Source: an uncultured Chthonomonas sp. (GTDB taxonomy: Bacteria; Armatimonadota; Chthonomonadetes; Chthonomonadales; Chthonomonadaceae). From it: a DNA stretch of 47,811 bases. The position numbers and the translations under genes are program-made. The DNA lies in NCBI GenBank assembly GCA_903859705.1, contig CAIONQ010000010.1, positions 1-47,811 on the forward strand, read 5' to 3'. Of this stretch, positions 1 through 47,811 are shown piece after piece (the first letter of the stretch is position 1; the number at the start of each line of letters is the position of its first letter). A model generated the notes under the pieces. It did no database searches. It saw only the letters and a program-made list of their open reading frames with translations, and was not told where the DNA came from.

Positions 1-296
1 GGCCTGTTTATGGCATCGAAAACCGTTGTGCTGAGGTAACCAAGCGCGTTCTGGTTTGCCACCGTGCGCCCAATGGCATCGAAAATGTTGGTTGAAATAT
101 AACCCAGCGGAGACACATTCGCGATGTTTTGCCCGGCGGCATCGAAAAGGTTGGTGCTGAGGTAACCCAGCGCGTTCTGGCTGGCATAGCGGCGGTATGC
201 CGCACGGTGCGCGAAATGCGGTTTCCACTGTCCACGTCTGATTTTTACGTCGCACCCTACCAAATCCGGCCTCCACAAAAAATGAACGAGAGACAC
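1..296 (-). CDS. RHS/YD-repeat protein, partial (runs off the left edge)
   Basis: Read on the minus strand, the first 200 bases encode three consecutive 21-residue units of the form NALGYLSTNLFDAAGQ, SPLGYISTNIFDAIGR and NALGYLSTTVFDAINR. This G-Y-x-S-T-x-x-F-D-A-x-G/N-R pattern is the YD/RHS repeat family, which forms large beta-cocoon shells in secreted or surface proteins and polymorphic toxins. The frame stays open upstream to about base 433 but has no ATG. A GTG at 294-296 is a possible start without a Shine-Dalgarno, and the residues between it and the first repeat look unlike RHS sequence. The 5' end is therefore unresolved, and this may be a broken or recombined copy. The family call is good; the boundaries and integrity are not. 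Confidence 0.5.
   Translation of the reverse strand, partial: MSLVHFLWRPDLVGCDVKIRRGQWKPHFAHRAAYRRYASQNALGYLSTNLFDAAGQNIANVSPLGYISTNIFDAIGRTVANQNALGYLSTTVFDAINR
12..200. repeat. Three tandem 63-bp units within the RHS-like gene
   Basis: The marker GGCATCGAAAA occurs at 12, 75 and 138, an exact 63-bp period (21 codons). Units 1 and 3 are much more alike than either is to unit 2, for example in the shared GTGCTGAGGTAACC stretch. This suggests recent duplication or gene conversion of alternate units. Confidence 0.75.
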
Positions 297-625
297 GCGG
301 CACTGACTCAATGCAAACAGAGTTGTGATCGGGATATACGCAAATATAGCATCAAAGTCGGAAGGAGAGCGGAGTCGGGGGTCAGGGTCAGGGTCCAGGT
401 GCAATGCCGCCTGACGGATGGGTACCAGTGCTCACGGGGAGCTTTTGTTTTCGTGCGCGAAGGACGCTAAGCTATCTTGTTGTTTTATATGTCGGATAGC
501 TGTGCTTAAGTGGCGGCAATCTTCAGCGATACCAGTTCCCTCTTCGATGCATCTCTTCGCGTTCTTTGCATTTCCTTAGCGTGACAATTGCATTTCTGGT
601 TCGTGGTTGGAGGATTCTGGAAAGT

Positions 626-1008
626 GATGTTTACCAAAAGCATTTTCTACCGCGCTTCGCTTGGTGGTCGCACGCAAGGGCGTGGAAAATACTTCTTTAA
701 ACTGGAATGTTCTTCCTCGCGGCCCGGCCGATCGGCCGGGCCGCGAGGAAGAGGAGGCGGGTGGTCGCGGTGCGGGTTTTCCAGCCAAATATAATCGGAT
801 TTTCATGCAAGGCGATTCCTACCGCGCTTCGCTTGCTGGCGTTCGCTATGCTATGCCGCGCCTTCAGCCCTAAATGCGTGCCTGCCGGATGCTTTCTGGG
901 CGTGTATTGGATGCTTTCGCGGCCCGGCCGAGCAGCGCCCCTACGTTGGGCTACGCGTATGTTTATGAAGAGCAATTTCTGCCGCGCTGCGCTTGGTGGT
1001 CTGCGAGC
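626..1008. repeat. Three imperfect copies of a ~45-bp intergenic repeat
   Basis: Copies lie at about 626-675, 801-846 and 960-1008. They share a core CTACCGCGCTTCGCTTG(G/C)TGG preceded by an A/T-richer TTTACCAAAAGCATTT-like lead. Copies are separated by about 160-175 bp, and the 42-bp palindrome sits between copies 1 and 2. No coding sense is apparent. This looks like a dispersed or REP-like element cluster rather than a CRISPR, because the copies diverge and spacing is irregular. Confidence 0.65.
711..752. repeat. 42-bp perfect palindrome
   Basis: Bases 711-731 are the exact reverse complement of 732-752, with no loop and a central CGATCG. The arms start TCTTCCTCGC and continue with GC-rich GGCCCGGCCG. 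Symmetry stops at 710/753. It could extrude as a cruciform or fold as a very stable RNA hairpin. There is no U-tract on either side, so it is not an ordinary intrinsic terminator. A related half-arm (GCGGCCCGGCCGA) recurs at about 919-931. Confidence 0.9.
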
Positions 1009-1352
1009 CGATTTTTGATGCATATGAGTGTCACTTACTGGTAACTACTGGGGTTTCAGTATGCTTTAGCGGACAGTTGGTTTTCGGTGCGTAATTCATG
1101 CGCCCGCTCCCTATATCCCATTCAGAGTTTGTGCTGTTATGGCTGGCGCTACTTAACGCACCTCGCAGGCTCGTATCTACACCGAGGGGTAATTTGGCGG
1201 AATTGCAGGAAGACTGCTTACGCTCTGGTGCGGCATAACAACATTCACAAGCACATAATTGTTGTGCGAGTAGCTCTGGTTGCATTCTTTGTACAATGAC
1301 GTCCGACCGGCGCTAATCGGCAGCTCGCCGATGGTGTTGGAGGCTGGCCGGC

Positions 1353-3476
1353 TCACGGCTTTTGAACGCCGGGGCCATTAATTGCCTGGATATCGCCAGC
1401 TACTGTGGCTGTGTACAGTACGTTGCCATCAAAATCTGGCGTGGAGTAGATGTTGCCGGGGCCAAGCTCGTACCCCCATTGCCGCTCGCCACTGATTGTG
1501 CTGAACACCAAGCAGTGACCACGCAAGCCCATTACCGCCGCAGATCGCCCATTTTCCAGCACTTTTATGCCGCCCGCTATGGGTTGCCCGGTGGCCTTTT
1601 GCCAGCGCGGCTCGCCGGTAAGGGCATCGAATGCATACAGGTTGCCCTGCGTTCTGCCAGCGGTTAGCACCAACCCTGCTCCTATGGCAGGGGAACCTGT
1701 GGCCCTATCGCCAGCATTTTGTGCCGCACGCATCCACTTGCTTAAACCGTTTACCAGATCTACACAGTGCAAAGAGCCATCTGCACCGCTGATGTAAACC
1801 CTGCTGCCGGAAACTGCCGGAGTGGAGAGAGCGGATATTGCTGGTGTGGCAGAAATGGGGTATCGCCAGCGCTCTGCCCCGGATGCGGCATCAGATGCAA
1901 TTAGAAGCCCGGTGGTGGTTACCGCAAGCACCCTGCCATCTGCAACTACAATATCGGTGGCGGTGCCCCCGGGCAATGCTACAGCCCAACGGCGGTTGCC
2001 CGATTCTGGTTCGACCGCTATTAGCTGCCTGCCCGATGCATAGATCACCGTTCCTTTGCTAACTATGGGGGCCGAATACGCGGGTGCCTCGCTATCGTAG
2101 TGCCACTTCACATGGCCCGAGGCTGCCTCAACGGCGTAGAGCGTGCCATCTATGGAGGCTGCATACACAAGGTTATCCGCAACGGCTGCGGATGCGTGAA
2201 ATGGCGATTTGCCAGGAAAAACCCACCTCTTTTTGCCTGTTGCAATATTTAGCGCGTAGAGCTTGCCATCCGTGCAGGGCACATAAACGCTCTCGGCATC
2301 TCGTACGGGGCTGGCGTAAACCGCATCTGGCAGATCTATGGCCCAGCGCCGAGTTTCTTCTTTACCATCCCGCTCTACCTCAAATATCAGCTCTTCCTGG
2401 CTGGCAACGCCAGCGCTGGTGGTTAGCCGAACGTCCGCACTGTGCACACCAATACTTAAGGGCCGGGTGTTAAAGGCATCGGTCCAGATATCGCGGCGAT
2501 CTTTAACCATTGGCTTCCAGTCGCCAGAATCTACCCGGTACTCCCCCACTTCGTGATCCGGATTATCTGCAACAGCGCGTGGGGATAGCGTTGCGGCCGG
2601 GCGCCTGCGCTCCAGAAATGGATTATCTGGATCATCCCATATCACCCGCATAACGGAGCCTTTAACACGCAAGGATGCCGGGATGGAGACAACTTTTACA
2701 GGTTTTGGCGAAGCGGGCGTTACGCGTTCAACGGTAATCAAGAGAGGCGTAACGGTTACCTGCAGCAGAGAGCCAGCACGCGCTGAGGCTCCGCCGATAG
2801 TAGGAATACCGTTGCTGTACCACAACATATCCTTGCCGGTATCGCCAGCAAAAATGGCGCACACATTGCGGCTTTTCAGGCGCACCATCAAATCGTAATC
2901 GTTATCCAGTGGGCGCGTTGTGGGGGTGTCTTTAGTTACACTGTGAAACAGAAAAATGAGGATGGGAGCCTCTGGCTTAACCTTCTTCAGGTCTTTATCC
3001 AGCCAATCCAGTTGGGCCTTATCCAGGTGCCCTTCCGGGCGAAGCGCCACCGAGGAATCCAGCAGAACAAAGTGGGATTGCTGCACATCAAACGACTGAT
3101 ACCGTTTGGAGAACTGGCGTGTAAACGCCTCTTTACCGAGTGCAAAGGGCGATACATCCGATGGACCGGGAACCGCATAAAGGGCTACGCCGGAAGTGCT
3201 TAGCTGTTTCTGCAGATCGGCGGCACCCTGATACTCTGTTGCCAGGCCGTGGGCTGTTATGCCGCCAGGCACCACAACAAACTGCGGCTTGCCCGGTAGC
3301 CCCGAAATTCTGGCTGCGAGGGTAGCCGTTGTTCCATCCGGCGCGGCAATCTCCGGCTGATCTGCCACTGCAAATGTAAATACGCTATCGGCATCTGCCC
3401 TTGGAGCGGCATGTGCATAGAGCGGAGCAGTGGCAGCAAGGAGGATTGGCAGCAGAAAGCCGGCGATTCGGCGCAT
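1353..3476 (-). CDS. Secreted PQQ beta-propeller protein with degenerate metallophosphatase domain
   Basis: A 707-residue exported protein. Residues 1-23 are a signal peptide (MRRIAGFLLPILLAATAPLY, cleavage near AHA). Residues 35-285 follow a calcineurin-like phosphoesterase layout, but the metal-binding motifs are lost: the GD-x-V position reads VVVPGG (67-72), GNHD reads GPSD (104-107), and GHTH reads GDTG (211-214). LLDSS and QLDWL, usual in the fold, remain. An Ig-like stretch follows (about 270-370). Then come seven or eight PQQ/WD-type blades with (L/V)YA-x(5)-G-x(3)-W repeats (375-705). Likely a periplasmic binding or scaffold protein rather than an enzyme. The start at 3476 is chosen because the signal peptide begins there, with GGGAG 12 nt upstream; the longer open frame to 3668 is unlikely to be translated. 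Confidence 0.8.
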   Translation of the reverse strand: MRRIAGFLLPILLAATAPLYAHAAPRADADSVFTFAVADQPEIAAPDGTTATLAARISGLPGKPQFVVVPGGITAHGLATEYQGAADLQKQLSTSGVALYAVPGPSDVSPFALGKEAFTRQFSKRYQSFDVQQSHFVLLDSSVALRPEGHLDKAQLDWLDKDLKKVKPEAPILIFLFHSVTKDTPTTRPLDNDYDLMVRLKSRNVCAIFAGDTGKDMLWYSNGIPTIGGASARAGSLLQVTVTPLLITVERVTPASPKPVKVVSIPASLRVKGSVMRVIWDDPDNPFLERRRPAATLSPRAVADNPDHEVGEYRVDSGDWKPMVKDRRDIWTDAFNTRPLSIGVHSADVRLTTSAGVASQEELIFEVERDGKEETRRWAIDLPDAVYASPVRDAESVYVPCTDGKLYALNIATGKKRWVFPGKSPFHASAAVADNLVYAASIDGTLYAVEAASGHVKWHYDSEAPAYSAPIVSKGTVIYASGRQLIAVEPESGNRRWAVALPGGTATDIVVADGRVLAVTTTGLLIASDAASGAERWRYPISATPAISALSTPAVSGSRVYISGADGSLHCVDLVNGLSKWMRAAQNAGDRATGSPAIGAGLVLTAGRTQGNLYAFDALTGEPRWQKATGQPIAGGIKVLENGRSAAVMGLRGHCLVFSTISGERQWGYELGPGNIYSTPDFDGNVLYTATVAGDIQAINGPGVQKP

Positions 3477-3542
3477 CAGAATGTTGATCTCCCAGAAAAC
3501 CGGCGGGCGGCACACCGTAAGGTAATGTACTAACTCAGCCCT

Positions 3543-3551
3543 ATTATAGCA
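3543..3551 (-). promoter_or_regulatory. Extended -10 promoter for the PQQ-propeller gene
   Basis: The minus strand reads TGCTATAAT, a consensus -10 hexamer with the TG extension. The presumed -35 region falls inside the adjacent hairpin and has no clear hexamer, which is tolerated by extended -10 promoters. The start codon at 3476 lies about 60 nt downstream. Confidence 0.5.
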
Positions 3552-3552
3552 A

Positions 3553-3583
3553 GTAAGACGCGCCGTAGTACGGCGCGTCTTAC
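3553..3583 (-). terminator. 13-bp perfect hairpin after the three-gene stress operon
   Basis: Arms 3553-3565 and 3571-3583 pair perfectly around a 5-nt loop (stem GTAAGACGCGCCG). It lies about 85 nt beyond the stop of the gene at 3669. No U-tract follows, so termination efficiency is uncertain. It directly abuts the next gene's -10 element and could instead, or also, be a protein-binding dyad. Confidence 0.5.
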
Positions 3584-3668
3584 ACATTTCAGAGCGACAT
3601 CGGCAGGAACCTGTTTCACCGCGGGTTAGCGGTTCCCCTGCCGCCGTTTCTCGGTGCCAGAGATGCAA

Positions 3669-4250
3669 TCAGGCCGGGTTGCCGAGGCCTTCCAGCTTAA
3701 TCAGCAGTTCGGCAGCATCTTCTGCAGATATATTTCCCTGCTGAAGCATCTGCAGCACAATAACCCTGGCGGCGGTGTTATCCACCTTTGGGGGTGGCGG
3801 CAGCGCTGCCACTGGCACCGGTGGCGGTGGAGGGGGTGGTGACACCCTATCTTTCACAGCCTGAGTTGCCTCTTGAGTTTTGCGACGGACGATGTGCTTA
3901 AAGCCATCCCACGACTCCTGAGCAGCAGTTCGCGCAGACTCTTTGATTGCTGTTTTGGCAATGCCCCAGAACAGTGGGAAGAGATTTGTTGGCACCTGAA
4001 TTGCGTAGGTTGAGCCATCTCCTCGCTGCATCTGCACCTCCATCATGGCATCCTTGGAGTTGCCCGTGCCCGGAGTTGCTGCCTGTACTGGCCCGGTGAT
4101 GGAGGCTTCTTTTGCTTTTGAGGCCTCCTGAACAACCGGCCGTGGGGTAGGCGGATCTGAAAGGGCTACTATAATGCCGGCGGCCTCTTCTGCGTTGAGC
4201 GCACCAGATACAACCAGATCCAGTATGCGTTGTTTTTCTGCATCGTTCAT
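3669..4250 (-). CDS. Small protein with SHOCT-like helical module at both ends
   Basis: 193 residues, family not named with certainty. Residues 7-30 (RILDLVVSGALNAEEAAG...) and 163-186 (VIVLQMLQQGNISAEDAAEL) are two copies of the short bihelical module found at the N-terminus of many DUF4097 proteins. Between them are a linker, a hydrophobic or amphipathic helix (LFPLFWGIAKTAIKESARTA, about 90-110) and a run of seven prolines (138-144). No signal peptide. Last gene of a three-gene operon, 39 bp after the DUF4097 gene. ATG 4250 is preferred because GGGAGGT lies 9-10 nt upstream; an in-frame GTG at 4259 touches that Shine-Dalgarno. Probably a membrane-associated partner or adaptor; no enzymatic motif is visible. 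Confidence 0.75.
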   Translation of the reverse strand: MNDAEKQRILDLVVSGALNAEEAAGIIVALSDPPTPRPVVQEASKAKEASITGPVQAATPGTGNSKDAMMEVQMQRGDGSTYAIQVPTNLFPLFWGIAKTAIKESARTAAQESWDGFKHIVRRKTQEATQAVKDRVSPPPPPPPVPVAALPPPPKVDNTAARVIVLQMLQQGNISAEDAAELLIKLEGLGNPA

Positions 4251-4289
4251 GGGCGGCACACCTCCCGCATCTCCCTGATTTTAGCGCTT

Positions 4290-5708
4290 TCAGCTAACCT
4301 GTGATACATGCGAGTTGCCAGAGATTGTTTGAACATTTACTGTTCCGGCCCCGGTGCCAATCTGGCCCTGCCATAGCGTTTCGGCGGCAATAACGCTGGA
4401 TGCATCGTGATCGCAGCGCAGATCACCCGATGTGGTGCTCATCGATAGCCGAGCATTGGTATCGACTGGCAGCCCGAGTTCTACATCGCCAGAAACGGTG
4501 CTAATTTGAACGGTGCCACTGAAGGTTGCGTGCAGCTTAAGCTCCACATTACCGCTAACAGTTTGCGCCTGAACCCGGTTGGCAACCAGTTCATCGGCGT
4601 GGATATCGCCAGAAACGGCTTTCAGCGCGATGTTGCCAGAAGCACCGGTTAGCGAAGCATCTCCGCTTACCGATTCTACAACGACATCAACAGGTGCAGC
4701 AGCGCCCACTCCGCTTACATTCACATCGCCAGAGACAGATTTGCACTCTACGCGCCCACCTTCGATATCGGTGGCTGTTACATCACCACTTGCACTGTTG
4801 GCAATAAGACCGCGTTGAATGCTGGCGGCATCGATATCGCCACTTTCTGTTGCGGCGGTTACCGAGCCCAGAATGGTGCGCAGAGTGATATCGCCAGAGG
4901 CAGTTTCGCACCGGACATCTCCGCCAACGTTCTCGATTGCGATATCGCCAGACGTGGTAGAGGTCTCTACACGGCTCTCGAAATCTGTAACCGAGATATC
5001 TCCGTAGCGGGTGCTTATGCGAACCTGCGCATTGGCAGGGGCGGTGAGTTCAATATCCAGAACCCCTTCACGGAAAGATTCTGGCGCTACGGCCTTAACA
5101 TCCAGGCGCCCATCGGTGGCGAAAACATTCAGCACGATGGTTTGAAGCAGCTCATCGAGAGCCGGCTCCTCACCCCATACCTCTTTGCTTATCCTGAGGA
5201 TGGCTGTTTGGCCCTCGCCGGGCTTTACGCGCACGTCTCCCAGTGGGTTATCTATCAGAATTGACGCGCCTGGTTGCAGGTGGAATTCCTGTACGGTTGC
5301 TTCGGACTTAACGGAGAGACCGCCGATGTTAGAGGGGCGGACATCTGGCCCATCCGACCAGGTTTTTACTCTGGCACTGAGGCTGGCGCTCCAGCTGGCA
5401 CTTGCCTTGCTGGCATTGCGCAGTTGCGCCTGCACGCGGGCAACAATCTTATCTGGCTGAACCCTACTAACAGCTTTAGAGATGCGCTCGCCGAGGTGAT
5501 CAAAGTCGAATTCTATTTTCTGATTTCTAACTTTGTCTTTGAGATCGTCCATAAAAGGCTTCTCTACGGGTGGTGGCTCCGGGGCGGGCTCCGGCTGCGG
5601 GGGCGGCGCAGGCTCCCGATTGAGAGCCGCAATTAGGGTAGCCGCCTGCTCGGGGCTCAGTTTGCCTTCCTGCAGCATTTGCAGGACCTTCATCACACTA
5701 TCGTCCAT
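4290..5708 (-). CDS. DUF4097-family beta-strand repeat protein
   Basis: 472 residues. Residues 6-29 (MKVLQMLQEGKLSPEQAATL) are a SHOCT-like module, followed by a Pro/Glu/Ala linker (31-50). A charged segment follows, then from about 150 to the end a long series of short beta repeats with the signature (V/T)SGD(V/I/A), giving a right-handed solenoid typical of DUF4097 (YvlB/LiaX-like) proteins. In Firmicutes such proteins belong to cell-envelope stress responses; that role is only an analogy here. No export signal is seen. ATG at 5708 is preferred (AGGG 8 nt upstream) over an ATG at 5732. It sits 56 bp behind the DUF2089 gene, which probably regulates it. Confidence 0.85.
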   Translation of the reverse strand: MDDSVMKVLQMLQEGKLSPEQAATLIAALNREPAPPPQPEPAPEPPPVEKPFMDDLKDKVRNQKIEFDFDHLGERISKAVSRVQPDKIVARVQAQLRNASKASASWSASLSARVKTWSDGPDVRPSNIGGLSVKSEATVQEFHLQPGASILIDNPLGDVRVKPGEGQTAILRISKEVWGEEPALDELLQTIVLNVFATDGRLDVKAVAPESFREGVLDIELTAPANAQVRISTRYGDISVTDFESRVETSTTSGDIAIENVGGDVRCETASGDITLRTILGSVTAATESGDIDAASIQRGLIANSASGDVTATDIEGGRVECKSVSGDVNVSGVGAAAPVDVVVESVSGDASLTGASGNIALKAVSGDIHADELVANRVQAQTVSGNVELKLHATFSGTVQISTVSGDVELGLPVDTNARLSMSTTSGDLRCDHDASSVIAAETLWQGQIGTGAGTVNVQTISGNSHVSQVS

Positions 5709-5764
5709 ACCTTTACCCTGCCTTATCATCACTTAGCGTGATCAAAACCAGACATGTACTGCTG

Positions 5765-6157
5765 TTACGGAATTTCTCGGAGCGCTGCGGCGGCCTCATC
5801 GGCACCGATTTCGCCCCTTGCAAGCTGTTCCAGAATCTCGGACCTTCGCTGTGCTCCGACGGCTGCAGTTGGTGCCGGGAATTCAACCTGTTCTGGCTGA
5901 AAATCCAGGGCTGCGACTGCGGCACTCAGGCGGTTACGCACCGTTGGGTAAGAGAGGTTGAGTTCCTTTTCTACCCTGCTCAGGTTGCCCTCGCAGCGCA
6001 GAAACAGCTCTATGAATGACAAATGTTCCGGTGCGAGCCTGCAGAACCTACATGTTTCGAAAGATCCATGAATGCTTGTTCTACAGCTGCCACAGTGCAG
6101 TTCCGAAATTCCGAGACTGCCCTCACACACGGGACAACGGGAAAGTGATTTCGCCAT
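5765..6157 (-). CDS. DUF2089 zinc-ribbon/HTH regulator
   Basis: 130 residues. Two CxxC pairs (C8/C11, C22/C25) form a zinc ribbon, and a further C36-x2-C39 is present. They are followed by the DUF2089 hallmark LFLRCEGNLSRVEKELNLSY (51-70) and PTVRNRL, a helix-turn-helix resembling sigma-4 regions. The C-terminus (107-128, SEILEQLARGEIGADEAAAA) is a third instance of the helical module found in the next two genes. DUF2089 proteins are often encoded beside DUF4097 genes and are thought to be their transcriptional regulators. A strong GAGGAGG lies 5 nt before the ATG. First gene of the operon. Confidence 0.88.
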   Translation of the reverse strand: MAKSLSRCPVCEGSLGISELHCGSCRTSIHGSFETCRFCRLAPEHLSFIELFLRCEGNLSRVEKELNLSYPTVRNRLSAAVAALDFQPEQVEFPAPTAAVGAQRRSEILEQLARGEIGADEAAAALREIP

Positions 6158-6236
6158 AGCAACCTCCTCAACTCCCCGATAATTCTCAGTACGATGTCAT
6201 TTTACAATACGTTTCAGATAAATACATAAATATTTC

Positions 6237-6250
6237 TAAAGTGTACTTTA
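6237..6250. promoter_or_regulatory. Near-perfect 14-bp dyad upstream of the DUF2089 operon
   Basis: TAAAGTGTACTTTA is symmetric except for its two central bases. It ends exactly at the stop codon of the upstream TPR gene, in an A/T-rich 93-bp gap that must hold the operon's promoter. A possible operator, perhaps for DUF2089 autoregulation. No confident -35/-10 pair can be fixed nearby. Confidence 0.3.
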
Positions 6251-7171
6251 CTATTTCTTAAGTTCTGGTTTTACAGGGGCTGTGGGAGCTGATGGGGACT
6301 GCACCCCTGGTTTTGCATCCTCTGGAAGTTTTGCTATGCCTGCGAGGGCATCCGGGTAGTGCGCATCGAGGTAGAGAGAATTCTGATATGCATTGCGTGC
6401 CTCCTGAAACTGGCCAGCCAGGCGATGTGCCTCGCCAAGGTGATAATAGGTGGCCTTCACCTCTGCAGCGCCGCTGTTTTGCGGATAATCTACAATTGCC
6501 TGCGTTAACACTGTAATTGCTTCAGCATAATCCCCGTTCTTAACAAGCGCCCAGCCGTAGCTATCTTCGGTAAGAGGTGTTAGCAGTGGGCGTGCGGCGG
6601 CATCTGCCATCGTGTTGGGGGCGCCCTTCATGCTTGAAAGTGCGGCGCGGAGAATTTTAAGTGCCGCATCCGTATCCGGCCCTTTGCCAGTGGCGTTATC
6701 TGCCAGGATGTACCCATAGGTGTTTTGAAAGCTGCTGTCCTCTGGTACGAGATCCAGGGCTTTCTTAGCTGCTTCTTTAGCGCGCTTCTGGTTTGGAACC
6801 GATTCGATAGTGGCGTACTGCTGTGCGAGCAGGGCATAAAACCGGGCCCTTTCGAAGCGATTGAGCGAGGTAACTTTTTGAAGCGCAAGCTCTATGTACT
6901 CTGCTGCGAGGTCCAGCCTATTGGCAGCAATGCATGTATCAATTGCCCCGGCATAAGCCGTTAAATCCGTTGGGCGAACATGGAGAACCTTCTCAAAATC
7001 CTGGCGTGCTCCGGCTGTATCGCCCTTACGCAATGCCTGCTCTGCCACCAGGTAACGTACGGGGGTTGGCTGCGTTTGCTTTTTATACTGCCAGAGTGCA
7101 GCGTAGATAACGGCAAGAAACAGCAGCGCAGGCAGTACCGCGCGTATCAGATTGATTACTTTAAGTCTCAT
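6251..7171 (-). CDS. Membrane-anchored tetratricopeptide (TPR) protein
   Basis: 306 residues. A short basic N-terminus is followed by one hydrophobic helix (about 9-27, AVLPALLFLAVIYAALW), then a periplasmic alpha-helical repeat domain. TPR-like pairs are visible at about 38-70 (AEQALRKGDTAGARQDFEKV), 75-105, 140-170, 205-235 (GDYAEAITVLTQAIVDYP) and 240-275 (LAGQFQEARNAYQNSLYLD). The tail is rich in Pro/Ala/Lys. Probably a protein-interaction scaffold. It is the last gene of a run starting at prfA, 49 bp behind the CPBP protease, so an operonic link with the ABC ATPase/CPBP pair is plausible. No specific function can be assigned. Confidence 0.8.
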   Translation of the reverse strand: MRLKVINLIRAVLPALLFLAVIYAALWQYKKQTQPTPVRYLVAEQALRKGDTAGARQDFEKVLHVRPTDLTAYAGAIDTCIAANRLDLAAEYIELALQKVTSLNRFERARFYALLAQQYATIESVPNQKRAKEAAKKALDLVPEDSSFQNTYGYILADNATGKGPDTDAALKILRAALSSMKGAPNTMADAAARPLLTPLTEDSYGWALVKNGDYAEAITVLTQAIVDYPQNSGAAEVKATYYHLGEAHRLAGQFQEARNAYQNSLYLDAHYPDALAGIAKLPEDAKPGVQSPSAPTAPVKPELKK

Positions 7172-7220
7172 CCAGATTCACTTTCACATTCAAACCGAGC
7201 GTGGTTTCTATTTTACCGGG

Positions 7221-8294
7221 CTATCGGGCAAGCAAGATGCTCCCATGTGATGCGTGCATTGCCAACGCAAATGCAGCCGCATTGTTGAGCATATGCATTA
7301 TGATGGTTACCCACAGGTTTTGGGTACGTTGGTATACGATAGCAAGCACCATACCCATTGGGAATATTACGATAACCGCCAGCGGCCCAAAGTGCACCGC
7401 CGCGAAACAGAGCGCGCTAAGTATCACTGCGCTGCGAACACCCCATCTGTGCTTGAGGGCATTGTACAGGAGCCCGCGAAACAATACTTCTTCGGCGATG
7501 GGGGCCGCAATGGATGCCACAAGCGCAAATGCTATTTTCCAGCCGATTGAGTGGATTGCGCCGAACATTCCTCCGGCGGTGGTTTCATCGGTTGTGGTGC
7601 GCAGTAACTTTGCCAGTTGCGGTGGCAGCAGGGATAACGCACCGGCCAGGCCTTTTTCCAGCAGCATCGCAGCCACCAGCATCAGTATGCTGGCGACAAG
7701 GCCGAATACAACCTGTTGTTTGGAAGGGCGTGTGAGGCCAATGGCACGCAGGGAGGTTCCGTAGCGTTTTACGAACAGGCTGCTTAAACCAACAAAGATT
7801 CCATTCTGCAGCAATGCTCCGATGATGATGATGGCAACACCATAAGGCGACCCCATAAATGCGTTGCCTTGAGCCCTCAGTGTATCCAGCACAGGAATTA
7901 TCAGGATAATCTGAGTGAGGCCCGCCACAACAAAGCCAGCCTGCAGTACCAGCCATGGATGTACCAGGCTCCATTTGGGCGCAAAGGCCGCGTTACGCGG
8001 TTCCGGTTTAACTGAAACAGGAACAAATTCGGAGGATAGTAATTCTGGATCATCGGGCACCGATGCTCCTGCTTCCAGATCCACACCTTCCAAAACGGGT
8101 TCGGGATCAGAGGGTACATCGGTATCAGGCGTGTCTTGAACTGGCACCTCAAGCGATTTCCGGGTGAGTGGCCGCAGTTCAATGAAGCCCCACCACAGAA
8201 TAAGCCCTATATCTATGGCGGCAACAAGCAGCATGGCTATCAGGAGCAAGTATAGAGTTGATGGTTGCTGGTTTTGCACAGTATCTCCATGCAC
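7221..8294 (-). CDS. CPBP-family intramembrane glutamic protease (Abi/CAAX-like)
   Basis: 357 residues, about eight membrane segments. Motif 1 is EEVLFRG with E268/E269 and R273, motif 2 is FAAVH with H301, and motif 3 is HMLNN with H334 and N338, the full catalytic set of the CPBP (Rce1-like) family. A first helix (13-37) is followed by an acidic soluble insert (about 45-108), unusual in length. Members process prenylated proteins, bacteriocin leaders or anti-sigma factors; the substrate here is unknown. The start is GTG, 14 nt after the ABC ATPase stop; the Shine-Dalgarno is weak, suggesting translational coupling. Confidence 0.88.
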   Translation of the reverse strand: MHGDTVQNQQPSTLYLLLIAMLLVAAIDIGLILWWGFIELRPLTRKSLEVPVQDTPDTDVPSDPEPVLEGVDLEAGASVPDDPELLSSEFVPVSVKPEPRNAAFAPKWSLVHPWLVLQAGFVVAGLTQIILIIPVLDTLRAQGNAFMGSPYGVAIIIIGALLQNGIFVGLSSLFVKRYGTSLRAIGLTRPSKQQVVFGLVASILMLVAAMLLEKGLAGALSLLPPQLAKLLRTTTDETTAGGMFGAIHSIGWKIAFALVASIAAPIAEEVLFRGLLYNALKHRWGVRSAVILSALCFAAVHFGPLAVIVIFPMGMVLAIVYQRTQNLWVTIIMHMLNNAAAFALAMHASHGSILLAR

Positions 8295-8308
8295 TGGCCT
8301 GGCTCAAA

Positions 8309-9133
8309 TCATGTAAGGAAGCGAATACGATCTGCATACTCATCGCCACCGGTAAGCTGAAGGAATATATGCTCCAACGAGGCCGGGCCAGCATGGGAAT
8401 CAGCATCGGGCTGGTTAGCCGACCATGCTTGCAGTTCTGCAACGGTGCCCTGCGCAATGATTTCGCCCCGGTTTACAATGGCAACTCTGTGGCACATTTT
8501 TTCTGCAATTTCCAGAATATGTGTGGATACAAAAATGGTGGTGCCACGCCTGCCAAGCTCCCGCAGAATTTCCTGCATGGCGAGAGCGCTCTGCGGATCC
8601 AGGCCAACAGTGGGCTCATCCAGAAAGATAACGCGGGGATGGTGGATTAACGCGCCCGCAAGGGCAATCTTTTGCCGCATGCCTCGTGAGTAGCCCTGAA
8701 TGAGCGTGTGGGCTTTGCTCTCCAGCGCGAAAAGTGCAAGCAGATCGGCAACACTTTGCGCTCTATCTTTACGGGGCATATTGTAAAGATCTGCCATAAA
8801 GTTGAGAAACTCAACGCCGGTGAGTTTTTCATACAGGTAAGGATTATCTGGAATATAGCCGAACATGCGGCGCGCATCCAGTGGCTGTTTAACAATATCA
8901 TATCCGCAGATGGTGGCAGTGCCAGAATCTGCACCGAGCAGGCCGGTAAGCATTTTGATGGTGGTGGTTTTGCCAGCGCCATTGGGGCCAAGAAAGCCAT
9001 AGATCTCACCGCTCTTAACTTCCAGGCTGATGGAGTTGACGGCGGTAAAATCTCCAAAGCGCTTCAGGAGATCTGTACAGGCAATGGCTGGCTGTGCAGT
9101 TTGCTCTACTTGTGGCTGTTCATCACTTTGCAT
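8309..9133 (-). CDS. ABC transporter ATP-binding protein
   Basis: 274 residues with a complete ATPase core: Walker A GPNGAGKT (49-56), signature YSRGM (148-152), Walker B VIFLDEP (168-174), D-loop and switch His205. It resembles the CcmA/NatA branch used by ABC-2 type exporters. About 20 extra residues rich in Gln precede the domain. No permease is adjacent: the next gene (14 nt downstream) is the CPBP protease, a multispanning protein without ABC-2 features. The true partner is therefore either encoded elsewhere or the pair works together in an unusual way. It lies 9 nt after prmC. Confidence 0.93.
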   Translation of the reverse strand: MQSDEQPQVEQTAQPAIACTDLLKRFGDFTAVNSISLEVKSGEIYGFLGPNGAGKTTTIKMLTGLLGADSGTATICGYDIVKQPLDARRMFGYIPDNPYLYEKLTGVEFLNFMADLYNMPRKDRAQSVADLLALFALESKAHTLIQGYSRGMRQKIALAGALIHHPRVIFLDEPTVGLDPQSALAMQEILRELGRRGTTIFVSTHILEIAEKMCHRVAIVNRGEIIAQGTVAELQAWSANQPDADSHAGPASLEHIFLQLTGGDEYADRIRFLT

Positions 9134-9142
9134 AATAGATAA

Positions 9143-10030
9143 CTACTGGTGCGGGGCCGCGCCCGTTACCATCCGGCCAATTCCGGCGAAATCGGGATGT
9201 ATCTGGACGTTGAGGAAACCTGCATCTCTCAGCAGAATTGCTGTGGCTTCCGCCTGACCAGCGCCTATTTCCAGCGCGATGGCACCCGCTGGCTTCAACA
9301 CAGTGCGCGCGCAAGATACAATTTTGCGTACCAGGTATAAACCGTCTGGCCCGCCATCCAATGCTAAATACGGTTCGTGCAGGCGCACTTCTGGCTGAAG
9401 GGTGGCGAGATCTGAAGCCGGTATGTAGGGAGGGTTAGACACCAGCACATCCGCATGCACGCCGGGTGCGATTGAACTTAGCAGATCTGCCTGTTGAACT
9501 TGAATGCGGTGTGCAACACCCTGGGCTGCGGCATTTCTGAGGGTGTAGTGCACGGCACCTGGCGATACATCGATAGACACGCCCCGGGCGCTTTCACAGC
9601 TGTAGAGGGCGGCGATGCCGATGCAGCCTGTTCCGCAGCACACATCCACTATAAGCGGCTCAGGCGTTGTGGAGACGTTAAGCTGAGCGATCGCAAACTC
9701 CACCAGCATCTCAGTTTCTGGCCTCGGAATGAGCACGCCGGGGCCAACTTCAAACGAGAGACCGTAGAACTCCTGATTACCCCGCAAATAGGCAAAAGGC
9801 ACACGCCGTATGGCGCGCGCCTCTGCGAATTGTGCTATTTGTTGGAGTAGTTCCGCGTCTGGAAATGCCGGTGTGCCCGCAATGATCGCTGATCGGCTAA
9901 CACCAAGAACATGAGCCAGGATGAGCTGCGCTTCAAACCGGGGCTGTTCGATATCCGCTAGCCTCAGTTGTTCTGTGATGTGCGCGGTAAGCGCCCGAAT
10001 ATCGCCAGTTTCCGTATTGCCGCTGGTCAT
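9143..10030 (-). CDS. prmC: Peptide chain release factor N5-glutamine methyltransferase
   Basis: 295 residues. It methylates the GGQ glutamine of release factors RF1 and RF2 with S-adenosylmethionine. An N-terminal helical domain (about 1-95) binds the release factor. The Rossmann methyltransferase core has VDVCCGTGCIGIA as the SAM loop and the diagnostic NPPY motif near residues 197-200 that binds the target glutamine. It lies 20 nt downstream of prfA, the classical prfA-prmC arrangement, so enzyme and substrate are co-expressed. No strong Shine-Dalgarno; coupling to prfA is likely. Confidence 0.96.
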   Translation of the reverse strand: MTSGNTETGDIRALTAHITEQLRLADIEQPRFEAQLILAHVLGVSRSAIIAGTPAFPDAELLQQIAQFAEARAIRRVPFAYLRGNQEFYGLSFEVGPGVLIPRPETEMLVEFAIAQLNVSTTPEPLIVDVCCGTGCIGIAALYSCESARGVSIDVSPGAVHYTLRNAAAQGVAHRIQVQQADLLSSIAPGVHADVLVSNPPYIPASDLATLQPEVRLHEPYLALDGGPDGLYLVRKIVSCARTVLKPAGAIALEIGAGQAEATAILLRDAGFLNVQIHPDFAGIGRMVTGAAPHQ

Positions 10031-10050
10031 ACCGGTTGCTATCCGTATTC

Positions 10051-11139
10051 CTACTCTTCGGATCCTTCGCGCATCTTTTCAGCCTGATCCGCAAGGATGA
10101 GGCCATCAATAAACTCCTGAAGGTCGCCATCCATTACTGTTGCCACGTTGTGGATGGTTTTGTTGATGCGGTGATCGGTAACGCGGCCATCCTGGAAGTG
10201 GTATGTTCGGATCTTTTCGCTGCGCTCTCCGCTGCCTACCTGAGACCGGCGTGCGCCAGACTGCGCATCATTCGATTCCTGCAGCTTCAGCTCGTAAAGC
10301 CTGGTTCGCAGAGCGTTGCGTGCTTTAATTTTGTTTTGCAACTGGCTGCGTTCGTCCTGGCACTGCACCACAATACCTGTGGGGATGTGTGTTAGGCGAA
10401 TGGCCGTTGCTACCTTTTGAACGTTCTGGCCGCCTGCACTGGAGGAGTGGTAGATATCTTCTTTGATGTCTTTTTCATCCAGCTCAACGTCCACTTCCTC
10501 GGCTTCGGGAAGAACGGCAACCGTTACCGTGGAGGTTTGCATTCTGCCACTGGATTCGGTTACGGGCACACGCTGCACGCGGTGCACGCCGCCTTCAAAC
10601 TTCAGCTGGCTGTAGGCGCCCTGCCCTACTATGAGGAAGGTTACTTCCTGAACCCCGCCAATGCCTGTTTCCTGAATATCAATAACTTCCGTTTTCCAGC
10701 GTCTGCGTTCTGCATAGCGGGTGTACATTCGGAAGAGTTCACCTGCGAAGAGTTTTGCCTCTTCTCCACCAGCCGCAGCGCGGATTTCCATCTGCACGTT
10801 GCGGTCGTCATTAGGGTCTTTCGGCAGGAGCATCATGCGGATTTTCTCCTCCAGCTCCTCCTTTTGTTTCTTGAGCCCTTCCAGCATTTCGATGCCAAGC
10901 TCACGCTCGCCGCTTTCACCGGCAAGGCCCAGCATCTCTTCGGCTTCGGGGATATCTTTAACTACCTGCCTGTACTCGCGGAACGCGAGGGCTACGCCTT
11001 CGATCTCCATCTGGGCTTTTTTGCCCTGCATGTACTTCTGGTAATCCGAGCTATACTCAGGATCGTTCAGAAGGGCCTCGAGCTCAACATATCGCTTTTC
11101 AATCTCTCCCAGTTTGGGAAGAGCCTGATCAATGGCCAC
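10051..11139 (-). CDS. prfA: Peptide chain release factor 1
   Basis: 362 residues, normal RF1 length. It terminates translation at UAA/UAG. The stop-codon-reading tripeptide is PVT (about 189-191, in RVPVTESSGRMQTST), which marks RF1 rather than RF2. The catalytic GGQ is at about 234-236 in SSAGGQNVQKVAT; many RF1 proteins have GAGGQHVN there. The start is GTG (MAIDQALPKLGEIEKRY), with GGAAGG 10 nt upstream. First gene of a run that continues with prmC, the ABC ATPase, CPBP and TPR genes. Confidence 0.97.
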   Translation of the reverse strand: MAIDQALPKLGEIEKRYVELEALLNDPEYSSDYQKYMQGKKAQMEIEGVALAFREYRQVVKDIPEAEEMLGLAGESGERELGIEMLEGLKKQKEELEEKIRMMLLPKDPNDDRNVQMEIRAAAGGEEAKLFAGELFRMYTRYAERRRWKTEVIDIQETGIGGVQEVTFLIVGQGAYSQLKFEGGVHRVQRVPVTESSGRMQTSTVTVAVLPEAEEVDVELDEKDIKEDIYHSSSAGGQNVQKVATAIRLTHIPTGIVVQCQDERSQLQNKIKARNALRTRLYELKLQESNDAQSGARRSQVGSGERSEKIRTYHFQDGRVTDHRINKTIHNVATVMDGDLQEFIDGLILADQAEKMREGSEE

Positions 11140-11269
11140 TTTTTCGCCGCCTTCCAGTCAAGATAACGGGCGGGAGACAACAGTACCTTCCCGCCACAAC
11201 GGGCACATTGTACTCCATAGCCCCTCTTTTGGGCAAACATTGGCCCACAATGGCAGCACGGTTCGTGCT

Positions 11270-11458
11270 TTATCTCGGTGGGAAACCAGCAGGAATGTCA
11301 CTATAAACCGGATGTAAAACCAGACCCATTGCAATAAGAATAAAAAACAGCATTACCCACACAACCGCAATCCAGACGCTGCGCGGTCGAGGCCATGCTG
11401 GCTGCATGCTGCCCGCACGTTTTTTGCGTTTACGATTTGCCTTTAAGTAGCCGTACAT
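11270..11458 (-). CDS. Mini membrane protein, copy 1 of a tandem pair
   Basis: 62 residues, not a family I can name. A basic N-terminus (MYGYLKANRKRKKR) and a Pro-rich linker lead into one membrane helix (SVWIAVVWVMLFFILIAMGL) and a short tail. It matches the upstream neighbour in order: M-x(6-7)-N-(R)-K-R-K, P-R/Q-x(2)-SVW, then a Phe/Ile-rich helix. ATG 11458 is chosen because in both copies the same TGGTGTGTATG context precedes it; open frame extends only four codons further. Conservation across two copies is the main evidence that it is real. Confidence 0.6.
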   Translation of the reverse strand: MYGYLKANRKRKKRAGSMQPAWPRPRSVWIAVVWVMLFFILIAMGLVLHPVYSDIPAGFPPR

Positions 11459-11509
11459 ACACACCGCCACAGAAGATTTACTGATAGCATCACCGGATAT
11501 CGCTATTGA

Positions 11510-11689
11510 TCAATCCCGGAAACCCACATCTTGAAACCCATAACGAACCCACAGGAACATTATGATGAATATTATGAACGGGATCAGGCAGCCCAGATGG
11601 TTCCACACGCTGAAAACTTGAGGTGGATCTGGGTACTTGCGGCCAGGTTGGATTTGTACTTTGCGCTTGTTCTCAAAAAGTGCTGCCAT
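11510..11689 (-). CDS. Mini membrane protein, copy 2 of a tandem pair
   Basis: 59 residues. A basic N-terminus (MAALFENKRK), a Pro-containing linker (GRKYPDPPQVFSVW) and one strongly hydrophobic helix (LGCLIPFIIFIIMFLWV) are followed by a short aromatic tail. Paralogue of the gene 51 bp downstream. ATG 11689 with GGTGG 5 nt upstream is preferred to an earlier in-frame ATG at 11737, because the residues before it do not align with copy 1. Divergent from the rhamnosidase gene at 11812. Function unknown; topology suggests a small inner-membrane peptide. Confidence 0.58.
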   Translation of the reverse strand: MAALFENKRKVQIQPGRKYPDPPQVFSVWNHLGCLIPFIIFIIMFLWVRYGFQDVGFRD

Positions 11690-11811
11690 ACACACCACCA
11701 GACCAGAGTACCGGTTGAGATTGCCCGTAGTTGCCATTGCTCATTACGCATGCAAGCAGGAATTGGGTTCAATCGGTAGGGAATGAGATAGAAACCTATC
11801 CGGAGACCGAT

Positions 11812-14502
11812 TTGCCAACCACAACCACGCTATGCACAGCCGCTGTTTTGCTAATAACCATGCTAACTGTTTCTGTACATGCCGACAAGAACATCACGAA
11901 GCACCGGCAGGACACTGATTGGCCAGAGATTACCCGGGAGGCCCACCCCTGGACGCGCTGGTGGTGGTTGGGCAGCGCCGTGGATGAGGCAAATATATCC
12001 TCTCTGCTCCAGACTTACCGTGATGCGGGCCTGGGTGGTGTTGAGATAACCCCGATCTATGGAGTTCAGGGGCAGGAAAGCAGAGACATCCCCTACCTTT
12101 CTGATCGCTGGATGCAGATGCTGGCGCACACAATTCGCGTGGCAGGCAACCTGGATATGGGCGTGGATATGCCAAGTGGAACGGGCTGGCCATTCGGGGG
12201 TCCGGAGATATCTCCAGAGGCCGCCGGAACTGAGTTTGCAGATAAGTTTGCGATAGAAAAACACAGTGCCGAAACCGGGGTGCCAGTTTCCATCTCTGCC
12301 AGTGTACTGGCATCCACGGCAGTAAATGAAGTTACCCGTGAAGAGCGCGTCCTCGCACCTGGATCATTGTTTACTGCCCCCGATGGTGGCTGGAATATCT
12401 ACACTCTAAATCAGAAGTGGAGTGGTATGAAGGTGAAACGGGCAGCGCCCGGAGGTGCTGGCCCCTGTATCAATCCATTTCTTGAGAGCTCGCTAAATAC
12501 GTACCTCAGCCGCTTCACCCCACGCCTCTCATCCATTCAGCCTCTAAAATTGAGGGCGCAGTTTCACGATTCGTTTGAGTATGCAGCCAACTGGAGCCCC
12601 GATCTGCTGAAGCAGTTTTTGCATGATCATGGCTATAAGCTAGAGGAGCACCTTGCAGCATTTTACGGCGATGCCCCTTCAGAGACACATGCCCGTGTGC
12701 GCACCGATTACCGCGAAACGGCCGGGCGTATGCTGCTTGAGAACTTTACGGTGCCCTGGACCCGCTGGGCACACAGCATGGGGAGCATTAGCAGAAATCA
12801 GGCCCATGGTTCACCGGGCAATTTGTTAGATTTGTATGGCGCGGTAGACATTCCGGAAACGGAGGTGTTCCGCAGTAAGGGCGATCCGAGGGTGAGCAAG
12901 TTCGCGAGCTCTGCCGCACATGTAATGGGGCATAAGCTTGTATCCTCAGAAACGTGCACCTGGATGGCAGAACATTTTCAAGAGACACTCGCAGATGCGC
13001 GGCATACGATAGACAGGTTGTTTGTATCCGGAATAAATCACATCTTTTACCACGGAACTGCCTACTCTCCTGCAGATGCTGCCTGGCCGGGTTGGATGTT
13101 TTACGCATCAACACATTTTGAACCCAACAACCCAATATGGCGCGACTTTCCCGCGCTCAACGCCTATGTTGCCCGCAGCCAATCGCTGCTGCAGGCCGGG
13201 TCACCCGATAATGACCTGCTGGTTTACTGGCCCCTGCACGATCTGTGGCAGAAGCATCCTGCCACATTTGGGCTCACGATTGAAGGCAAATGGCTGGAGG
13301 GAGAGCCCTTTGGAGACACCGCACAGAAGTTACTGAACAACGGGTATTGCCTTGACTATGTTTCAGATAGCCAGTTAGATGCGGCAACTGCTGTTGCGGG
13401 CGAGATAATGGTACCGGGCGGAAAGTACAAAGCCGTGTTGGTTCCACCCTGCCAGTATATGCCGGCATCTACCCTGCAGACGCTGAACAAGCTGGCAACA
13501 CAGGGTTGCCGCATATTGTTTATGAGTTTGCCCCAGGATGTGCCCGGACTGGGTGGCCTCGAGGCACGGAGAGCTCAGTTCAAAGACGCGCTGAAGAACC
13601 TGCAGCAGCAATCCGCCAAGCATGTAAAGATCCAGCAGGACCTGAGCCTTTTGATAAATGGCAGCGGTGTGGAACGAGAGCCTGCATCCACCGTGGCGGG
13701 AGTGATGGTGCTGCGACGCAGGTGGGACGATGGGCGGCAATACCTTGTGGTGAACCAGAGCGGCAAGGCATTTGAAGGCTGGCTGCCACTGGCAGGCGAG
13801 TTCCAATCTGCCGTAATCTATGATGCGATGAACGCAGAAATCGGCATTGCGGCTATTAAGAGAACGCAGGGTGGGATGCATGTGTACGCCCAGATTCCAG
13901 ACGGGCATTCGCTGCTTATTCGAACCCACGTGAGCCACAAAGCAAAGGGAAAAGCGTGGAGGTATCTTCGCCCTGCAGGCGAAGCTATGCCGATAAACGG
14001 CAACTGGGAGACAAACTTCATAGCCGGTGGCCCCACCCTTCCATCGAAACAAATTGCAAAGCAACCATTGCTGTGGACGGATGCATCCGTTACCACTCCC
14101 GAGACAGAGCGTTTTGCTGGAACAGCAAGGTACCGGGTTACGTTTCGTAAACCTGCCGGAAAATATATTGCCTGGCTATTGAGCCTTGGTGAGGTGCGCG
14201 AAAGTGCACGGGTATTGCTTAACGGTGTTCCACTGGCAACCCTTTTGGATGCCCCCTACCGTGTTACGATTGAGAACAGATTGCTGAAAACTGGCGACAA
14301 TGTGCTGGAGATTGAGGTAACTGCCTGCGCCGCAAACCGCATACGGGATTTGGACAGAAACGGTGTTGCGTGGCGCATATTCCACGAGATCAACTTTGTT
14401 AACATTCAATACAAGGCATTTGATAGCTCAAACTGGCCCATACGGCCCTGCGGGCTTGCAGGGCCGGTGGTGCTAACTCCGGCCGCAAAATTTCAACCGT
14501 AG
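11812..14502 (+). CDS. Secreted GH106-like alpha-L-rhamnosidase
   Basis: About 896 residues. After a hydrophobic export segment ending VHA, the mature N-terminus has the GH106 pattern HPWTRWWWLGSAVDE, GGVEITPIYGVQGQE and MGVDMPSGTGWPFGG. A central segment GINHIFYHGTAYSPADAAWP is also typical. The C-terminal ~130 residues look like the beta-sandwich carbohydrate-binding end seen in this family. GH106 enzymes remove alpha-L-rhamnose from rhamnogalacturonan and flavonoid glycosides. The start is uncertain: TTG 11812 has GGAG six nt upstream and begins the export segment, while an in-frame ATG at 11731 would add 27 residues unlike a signal peptide. The specific linkage cannot be read from sequence. 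Confidence 0.87.
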   Translation: MPTTTTLCTAAVLLITMLTVSVHADKNITKHRQDTDWPEITREAHPWTRWWWLGSAVDEANISSLLQTYRDAGLGGVEITPIYGVQGQESRDIPYLSDRWMQMLAHTIRVAGNLDMGVDMPSGTGWPFGGPEISPEAAGTEFADKFAIEKHSAETGVPVSISASVLASTAVNEVTREERVLAPGSLFTAPDGGWNIYTLNQKWSGMKVKRAAPGGAGPCINPFLESSLNTYLSRFTPRLSSIQPLKLRAQFHDSFEYAANWSPDLLKQFLHDHGYKLEEHLAAFYGDAPSETHARVRTDYRETAGRMLLENFTVPWTRWAHSMGSISRNQAHGSPGNLLDLYGAVDIPETEVFRSKGDPRVSKFASSAAHVMGHKLVSSETCTWMAEHFQETLADARHTIDRLFVSGINHIFYHGTAYSPADAAWPGWMFYASTHFEPNNPIWRDFPALNAYVARSQSLLQAGSPDNDLLVYWPLHDLWQKHPATFGLTIEGKWLEGEPFGDTAQKLLNNGYCLDYVSDSQLDAATAVAGEIMVPGGKYKAVLVPPCQYMPASTLQTLNKLATQGCRILFMSLPQDVPGLGGLEARRAQFKDALKNLQQQSAKHVKIQQDLSLLINGSGVEREPASTVAGVMVLRRRWDDGRQYLVVNQSGKAFEGWLPLAGEFQSAVIYDAMNAEIGIAAIKRTQGGMHVYAQIPDGHSLLIRTHVSHKAKGKAWRYLRPAGEAMPINGNWETNFIAGGPTLPSKQIAKQPLLWTDASVTTPETERFAGTARYRVTFRKPAGKYIAWLLSLGEVRESARVLLNGVPLATLLDAPYRVTIENRLLKTGDNVLEIEVTACAANRIRDLDRNGVAWRIFHEINFVNIQYKAFDSSNWPIRPCGLAGPVVLTPAAKFQP

Positions 14503-14513
14503 TCTGCTGCAGG

Positions 14514-15290
14514 TTAGTTCAGATCCTTGCCAGTTATTCCACCAACTGTGAGGTTGAAATCCGGGCAATCTAAGGCGGATGGGTTTAGCTTTCTTGCCTG
14601 CAAGAACTTAACGTGGCCATCTGCAAAGGCCTCGTTTCGGCTGCCATCCCACCTATCCTGCCCGGGTGTGGAAGCACCGGAGAGCGTGCCCCAGTAGCCC
14701 ACCGGTGCATTAGGATGTTCGTGAGAGTTGTAGTACTCGCCCACCATTATCTTTTGTGAAGGGTACTGCAGTGCGGCTTCGGATTGTGTGGCGCACAGGG
14801 CTCCCGCCCCGGGATTGTTGAGCGCCACCGGAAGGTTGCCGATGTTCATTGCGGCAATTTGGGTTGGATCGTGGTAAAAGGCTGCGGAGTAGCCGTAGGA
14901 AGTTCCATCGAATACGGATGCAGATTGATAATCTGAAGGGCAGATGAGTACGGAAGGGCTTCCAGCCGAAGCGCTATAGGTGCCATCTGTGGTCTCTTTC
15001 TGGCCGATGGCCAGGTAGGTCATTAGCGGCCATCGAAAGCGCTTCCCTACCCAGAGGTACGGATCGTTTGTATTGGGATAGCAACTATCATAATCTTGAA
15101 TGTAGAGCAGGATAGATTGCGTTATCTGGCGCTCGTTACTGATGCAGGCCGTTTTACGGCCCTGTTCTCTTGCTCTGGAGAAAACAGGGAACAAAATGGA
15201 TGCTAGAATTGCTATAATTGCGATGACTACGAGGAGTTCGATGAGAGTAAAGGCTGCCTTAGTGGTGCCAGCAGTCCGGGGGTGGTGCAT
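14514..15290 (-). CDS. Type II pseudopilin-like protein, DUF1559-like
   Basis: 258 residues. The prepilin cleavage/methylation signal is [20 protein letters not shown]; Ala, not the usual Gly, is at -1 of the predicted cut, which may still be accepted by prepilin peptidase. The helix continues into [15 protein letters not shown], a form common in Armatimonadota and Planctomycetota. The globular part ends with [12 protein letters not shown], the H-x(n)-DGH motif of the DUF1559 class. These proteins are abundant and mostly of unknown role, perhaps surface pilins. No pilus assembly gene is nearby. It converges on the GH106 gene with an 11-nt gap. Confidence 0.9.
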
Positions 15291-15340
15291 TCCGTTGACT
15301 TTCTATTGTGTTGCTAATTTGGGCGTGTACTGCGCATATT

Positions 15341-15748
15341 TTATTGCCGCCGAACTTTTCTCTTTGCTTCCGCACGGGCTTCGTTTTCCGCAACACGGAA
15401 CCTGACAATTTGGCGCACAAGATCTACTGGTACCGGCTGATCCATTGGAAACCGGATAGTTCCTTTCGCGGTTTCGTACCCTACAAGCTCATCTGCAAAC
15501 ATCTGCGTTACAGCGTTGGCACCGGGGTAAAAGCCTATGTGGCGCGTATGGGCCGCAAAGTACACCACAATGCCATGGTATTTGTAGGCAGGCATGTTGT
15601 AGCTAATTACAGGCGCTGCAAGCGGTGCTGCCTCTGCAACGGCATCGGAGAGCTCTTGCAACCGCTGCTGAGCCAGGGGCGGTTGTGCGGCAATATACTC
15701 CTCTACGGAATGAAAGCGAATCTTGTTTGAGGCATTGGAGGAATCCAT
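15341..15748 (-). CDS. DUF1801 (YdhG-like) domain protein
   Basis: 135 residues, cytoplasmic. Hallmarks of the DUF1801 / iron-chaperone-like fold are ISYNMPAYKYHG, VYFAAHTRHIGFYPG and KGTIRFPMDQPVPVDLV. The family includes frataxin-like iron-binding candidates and many proteins of unknown role; it is a common small-protein fold, so I assign only the domain. AGGG lies 10 nt before the ATG. Divergent from the beta-helix gene at 15841 across a 92-bp gap. Confidence 0.85.
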   Translation of the reverse strand: MDSSNASNKIRFHSVEEYIAAQPPLAQQRLQELSDAVAEAAPLAAPVISYNMPAYKYHGIVVYFAAHTRHIGFYPGANAVTQMFADELVGYETAKGTIRFPMDQPVPVDLVRQIVRFRVAENEARAEAKRKVRRQ

Positions 15749-15840
15749 GGCGGCAAGTCCCTGATCTTATAGTTAGGTGAATACCGCAATAGATTACCCT
15801 GCCAGTTGGGTTGTGCGCATCACCTAGGTAGGAGGGTGCC

Positions 15841-17736
15841 GTGATTGTAGACAAGATTAGTAAGGCCATTTTGTGGACGAGCAGTGTAGCCAGCGTGCTG
15901 ATATGCTCTGCAGCCTCCGCACAACGAAGCGCAAGCGTGGCAGATTTTGGGGCTGTGGCGGACGCGAAAACAGATTGCACGGCTTCCTTTCACCGTGCAT
16001 TGAGTGCTATGGAGCAGCGTGGTGGAGGCATTGTTGAGGTGCCAGCTGGCCAGTATCTCATTGCTGGCACGCTAGATATTCCAGCGGGGGTTACTCTGGA
16101 AGGTACATTAACGGCACCGCCTTCTACACCCCGTGGGTCTGTATTGTTAACCACTCAGGGAAAGGGCCGGGAAACAGGCGCCCCGTTTATCACACTGCGC
16201 GAATCTGCCGCGGTAAAGGGGCTTTCGGTAGTTTATCCGGAGCAGAGCAAACAGAAGCCAACCCCATACCCATGGTGCATTCAGGGTGCCGGTGATAACT
16301 GTTCTGTGGTAGATTGTCTGCTACTCAACCCCTGGCAGGCCGTAGATTTTGGCACCAACCCATGCGGCAGGCACTATATACATGGCCTGAATGCGCAGCC
16401 AATTCGGCGTGGAATATACATCGATCGGTGTTACGACATTGGGCGAATCGAGAACGTTCACCTGTGGCCCTTCTGGACTGTTGGTGACAAAGAAGGCCCA
16501 TGGCTGGAGATTACGAAAAAAGAGGGTGAGGGATTTATATTTGGCCGTAGCGATTGGGAGTATGTATCCAACTCATTTGTGATTGCCTATGGTACTGGAA
16601 TCCATTTTATTCGGAGTAAAGACACATCCATTGGCGGCGGTAACTACCTGCTTAGCCAGACCGGTGCAGACATGTCCCCCATAGCGGTGCTGGTGGACGA
16701 AACTCAGGACCACTCTGGAATTAGCTTCAGCAACTCGCAGCTGTTTGGCGATCTGGTTGTTAAGCCACAGAACAATGGCATGGTAAGGTTTACAGGCTGC
16801 GGATTGTTTGGAAGTTTGCATGGCAATAGTGGCACCGCCCAGGCTCTGCTTTCTGGCAGAGGACGTGTATCGTTTGATAATTGCACATTCCACTGCATAG
16901 AGCCGGCAAATAAAGGCTCGGTGCTGATTGTGGCCGATGCCGGGCGTGTTAGCATAGTTGGCTGCCAGTTTATCACAAGCGAATTCACGCTTCATAACCC
17001 GGTGCAGATATCTCTGGGCCGCAATGTTGTGAGCGCAATCATAACCTCTAACGAGTTTAACGGGGAGATGCGAATCATCAACCAGGCTCTGGGGCAGGTT
17101 AGGATTGCGGACAACACCACCGGAACCGAAGCAGTTTACAATGCCCTGATAGAAAAACGTGGGCAGTTACCACTTTCGACTGTGGTTCCAGGAACTGAGG
17201 TTACACAGCCGGTAATCAACCACAGTTTTACGGTATCGGAAGCAGGAAAGCCGAAGGGATGGGAAATATCTGGAGACATTGGTACTGCAAAAGCAGTGGG
17301 AGTTCTGCCTGCGGAGTGGAAGCAGCAGGCTGTTGCAGCACTGGCGTGGCCGGGCAAACATGGATATCCTGCATCCACACTTATACAGGCAGTTAAGCTA
17401 AAACCTGATATGGAGTATGTACTGAGTGGCTATATATGGAACATGGCGGCCGAAGGGCAAGTTGTGGCTGCCAATGTGGATATTGGGTTAGACACTCCGG
17501 GGTATCTTCGGCTGGCAGTGCTGCCAGGCATGCCGGGGGCAAACAAGGGCTACTTTGTTTATGGCAAATTTTCCACCACAAAAACAGGCACAAAAACTGT
17601 AGTGAGAGTGTTTTACGATGGCATGAGCAGAGAAACACACTTCGCGGCAGATGTTGCGGCAGCCCAATGGTCTCACATTTGCGTTACTGAGGCATCAAAG
17701 TTTCATGCTCCGAAGCGGAGGGGTGCGGCTCACTAA
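15841..17736 (+). CDS. Secreted right-handed beta-helix (pectate lyase-like) protein
   Basis: 631 residues. The signal peptide ends near SAASAQ (residue 28). The mature start SVADFGAVADAKTDCTASFH, followed by GGGIVEVPAGQYLI and GVTLEG, is the classic opening of the pectate-lyase-superfamily helix. Parallel-beta turns continue to about 430. Residues 450-625 look like a beta-sandwich that may bind carbohydrate. Likely acts on pectin or another uronate-containing polymer; catalytic residues are not conserved enough by eye to name lyase versus hydrolase. Start GTG with GGAGGG 4-9 nt upstream. Its last 53 bp overlap the convergent GT9 gene. Confidence 0.83.
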   Translation: MIVDKISKAILWTSSVASVLICSAASAQRSASVADFGAVADAKTDCTASFHRALSAMEQRGGGIVEVPAGQYLIAGTLDIPAGVTLEGTLTAPPSTPRGSVLLTTQGKGRETGAPFITLRESAAVKGLSVVYPEQSKQKPTPYPWCIQGAGDNCSVVDCLLLNPWQAVDFGTNPCGRHYIHGLNAQPIRRGIYIDRCYDIGRIENVHLWPFWTVGDKEGPWLEITKKEGEGFIFGRSDWEYVSNSFVIAYGTGIHFIRSKDTSIGGGNYLLSQTGADMSPIAVLVDETQDHSGISFSNSQLFGDLVVKPQNNGMVRFTGCGLFGSLHGNSGTAQALLSGRGRVSFDNCTFHCIEPANKGSVLIVADAGRVSIVGCQFITSEFTLHNPVQISLGRNVVSAIITSNEFNGEMRIINQALGQVRIADNTTGTEAVYNALIEKRGQLPLSTVVPGTEVTQPVINHSFTVSEAGKPKGWEISGDIGTAKAVGVLPAEWKQQAVAALAWPGKHGYPASTLIQAVKLKPDMEYVLSGYIWNMAAEGQVVAANVDIGLDTPGYLRLAVLPGMPGANKGYFVYGKFSTTKTGTKTVVRVFYDGMSRETHFAADVAAAQWSHICVTEASKFHAPKRRGAAH

Positions 17737-18778
17737 CCAGTTCATCGAGCAGGCTGATTGTTGCCTTTGTTACATCCTCAGCCGTAATGGAGGCGATGCA
17801 TGCCTCTGATTTGCGGTTACATTCGAACGGTTTGCACCCGGCACAGCGGCTCTGTGGGCCAAGCAAACGGGTTTGCACCATCCACGGAACCCAGCGAACA
17901 CGCTGATCCCAGTGATCGGAAGCGGGAAAAATGGTCACACAGGGTGTACCCACAGCGGCTGCTGCATGCGATGTGCCCGTATCGATGGAGAGGTGAAGTG
18001 TGGCGCGCTTAAGCACATCGCCAAGTGTTGCTATGCTGGTTTTGCCAGTGAGATTGAGGCTTCTAGTTCCAAGCTCATCGGCAATAGTCTGATTATAGTC
18101 TCCGTCCGCCTCGGATCCTATGATCATGATTTTGGCATTGCGAGTCTGCGCAATTTCTCTTGTGGCGGCTATAAAAACATCACGGGGCAACCGGCGAGAC
18201 GAACCACCATGCGTTGCAGTAAGAGCCACCACAGGCCCCTTGTGGTTGGCTATAGGAAGGAGCAGCTCCTGCACTCGATCCGTAGCTGCTTCCGATTGCT
18301 GAAGCACCATTGGTCCCGGTAATCCAGTTACCTGCAGTTGCCTCATCAGGTCAAAGTTGTACTCCACCTCATGCCTATCAGGCACATCCCGGTTCTCACC
18401 AACATTAACGGTTAGCAAACCCTTAACCACGGCATCGGAACAGCCAATGCGGATTGGAATGCCAGCCATGCGAAATGCCCACATGTATCTTGTGCGGCTC
18501 TGGAGCATGATGGCGGCATCAAAATTGCCGGCCTTAAGAGTACGAACCAACTTCGGAATGCCATCCAGGCCAGAGATCTTTTTGGGACGATAGTCCAGAA
18601 TGGGTTCATCTACGAGAGGGTGATCGATCAGCCACGGCGGAAGGGATGTGCCAGAGTGGATGGCCGCAACATGCACGCAAGGCCAGCGCAGTTTTAACCC
18701 CTGCAGTGCAGGAGTACTCATAAGAAAATCGCCAAATTTTGAACCGGGGAGGCGAACAACAACGCGTTTCAAATCCAT
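17684..18778 (-). CDS. Glycosyltransferase family 9 (heptosyltransferase-like)
   Basis: 364 residues, GT-B fold. VVVRLPGSKFGD near the N-terminus and HLSIDTGTSHAAAAVGTPCV (donor-binding C-terminal half) are GT9/ADP-heptose transferase signatures. Near the end, CAGCKPFEC and a further Cys resemble the Cys cluster of heptosyltransferase-like proteins. It likely transfers a sugar to an envelope lipid or glycan at the inner membrane, but no other LPS gene is nearby. ATG 18778 (MDLKR) is preferred: GGGAG lies 10 nt upstream and it fits the family start; two upstream in-frame starts lack a ribosome site. Tail-to-tail overlap of 53 bp with the beta-helix gene. Confidence 0.88.
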   Translation of the reverse strand: MDLKRVVVRLPGSKFGDFLMSTPALQGLKLRWPCVHVAAIHSGTSLPPWLIDHPLVDEPILDYRPKKISGLDGIPKLVRTLKAGNFDAAIMLQSRTRYMWAFRMAGIPIRIGCSDAVVKGLLTVNVGENRDVPDRHEVEYNFDLMRQLQVTGLPGPMVLQQSEAATDRVQELLLPIANHKGPVVALTATHGGSSRRLPRDVFIAATREIAQTRNAKIMIIGSEADGDYNQTIADELGTRSLNLTGKTSIATLGDVLKRATLHLSIDTGTSHAAAAVGTPCVTIFPASDHWDQRVRWVPWMVQTRLLGPQSRCAGCKPFECNRKSEACIASITAEDVTKATISLLDELVSEPHPSASEHETLMPQ

Positions 18779-18912
18779 TCGATGGGGTCTCCCGGCACTA
18801 ACTATCGCCATCCGTGGCAAGCACACAGCCATGCAAAATTACTTATAATCATTATGACAGCGGAGGCGTGGCAAGGCTTCTTCAAATATTTGTAAGACAC
18901 AGAGAAACAATT

Positions 18913-18954
18913 CACACTGCCCCCCGGATTATGACTAATTCGGAGGGCAGTGTG
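18913..18954 (-). terminator. Intrinsic terminator after the GH78 gene
   Basis: A 14-bp stem (18913-18926 with 18941-18954, one mismatch, stem sequence CACACTGCCC...) lies five bases beyond the stop codon at 18959. On the minus strand it is followed by an A/T-rich tract containing TTGTTTCTCT. Position and shape fit a rho-independent terminator for the rhamnosidase. Confidence 0.7.
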
Positions 18955-18958
18955 TGTG

Positions 18959-21859
18959 TTACTTTATTGCGGGCGGAATTGGGAAGCTTATCTCGTAATC
19001 TCCTGATCCTGCCTCAAGCACAGTATGTGTTGACGTGGCCTGGAGCGTTCTTAGACCAGTGACCTTCGTCAAAGGTTTGTCGTTATCGCGTACAGCAGAG
19101 AATGGAGCCGGTAATTTAAACACGGCTGTGGTATTAACCGGCACAGACAGCTGCATCACCATGCGCTTTTGATCTCGCCGCCAGTTGTTGACGATTCGGC
19201 CGTGCGGGCTGTTGTATCCGCAGTTAACCCACTCTAGACCAACGCCTACCGGTGCAACAATCTCGAACCGTTTGAAGCCCGGCTTAGATGCATCTGGCCG
19301 AATGCCAGCCGCGCCTTCATAGAGCCAGAAGCCGACGCAGCCAAGGGCAGGATGGTTCAGTGAATTATGGCCTTCCCAATCTTCCCATAGTGAGGTCGCG
19401 CCATTATCCACCATGTAGTACCAGCCCGGAAGCCCTTTGGCGGTTAGCATTTTATAAGCCAGGTCATTTCGGTCCGCAAGCATCAGTGCCTGAAACACAT
19501 AAAGCGTGCCAACTATGCCGGAGCTGATGTGGTTTTTCCTGGTTATGGTAACGTTGTTTACCAGTTGCTTTACAACGGCATTGTAGCCAGCGGCATCCTC
19601 TGCGGGAGCAAGGCCTGTGTAGAGCGGAATCGCCTCTGCGGTTTGACTGTCTGGAGCGTAAGCACCCGTGGCGCGGTTAAGGAACGTGGCGTTGAACTTG
19701 GTTCGAATATCCTTTGCAAGTTTGGCGTAGCTGGCAGCATCTTCGGATTTGCCAAGCAGTTTTGCAGAATCGGCAATGATAGAAGCAAAGTATGAGTAAG
19801 CCGCTGTAGATGTTTGCGCCACCGGCACTCGGCGGCCACCGCCACCGGCCGATTCATCCAACCAGTCGCCAAGTCCCCACGATACAACGTGGTCCTTAGC
19901 AGTTGTTGTCATGAAGTCGACGTAGGCCTTCATTGCGGAGTAAGACTCTTTTATTACACGGATATCGCCGCAGTAAACATAGAGTTTCCAGGGTGCCATT
20001 ACAATGGCCCCGCCCCACCACGGATCTGCCATTTCTCCCGGAGAGCCAGGTTTCGTGCTTCTGCCCCACCCACTGGTGGGGACAATATCTGGCACGTGGC
20101 CATTGGCATCCTGGGCATCGATCATATCCGCAATCCACTTGCGGTAGAAGTTGTTGGTATCGAAATTCATAAGAGCCATTTCGATATCAACGCAGCCATC
20201 ATCCATCCAGCCCATCTTCTCTCGCTGCGGGCAATCGGTTGGGATGGAATGCATGTTGTTTAGCAGAGTTTTTGTAAACAGATCTTGCAGGTGGTTTATG
20301 CGCTCATCTGAGCACGTGAACTGCCCGATGCGTGGTGGATCCGTGGTTACCACCCTGCCCTGTAGTGCGTTGAGTTCTGGCTTAGCAGTTAGGCCAGTTA
20401 CCTGAACGTAGCGGAAGCCATGGTAGGTGAAGCGGGGTTCAAACGCCTCTTCGCCATTGCCAGCCAGAATGAATTCATCCGTTTGGAAGCGGCCGTACGT
20501 GTGGCTGGAGGTGTGCTTGCGATCTATCTCACCCGATGGAAGCAAGGCCTCGTTATACTCGAGTGTTATCTTAGTACCGGGTGTGCCGTGGGTATGCAGT
20601 GAAGCCCACCCTGCAATGTTCACTCCGAGATCGAACACGTACACGCCAGGTTTGGGCTCGGTGATTTTAACGGGCTCTACACCTTCGGTAACGCGAATGG
20701 CAGGATGCTGCTGTGAAACAAGTTTTCCCACAGGTGCGGGGACAGTAACAGCAGGTTTCCAGGCAGAATCGGCAAACTCTGGAGTGCTCCAGCCTTTTTG
20801 ATCCAGCCGTGCATCTATCGTTTCACCACCACGCACGCAGTTAAACTGGATTGCACCTGTAGACCATTTCCACGAAGGATCTGAAACTACGGTTTCTACA
20901 GAGCCATCGGCATACTCAATGCGTAGTTGGAAGAGCGCTCTCGGCGAGGCGGACCACGGCGCCTTTTCAAAGCCAAAGAGATCCGGTGTGCCAAGGTTGT
21001 ACCAGCCGCCGCCAAGCAGGATACCAACCGCGTTGGCTCCGCTCTTAATCTGGGCGGTTACATCATAGGTTACGTAGAGAATATGCTTTTGGAAATCGGT
21101 AAAACCGGGATCCAGTACATGATCGCCGATGCGGGTGCCATTAACAGAAAGTTCGGAATAACCAAGCCCACACAGGTTCACTTCGGCGCGCTTAACTCCA
21201 CCCTTAACATCAAAACCTTTCCGCAGCATAACTGCGGCATTGCCGGGCTCGCCTTCGGCTGGAGTACCCATGCCAGAGTGGTGCTTTTCTGGCACAGCAG
21301 CTATCCACTGCCCCTTCCAATCTTTGGCGTTTATTGGGCCAACAGTCCAACTCTCTACCTTAGACCACGCGGAAGAAACACCTTTACCATCCCATACTTT
21401 GAGGTGCCAGAAGCACTTTGTGCCAGCGGTGAGCGGAGCACCCGCATACTCTACTCCGATTTGATTACTGGAGCGCACCACACCACTATCCCAGAGATCT
21501 ACCTTACCCGATGCAAGTTTCTCAAAAGAGGTGGCCACCTGGATACGGTATGCAGATTGGACAAGCCCGCGATCATCCGATTCATCACGCAAAGTCCAGC
21601 TGAGTTCAGGGTGGCTTCTATCGACGCCCAGCGGCTGGTGCTGCAGTTCACAGCGTGGGTCGCGGATGCTAATCTGGCACTCAGCAGGCGCTTTATGGCG
21701 GCCGCTGCTGTGTGGTGTTGCATAAGAGGCGCCATGTCCGGCAATCAATGCCGACCCCGCGAGCACCGCCACGAGGCAAAAAGTTGGAGAGATAGCGCTG
21801 ATGAGTCGCCAGGTTAACGGGGTGGCCGACATATGGTCGGGAATGTGGATGCGGTTCAT
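18959..21859 (-). CDS. Secreted GH78 alpha-L-rhamnosidase
   Basis: About 966 residues. A long N-terminal region with a hydrophobic core (SPTFCLVAVLAGSALIAG) serves export. It is followed by an Ig-like domain (SPE-type opening HPELSW) and beta-sandwich domains, then the (alpha/alpha)6 catalytic domain. Around residue 540 DCPQREKMGWMDD carries the conserved acidic cluster including the general acid Glu. Around 820 SLWEDWEG and SLNHPALGCVGFWLY hold the second catalytic Glu region. It removes terminal alpha-L-rhamnose from glycans. ATG 21859 is chosen; a TTG six codons earlier is possible. Divergent from the glycosidase operon at 21965, suggesting shared regulation. Confidence 0.92.
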   Translation of the reverse strand: MNRIHIPDHMSATPLTWRLISAISPTFCLVAVLAGSALIAGHGASYATPHSSGRHKAPAECQISIRDPRCELQHQPLGVDRSHPELSWTLRDESDDRGLVQSAYRIQVATSFEKLASGKVDLWDSGVVRSSNQIGVEYAGAPLTAGTKCFWHLKVWDGKGVSSAWSKVESWTVGPINAKDWKGQWIAAVPEKHHSGMGTPAEGEPGNAAVMLRKGFDVKGGVKRAEVNLCGLGYSELSVNGTRIGDHVLDPGFTDFQKHILYVTYDVTAQIKSGANAVGILLGGGWYNLGTPDLFGFEKAPWSASPRALFQLRIEYADGSVETVVSDPSWKWSTGAIQFNCVRGGETIDARLDQKGWSTPEFADSAWKPAVTVPAPVGKLVSQQHPAIRVTEGVEPVKITEPKPGVYVFDLGVNIAGWASLHTHGTPGTKITLEYNEALLPSGEIDRKHTSSHTYGRFQTDEFILAGNGEEAFEPRFTYHGFRYVQVTGLTAKPELNALQGRVVTTDPPRIGQFTCSDERINHLQDLFTKTLLNNMHSIPTDCPQREKMGWMDDGCVDIEMALMNFDTNNFYRKWIADMIDAQDANGHVPDIVPTSGWGRSTKPGSPGEMADPWWGGAIVMAPWKLYVYCGDIRVIKESYSAMKAYVDFMTTTAKDHVVSWGLGDWLDESAGGGGRRVPVAQTSTAAYSYFASIIADSAKLLGKSEDAASYAKLAKDIRTKFNATFLNRATGAYAPDSQTAEAIPLYTGLAPAEDAAGYNAVVKQLVNNVTITRKNHISSGIVGTLYVFQALMLADRNDLAYKMLTAKGLPGWYYMVDNGATSLWEDWEGHNSLNHPALGCVGFWLYEGAAGIRPDASKPGFKRFEIVAPVGVGLEWVNCGYNSPHGRIVNNWRRDQKRMVMQLSVPVNTTAVFKLPAPFSAVRDNDKPLTKVTGLRTLQATSTHTVLEAGSGDYEISFPIPPAIK

Positions 21860-21888
21860 GCTGTTTTCAGGCCTCAAAATCTCATAGT

Positions 21889-21903
21889 GTGCGGAGCCCG
21901 CAC
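21889..21903. promoter_or_regulatory. Short dyad between the divergent GH78 gene and glycosidase operon
   Basis: GTGCGG and CCGCAC flank a three-base centre in the 105-bp divergent gap. A candidate operator for co-regulating both units. It is short, and chance occurrence is possible. Confidence 0.25.
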
Positions 21904-21964
21904 GCTGGTATTTTAACAGGAACCGGCAACACTGTCTACCACGGAAGGAGAAGGGGCTTCAGGG

Positions 21965-23386
21965 ATGGAATGGCGGTGCATGCGTTCGATAGAAAATCAA
22001 AGCAAAATTACCCGGCGTGAGCTGGCAGCGTTTGTTGGGCAGGCTGCCGCGTGCTGCGTTTACTTGCCGTGCAAAGCAGATCACATAGTGCGGGGACATG
22101 AGATGCCGTTGTTACCAAATGCAGATATTGAGTACTTGCGAAAGGTTGCGCAAGATACCATTCATGCGGCAGTTGTAGAACCTGGATCTTTGCGCGGTGG
22201 GCAAGGACCAAATCGTTGTGGGATACCACTGATTACCCCCGGTGGAAATTACCCGGCATTCTGGATTCGTGACTTTGCCATGTCACTGGATTGTGGGCTA
22301 ATACCCTGCGACATCTCACTGCCCATGCTGCGGCTTATTGGGCGGTGCCAGCAGGGGCCAACAACTCGGCGATTGAAGAGTGGAGGCGTGATTCCCGCAT
22401 TTGCGATACCCGATCACATTAACTTTGATGGTTCTGCTGTGTTTTATCCTGGAACCTATTCTGCAGGGGATGATCAGGGCGCATTGCCATGGGGACCGCA
22501 GCCACCGGCAGATGATGATTACTACTTTATTCATGCTGCTTATGTGATATGGCGGCAAAGTGGTAGCACAGAATTTTTGATGGAAATTGTGGATGGCATT
22601 GCTCTGTTAGAACGACTGAAAAGGGCGTTTGAAAGACCCCATATTGATGTTAAAACAGGAGCCGTAACCACAGGCCGTGATGCTCAGACAAGAACTGTGG
22701 GTTTTGGATTTCAGGATTCGGTGTGGCTGGAAGGGGCCATGGCTTTTGCCACTTTGCTGCGTTTACAGGCCGCCAGTGAGCTGCTTCAGCTTTGCACTGC
22801 TGCACAACGTGAGAATGAGACAGCACCATATAGTGCCGTTGAACAGCAGATACAGCACAGCTTTGGAACAGTATTTGCATACCCGGATGCGGATGCCGGC
22901 TGGGTAATGGCAGCAACCCGCACAGGGCGGCAACCAGACGTTTGGGCTACGCTGTTGGCTCTGCATCTGGGTGTGCTGCATGGAAGCAGGGCAGAGGCAG
23001 CGCTGAAGGCTATTCATGCTGCAGTGGATTGCCCCGGGAATCGAATTGAGTATCTTGGGGGAGTGAGGCATGTACCGTGCGACAGGTACTTTAGCGCCGA
23101 TCGTTGCTGGGAACGTGGGGGCACTGCTCCTGGAACATATCAGAGTGGGGCTTTCTGGCATACCGCTACAGGGTGGCTGCTGAAGGCTCTTGAACGTACG
23201 AACCCGGCAACGGCACGCGGTGTGGCAACCCGGTACATAACCGCTTTACGAGCCGGTAACGGGGCGCCGTGGGAATGCTATGGGCTGGGCACAAAAGGCG
23301 AACTTACCGGCGCACAGAACCCGGTGTATATGACATCTGTTACGGTACCACTCTCTATTTTATCCCCTCCAGATTGGCTGCGGTGA
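21965..23386 (+). CDS. Tat-like exported (alpha/alpha)-barrel glycosidase-like protein
   Basis: 473 residues; not assigned to a named GH family. The N-terminus SKITRRELAAFVGQAAACC resembles a twin-arginine export signal, with a weak hydrophobic core. Motifs such as NYPAFWIRDFAMSLDCGL, VGFGFQDSVWLEGAMAFATL and GAFWHTATGWLLKALE recur as helix-rich segments with conserved Trp/Asp, typical of six-hairpin glycosidases. AAGGGG lies 8 nt before the ATG. First of three plus-strand genes with gaps of 55 and 24 nt, so co-transcription is likely. Probably processes an oligosaccharide released by the rhamnosidases. Catalytic residues cannot be named from the sequence alone. Confidence 0.65.
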   Translation: MEWRCMRSIENQSKITRRELAAFVGQAAACCVYLPCKADHIVRGHEMPLLPNADIEYLRKVAQDTIHAAVVEPGSLRGGQGPNRCGIPLITPGGNYPAFWIRDFAMSLDCGLIPCDISLPMLRLIGRCQQGPTTRRLKSGGVIPAFAIPDHINFDGSAVFYPGTYSAGDDQGALPWGPQPPADDDYYFIHAAYVIWRQSGSTEFLMEIVDGIALLERLKRAFERPHIDVKTGAVTTGRDAQTRTVGFGFQDSVWLEGAMAFATLLRLQAASELLQLCTAAQRENETAPYSAVEQQIQHSFGTVFAYPDADAGWVMAATRTGRQPDVWATLLALHLGVLHGSRAEAALKAIHAAVDCPGNRIEYLGGVRHVPCDRYFSADRCWERGGTAPGTYQSGAFWHTATGWLLKALERTNPATARGVATRYITALRAGNGAPWECYGLGTKGELTGAQNPVYMTSVTVPLSILSPPDWLR

Positions 23387-23441
23387 TGCGGGCGAATATG
23401 AGAATCGGCAAACGGAAACAAGCAATGAGGCTGCGTAAACC

Positions 23442-25409
23442 ATGTTGATACAATACGAAGCGGTAATAGCTGAGGCTGGCCTGGCACTGTATGCGCCGGG
23501 GGAAGGACTCTGGTCGATCTCTATGGGGCGGGAGGATGGCTGGCCCGCCGAGTGGGTGCATGGCAACCCGGATACGATACGCACAGCCGGTGAGTGGACA
23601 CTGCTGACGGGATCGATCATTACCGACGCAGGTATCTGGAACCTCCGAGATGCAAGGCGCATGCAGGGAACTCGCCTGCAGGTTATCCGCCGATGGGAGT
23701 GGCAGGGAGAGCAGGCGGCCGAAAATGTAACACTTTCGGTTCGATTTCAAGCACCGCGCGGACGCCCTTCCCTGTTTATGCCCGGATTCTGCTGTTATGG
23801 CAATCCCAGCGGCCGCAATGACCTGGTTGCAAAGTTTACAGGGGCGGAGGGTGATGAGCTGCTTTGCGAAGAGCACCGTTTACCCATGCCATTTGCCGCG
23901 TTTGAGTGGGTAGACGATGAAGAACACGCAGTGGGATGTGCGCTGCATACATTGCCCTCCCCGGTGCCCGGGGCAGATGCTCCCGACCTGTGGTGGTCGA
24001 TAGGTGCACGGACATTTGACAATTTTTCTGAGCTTTGCTTGCTTTCCGGCCCCTGTTCAATAAACGGAAATCGCAGCTCTGTTAAGGCAAATCAGGGGAA
24101 GTGGTATGCACAATCGCGAAGCACGATAACCGTGCCGCCTGGAACGGTTATCGAGAAGACCTTCTGGCTACATGCCTATTCCACCACAGAGGGGAGTGGC
24201 TTCACAAAGCCATTGCGTGAATCACTTCGGATATTTCGGCCATACAGCACGGACGGACTGCCCGAGATGCGCGACATCGTAAAGGCGAAGCTTCGATGCA
24301 CACTGTCTCGCTGGCATGAAGGCACAGATTCTGCGGGTTTCCGGATGCATGTAAACAAAAACCTCTATGTGATGGGGTGGTGCGGGCAGGCAGATGCACC
24401 GGGTGCGTACCTGCCTGGTATAGCTGCAGGCTACTCCGGCACACTCGGTGTGGAGGAGGCAGTGCGGTTGAGCACAGCATCATTTCAACACCTTGCGAAG
24501 GCACCCTTCACCAGGGATGGCTTTCTGGTTGAATACGATCCGGATACCAACACGTGGGCAAAACAGGATCCCGTTTCTCAGGGCCAGGCAATGGAAAATA
24601 TCGCACGCGCAATACAACATTACCTCGCAACCGAAATTGGAGAGATTGCGGAGCTTGCAGCATTTCTGAAAAAAGCCTGCGCGTGCCATGCAAGGCGCAT
24701 CCTTGAACAAAACTGGCTCCCAGCATCCACCAACGAGGCGTTTCTGGTTTCGCCATTGTGCAAGGGTTACGCGTTGTTTGGGGAAGAAGAGTTCAAAAGC
24801 GCAGCCATTGTAGCCGGTGAACACTATATTGCCAGGCATCGGAAGATGCGTGAGCCCTATTGGGGCGGAACTCTGGACGCAAGCTGTGAAGACAAAGAGG
24901 GTGCATGGGCGGCATTCCAGGCATATCTATCGTTATATGAACTTACAGGCGAAACCCGATGGATAGACAACGCCGAGCACGCAATGGATGTTGTGTTGAG
25001 TTATACGGTGGTGTGGGACATTGATTTGCCACCGGGTAGACTGCGTGATCATGCCCTGAAGACACGAGGTTGGACGGTAGTATCTGCTCAGAATCAGCAT
25101 CTTGACGTTTATGGCGTGCTGTATACTCCTGAACTGTATCGCATGGGAGTTTACCTGGACAGGGAGGACTTGCGTAAGCTGGCTGCCGTAATGTTCCGCA
25201 CCTGTGGCCAGCTGATAGACCCAGACGGTAGCCAGGGAGAGCAGTTGAACCACACCTGCTTTAGCCAGATGCGGAGCCATTTTGACACCGCGTCACAGAT
25301 GCGTGGTACCTACAGCGAAGGCTGGACAGTGTTCTGGATAACGGCTCATTTTTTATCTGCCGCGGCGGAGTTTACCCGGATGGGTGTATATCTGGATGCG
25401 GAGTTATAG
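23442..25409 (+). CDS. Large (alpha/alpha)-barrel-like carbohydrate-active protein, family unassigned
   Basis: 655 residues, no signal peptide, probably cytoplasmic. The first ~280 residues are beta-rich (ALYAPGEGLWSISM, RWEWQGEQAAENV, LSVRFQAP). From about 285 to the end the sequence becomes helical with repeats of aromatic/acidic motifs such as FTRDGFLVEYDPDTNTW, YWGGTLDASCEDKEGAWAAF and SEGWTVFWITAHFLSAA. This beta-sandwich plus helical-toroid order is shared by several glycoside hydrolase and lyase families (for example GH95, GH127 and PL-type enzymes). I do not recognise a specific one. Middle gene of the operon. GAGG is 11 nt before the ATG. Confidence 0.6.
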   Translation: MLIQYEAVIAEAGLALYAPGEGLWSISMGREDGWPAEWVHGNPDTIRTAGEWTLLTGSIITDAGIWNLRDARRMQGTRLQVIRRWEWQGEQAAENVTLSVRFQAPRGRPSLFMPGFCCYGNPSGRNDLVAKFTGAEGDELLCEEHRLPMPFAAFEWVDDEEHAVGCALHTLPSPVPGADAPDLWWSIGARTFDNFSELCLLSGPCSINGNRSSVKANQGKWYAQSRSTITVPPGTVIEKTFWLHAYSTTEGSGFTKPLRESLRIFRPYSTDGLPEMRDIVKAKLRCTLSRWHEGTDSAGFRMHVNKNLYVMGWCGQADAPGAYLPGIAAGYSGTLGVEEAVRLSTASFQHLAKAPFTRDGFLVEYDPDTNTWAKQDPVSQGQAMENIARAIQHYLATEIGEIAELAAFLKKACACHARRILEQNWLPASTNEAFLVSPLCKGYALFGEEEFKSAAIVAGEHYIARHRKMREPYWGGTLDASCEDKEGAWAAFQAYLSLYELTGETRWIDNAEHAMDVVLSYTVVWDIDLPPGRLRDHALKTRGWTVVSAQNQHLDVYGVLYTPELYRMGVYLDREDLRKLAAVMFRTCGQLIDPDGSQGEQLNHTCFSQMRSHFDTASQMRGTYSEGWTVFWITAHFLSAAAEFTRMGVYLDAEL

Positions 25410-25433
25410 CCTGAAACCATAGGAGAGAGTGCA

Positions 25434-27422
25434 TTGCTAATCCCCCGATCCCCCCTGGTTCCAGATATAACTAATCCGCCAGATTTGGTGCTTCATAAAT
25501 CTCGTGAGGTTCATATTGCTCATAATCCGCCAGGGTTTACGCTTCAACTCGAATTATCAAATCCACTTGCGGGGATTGCGACCAACAGCGAAATACTGAT
25601 TGAAATTCCAGGTGTGCTATGCGTGTGCTGCCGACCTGAGGCAGACGCCGACCGGCGAAGCCAGAACTACGCGCCTGCGGACCAGGCAGGAAGCACAGTA
25701 ATTGAAGCAACTCTTCACCTGGATTGTCCCCATCATCCGGAGTGGAAGAGGCTGACGATTGGTATGCTGGTAGGTGAACCAGTGGGGCGCGCACTTACAG
25801 TGCGAGTTACCGCAGCCAGTTTCGCAATGTTCGCCGATGGGAGCCTGAAAGATGAGGAGTTTCCATTCGGGGAGATTTCATTCCCACAGGTGTCTATTTG
25901 GGAAGTTGCTCCCAGTGTTTCTGAAGCCAGGTTCTGGCAGAATGCAATTCCACTTATCGAGGGGGCGCCATCTGCCGTACGCACGGACTCCTGTATGCAG
26001 TACTGGACCCCGGATGGGCACAATACCTGGGTAGGTGATGTCGCCGCCATTGCTTATAATGGACGCATTCACTTATTTTACTTGTTTGACAGGAGGCATC
26101 ATGGCAGCAGGTTTGGCTGTGGCGCCCATTACTTTGAGCATATATCAAGCTCAGACCTGATACATTGGACGGAGCATACCCCGGCCGTGCCAATCGAGCA
26201 CCCAGCGGAGGCCGTGGGCACAGGTTCACCTTTTGTTTTCGGTGGCAAGTTGTATCTCGCATATGGGCTGCACACTACGCGGATGGTGCCGTTAGCTAAT
26301 ACGACATTGCCGGAGCAACGTAAGGTGCTGGAGCAAAGCGGCCAAACGCGCAGGTTTGGGCCGGCCGATGCGGAAGGGCTTTACCCGGCGGGGTCAACCT
26401 ACTCTGTAATGGAAGAGCTCGGCGGTAGCTTCCAGTTTGAAAAATCTGGCGTTAGCTTTCATCCTTGCGAAAACCCCTCGGTATATATTGACAACCACGG
26501 CGCCTTACGGATGTTTGCAAATTATGGCGCACGCGGCACCTGGCAATCCAACTCAGTTGACGAAGGGTGGAATTGCCTGGACCCAGATTTTCCGCCCGGA
26601 GGCGACTGCACATTCTGGTTTCAGTTTGGTGCCTTTGAATATACTGTTGGCGGCTTTATCGGCTTTTGGAGGCGCCCAGTTGGTAGTGAGCAGCCATGGG
26701 AGGATCTAACGGCAGCAGGCCGCGATGTTTACGATGGCATTTGCGTGCCCGCCCCCATCAGCATTCCGGATAGCTACCCAGATGCCAATCTTGCAGGAAG
26801 GTGCCTTTTTGCAGGATGGGCTGCGATTAGAGGCTGGGGCGGCGTGTTATTGCTACGCGAGCTGGTGGTGCGCCCAGATGGCTACCCTGGGCTGAGATGG
26901 CTGCCGGAAGTTATGCCCGCAACGGGAACAGATATTTTTGCAAGCACATTGAGTTCCGAACAGGCAGAAGTAACCATACCAGCGCCCGGTTTGCTGACGG
27001 TGGTTGCTGAATTACCCCTGGCCACAGGTGGGTTGCTTATGGTTCACATAATTTCGGGCGATGGCACAGTAACGTTTTTGCGCATTGATGTTGGTGCCAG
27101 GCGCGCCGAATTTGGGGGAACTGGTAGTGAGGCACTGGCTCAGCCAATTCGTAACGGAGGCAGACCACATCAGGAAGCCGCCGATCTGGAGCATGCGCAC
27201 AACTATTCGGTGGATCAGCTCCCTCTATTTTCGGACACACTCAGCCTTTTGGTTGCACTGAGATGGGACACCAAATTGGGTGGGACTATTATTGATTGTG
27301 AGATAAATGCGCTTAGAACCATGCTGACATTTCGGCCAGACTTTGTGCCTGTTGGATGTAGGCTAACAGTTGATGGCTGCTCACTGGAAACAATTGCCTT
27401 CGCACCGTTTATTGTGGCGTAA
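25434..27422 (+). CDS. GH32/GH43-like five-bladed beta-propeller protein
   Basis: 662 residues, no signal peptide. An N-terminal beta-rich segment (about 1-180) precedes the propeller. The propeller opens with NTWVGDVAAIAYNGRIHLFY and continues FDRRHHGSRFGCGAHYFEHI and SSDLIHWTEH, the GH32-like (sucrase/fructanase-clan) layout, with an Asp early (GDV) and a GTGSPF motif. The C-terminal ~200 residues look like the lectin-like beta-sandwich of GH32. The usual first-blade nucleophile motif WMNDPNG is replaced by NTWVGDV, so substrate and activity are uncertain. Start is TTG with AGGAG 8 nt upstream. Last gene of the operon; its final 14 bp overlap the convergent neighbour. Confidence 0.75.
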   Translation: MLIPRSPLVPDITNPPDLVLHKSREVHIAHNPPGFTLQLELSNPLAGIATNSEILIEIPGVLCVCCRPEADADRRSQNYAPADQAGSTVIEATLHLDCPHHPEWKRLTIGMLVGEPVGRALTVRVTAASFAMFADGSLKDEEFPFGEISFPQVSIWEVAPSVSEARFWQNAIPLIEGAPSAVRTDSCMQYWTPDGHNTWVGDVAAIAYNGRIHLFYLFDRRHHGSRFGCGAHYFEHISSSDLIHWTEHTPAVPIEHPAEAVGTGSPFVFGGKLYLAYGLHTTRMVPLANTTLPEQRKVLEQSGQTRRFGPADAEGLYPAGSTYSVMEELGGSFQFEKSGVSFHPCENPSVYIDNHGALRMFANYGARGTWQSNSVDEGWNCLDPDFPPGGDCTFWFQFGAFEYTVGGFIGFWRRPVGSEQPWEDLTAAGRDVYDGICVPAPISIPDSYPDANLAGRCLFAGWAAIRGWGGVLLLRELVVRPDGYPGLRWLPEVMPATGTDIFASTLSSEQAEVTIPAPGLLTVVAELPLATGGLLMVHIISGDGTVTFLRIDVGARRAEFGGTGSEALAQPIRNGGRPHQEAADLEHAHNYSVDQLPLFSDTLSLLVALRWDTKLGGTIIDCEINALRTMLTFRPDFVPVGCRLTVDGCSLETIAFAPFIVA

Positions 27423-29292
27423 GCTTAATCTCCAGCACTGGCCTCATGGTAGGATCTGGATGAGAAGAAGAAGCAAAGGACTTGTTGCCGGTAACGCCTG
27501 CTGGTAATTTGATCAGGATACCGAAGTTATTACCCAGCGCCTGAACTCGCGCCAGGGCTGTTACATCCCATATAACCGTTGTGCCCAACTTCTGGAAGGC
27601 CGGGGCCAGAGCCATCGCCCACGGCTTGCCTTCGCGAAGAGAGACATCTCCGCCCGGGGTTCCCCACTTATTTGCATCCGAGGCTTCCAGCCATCCTGCT
27701 GCTGCCGGGCTCCACGCTCGGGTCAAAGCAAACACCTCCAGAGGCAGCGTACCGCCTTCGTCTGCATAAGTCAGGTATCTCTTCATCACGAGGCGGGCGT
27801 CTGCAATTCTGCTGTGTGCTGGCAATAACTGAAGTGGAAACCGTAACAGCATCCGCTGCTCCTGACCACCCGAGACAGCTGCAATCTCCGGATCTCCCCC
27901 TTTTATCTCATCTGGAAAAGAGCTCATGATGCGGGTAGTGGCCTCACACTGTAGAGTATAGACGCCCTCTTTTACGGACACAGATCCGCCTGGATAGCTT
28001 ACGGGAATAGGAGCATACCCACGCGCCACAGCCTCCCGAATTGCAGATGTAGCATGAGCAAAGCGCACGGCTGTGTCGTTTGGGGTTACACCCACTTTAT
28101 CAAAGAGCCAACTGCTCCAGGTAAAGTCTATTCCCCGCAAACCACATCCCATCGCCACATCGGCAAGCCATTCCGGATTGGTGCCGGCATTTTCCACACC
28201 GGCATTTTCCGCCCACATCCACCGCGCAGCATTACTGCCAAGCGCACGCAATTTGCGGACAATGCGGCGCACCTCGGTTGCATTTTCAGCACCGGTGTAC
28301 TGCAGGCGGCAGCCAAGTTTGAGGGCGAGGCTCATAAGCCAATCGTTATCCATCATCAATCGAATAGATGCAGCTCCGGAGGCAGAGGAAATGGCTGAGT
28401 CCCACTCGGCCTGCGAGTAGGCATAGCCAGGAAGATACACAATTACGCCAGCAGCGGGTGAAAGGGCAGTTCGCACAATGGATAGAGTGTGGCGAACACG
28501 TGTTTCGAGCATTGAGCGCTTGCTGTCCCGGTACCAGGTAAGCATGTCCCCCCAGAAAGTACCGCGTGCCCAGGGCGTTCCGGGCTTTGGAATCTGAAAG
28601 TCGTTCCAGCTGGATGCAATGCTACCGGGAAGTTTCCAGGCCATTGCGGCGCTGGCGAACGAGCCGTACCGAGTTTGCATCGCCGCGATGAAACTACGCT
28701 GCGCAGCCACCGAATAGCACCAGAATGCTTCCTCACCTTCGCGGTTAAGGGTCCAATTTGCAGGGAAGATACCTTCGCCAGCTGGCCCGAGATCTGCAAC
28801 TACTTCATCCACGCGGTTTGTAAGCCCCACTTCTCGCACGCGTCTAAGCTCAGTTCGGATGGCCGAATCTGCAACTTCATCTCTCAATGCGCTCCACGGC
28901 CCCAGATGCCAGTCTGTGGTGCCGTGTTCGTCTACCATCCTTCCATCAGGATGTGCTGCGCCATACTCCGGCGTGATGCCCAGCACATACACGATTAGCT
29001 TGAGCCTGAAGTTTGATTTTTGCAGGGCACTTATTAATTGCGGATGATTGAGCCAGCCTGTTTCCAAACGTAACGTATCTACCCCCCATTTGCGGTACAT
29101 CTGAAAACGATGAGTAAATTGATCTTCAGTAGACCCGTACCAACCAGACCATTCTGTAATGCAAACATGTGTAGTTGGAGTGGCTGTCTGTGCCTTTGCC
29201 GGGTACATGGCTGCATAAATAATGATAAGGGGGAGCAAACCAAACCGGCTCAGTAGCTGGAAGAGCGGATTCCGGAGATACAATATTGACAT
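27409..29292 (-). CDS. Secreted putative TIM-barrel glycosidase with C-terminal DNRLRE-type module
   Basis: 627 residues. A signal peptide (FGLLPLIIIYAAMYPAKAQ, cleavage near AKA) precedes an N-terminal segment reading CITEWSGWYGSTEDQFTHRF and KWGVDTLRLETGWLNHPQ, resembling the first strands of a beta/alpha barrel. Asp/Glu-rich strand ends follow, such as VDEVVADLGPAGEGIF and ARWMWAENAGVENAG. Residues ~480-627 match the DNRLRE carbohydrate-binding module: SRIADARLVMKRYL, LEVFALTRAWSP, VIWDVTALARVQAL and a final RPVLEIKL. GH family not identified. The start at 29292 overlaps the start codon of the divergent comF. The open frame continues upstream to 29460 inside comF, but without a signal peptide before residue 57. 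Confidence 0.7.
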   Translation of the reverse strand: MSILYLRNPLFQLLSRFGLLPLIIIYAAMYPAKAQTATPTTHVCITEWSGWYGSTEDQFTHRFQMYRKWGVDTLRLETGWLNHPQLISALQKSNFRLKLIVYVLGITPEYGAAHPDGRMVDEHGTTDWHLGPWSALRDEVADSAIRTELRRVREVGLTNRVDEVVADLGPAGEGIFPANWTLNREGEEAFWCYSVAAQRSFIAAMQTRYGSFASAAMAWKLPGSIASSWNDFQIPKPGTPWARGTFWGDMLTWYRDSKRSMLETRVRHTLSIVRTALSPAAGVIVYLPGYAYSQAEWDSAISSASGAASIRLMMDNDWLMSLALKLGCRLQYTGAENATEVRRIVRKLRALGSNAARWMWAENAGVENAGTNPEWLADVAMGCGLRGIDFTWSSWLFDKVGVTPNDTAVRFAHATSAIREAVARGYAPIPVSYPGGSVSVKEGVYTLQCEATTRIMSSFPDEIKGGDPEIAAVSGGQEQRMLLRFPLQLLPAHSRIADARLVMKRYLTYADEGGTLPLEVFALTRAWSPAAAGWLEASDANKWGTPGGDVSLREGKPWAMALAPAFQKLGTTVIWDVTALARVQALGNNFGILIKLPAGVTGNKSFASSSHPDPTMRPVLEIKLTPQ

Positions 29293-30034
29293 GGCAGGAA
29301 TACCCGTTAGTACGCTGATAGATGGACTGCTGGATACACTGTACCCGCCGGTATGCCTTGTATGCCGCAATGAAGTGGATACGGGATGCATTTGCTCCGC
29401 CTGTTGCGAAGGGTTTAGGCGGCTTTTGCCGCCGTATTGTGATCGTTGCGGTGAGCCCATACCGGCAAACAGAATATTGTGTAAGCGCTGTGGCCAAGGA
29501 AATTCAGCGGCTTATGAATGGAGTTATGCGCCCTACCAGTACGATGGGTCAATGCTGAAGGCCATTCATAGACTTAAGTATGATGGCCGCACCGCCCTTG
29601 CAAAACCTCTTGGAAAACTGCTTGCATCTGCATTGCCTAACTGCGACCCACTTCTTGACGGGCGCACCGTACTCGATGCATTTGATGTGGTGATCCCAGT
29701 GCCATTGCATCCTTCAAGATTGAAAACACGAGGTTTTAACCAGGCAGAGTTGTTAGCACGGGAAGTGTGTGCTGGTACGGGCTGGCACCTTGAAATCGGA
29801 AACCTACAGCGCGTACGAAAGACGCCAACACAAACAGCGATGACGATGGAGGAACGTGCAGCAAATGTGCTCGGGGCATTTACCCTCCGTGAAACGCGGC
29901 CAATGCTGCACAAGCAGGTGTTAATTGTGGATGATGTTCTTACAAGCACTTCCACAGCGCGGGAAATAGCCCGTGTGATTGCAGAAGCCGGTGCCTCACG
30001 CGTATGTGTATGCGCACTTGCACGCAGTGCTTAA
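29291..30034 (+). CDS. comF: ComF family protein (phosphoribosyltransferase-like)
   Basis: 247 residues. An N-terminal zinc finger built from CLVC (22-25), CICSACC (33-39), CDRCGEP (50-56) and CKRCG (64-68) precedes a type I phosphoribosyltransferase domain. The domain ends with VLIVDDVLTSTST (about 217-229), the PRPP-binding loop. ComF participates in natural DNA uptake and recombination in several bacteria; other late competence genes are not seen here. ATG 29291 starts the conserved MAGIPVSTLIDGLLDTLYP; the frame is open to 29222, but that part overlaps the neighbour's signal-peptide coding region. CCGGAG is 13 nt upstream, longer than ideal. Confidence 0.88.
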   Translation: MAGIPVSTLIDGLLDTLYPPVCLVCRNEVDTGCICSACCEGFRRLLPPYCDRCGEPIPANRILCKRCGQGNSAAYEWSYAPYQYDGSMLKAIHRLKYDGRTALAKPLGKLLASALPNCDPLLDGRTVLDAFDVVIPVPLHPSRLKTRGFNQAELLAREVCAGTGWHLEIGNLQRVRKTPTQTAMTMEERAANVLGAFTLRETRPMLHKQVLIVDDVLTSTSTAREIARVIAEAGASRVCVCALARSA

Positions 30035-30039
30035 CTGTG

Positions 30040-30717
30040 TTAATGGCGACTTCTGGAGGCCTGTAGAGATGCGTAAATCGAAACAAACACGCTGATCCCA
30101 GTTAGCACCCACACAAACATAACGGCAGTGCCATCATCTCCAGCATTTATTGAATCATAGATCGCCATAGAAAGAGTGTGGGTGCCGCGTGAGCCCGGCA
30201 TATTGCCGCCAACCATTAGCGTAACCCCAAAATCTCCCAGGGCACGTGCAAAAGATAATGCAATTCCCGCCCACAATGCACGCTGTGCGAGCGGAAGGAG
30301 CATACGGCGCAGGATTTCGCCTTCGCTCGCCCCTTCTAAACGGGCAGAATCCAAGATTCGTGAGTCTACATCCAGAAATGCAAGCTGTAGAGTTCGTATC
30401 AACAGAGGCATAGAAACGAGGCTAACGGCCAATGATGCCCCTTGCCAGCTAAACACAAGTGGCCCACCGGTAATAGACTGATATACCCGGCCAAGTGGGC
30501 TGTGAACCCCAAGAGCAACCAGCAAGTAGTACCCCAATACAGTTGGAGGAAGCACAAGTGGAAGGGTTACGATGCTCTCCCAGGCAGCCCTGGCTTTTCG
30601 CTTACCCCTGCTAAGCAGCCAGGCAGTTGGAATCCCAACTATTACACTTAGAATCGTTGAGGTAACTGCAATGCGCAGAGAAGCAATAAGGGGCGACCAA
30701 TCTACCGCAGCACTCAT
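30040..30717 (-). CDS. modB: Molybdate ABC transporter permease
   Basis: 225 residues, five or six membrane helices. ATP-binding-cassette permease coupling loop: ARLEGASEGEILRRMLLP (the EAA loop), followed by ALGDFGVTLMVGGNMPG, a well-conserved ModB/CysT stretch. It forms the inner-membrane channel for molybdate or tungstate. Overlaps modA by 4 nt (ATGA), so translation is coupled. No modC ATPase follows: the next gene, 5 nt away, is comF on the other strand. Confidence 0.95.
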   Translation of the reverse strand: MSAAVDWSPLIASLRIAVTSTILSVIVGIPTAWLLSRGKRKARAAWESIVTLPLVLPPTVLGYYLLVALGVHSPLGRVYQSITGGPLVFSWQGASLAVSLVSMPLLIRTLQLAFLDVDSRILDSARLEGASEGEILRRMLLPLAQRALWAGIALSFARALGDFGVTLMVGGNMPGSRGTHTLSMAIYDSINAGDDGTAVMFVWVLTGISVFVSIYASLQASRSRH

Positions 30718-31529
30718 AGGCCCGTATGCTTGGCAGTGTGGTTAGCCTGTTTAGTGGTGGGAGGCCCTGTGAAGCCGTACTTATGGATAATGGTTTGCCC
30801 ATCTTTGCCGAGAAGAAACCGGGCAAAGGCATCGGCACTGGCAGGACTTGTGGAAGCCTTAAGTATAGCAAGAGACTGAACCAGTGGCAAATGATAACTA
30901 TCTGGTATCGGCAAGTAACTACCACGTGTTTTCGCCTCAATTCCCTGCGATGCGGAAACTATGGCTGCCTCTGCATTTCCGGAAAGCGCGAATTGCTGCG
31001 TTTGCCTGATGTTATCTCCAAATACGAGCTTGTTTTGTATAGCCTGCCACATTCCTGCGGCAGTGAGCGCCTCTTGAGCGGCCTTGCCGTACGGTGCCGT
31101 GCGAGGATTAGCAATAGCTATCTTATGATAGATGGCTTCTGAGAGATCTTGCAGCCTGGCTGGTTTGAGGTTCAAAGTAAAAATGCCAATGTGACCAACG
31201 GCATATGAATGCGCGCTGTTGGGCGCGGTTAGCCTTTTTGCTTCCAGCGCTGTGATGAACTCTGTGTTGGCCGATGCAAAGAGATCGAACGGAGCACCCT
31301 GTTCAATTTGCCGACACAAAAGCCCGCTGGCTCCAAACGTGAATACTGGATGGATGCCGGTTTTGCGCTCGAACACCGGACCTAATTCTTGGAATGCGGC
31401 CGTGAGGTCTGCGGCAGCGGCAACTCTTACTTCCGGTGATTGGGCTATAGCATTTGTCCGGCATGTGCACAGGAGAAATGCGAAAATTACTACAAGGTTC
31501 CGCTTAATTGGTCTTGCTCCGTGAATCAT
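30714..31529 (-). CDS. modA: Molybdate ABC transporter substrate-binding protein
   Basis: 271 residues. After a signal peptide (RNLVVIFAFLLCTCRTNAIA), the mature protein begins SPEVRVAAAADLTAAFQELG with the ModA oxyanion-binding opening. FTFGASGLLCRQIEQGAPFD and ANPRTAPYGKAAQEAL complete the binding-site motifs. It captures molybdate or tungstate in the periplasm for ModB. ATG 31529 is chosen: GAGAGG is 5 nt upstream and the residues before it are unlike a signal. It overlaps the upstream ankyrin gene by 26 nt. Confidence 0.94.
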   Translation of the reverse strand: MIHGARPIKRNLVVIFAFLLCTCRTNAIAQSPEVRVAAAADLTAAFQELGPVFERKTGIHPVFTFGASGLLCRQIEQGAPFDLFASANTEFITALEAKRLTAPNSAHSYAVGHIGIFTLNLKPARLQDLSEAIYHKIAIANPRTAPYGKAAQEALTAAGMWQAIQNKLVFGDNIRQTQQFALSGNAEAAIVSASQGIEAKTRGSYLPIPDSYHLPLVQSLAILKASTSPASADAFARFLLGKDGQTIIHKYGFTGPPTTKQANHTAKHTGL

Positions 31530-33792
31530 CCGGGCCTCTCTGATCCTGAACTCCATAGCTTTTAAGGAGATCTGCTATATCGTGGTGGCCCCTATTTCGT
31601 GCAAGGTACACCATCCCTTTACCCGCAGCATTCACGGCATGCACATCTGCATGGTTCTCGATGAGATAGCGAACTGCAGGAACACTGCCGGCCGTGCAGG
31701 CACGTGCCAGAGAGGTGAAACCGTTTACATCCCTGTCTTCCAGCCTGGCGCCACTATCCACAAGTAGCTTGATGCAATCGACCGCCCCCACGCTGGCGGC
31801 CAGCATAAGTGGAGTCCACTGTCGCCTATCTCTATCCCCGATCCCAGAGCCTGCGGCAATCAGTACTCTGGCAGTATCCGTTCTGTTGTATGCCACAGAG
31901 GACATGAGCGCTGTCCAACCGCGCGAGTCTGCAGCTTTGATATCTGCCCCATGCGCCAGAAGCATCTGCACAATATCTGTGGAGCCTGCTGCGGAGGCAA
32001 CCATCAGCGGCGTTACCAGGTTGAGGCTTGTGATGGCTGCGGCAATCATTTTACCTGTTGATGCTCGTAACTTAGGCGTGTTGTATTGTGCCTCGTAACC
32101 TGGAATGACCGCGCCTGTTAGTGAGCAAGTTTGGTTGGGAGTTGTCCCGCTCTCCAACATGGCCTTCACGTCTGCGGACATGTGAAAATAGACGGCCTCA
32201 TGAAATGTAAGTTTGAGGCCGGAGCTTTTCAGAATAGAGATTAGTTCCTGGTGGCTTTCTGATGGAGTGCCTACCCTGCCTGAGAGGGAAAGGGCATAAA
32301 CCCGGACGCTTATTCCCTGAGAATCTGTAGCCTGGGGAGAAGCTCCGTGCGCAATTAGTGCTGCAACTACCGCTGGTAGGTTGTTTGAAGCAGCCACCAT
32401 AAGTGGAGTTTGTCCGGCCGAGTTCGCTGCATTGGCATCCGCGCCATGGGCCAACAATTGAATTGCAGCTTCCGATGCCAACTTCTGGCTGACCGGAAGA
32501 GGCAGGGCAATGGTAGACCTTCCCACTATAGCAGCCATGAGTGGAGTTGCACCTCCACTATCTGCCTGGTTAACATCGGCACCGTGGGCAATCAAATCGG
32601 GAACCAGTTCCATCAATCCAGCAGAACATATATCGGTCAGAACGGCAGGCGTTGCTTTAACAACTGCCGGATCGGCAGAAATCAGGAGGCGAGCAACCTG
32701 TATCCGTTGGTCTCTTGTAGGACCCATGCTTGATAAAAACTGGGTGGATGCATCTGGAGTAAGGAAAGGTGGTATCACCGGGTAGGTTATCTGAAAGCCT
32801 CGCCTTGTGGAGGTAGACCTACCAATGGCCAGAGTAAGTGCGTTCTCACCAGATTTGAGGCTTATAAGGGGGTTAGCATGGAGATCTAAGAGGCACTTAA
32901 CCGCTTCAGTATTGCAGGCTGCGGCGGCCTCCATAAGCGGAGTGGTGCCTGGATCGCCAGTATTGGTTCTCGCAGCCCCACGGCCGGAGGCTATAGACTT
33001 TCCACGATCGTTAACCTTTGCTCCAGCTCTAACGAGTTCCCGAATAACCTCTGGAGTTCCCTGCTTTGCAGCCGGGAAAAGTGCTGTTTGCATTTGTTTG
33101 CCTGCGGCACTGGTTCCGACAAACTGCTCATTTGCTTCGGATCCATGAGATAGCAGCAGTTTCACAACCTTGATGTAGCCATGAGAGGCAGCTGTTGCAA
33201 GGTGAGAGCCATCCCCCATATCTACTGGAGGTGTTGAATTTGCATCAAATCCGGAAGCAAAGGCACGCTCAAGGTCATCGGCGTCTCCGTTATACACCGC
33301 CTCGGCAGGCAGGAAGTGTGCTCCGCGTTGCTTTAGCAACGCAGCCAACTCCATTTGTTTGGAGAATACCGCCCGTTGCAGAGTGGAACCGAATGGAGTA
33401 ACAGTATTAACATCGGCACCTTCCGCCAGCAGACTGAGCAAACCCTCTTTTTGCCCAAGGCTAATGGTTTCAAACAGCAAACCATCCCGAGACGACTTTG
33501 CAAAATCTGGCTTTGCCTGGCTCTTTGAGGCAAGTACCGCCAAACACTTAGAATCGCCTATGGCTGCCGCAAGGCGAAACGCCCGTATGCGTTCGGCTTC
33601 ACTGGCGAATTGAACCCCTGGCCCAATCATTCGCCTGGCAGAATTCCAATCGCTGGTGTTAAGTGCTGTAGAGAGATTCCAGGCCAGCCGACGCACATAG
33701 GCATCGCGCCCAACAATTAGCAGTACCAGCAGTACGATTCCGCGAATTACCAGCTGGCTTTTTGATGAGGTGGGCGGTTGTTTCATAGTCAT
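31504..33792 (-). CDS. Membrane-anchored ankyrin-repeat protein
   Basis: 762 residues. One N-terminal membrane helix (LVIRGIVLLVLLIVG, about 14-28) is followed by an estimated dozen ankyrin repeats. Clear ones include TPLMEAAAACNTEAVKCLLD, TPLMVAASNNLPAVVAALIA, TPLMVASAAGSTDIVQMLLA, TALMSSVAYNRTDTARVLIA and TPLMLAASVGAVDCIKLLVD. These form a curved protein-binding solenoid, probably in the periplasm. Some repeats carry insertions (for example after the STRRG segment). No catalytic domain is visible. Its 3' end overlaps modA by 26 nt and it is not separated by a terminator, so it is likely co-expressed with modAB. It lies downstream of a small lipoprotein gene. Confidence 0.86.
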   Translation of the reverse strand: MTMKQPPTSSKSQLVIRGIVLLVLLIVGRDAYVRRLAWNLSTALNTSDWNSARRMIGPGVQFASEAERIRAFRLAAAIGDSKCLAVLASKSQAKPDFAKSSRDGLLFETISLGQKEGLLSLLAEGADVNTVTPFGSTLQRAVFSKQMELAALLKQRGAHFLPAEAVYNGDADDLERAFASGFDANSTPPVDMGDGSHLATAASHGYIKVVKLLLSHGSEANEQFVGTSAAGKQMQTALFPAAKQGTPEVIRELVRAGAKVNDRGKSIASGRGAARTNTGDPGTTPLMEAAAACNTEAVKCLLDLHANPLISLKSGENALTLAIGRSTSTRRGFQITYPVIPPFLTPDASTQFLSSMGPTRDQRIQVARLLISADPAVVKATPAVLTDICSAGLMELVPDLIAHGADVNQADSGGATPLMAAIVGRSTIALPLPVSQKLASEAAIQLLAHGADANAANSAGQTPLMVAASNNLPAVVAALIAHGASPQATDSQGISVRVYALSLSGRVGTPSESHQELISILKSSGLKLTFHEAVYFHMSADVKAMLESGTTPNQTCSLTGAVIPGYEAQYNTPKLRASTGKMIAAAITSLNLVTPLMVASAAGSTDIVQMLLAHGADIKAADSRGWTALMSSVAYNRTDTARVLIAAGSGIGDRDRRQWTPLMLAASVGAVDCIKLLVDSGARLEDRDVNGFTSLARACTAGSVPAVRYLIENHADVHAVNAAGKGMVYLARNRGHHDIADLLKSYGVQDQRGPDDSRSKTN

Positions 33793-33854
33793 ATCGAATA
33801 GCCTGGAGATATAGGAATTAGAATTGTAGTGTTGGCAGAATTGAGGAACACATG

Positions 33855-34106
33855 TTATTTGCCATCCGGGTGTTTCTCCTGCGATGCTTCTGCATTGATT
33901 TTGTCGGCATTAAGGCCAGAAGGGTTCGAGCTTTGTGCGCCAGAGGGTGCACTGCTGTCACCTCGCGTTGCTCCTCCGCTACGAGTATCGTCTGAGTCTA
34001 ATGCGGCAGAAGAGCCCTTGCATCCCAAGACGCAGAAAGGAATAAGGATGCTGATAGCCACAACTCCTGTTACGCAAAATCGCGAAAATGTGTTTGATTT
34101 AATCAC
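33855..34106 (-). CDS. Small Ser/Asp-rich lipoprotein
   Basis: 83 residues. The signal FCVTGVVAISILIPFCVLGC ends at a lipobox with Cys29 (VLGC), followed by a low-complexity, Ser/Gly/Asp-rich tail (GSSAALDSDDTRSGGATRGD) and no folded domain. Start GTG with AGGAG 8 nt upstream, which decides it. Positioned between the pseudopilin and ankyrin genes and after a hairpin. Function unknown; similar disordered lipoproteins often act as spacers on the membrane. Confidence 0.72.
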   Translation of the reverse strand: MIKSNTFSRFCVTGVVAISILIPFCVLGCKGSSAALDSDDTRSGGATRGDSSAPSGAQSSNPSGLNADKINAEASQEKHPDGK

Positions 34107-34130
34107 CTACATTGCTCCTATAAATATGCG

Positions 34131-34155
34131 GGCGGCGGAGCTGCGCTCCGCCGCC
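34131..34155 (-). terminator. 11-bp GC-rich hairpin between pseudopilin and lipoprotein genes
   Basis: GGCGGCGGAGC pairs perfectly with its complement around a TGC loop. It lies 27 nt after the pseudopilin stop and before the lipoprotein ribosome site. There is no U-tract, only an A/T-rich ATATTTATA. It could be a partial terminator or an mRNA-stabilising element. Confidence 0.5.
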
Positions 34156-34181
34156 GTTATGTAGCACAGTGATGATATTGC

Positions 34182-35036
34182 TTATGGTAACTCACATGGC
34201 GTGTAACCATTACTTGCCGCGTAGGTTACCAGCCACTTCCGCTCGTTGGGTTTTGGGCAGAAGTTCTGGGCACCACGGCAGTAGGCAACGCCTTTGACAC
34301 TGGCAGTGGATGTGCTGGGAGGCGGAGGATGCGGGAAGATATCATCTGCTTTGCGGTATTTGGCGTGGCCATCCAGAAACACGTAGTTTGCGCCATCCTG
34401 GTGGCGATACGGGCGATCTCTATCATAAGGTATGCCCATACTAAGCTGGTAATGTTGCGCATAGCCAGCAAAATGGTGGGGCATATCCATGAGCCCTGCA
34501 GAACCGCTATCACCTACGAAAACACACACAGACGGGCTATCTATACTCGGGATATCCAGGTATCGAAATGCGTAAGGGCTATTTGCATCGTAGTCATAAA
34601 CATAGGCATAGTTTAGACCATAGCTGCGTTGAGTGGATTGGCCTTCAGAATCCGGGCAATGCCATACACCGGCCCACGACGGAGCGGTGCGGTTGCCAGG
34701 ATCGCCATTCTTAACATAGGGATACAACTTGGCATCCCAGTAACGGTCTACCGTGTCCAGGCCAGGGTTGCTCCTGCATGGGACATAGGTTGCGCTATTG
34801 GATGTGCAATAGAAGTACTCACTCCAGGTTGGGAATCCTTCATCGTAATCCTGCGCATACATCATTAACGCAGTTCCCATCTGTTTCTCATTACTCAAGC
34901 AGGATATTCCTCTTGCCTTTTCTCTTGCCTGAGAGAACACCGGGAACAAAATTGCCGCAAGAATTGCTATGATTGCTATAACAACAAGCAGCTCAATGAG
35001 GGTAAACCCTCGACGCACGGTACTGCATTCTGACAT
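34182..35036 (-). CDS. Type II pseudopilin-like protein, DUF1559-like
   Basis: 284 residues. Prepilin signal [20 protein letters not shown] with the classic Gly at -1, continuing into [18 protein letters not shown], nearly identical to the protein at 14514 over this part. The C-terminal half carries [12 protein letters not shown] (DGH motif). A Pro/Ser tail ([12 protein letters not shown]) and a Cys-containing end follow. ATG 35036 has AAGGAG 8 nt upstream; the open frame runs on to 35117 but without a ribosome site. Secreted surface-type protein of unknown role. Confidence 0.92.
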
Positions 35037-35224
35037 GGGGAGATCTCCTTGGTAGCGCGCCACAAGGGAGAATTGGGTAATGCAGAACATCATTGAACAT
35101 TTACCAGCGCTGGCCATTATTCAGTTAATTGGGCGCACTGAGGCGCATTTTAACACTTCGCGATAGTGTAGTCAATTAGAAATTGAAGAAATAGATGCAA
35201 TTGTTCCAATAGTAACCAAATCAA

Positions 35225-35259
35225 GAGAACCGCAACTACCCGTGTAGTATGCGGTTCTC
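35225..35259 (-). terminator. Intrinsic terminator after sucB
   Basis: A 10-bp perfect stem (GAGAACCGCA at 35225-35234 with 35250-35259) extends by five further pairs (35235-35239 with 35244-35248) after a one-base bulge, leaving a 4-nt loop. A/T-rich flanks lie on both sides: TTTTTATT on the plus strand, TTGATTT on the minus. It follows sucB by about 50 nt and may work in both directions. Confidence 0.75.
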
Positions 35260-35306
35260 ATTTTTATTGCCAATCTATATCAACAAGCCTGCGTTTGCAA
35301 TCAAGC

Positions 35307-36533
35307 TCAGCCCTCAAGCAGCATCGCTTCCGGATCTTCGAGCAACTCTTTTACTCGCACCAGGAAGCGCACTGAGTCGCTTCCGTCAACAATACGGTGA
35401 TCGTATGAAAGTGCGAGGTACATCATTGGCCGAATCTCAATCTGCCCATTGATTACAACAGCACGCTCCTGGATCTTATGCATCCCCAATATGCCTACCT
35501 GCGGGTAGTTCAGGATAGGTGTCGACATGAGAGATCCGAAAGTCCCACCGTTTGTGATGGTAAACGAGCCACCCACAAGCTCCGAGATAGATAGCTTTTT
35601 GTCTTTAGCCTTTTCAGCCAGAGATTTGATCTCTTTTTCTAGCACGGCAAACGATTTCTTATCGGCATCCCTCAGAACTGGTACAACCAGACCATCCTCA
35701 GCGCCCACCGCAATACCGATATCGTAGTAGTGCTTCAGCACAATATCTGTGCCCTGGATTTCAGCATTAAGGTAAGGATAAGTCTTTAGGGCCCCGATGA
35801 CTGCGCGGGTGAAGAATGACATGAAGCCGATCTTTACGCCATATCGCTTTTCAAACTGTTCGTTTCGGCGCTTGCGCAGGTCCATGATCGCGGTCATATC
35901 CACCTCATTAAAGGTGGTTAGCATTGCCGCGGTATTCTGTGCTTCCTTCAGCCGATCGGCGATTACACGGCGCATTCGCGTCATAGGTATTCGCTCTTCT
36001 GAACGCAGGCCAGAGGCAGAAACCGGAGTGGCAGCGGCTGGCGCTGGCTTACGAACCGGAGCGGCAACAGCAGGTATGGGGGCCGGTGCAGCGGGCACAG
36101 CCCGTGCAGCGGCTGCATCGCGCACATCGGCAGTAACAATACGGCCGCCAGCGCCAGACCCTGCGACAGCAGAAAGATCCACCCCTGCGTCTGCCGCCAC
36201 TTTCGCGGCGAGTGGTGTAGTACGTGCCCCCGGGGGGGAAACGGCTGCTTCTGGCATTGGAGTCTGGGCAACAGAAGCCGGAGCGGGCGCAACTGCCCCT
36301 TCCGCTACCACTGCAAGCACGTCACCAATGCCAACAGTATCGCCTTCCTCACGCACGATAGTCTGCAGAACTCCTGCTACCTCGGACGCAACGGCGGTGT
36401 TTGCCTTATCGGTTTCCAGCTCAACAACATCTTCACCGGCGGCAACTGCCTCTCCGGCTTTCTTAAGCCATCGCAGAACCGTTGCCTCAGTAACCGATTC
36501 GCCTACGGAAGGAACCCGGATCTCAAAAGACAT
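35307..36533 (-). CDS. sucB: 2-oxoglutarate dehydrogenase E2, dihydrolipoyllysine succinyltransferase
   Basis: 408 residues, normal E2 length. Lipoyl domain with ETDKAN (lipoylated K43). An Ala/Pro-rich linker leads to the peripheral subunit-binding domain ([20 protein letters not shown]). A second Ala/Pro linker leads to the catalytic core, ending in [17 protein letters not shown], where the His and Asp of DHRxxDG are catalytic. It transfers succinyl groups to CoA in the TCA cycle. Lies 43 nt downstream of sucA. No lpd (E3) is adjacent; E3 is often encoded elsewhere. Confidence 0.95.
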
Positions 36534-36576
36534 GACGCACCATACTCACTTTCGTTAAACATTTGCAGGCGCGAGC

Positions 36577-39474
36577 TTATCGGGTAGCACCAGCTGCCGG
36601 CTCGCGATCAGTCGCACTTTTCGTTTCCAGATCCGCCATAAGTGCAGGCGGCGTATCCAGAGCATCTGCAAGAATGCGCTGCTGTTCGGCAAGATGCTGA
36701 GTCATGGAACCCTCAGCAGGGCTTGCCGCCTCTCGGCGACCTACGTAGGTAGTTGAGCCAGTCCAACCGGCCAGATCGCGAATCCTTGGTTCGATGAAAC
36801 TCCAGGCCCCCATGTTACGGGGTTCCTCTTGCATCCACACAACCTCTTTCAGGTTGGGGTACCCGGCAATGACTTTCTGCAGGGCATCTGCTGGGAACGG
36901 ATACAGCTCTTCGATGCGCACTAATGCCGCATGTTCTGCGGCTACGAACGCGGCACGTGGTGCAAAGGGAGAGCTTGCTTCAAATGCCATGTCCATGTAG
37001 ATTTTGCCCGAACAGAGAATTAGCCTGGTGACTTTCTCGGCGCGCTTCTGTGCCTCATCGTCATTTATTACAGGTTGGAATGATCCTTCCGTAAGGTCTG
37101 ACAGTGAACATGCTGCACGCGAGTGACGCAGCAGAAATTTAGGGCTCATCACTACAAGTGGCCGTGGGTGTGCGCTCAAACGTGCGGCCTGTCTTCGCAG
37201 CAGGTGGTAGTACTGTGCTGCGGTGGTGCAGTTTGCTACGCAGATATTATCATTTGCGGCAAGTTGCAGATATCGCTCGATGCGTGCACTGGAGTGCTCC
37301 GGCCCACTGCCCTCATAACCATGTGGTAGCAGCAATACAAGCGAAGAGAATTGTGCCCACTTTGCCATACCTGATACGATGAACTGATCAATAATGACCT
37401 GCGCACCGTTGGCAAAATCTCCAAACTGAGCTTCCCACAGAGTAAGAGTGCCCGGTGAGTGAATGCTGTATCCGTACTCAAACCCGAGTGCGGCATTTTC
37501 TGAAAGTGGGCTGTTGAAGATTGCAAAAGGTGCCTTTGCAGCAGACAAGCTCTGCAAGGGCGTGTATTTCTTGCCAGTTTCTATATCGTGAAGGACTGCA
37601 TTTCGGTGCCCAAAAGTTCCGCGCTCGCAGTCTTGACCGGTGAGCCGAATGGGTGTGCCATCCGCAAGAATGGACGCAAATGCAAGTGCTTCTGCGTGCC
37701 CCCACACAATTCCGCCAGGCTCATGAACGGAGCGTGCCCGTAGTTGAAGCACTCTGCGTTCCAGCTTTGTATCCGCCTGAAAGTGCTCCGGCCTCTCCAA
37801 CAAAGCCTGATTGAAATCGATAATTTGTTGGTTTGTAACGGACTTCACTGGAACCAGAGATGCATCTTCCACATGATTATGGTCAGCATGGCCTGGTAGT
37901 ACAGGCTTAAGGGGAGAGTTGCGCGCAGAGGTCAGGCGTTTAAAAACAGAAACAACCATACTCTCGGCATCTTCCCTGGATACCGAACCTTCTGTTGCGA
38001 GCTTTTGAGCCCACAGGTCTCGAATTCTTGGGTGTTCAGCCACAACCTGATACATCTGTGGCTGTGTAAACTCAGGGTTATCGCCTTCGTTATGACCATA
38101 TCGGCGATATCCAATTAGATCTATTAGAAAGTCTTTTTGGAATGCGGCACGGTAATCGCATGCCATTCTGGCTGCAGCAATACATGCCATCGGGTCGTCG
38201 GCATTTACGTGCACAACCGGGATCTCAAATCCTTTAGCCAGATCACTGGCATACTCCGTGGAGCGGCCGTCTTCTGGATCCGTGGTAAATCCAATTTGAT
38301 TGTTGGCGATTATGTGAATTGAACCGCCGGTAGCGTAACCCTTAAGGCGAGAAAGGTTCAGTGTTTCGGCAACAATACCCTGCCCCGGGAATGCTGCATC
38401 GCCGTGGATTAGGATTGCCAGAGCGGCTTTGTCGTCCCGCACGGGTTGGCCAGTATCTGTTTTAACCTCTTGCGCTGCACGAGCATGCCCTTCCACAACA
38501 GCATTCACAAACTCCAGATGGCTGGGATTTGGCACAAGTGTTATGGGCATTTCGGCAACACCGCTTTCCTTATAGGCGCGCATGTAACCAAGGTGGTACT
38601 TAACATCTCCCGAATATCCGGTGCTGCCACCTCCGGCAACAGATGCTGTTGGGCGGCTCTTTACATCATCGAAAGCGGGAAGAATCGCTTCATAAGGTTT
38701 TCCCAGAACATGAGCCAGCACATTGAGTCGGCCGCGATGAGCCATACCAAGCACCACTTCGCGCCCGCCTTCTGCGGCTGCACGATGGATTATCTCATCG
38801 AGAACCGGCACCAGCATATCGGTGCCTTCGATACTAAAGCGTTTAACCTTGGGCCACGTTTTATCGATGTACTGCTCAAAAGTATCCACCTCTGTGAGGC
38901 GTTCCAGCAGCTCTCGCTTCCAGCGGACATCCATCCCAGTAAAATAGCGCCCCGATTCCGCGGCGTCGCGGAGCCAGTAGCGCTCAGCTTTGTTCTGCAC
39001 ATGCTCGTCGTCATAACCAATGCTGCCAGAGTAAACTTCACGCAGTTGACGCATGGCCTCAAGAGCATTGGATGTTCGTTCTGCAATGGGCCCTCCCACT
39101 ACAGAGGAAGGCAAAAGCACGAGGTCGCGTTCCGTTAGGCCATGTTCATCGAGCGCAAGCTCAGCATCATGTGCAGGGCGAATGCCCAGAGGATCTACAT
39201 TGGCCTCAAGATGCCCGCGCTGACGGATGAATCGTGCAAGACGTGCGGCGGCGGCACCATAATTGATGCCTCGCTGTGTTATAACGCCATGTCCGGCCGT
39301 TAGATTCTCAACCACTGCGGCATCCACCGTGGAACCGGCAGTGGGCTGAGATGCAATTGCCCCAAAGTACGCTCGGGTCTCTGCGTCTACTGAGGCAGGA
39401 TCTTCCAAGTACTGCTCGTACAGCGCCTGTACATAGCCAGCGTTTGCGCCGTAAATGTTGCCTGGGTCCGTCAT
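36577..39474 (-). CDS. sucA: 2-oxoglutarate dehydrogenase E1 component
   Basis: 965 residues. The E1 oxidatively decarboxylates 2-oxoglutarate with thiamine diphosphate. The N-terminus (GANAGYVQALYEQYLEDP) is the OdhA/SucA type that docks the E2. MAHRGRLNVLAHVLGKPYEA, HGDAAFPGQGIVAETLNL and NNQIGFTTDPEDGRS are conserved active-site and ThDP-binding stretches. The C-terminal third (YPFPADALQKVIAGYP, WMQEEPRNMGAWSFIEPR) is the transketolase-C domain. Only a weak ribosome site precedes the ATG. First gene of the sucAB pair, driven by the promoter at 39572-39601. Confidence 0.97.
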   Translation of the reverse strand: MTDPGNIYGANAGYVQALYEQYLEDPASVDAETRAYFGAIASQPTAGSTVDAAVVENLTAGHGVITQRGINYGAAAARLARFIRQRGHLEANVDPLGIRPAHDAELALDEHGLTERDLVLLPSSVVGGPIAERTSNALEAMRQLREVYSGSIGYDDEHVQNKAERYWLRDAAESGRYFTGMDVRWKRELLERLTEVDTFEQYIDKTWPKVKRFSIEGTDMLVPVLDEIIHRAAAEGGREVVLGMAHRGRLNVLAHVLGKPYEAILPAFDDVKSRPTASVAGGGSTGYSGDVKYHLGYMRAYKESGVAEMPITLVPNPSHLEFVNAVVEGHARAAQEVKTDTGQPVRDDKAALAILIHGDAAFPGQGIVAETLNLSRLKGYATGGSIHIIANNQIGFTTDPEDGRSTEYASDLAKGFEIPVVHVNADDPMACIAAARMACDYRAAFQKDFLIDLIGYRRYGHNEGDNPEFTQPQMYQVVAEHPRIRDLWAQKLATEGSVSREDAESMVVSVFKRLTSARNSPLKPVLPGHADHNHVEDASLVPVKSVTNQQIIDFNQALLERPEHFQADTKLERRVLQLRARSVHEPGGIVWGHAEALAFASILADGTPIRLTGQDCERGTFGHRNAVLHDIETGKKYTPLQSLSAAKAPFAIFNSPLSENAALGFEYGYSIHSPGTLTLWEAQFGDFANGAQVIIDQFIVSGMAKWAQFSSLVLLLPHGYEGSGPEHSSARIERYLQLAANDNICVANCTTAAQYYHLLRRQAARLSAHPRPLVVMSPKFLLRHSRAACSLSDLTEGSFQPVINDDEAQKRAEKVTRLILCSGKIYMDMAFEASSPFAPRAAFVAAEHAALVRIEELYPFPADALQKVIAGYPNLKEVVWMQEEPRNMGAWSFIEPRIRDLAGWTGSTTYVGRREAASPAEGSMTQHLAEQQRILADALDTPPALMADLETKSATDREPAAGATR

Positions 39475-39571
39475 AAATAGATACTGAGCCTTCTGAAAGT
39501 GTTAGCGGGCAAAGCTGCATGCCAAAAGTGTTGAATGGCGGCAAGCCCGAAAATCAACTATGATTCAGACT

Positions 39572-39601
39572 ATCATACCGTTTCGCCTGCTCTCGCGTCA
39601 A
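39572..39601 (-). promoter_or_regulatory. sigma-70-type promoter for sucAB
   Basis: The minus strand reads TTGACG, 18 nt, TATGAT, five of six matches in each hexamer. Transcription would start near 39565, leaving a leader of about 90 nt before sucA. The -10 lies in a short dyad (TATGAT-N7-ATCATA, 39559-39577) that could bind a regulator. Confidence 0.65.
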
Positions 39602-39644
39602 GCATGAAACGCGCAACAGTGAGCGAGACTATCCGAGTTTCAGG

Positions 39645-39674
39645 TTGATTATTCGTTTCGTAAAATGCTACCAT
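39645..39674 (+). promoter_or_regulatory. Candidate promoter for the gap-pgk-tpiA unit
   Basis: TTGATT, 18 nt, TACCAT on the plus strand, about 105 nt before the gap start codon. Four of six bases match the -10 consensus. Back-to-back with the sucA promoter in the 304-bp divergent gap. Confidence 0.4.
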
Positions 39675-39778
39675 GTATGTGATTCGCGAGCGTCTCAACG
39701 GATCGAGTGCTGCTTGCATTTGGCCGCGATATTAAAAGGAAGACGCAACGAACCCATTCCATCGGAGGAACCTTCAAA

Positions 39779-40795
39779 ATGGCAGTAAGAGTTGGTATTA
39801 ACGGCTTCGGGCGCATTGGACGTCTGGCTCTCCGGACAATCCTGCAGCGCCACGCACACGACATCGAAGTGGTCGCCGTTAACGACCTCACAGACACAAA
39901 TACGAACGCACACCTGTTTAAGTGGGATTCCACATACGGCCCGTTCGCCGGCGATGTCGCCGCAGTCGATGGCGGTTTTGTGGTGAACGGCAAGGACATC
40001 AAAGTTTTCGCTGAGCGCGACCCAGCTGCAATCACCTGGGATAGCGTTGGCGTAGACATCGTTGTAGAGTCCACCGGACTGTTTACAGATGCAACCAAGG
40101 CAGCTGCTCACCTGGGTGGCAGCGTAAAGAAAGTTATTATCTCTGCGCCCGCTAAAAAAGAAGATATCACCATCGTTCTGGGCGTAAATGAGGGATCTTA
40201 CGATCCCAGCAAGCACCATGTAATCTCCAACGCCAGCTGCACAACAAATGGCCTGGCACCGATTGCAAAGGTACTTAACGATCGGTTCGGAATTGAGAAG
40301 GGTCTTCTTACCACAGTGCATGCGTATACCAATTCGCAGCGCCTGGTAGATACCGCAGCAAAAGACGACCTGCGCGATGCACGCGCTGCAGCGGAGAACA
40401 TTGTTCCAAGCGCAACCGGTGCTGCGCGCGCCGTTGGCCTGGTTATCCCGGAACTGCAGGGTAAGTTTAGCGGAATGGCCTTCCGCATCCCAACCCCCAC
40501 CGTTTCTGTAGTTGACTTCACGGCATTACTCTCCAAGGACGCAACTCCGGCAGAGATCAATGCAGCGGTGAAAGAGTACGCTGATGGCCCGATGAAAGGC
40601 ATCGTTGAGTACACCGATCTGCCGCTTGTGTCCACAGACATGAAGGGCAACGTCCATTCATCTATCTTCTCTGCAGTGGATACCATTGCAATCGGCGGCA
40701 ACCTGGTGAAGGTTGTTTCCTGGTACGACAATGAGTGGGGCTATGCCAACCGCGTGGGCGATCTTATCGCTTACGTCGCAAGCAAGGGTCTGTAA
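39779..40795 (+). CDS. gap: Glyceraldehyde-3-phosphate dehydrogenase
   Basis: 338 residues, standard length. Rossmann opening [17 protein letters not shown], catalytic C154 in [10 protein letters not shown], and H181 in HAYTN that activates it. Phosphate-binding and ring motifs follow ([26 protein letters not shown]). It oxidises glyceraldehyde 3-phosphate to 1,3-bisphosphoglycerate in glycolysis. The cofactor loop TNSQR differs from the common TNDQR, so NAD versus NADP preference is not certain. The start at 39779 has GGAGG 10 nt upstream; 24 extra in-frame codons before it do not belong. Confidence 0.97.
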
Positions 40796-40832
40796 TCCAG
40801 AATTCAGCTATTGCTGAACCTGGCTGTTCCTG

Positions 40833-40874
40833 CCTCCCCTTTCTGTCGGGCAATGCACTGTCAGGAAGGGGAGG
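40833..40874 (+). terminator. Hairpin between gap and pgk
   Basis: A 12-bp stem with one mismatch (CCTCCCCTTTCT at 40833-40844 with 40863-40874) around an 18-nt loop, 38 nt after the gap stop. No U-tract follows. It may reduce read-through and set gap expression above pgk. Confidence 0.45.
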
Positions 40875-41010
40875 TATTCGCTTGTTACCCTGTTAGAATA
40901 GTAGCGTTTTTGCCGCTTCTGGCACCTTGCAAATTGCGGTCCGGACTACCGTGCATCACGCCATTGTGCATGCATTTGTGAGAGCGGCGCATTACAGAAA
41001 GCAGATTTCC

Positions 41011-42198
41011 ATGAATAAGAAGACCGTTGAGGATATTGATGTCCGCGGCAAGCGCGTGCTTGTTCGTGTTGATTTCAACGTTCCACAGGACGAAACTGGC
41101 GCGATAACCGATGAAACCCGCATTGTGGCGGCGCTGCCTACAATTGAATACCTGCGCGCGCGCGGAGCACGCGTAATCCTTGTATCTCACCTTGGCCGCC
41201 CCAAGGGAATAACTCCCAAGTACACACTTGCGCCAATCGCAGCCCGCCTTTCTGAAATTCTGGGTATTACTGTGGTGCTTCAGCCAGATTCAATTGGCGA
41301 GCTGGTTACCGAAGCCGTTTATGCTCTATCCGATGGCGATGTTACACTGCTTGAGAATGTACGTTTCTACCCGGAAGAAGAAAAGAACGACCCTGAGTTT
41401 GCAGCTAAGCTGGCCGCGCTTGCCGAGCTATATGTAAACGATGCATTCGGCACCGCGCACAGAGCTCATGCTTCCACCGAAGGTGTGGCTAAAATTATCC
41501 CGGGAGTGGCCGGCTTCCTGATGCGCAAAGAGCTGGATTATCTTGGCGGAGCATTAAACGAACCGAAACGCCCATTTGTGGCGATCCTCGGTGGCGCAAA
41601 AGTTAAAGACAAAATTGGCGTTATCAAGAGCCTCATAGGGAAAGTAGATACCCTGATAATTGGCGGCGGCATGGCCTATACCTTCCAGAAGGCTCGGGGT
41701 TATGAAATCGGCAAATCTCTGCTTGATGCCACCAATATCGAATTCTGCAAAGAGATTCTTGCCACCGATGGTGACAAGATTTTGCTGCCAGTAGATGTTG
41801 TAACTACCGATAACAACCCATTTGAGGTAGGCGAAGCAGCATGCAACACAGCAGTAGTGCCTGTATCCGAAATCCCCGCAGACCGTGAAGGTGTGGATAT
41901 TGGCCCAGAAACCATTAAGCTGTTTTCGGATGCCATTCAGAACGCCGCAACCGTTGTATGGAACGGCCCAATGGGTATCTTCGAATTTGCAAAGTTTGCA
42001 GAAGGCACCCGCGCCGTGGCGTTGGCGCTGGCTGAATCGGATGCAATTTCCATTATTGGCGGCGGAGACTCTGCGGCAGCAGTTACACAACTGGGCTACG
42101 CAGATAAGATGACACATATCTCCACGGGCGGCGGCGCTTCTCTGGAGTTCCTGGAAGGCACACCGCTCCCGGGCGTAGTTGCACTTCAGGATAAGTAG
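41011..42198 (+). CDS. pgk: Phosphoglycerate kinase
   Basis: 395 residues, standard length. [12 protein letters not shown] and SHLGRPKG bind 3-phosphoglycerate. [16 protein letters not shown] and [15 protein letters not shown] hold hinge and nucleotide-site residues. The C-terminal GGGDSAAAV and [13 protein letters not shown] are the ATP-side loops. It makes ATP from 1,3-bisphosphoglycerate. ATG 41011 ([14 protein letters not shown]) is the family start; the frame opens earlier at 40927, but those residues are foreign to the family. Followed by tpiA after 15 nt. Confidence 0.97.
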
Positions 42199-42213
42199 AC
42201 CGAGGGAATTAGA

Positions 42214-43029
42214 ATGCGTAAAACAATTATTGCCGGCAACTGGAAGATGAACTGCATACGCAGTGAGGCCAAGAGCCTTGTAGAAGATCTGAAAGTGAAG
42301 ACTGCCGGAAACACCGATGCTGTGGATGTGCTGGTTTGCCCGCCATTCACTTCGCTAACACTCGTGGCGGAGCTACTGGAAGGCACCGGGATCAAAGTAG
42401 GTGGCCAGAACCTCTTCTGGAAAGATAAGGGCGCTTACACCGGTCAGATATCTGCACCGATGCTAGTTGATGCCGGCTGCGAATATGTGGTTATTGGCCA
42501 TTCAGAACCCCGAGGCCGCTTTGGAGTGGCTGAGCCAGATTTCACACCAGAAATTCTTGCCTTCTTTGGGGATAGCGATGCCACAGTAAATCGCAAACTG
42601 CACGCAGCTCTTAAAGGTGGCCTTAAGCCGATTGTATGTGTTGGGGAAACGCTTGCAGAGCGCCAGGCCGGAAATACCGATTCCGTTATTTCCACCCAGA
42701 CCACTGCAGCTCTCAAAGACATCACTGCCGAGCAGGCCGCAAATCTGATCTTTGCATATGAGCCTGTTTGGGCCATTGGCACCGGCGAGGTTTGTGAGGC
42801 AGGCGAGGCCGACCGTGTTTGTGGTGTTGTACGATCCACGGTGGCAGCGCTTTATGGACCAGAGGTTGCCGAGCAAGCGCGCGTTCAGTACGGTGGCAGC
42901 GTAAAGCCCGACAATGCTGTGGATTTACTATCGCGGCCCAACATCGATGGTGCGCTTGTTGGTGGAGCAAGCCTTAAGGCAACCGATTTTGCAGCCATTA
43001 TTGCGGCCGCCCCGGAGCTTCAGAAGTGA
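42214..43029 (+). CDS. tpiA: Triosephosphate isomerase with a loop insertion
   Basis: 271 residues; the usual length is about 250. Catalytic K11 (AGNWKMN), H96 (VIGHSE) and E183 (AYEPVWAIGTG) are all present, as is the phosphate loop YGGSV. It interconverts DHAP and glyceraldehyde 3-phosphate. After HSE the normal RRxxFGE is replaced by PRGRFGVAEPDFTPEILA, then FGDSD: about 15 residues inserted between catalytic His and the FG-(E/D)-(T/S)-D motif, and Pro99 replaces the first Arg of HSERR. This is at the dimer-interface loop. Ends overlapping hisG by 4 nt. Confidence 0.96.
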   Translation: MRKTIIAGNWKMNCIRSEAKSLVEDLKVKTAGNTDAVDVLVCPPFTSLTLVAELLEGTGIKVGGQNLFWKDKGAYTGQISAPMLVDAGCEYVVIGHSEPRGRFGVAEPDFTPEILAFFGDSDATVNRKLHAALKGGLKPIVCVGETLAERQAGNTDSVISTQTTAALKDITAEQAANLIFAYEPVWAIGTGEVCEAGEADRVCGVVRSTVAALYGPEVAEQARVQYGGSVKPDNAVDLLSRPNIDGALVGGASLKATDFAAIIAAAPELQK

Positions 43030-43910
43030 CAACAGAAAAGAAGCTTAAACTGGGCATTCCGAAAGGAAGCCTGCAGGAAGCCACCTTTGCCCTGTTTAAA
43101 AAGGCTGGCTATGAGTTCCGCATGACAAGCGGCCGCTCGTACCACCCGATAGTGGATGATCCCACCATCGAGCCTCTGTTGCTGCGCCCACAGGAAATTC
43201 CGCGCTATATAGAGCAGGGTATTCTTGATGCCGGCCTAACTGGTAAGGACTGGATTGAGGACAATGGGTCCGATGTGGTTGAGGTGGCAGACTTCGTTTA
43301 CGCGAAGGCCACACGCAACCCTATTCGCATAGTGCTTGCAGCGCCGAATGGCTCCTCAATTAACTCCGCAGCAGATCTTGAAGGCAAGCGCATCGCCACC
43401 GAATATGTTCGCCTGACAGAGAGATATCTTGAGCGGCACGGTGTGAAGGCTCAGGTTGAGTTTTCATGGGGTGCATGCGAGGTTAAGGTACCCGAGTTAG
43501 TGGATGCCATTGTGGTAAACACTGAAACCGGTTCCAGCCTGCGTGCTCACAACCTGAAAATTGTGGATCAGCTACTGGAATCAACAACGCGCCTTGCGGT
43601 AAACCACGCGGCGTGGGCGGACGACTGGAAGCGCGCAAAGATTGAGAACATTGTGCTGCTGATCCATGCAGCGCTGAATGCCGAAAGTCTGGTTGGCCTG
43701 AAGATGAATGTTCCACGGACCAGTCTGGATAGCGTTACTGAGCTACTGCCCGCACTAAAAACCCCTACAATCTCGCCGCTTTCCATTGAAGGATGGGTAG
43801 CCCTGGAGATTATTGTTGCTGAGAACACAGTGCGTGATTTGATTCCGGGGCTGAAACGCGCCGGGGCAGAAGGCATTGTGGAGTACCCGCTTAACAAAGT
43901 GGTGTACTGA
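43026..43910 (+). CDS. hisG: ATP phosphoribosyltransferase, long form
   Basis: 294 residues. First enzyme of histidine synthesis (ATP + PRPP to phosphoribosyl-ATP). LKLGIPKGSLQEATFALFKK, the DAGLTGKDWI loop and TGSSLRAHNLKIVDQLL are HisG motifs. The extra ~80 C-terminal residues (TPTISPLSIEGWVALEIIV, ending GAEGIVEYPLNKVV) are the ACT-like histidine-feedback domain, so it needs no HisZ. Start GTG within the tpiA stop (GTGA), so translation is coupled. No other his gene is in the window. Confidence 0.95.
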   Translation: MTTEKKLKLGIPKGSLQEATFALFKKAGYEFRMTSGRSYHPIVDDPTIEPLLLRPQEIPRYIEQGILDAGLTGKDWIEDNGSDVVEVADFVYAKATRNPIRIVLAAPNGSSINSAADLEGKRIATEYVRLTERYLERHGVKAQVEFSWGACEVKVPELVDAIVVNTETGSSLRAHNLKIVDQLLESTTRLAVNHAAWADDWKRAKIENIVLLIHAALNAESLVGLKMNVPRTSLDSVTELLPALKTPTISPLSIEGWVALEIIVAENTVRDLIPGLKRAGAEGIVEYPLNKVVY

Positions 43911-44545
43911 TGATTGCCCAGCTGACTGGCGTACTGCTTCGCATTGAAGGCGCATCCAACGTTATTCTGGATGTGAACGGCGTTGGATACCAGGTTACCG
44001 TGCCTGCCACGGTAGCTTCGGCATTGCCAGATGTCGGTGCCAGAGTTACCCTGCTCACCCACCTGGTGGGCAGGGTTCAGCCGGATTTTGAGATGACCCT
44101 GTACGGTTTTTCAAGCAATCAGCAGCTTGGAGTATTCCGAATGCTGATTGGTGTGCAGGGTGTTGGCGCCCGTGTTGCTATGGCAATGCTCTCTACCATG
44201 GCGGCAGATGAGCTTGCCAGAGCCGTTTCTACAAGTGACACACGCACGCTAACAAAAGTGCCCGGTGTTGGCCCAAAACTGGCACAACGCCTGTGCCTGG
44301 AACTGGGCGATTCTATGGCCTCTATGGCCTTTGAACAGCGCACTGCCCGCTCTGAGGCAGGCAAAAAGACTGCAGCTGAGAATGCAGCGTACGAAGATGT
44401 TTTAGAGGCTCTGGTGGGCCTGGGCTATAGTAGAGCGGATGCTCGGAAGGCAGCAGACACCGTGTTTGCAAATGCTGCTGACAAGGCAAATACATCGGCT
44501 TTGATTTCGGCTGGCCTACAGCTGTTAAGTGGCTCAAAACGTTAA
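43910..44545 (+). CDS. ruvA: Holliday junction ATP-dependent helicase subunit RuvA
   Basis: 211 residues. OB-fold N-terminal domain (IAQLTGVLLRIEG, VGYQVTVPATVAS, TLYGFSSNQQLGVFRMLIGV). The two helix-hairpin-helix motifs GVQGVGARVAMAML and KVPGVGPKLAQRLCLEL grip the junction DNA. The C-terminal domain (about 155-205, DVLEALVGLGYSRADARKAA) binds RuvB. The start overlaps the hisG stop by one base. ruvB and ruvC are not here. Confidence 0.97.
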   Translation: MIAQLTGVLLRIEGASNVILDVNGVGYQVTVPATVASALPDVGARVTLLTHLVGRVQPDFEMTLYGFSSNQQLGVFRMLIGVQGVGARVAMAMLSTMAADELARAVSTSDTRTLTKVPGVGPKLAQRLCLELGDSMASMAFEQRTARSEAGKKTAAENAAYEDVLEALVGLGYSRADARKAADTVFANAADKANTSALISAGLQLLSGSKR

Positions 44546-44586
44546 AATGGCTTCGGGTTCCGTTGAGGGATCCGAAGCCATTTTTT
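44544..44586. terminator. Bidirectional intrinsic terminator between ruvA and the M28 peptidase
   Basis: A 13-bp stem (AAAATGGCTTCGG at 44544-44556 with 44572-44584) begins inside the ruvA stop codon. It is followed on the plus strand by TTTTTT, and has an A-run on the other side that becomes a U-tract for the convergent peptidase transcript. A textbook structure serving both genes. Confidence 0.88.
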
Positions 44587-44601
44587 GCTTATTGAAACTC
44601 T

Positions 44602-46224
44602 TTACTGAATTGCGAATGGAAGTTTGCGATCGATTTTGGGGCGGGTAGTCAGCCCGGAGATCTCCCACATTGTGGTGTACACCGTTCGCACCACCTTTTC
44701 CATTTTCTGGAAGTCGATTTTAGATACTTCGTCACCCAATCCGTGGTAGTCAACATGCACACCATCGAAGTAGAAAATGATGGGTACACCATGGCGCGCA
44801 TAGTTGAAGTGATCGCTGCGGAAGAAGAAGCCATTGGGGTCTTTCGGGTCGTCGTATCGATAGTTGAACGACACCTTTAAGTACTCATTATTCAGCTTTT
44901 TGCTGAGGGCTCCAAGCTGGCTGCTCATCATTTCGGAACCAATTACATAAATCTCATTGGGTCCGGAAAGTTCGCGATCCTGAGGCGCGGTATCGCCATC
45001 CAGTTTACTACGGCCAACCATATCTATGTTCAGCTGGGTTACTATTTGCTTAAGTGGAACGGTTGGGTAGGTAGTGAAGTAATTTGATCCCCAGAGCCCC
45101 TTCTCTTCGCCACAGTGCCATACAAACAGCGTGGATCGACGCGGCCTTTTCTTTGCTTTACTTAGTGCTTCTGCCATGGAGATCAGAGATACAGTGCCAG
45201 ATCCATCGTCATCGGCGCCATTATAGATGTAGTCACCAGAGGTTACATTGGAAAGCATACCAATATGGTCGTAATGTGCTCCGAACGCAACATACTCCTC
45301 CTTTAGCGCGGGATCACTCCCCTCAAACGAAGCCACAACGTTTTGTGTACGCTTGCGAACAATGTTTGGTGTGCTTACCATCTCTACATTCGCAATGCTC
45401 TTCACATCAAATGCCGCCATTGGTTTGCCAGCCGCAACAGATGCCATAAGAGAATCGATTGAGGAGTCTCCCCCCTTCAGAATAGCTGCGGCAACTTTCT
45501 GACGCACGTAAAATACCGGAATGCCCTTCTGAACCGGCCCTTTAAACTTCTCCATATAGAGGAAGTCGCTGCCGTAGCCGCCTTGCAGTCGGTCAAAAGA
45601 TGCGTCCATCGATTCTGGAATTACATAAATAATGCCAACAGCCCCACGTGCGGCCGCATAGTCTGCAGGGTTAGCCCAGTCTGTTCCCTGTTTGCTTCCC
45701 AAATCTGCACGCGTTATACCCTTAGGTGGTGTAGACCCATCAAAGAACGGCAACAACACAATCTTGCCCTTTGGATCTACAGAAACGTAAGCATCTTTGT
45801 TTTTGGACTTAACAAGCCAGCCATCGCTGCCCCATATTACCGGTGCAGTTGCGCTCGCATCCCGAACAGAAGCAAAATAATCTGTTCCATACTTGAAATC
45901 TCCGCCCGTGAAATCCAGGCGTGTTTTGGCAGAATCGAGCTGGTACTGCGCCAGAGAAATCTTCTGGAAGTAGGTGCCATCATCACCCATGGGCTTAGCA
46001 CCCCACCTTGTGAGAAGTGTGGAGATAAAGAGTGCAGTTGTGTCGAGGCCACGAGAAGGCGTGTTTCTACCTTCCATCTCGTCTGATGCAACGAATGTAA
46101 GATATGCTTTTAGCTGGGGTGCGGTGATTTGCTCCGGGTTGCTAAGGCTACGCTGGGCGCCGGCATGGGTTGTAAGCGAGGCAAGCGCGCCTGCACATAC
46201 AGCAAGTGTAAAAATGCGTTTCAT
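44602..46224 (-). CDS. Secreted M28-family zinc aminopeptidase
   Basis: 540 residues. The signal peptide ends near THAGA (residue 23). A protease-associated insert occupies roughly residues 130-290. The catalytic domain has all M28 metal-site motifs: HYDHIG (zinc His), NGADDDGSG (bridging Asp), CGEEKGLWGS (general base and zinc Glu), NIDMVGR (zinc Asp), and a late His in DYHGLGDE. It releases N-terminal amino acids from peptides outside the cytoplasm, in keeping with a scavenging lifestyle. Last gene before the shared terminator. The start has no strong Shine-Dalgarno. Confidence 0.93.
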   Translation of the reverse strand: MKRIFTLAVCAGALASLTTHAGAQRSLSNPEQITAPQLKAYLTFVASDEMEGRNTPSRGLDTTALFISTLLTRWGAKPMGDDGTYFQKISLAQYQLDSAKTRLDFTGGDFKYGTDYFASVRDASATAPVIWGSDGWLVKSKNKDAYVSVDPKGKIVLLPFFDGSTPPKGITRADLGSKQGTDWANPADYAAARGAVGIIYVIPESMDASFDRLQGGYGSDFLYMEKFKGPVQKGIPVFYVRQKVAAAILKGGDSSIDSLMASVAAGKPMAAFDVKSIANVEMVSTPNIVRKRTQNVVASFEGSDPALKEEYVAFGAHYDHIGMLSNVTSGDYIYNGADDDGSGTVSLISMAEALSKAKKRPRRSTLFVWHCGEEKGLWGSNYFTTYPTVPLKQIVTQLNIDMVGRSKLDGDTAPQDRELSGPNEIYVIGSEMMSSQLGALSKKLNNEYLKVSFNYRYDDPKDPNGFFFRSDHFNYARHGVPIIFYFDGVHVDYHGLGDEVSKIDFQKMEKVVRTVYTTMWEISGLTTRPKIDRKLPFAIQ

Positions 46225-46361
46225 GGTTCTCCACTCTCAAAATTCCGGGCTGGCACTGCCGCATTGCACCGCTAACCGGGGTGCTGACGATCTCGCAACA
46301 ATTCTATGTAAGCCTGCATATACCCTGCTTAGCACAGCAAAATGCAGGCGTTGGAAGTGGA

Positions 46362-47348
46362 TCAGTATGGCCCACGGATATAACCAGAAACCTGTGATTC
46401 GTACAAATGCACCAGCATACTGTGGAGTTCTCTGGGCAATGGATCCAGCCCTGATACAGCGGCATTTTGGACGGCCATATCCGGGCTGCTTGCACCAGGA
46501 ATTACAGTAGTAACTGCCGGATAATCGAGGCACCACCGAACTGCCATCTGAGCCATTGTTAAATCCGGCGGAACCAGTGATCGAACCAGCTCCACCAGTT
46601 GCAGGGCACGATCATATGGCAATCCAGCAAATGTTTCGCCAACGTTAAATGCCTCACCATTACGGTTGTAGTTTCGGTGATCGTTGGCGGCAAACACCGT
46701 GGTTGGCCCAAACTTGCCACTTAGCAACCCGCTGGCCAGCGGCAAGCGCACTATAATTGCAACGCGTTGCTTCTGCGCTCGCTCAAACAACTCAGCAATA
46801 GGCTTCTGGCGGAAGATGTTAAAGATAATCTGAAGGGAATCCACATCGGAGTGATCCAGGCAGATATTTGCCTCTTCCATAGACTCCACGCTAACACCAA
46901 AACCTCGGATTTTGCCTTCAGACTTCAATTCGCGCAGGGTATCAAACACTTCACCACGGCGCAGCACATCAGTAGGAATGCAGTGGAGCTGAGTGAGATC
47001 AAGTGAACCTACGCCGAGCCTACGCAATGAGGCTTCGGTATGTGCCCGAATGGCAGCTGGCTCAAAGTTGGCTGGCCAGCCTGGATCTCCCCAGCGGCCA
47101 AGCTTCGTAATTACGCGCACATTGGCACCACCGCCTTTTAAGAAGCGGCCAATTAGCTCTTCGCTACGGCCAGCACCGTAAACATCGGCGGTATCGAACA
47201 GTGTTACGCCAGCCTCGGCGGATGCCTGTAAGATATCAAATGCCTTCTCATCGGAAACTTCACCCCAATCAGACCCGCCGAGCTGCCAGCAGCCAAGCCC
47301 AATTTCAGAAACGCTACCCAGTGAAGTACTGAAGAACCGGCTTTTCAA
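46362..47348 (-). CDS. Aldo/keto reductase
   Basis: 328 residues, NADPH-dependent (beta/alpha)8 barrel. The catalytic tetrad is in place: D52 and Y57 (FDTADVYGAGRSE), K82 (VITKLG) and H122 (LTQLHC). The Tas/YhdN-like layout is shown by GLGCWQLGGSDWG and VTTVIPGASSPDMAVQNAA (NADP phosphate site). Physiological substrate unknown. Separated from the M28 gene by 137 bp that hold nothing recognisable, and from the edge gene by 39 bp. Confidence 0.95.
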   Translation of the reverse strand: MKSRFFSTSLGSVSEIGLGCWQLGGSDWGEVSDEKAFDILQASAEAGVTLFDTADVYGAGRSEELIGRFLKGGGANVRVITKLGRWGDPGWPANFEPAAIRAHTEASLRRLGVGSLDLTQLHCIPTDVLRRGEVFDTLRELKSEGKIRGFGVSVESMEEANICLDHSDVDSLQIIFNIFRQKPIAELFERAQKQRVAIIVRLPLASGLLSGKFGPTTVFAANDHRNYNRNGEAFNVGETFAGLPYDRALQLVELVRSLVPPDLTMAQMAVRWCLDYPAVTTVIPGASSPDMAVQNAAVSGLDPLPRELHSMLVHLYESQVSGYIRGPY

Positions 47349-47387
47349 ATTCTGCTTCCCCTACTCATGTATTAAAACCTGTAGTAA

Positions 47388-47811
47388 TCAGAGCAACCCT
47401 TTGCGCTTTCTTACCAGCCATTCTATAGCAAGAGGGGTAAGGAATAGAGCAAATAGGCGCCAGTTATTCCACAGTTCTGTTTCCTGTTCATTGCGTATCA
47501 CCAGCGTATTGTCTGGCAGAGATTTTGCCCACTCGGCAAGGTGATCTGGCTCATAGTAATGCCCGCCTCCAGCGCCTGCAATCTTCTTTAGCTGGGCAAC
47601 ATCTAGCTCTGGCTTCTGCTTCTCCAACGCCAGGCTCTCAACAACAAATCCAGTTTCTGCTTTAGCCTGCGGGTTGGCGGGCGATACAAGGGAGGCTTCG
47701 TACTTGCCAATCCTATCTGGCTGAATTACGGCTGTAAACAAACCAGGGCTGCCCGGAGTGGATTGCAGGGTAACCTTCTGCTCCTGCCCGTTTTCGCCCT
47801 TGAGCGTTACC
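47388..47811 (-). CDS. C-terminus of a large membrane protein (VWA/BatA-like), partial
   Basis: The gene enters from the right edge; about 140 C-terminal residues are visible. They contain a beta-sandwich segment (TPGSPGLFTAVIQPDRIGKY), a short helical part (AQLKKIAGAGGGHYY), then ETELWNNWRLFALFLTPLAI, a C-terminal membrane helix ending in a basic tail (VRKRKGLL). This end is typical of the large VWA/glutamine-amidotransferase-like membrane proteins encoded near MoxR/Bat gene clusters in Planctomycetota and relatives. The diagnostic domains lie outside the window, so this is an inference. Confidence 0.55.
   Translation of the reverse strand, partial: VTLKGENGQEQKVTLQSTPGSPGLFTAVIQPDRIGKYEASLVSPANPQAKAETGFVVESLALEKQKPELDVAQLKKIAGAGGGHYYEPDHLAEWAKSLPDNTLVIRNEQETELWNNWRLFALFLTPLAIEWLVRKRKGLL

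What the first reader, a model, noticed from the sequence alone, without database searches (positions are those of the whole stretch)
3669..6157. One ~23-residue helical module repeated in every protein of a three-gene operon
The DUF2089 regulator C-terminus (EILEQLARGEIGADEAA), the DUF4097 N-terminus (KVLQMLQEGKLSPEQAA) and both ends of the small protein (RILDLVVSGALNAEEAA and VLQMLQQGNISAEDAA) share the pattern h-L-x2-h-x2-G-x-h-s-x-E-x-A-A. Four copies in one operon argue for homotypic or heterotypic assembly: regulator, solenoid and a two-headed linker held together by the same contact. The linker has a hydrophobic helix that could tether the complex to a membrane. A regulator that physically contacts its own operon products would be a sensing circuit of a kind I do not know described for this family.
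Basis: partly seen in the sequence, partly recalled or inferred. Interest (0 to 1): 0.72.

Follow-up and report, generated by a model that had tools for sequence, protein, structure and literature searches.

The report
Shared-module envelope-stress operon with two-headed linker
Three neighbouring bacterial genes (a DNA-binding regulator, a β-helix protein and a small linker) really do share one tiny helical-hairpin module, present four times here and nowhere else significantly in the genome; the module and the regulator/β-helix pairing are already known, while the two-headed linker and the stress-type promoter in front of the operon are new details pointing to a membrane-stress response.

Summary
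The repeated module is Pfam PF22746 (SHOCT-like): Toastrack/DUF4097 N-terminus, both ends of the small protein, and (sub-threshold singly, significant as a family profile) the DUF2089 C-terminus. In the 6.2-Mb genome the only hits with E<0.1 are these four. All 17 genomes of the family (Chthonomonadaceae, Armatimonadota) keep the trio; the two-headed protein occurs nowhere else among 255 genomes of the phylum. Across 69 DUF2089 loci, nearly all from other phyla, every one has another module-bearing gene downstream, usually a one-headed protein (module + β-hairpin/helix core) of which ours is probably a divergent two-headed version. DUF2089 + Toastrack + SHOCT-like as an envelope-stress context is published (Ravi et al. 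2024), so the idea is not new. New here: the two-headed variant; a TGAAAC-N16/17-CGTA ECF-sigma promoter before the operon, matching that before an ECF sigma gene in 16/17 relatives; and opposite charges around the module's conserved glycine in DUF2089 (R-G-E) versus partners (E-G-K), suggesting, not proving, heterotypic docking. No transmembrane tether in the linker. Direct contact remains untested: no multimer prediction was available and the co-evolution test was not specific.

The parts
6190..6216 (-). ECF-sigma-type promoter TGAAAC-N17-CGTA, about 33 nt upstream of the DUF2089 ATG
   Evidence: Only match in the window; 6/17 orthologous operons have an exact match vs 0.007 expected from shuffles; same motif before the ECF sigma gene in 16/17 genomes
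5765..6157 (-). DUF2089 regulator: zinc ribbon (res. 8-39), HTH (41-86), SHOCT-like tail
   Evidence: PF22747 E 7e-12, PF09862 E 1.6e-20
5768..5854 (-). Module 1: C-terminal SHOCT-like module of DUF2089 (R-G-E type; R114-G115-E116)
   Evidence: PF22746 15.9 bits alone; family profile vs the other modules E 4.8e-7 to 4.1e-11
4290..5732 (-). Toastrack (DUF4097) beta-helix protein; likely start ATG at 5708
   Evidence: PF13349 E 1.4e-32
5610..5696 (-). Module 2: N-terminal SHOCT-like module of the Toastrack protein (E-G-K type; E22-G23-K24)
   Evidence: PF22746 E 7.8e-9, 39.6 bits
3669..4259 (-). Two-headed small protein; likely start ATG at 4250
   Evidence: PF22746 twice, E 1.1e-12; family-specific profile A1
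4155..4238 (-). Module 3: N-terminal head of the two-headed protein
   Evidence: PF22746 25.4 bits; predicted helical hairpin, pLDDT about 90
3990..4046 (-). Beta-hairpin core with the family motif RPDGSxYxxxVP (RGDG here)
   Evidence: Predicted E72-78, E84-90; conserved in the relatives; in register with the core of the widespread one-headed protein, weak E 0.01-0.085
3843..3989 (-). Long helix of the linker, not a TM helix
   Evidence: H91-139; max 19-residue hydropathy 0.93 around its start
3687..3758 (-). Module 4: C-terminal head of the two-headed protein
   Evidence: PF22746 27.8 bits; helical hairpin, pLDDT about 95

Best explanation
The operon is a cytoplasmic, membrane-proximal envelope-stress module of the DUF2089/Toastrack kind. 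An ECF sigma factor turns it on under envelope stress (inferred from a shared promoter). The DUF2089 regulator, the Toastrack scaffold and the two-headed linker are brought together by their SHOCT-like hairpins: the DUF2089 tail (R-G-E around the conserved glycine) docks onto partner modules of opposite polarity (E-G-K in Toastrack-N and in one-headed partners), and the linker with two partner-type heads can bridge two module-bearing proteins. The complex would hold or present the regulator until stress on the Toastrack/adaptor side changes its DNA binding, comparable in logic to LiaX/LiaF-LiaRS or PspA-PspF control. Shown: shared modules, operon conservation, promoter identity, charge polarity. 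Inferred: physical docking, bridging, the stress signal, direction of control.
For: Modules homologous and, in the whole genome, significant only in this operon. Trio kept in 17/17 family genomes. 67/69 DUF2089 loci, nearly all from other phyla, carry the module and 69/69 have another module gene downstream. Promoter TGAAAC-N16/17-CGTA before the operon in 6/17 genomes exactly (0.007 expected) and before an ECF sigma operon in 16/17, where spacers differ and only the boxes persist; in the window's genome that sigma operon also encodes a DUF4097 protein. B. subtilis yvlABCD (YvlB = SHOCT-like + Toastrack) and pspA are in the sigmaW regulon (PMC3498285), and YvlB interacts with PspA, LiaH and its own operon's proteins in two-hybrid assays (PMC9239133). 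Charge polarity at G-1/G+1: 56 of 63 polar DUF2089 modules are R/K-G-E/D-like while 50 of 52 polar small-protein modules are the reverse (loci share ancestry). One relative (G013) has an extra gene between DUF2089 and Toastrack joining the module to a hydrophobic helix.
Against: No direct contact evidence: no multimer tool; in the single-chain model the two heads have no fixed arrangement (pTM 0.26). Module-module distance correlation given the rest of the proteins (r 0.20, p 0.005) is no stronger than a control pair (r 0.18, p 0.003), so it is not specific. Classical SHOCT did not oligomerise a reporter (PMC3581485). Two relatives outside the family (G044, G045) have a DUF2089 that lacks the module. 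Only about half the family's operons have a recognisable ECF promoter; several have a sigma70-like one instead (read by eye). The motif was first seen by eye in these same sequences before it was tested, and it is not enriched genome-wide (27 vs 43 for the reversed control).
Confidence: 0.5

Rival explanations
1. The SHOCT-like modules do not bind each other; each independently anchors its protein at the inner face of the membrane (or to one shared membrane partner), so the proteins are co-localised rather than docked.
For: This is what Ravi et al. 2024 propose for SHOCT-like domains; G013 has a module fused to a hydrophobic helix; classical SHOCT did not self-associate; amphipathic hairpins fit a surface role.
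Against: Systematic opposite charges in regulator and partner modules are not needed for a common membrane anchor; acid-rich E-G-K modules should be poor binders of anionic lipid (inference).
Confidence: 0.25
2. Shared ancestry only: the module spread by duplication within the operon and each copy serves its own protein (homodimerisation of the regulator, of Toastrack, of the linker) without cross-talk.
For: The two heads are most like each other (hhalign E 2e-14), as for an intragenic duplication; no co-variation signal specific to modules.
Against: The modules stay together in one operon and nowhere else significantly in the genome, and a module partner accompanies DUF2089 in 69/69 loci, which shared descent alone would not maintain.
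Confidence: 0.2
3. The pattern is generic helix-turn-helix sequence similarity without homology.
For: Short, Ala/Glu/Leu-rich segments; the DUF2089 copy alone is below Pfam's cut-off.
Against: Profile-profile E-values down to 2e-14, at most 1 of 5000 shuffles as good, and genome-wide restriction to this operon.
Confidence: 0.02

Closest known systems
DUF2089-Toastrack-SHOCT-like gene context (Ravi et al. 2024, mSystems, PMC11237479)
   Same: DUF2089 read as zinc ribbon + HTH + SHOCT-like; Toastrack with SHOCT-like N-terminus; module at N- or C-termini; proposed Lia-like membrane-stress signalling to transcription
   Different: No PspC found in any of the 17 family genomes; third protein is two-headed; an ECF-type promoter in front; mutual docking proposed in addition to membrane anchoring
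One-headed 'SHOCT-like + VNVNIP core' protein downstream of DUF2089 in Bacillota/Chloroflexota
   Same: N-terminal module, then a beta-hairpin followed directly by a helix, same gene neighbourhood
   Different: Ours lacks the second beta pair (GKIVDVED..VEIxVE), has a 49-residue helix and a second module; core homology only suggestive (E 0.01-0.085)
B. subtilis YvlB (yvlABCD) and enterococcal LiaX
   Same: SHOCT-like/helical N-terminus + Toastrack; YvlB under ECF sigmaW (PMC3498285), networked with Psp/Lia proteins (PMC9239133)
   Different: LiaX is surface-exposed and tied to LiaFSR; no DUF2089 in the yvlABCD operon; NCBIfam LiaX score 31 vs cut-off 350
Classical SHOCT domain (PMC3581485)
   Same: About 30-residue helical hairpin on many proteins
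   Different: Classical SHOCT not detected by Pfam in these proteins; only the SHOCT-like PF22746 model matches

Membership tests
PF22746 SHOCT-like domain | Score over the curated cut-off (27 bits) | tested here: met
   Met for Toastrack-N (39.6) and the C-head (27.8); whole two-headed protein 47.5; N-head alone 25.4 and DUF2089-C 17.3 are below, the latter supported by profile-profile comparison
DUF2089 family | Zinc ribbon PF22747 and HTH PF09862 in order, SHOCT-like tail | tested here: met
   tail
Toastrack (DUF4097) | PF13349 over cut-off | tested here: met
   113.5 bits
DUF2089-Toastrack envelope-stress context (Ravi et al.) | DUF2089 and Toastrack adjacent, with a SHOCT-like partner | tested here: met
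DUF2089-Toastrack envelope-stress context (Ravi et al.) | Accompanying membrane component (LiaI-LiaF-TM or PspC) | tested here: not met
   No PspC in 17 genomes; no LiaF-TM seen among the neighbours scanned with Pfam; genome-wide LiaF-TM not tested
DUF2089-Toastrack envelope-stress context (Ravi et al.) | Induction by envelope stress and transcriptional output | not testable with these tools
   Only indirect: ECF-type promoter
One-headed SHOCT-like/VNVNIP protein family | Homologous core after the N-terminal module | tested here: inconclusive
   hhalign E 0.01 / 0.085 in register (reversed control 0.1); same predicted order helix-helix-strand-strand-helix
One-headed SHOCT-like/VNVNIP protein family | C-terminal GKIVDVED...VEIxVE beta pair | tested here: not met
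   Absent from all 16 aligned two-headed proteins
LiaX | NCBIfam NF038025 cut-off 350 bits | tested here: not met
   31 bits

The most novel reading that the evidence does not exclude
The module carries a charge-polarity docking code: R-G-E tails (DUF2089, and the C-termini of some Chloroflexota Toastracks) pair with E-G-K modules of co-operonic partners, so that a transcription factor is reversibly tethered to the Toastrack scaffold and, in Chthonomonadaceae, bridged by a two-headed adaptor, all fed by an ECF sigma factor: a phosphorelay-free, adaptor-based envelope-stress circuit.
Probability: 0.3. Interest if true: 0.65.

Novelty: new variant of a known kind. Interest (0 to 1): 0.42.

Why it matters
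DUF2089 regulators occur in many phyla with no known signal or partner. If their tail docks onto modules of neighbouring proteins, the partner is named by the operon itself, and a charge-swap experiment becomes a direct test of how this one-step stress circuit works. The ECF promoter ties the operon to envelope stress independently of domain guilt-by-association and gives a condition in which to look.

Tried and rejected
Membrane tether in the linker: rejected, hydropathy too low and helix charged. Solved structures as templates: none convincing by sequence and no confident fold match for the one-headed protein or the two-headed protein. A first co-evolution run was mis-registered; re-anchored and de-replicated, the signal is not specific. 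Core homology to the one-headed family: suggestive only. PspA as a member of the same ECF regulon: exact site upstream in only 2/17, near-site in 3 more, none in the window's genome. ECF site upstream of DUF2089 in other loci, mostly other phyla: 0/74, so the promoter link is specific to this family.

Full report
Observation. The three ORFs lie where stated. Pfam names the repeated element PF22746, a SHOCT-like domain named after DUF2089 C-termini. It is clear on the Toastrack/DUF4097 N-terminus and on both ends of the small protein, and sub-threshold on the DUF2089 tail. With one sequence set per module from 16-17 relatives, all six pairwise profile comparisons are significant and in the same register (hhalign E 4.8e-7 to 2.2e-14; column-shuffle z 6 to 17). 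In the whole 6.2-Mb genome the only hits with E below 0.1 are these four. Four copies in one operon is therefore real and specific.

Conservation. The genome belongs to Chthonomonadaceae (Armatimonadota): contigs of its family members reappear under that name, e.g. L110. All 17 family genomes hold the DUF2089-Toastrack-two-headed trio (in G003 it is split over two contigs, and in G001 the two-headed gene is cut by a contig end). A profile of the two-headed protein finds full-length matches in that family only, among 255 genomes of the phylum, while module-bearing proteins occur in 161 of the 255.

Wider context. A scan with DUF2089 alone, not chosen for context, returned 80 loci, mostly from Bacillota and Chloroflexota. 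Of 69 with at least 2 kb downstream, 67 DUF2089 proteins carry the module, all 69 have another module gene downstream, 65 have a module gene not recognised as Toastrack (mostly a small protein) and 30 a recognisable Toastrack. So the most constant partner of DUF2089 is a small module protein rather than Toastrack. That protein has one N-terminal module, a beta-hairpin (KVNVNIP), helices and a second beta pair. The two-headed protein has an N-terminal module, a beta-hairpin (RPDGSxYxxxVP), a 49-residue helix, and a second module. The hairpins align in register but weakly (E 0.01 to 0.085; reversed control 0.1). I read ours as a divergent two-headed form of the widespread protein, not proven. 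One other genome (G184) has a tandem two-module version with the VNVNIP core after DUF2089 and Toastrack.

Promoter. Upstream of DUF2089 the window has TGAAAC-N17-CGTA at 6216-6190(-), the only match in the window, with a good Shine-Dalgarno before the ATG. This is the recognition sequence of sigmaW-type ECF sigma factors (own knowledge). Exact matches occur in 6 of 17 family operons against 0.007 expected from shuffles; 9 of 17 with a relaxed -10. Of the 27 exact matches in the genome one lies directly before an ECF sigma gene; its orthologues have the exact motif in 16 of 17 genomes with changed spacer sequence, which is what autoregulation would preserve. In the window's genome that sigma operon also encodes a DUF4097 protein, and DUF4097 hits lie on the same contig within a few kb of the sigma gene in several relatives. 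In B. subtilis the Toastrack operon yvlABCD and pspA belong to the sigmaW regulon (PMC3498285). Several family operons instead show a sigma70-like TTGAC...TATNAT (read by eye), so ECF control is not universal.

Contact. Direct evidence is missing: no multimer prediction could be run. Indirectly, residues flanking the conserved glycine have opposite charge in regulator and partner modules: among unique modules, 56 DUF2089 tails are positive-then-negative and 7 the reverse, 2 small-protein modules are positive-then-negative and 50 the reverse (Fisher p 2e-22, not corrected for ancestry). In Chthonomonadaceae, Toastrack-N is E-G-K-like in 12/16; DUF2089-C is R-G-E-like in 8/17 and has the +1 acid in 15/17. 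Four Chloroflexota Toastracks carry an R-G-E module at their C-terminus, so chain position is an alternative correlate; but the C-head of the two-headed protein is of the partner type (+1 basic in 14/16), so position alone does not explain it. The positions are at helix ends, where capping preferences also act. A distance-based co-evolution test was not specific. Classical SHOCT did not oligomerise a reporter (PMC3581485), and Ravi et al. favour membrane anchoring; this remains the main rival.

Membrane. The linker has no transmembrane helix. In G013, however, an extra small gene between DUF2089 and Toastrack joins a module to a hydrophobic helix (L048 3156-3611), a natural hint that module-bearing proteins are meant to meet at the membrane. 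PspA is present in all 17 genomes, PspC in none.

Verdict. A real, conserved, non-random feature; module, regulator and Toastrack association already described; the two-headed adaptor, the ECF promoter link and the charge polarity are additions. New variant of a known kind; interest moderate.

Noticed in passing
G000:C142:15000-21500 (L207): ECF sigma gene with its own TGAAAC-N17-CGTA promoter, followed by a probable anti-sigma gene, a third gene and a secreted DUF4097 lipoprotein; promoter exact in 16/17 family genomes.
   Followed up: yes
L048:3156-3611 (+) (G013): Extra small gene between DUF2089 and Toastrack: SHOCT-like module, Cys pair, strongly hydrophobic helix and basic tail.
   Followed up: partly
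L083, L085, L089 (family f2, same order): SHOCT-like module fused to an acyl-carrier-protein-like domain (weak PP-binding hit for L083), on a different contig from the Toastrack gene.
   Followed up: no
L099:2878-4770 (G052): SHOCT-like module fused to a long pentapeptide-repeat protein directly downstream of DUF2089, in the slot usually taken by Toastrack.
   Followed up: no
L091:2995-3882 and L092 (G045, G044): DUF2089 truncated before its SHOCT-like tail while the next gene keeps a module: a natural tail-less regulator.
   Followed up: no
L148, L150, L158, L168: Chloroflexota Toastracks with the module at the C-terminus and of the R-G-E charge type normally seen in DUF2089.
   Followed up: partly
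upstream of pspA in G006, G007, G010-G012 (L240, L249, L247, L243, L246): ECF-like sites upstream of PspA in some family genomes but not in the window's genome.
   Followed up: partly
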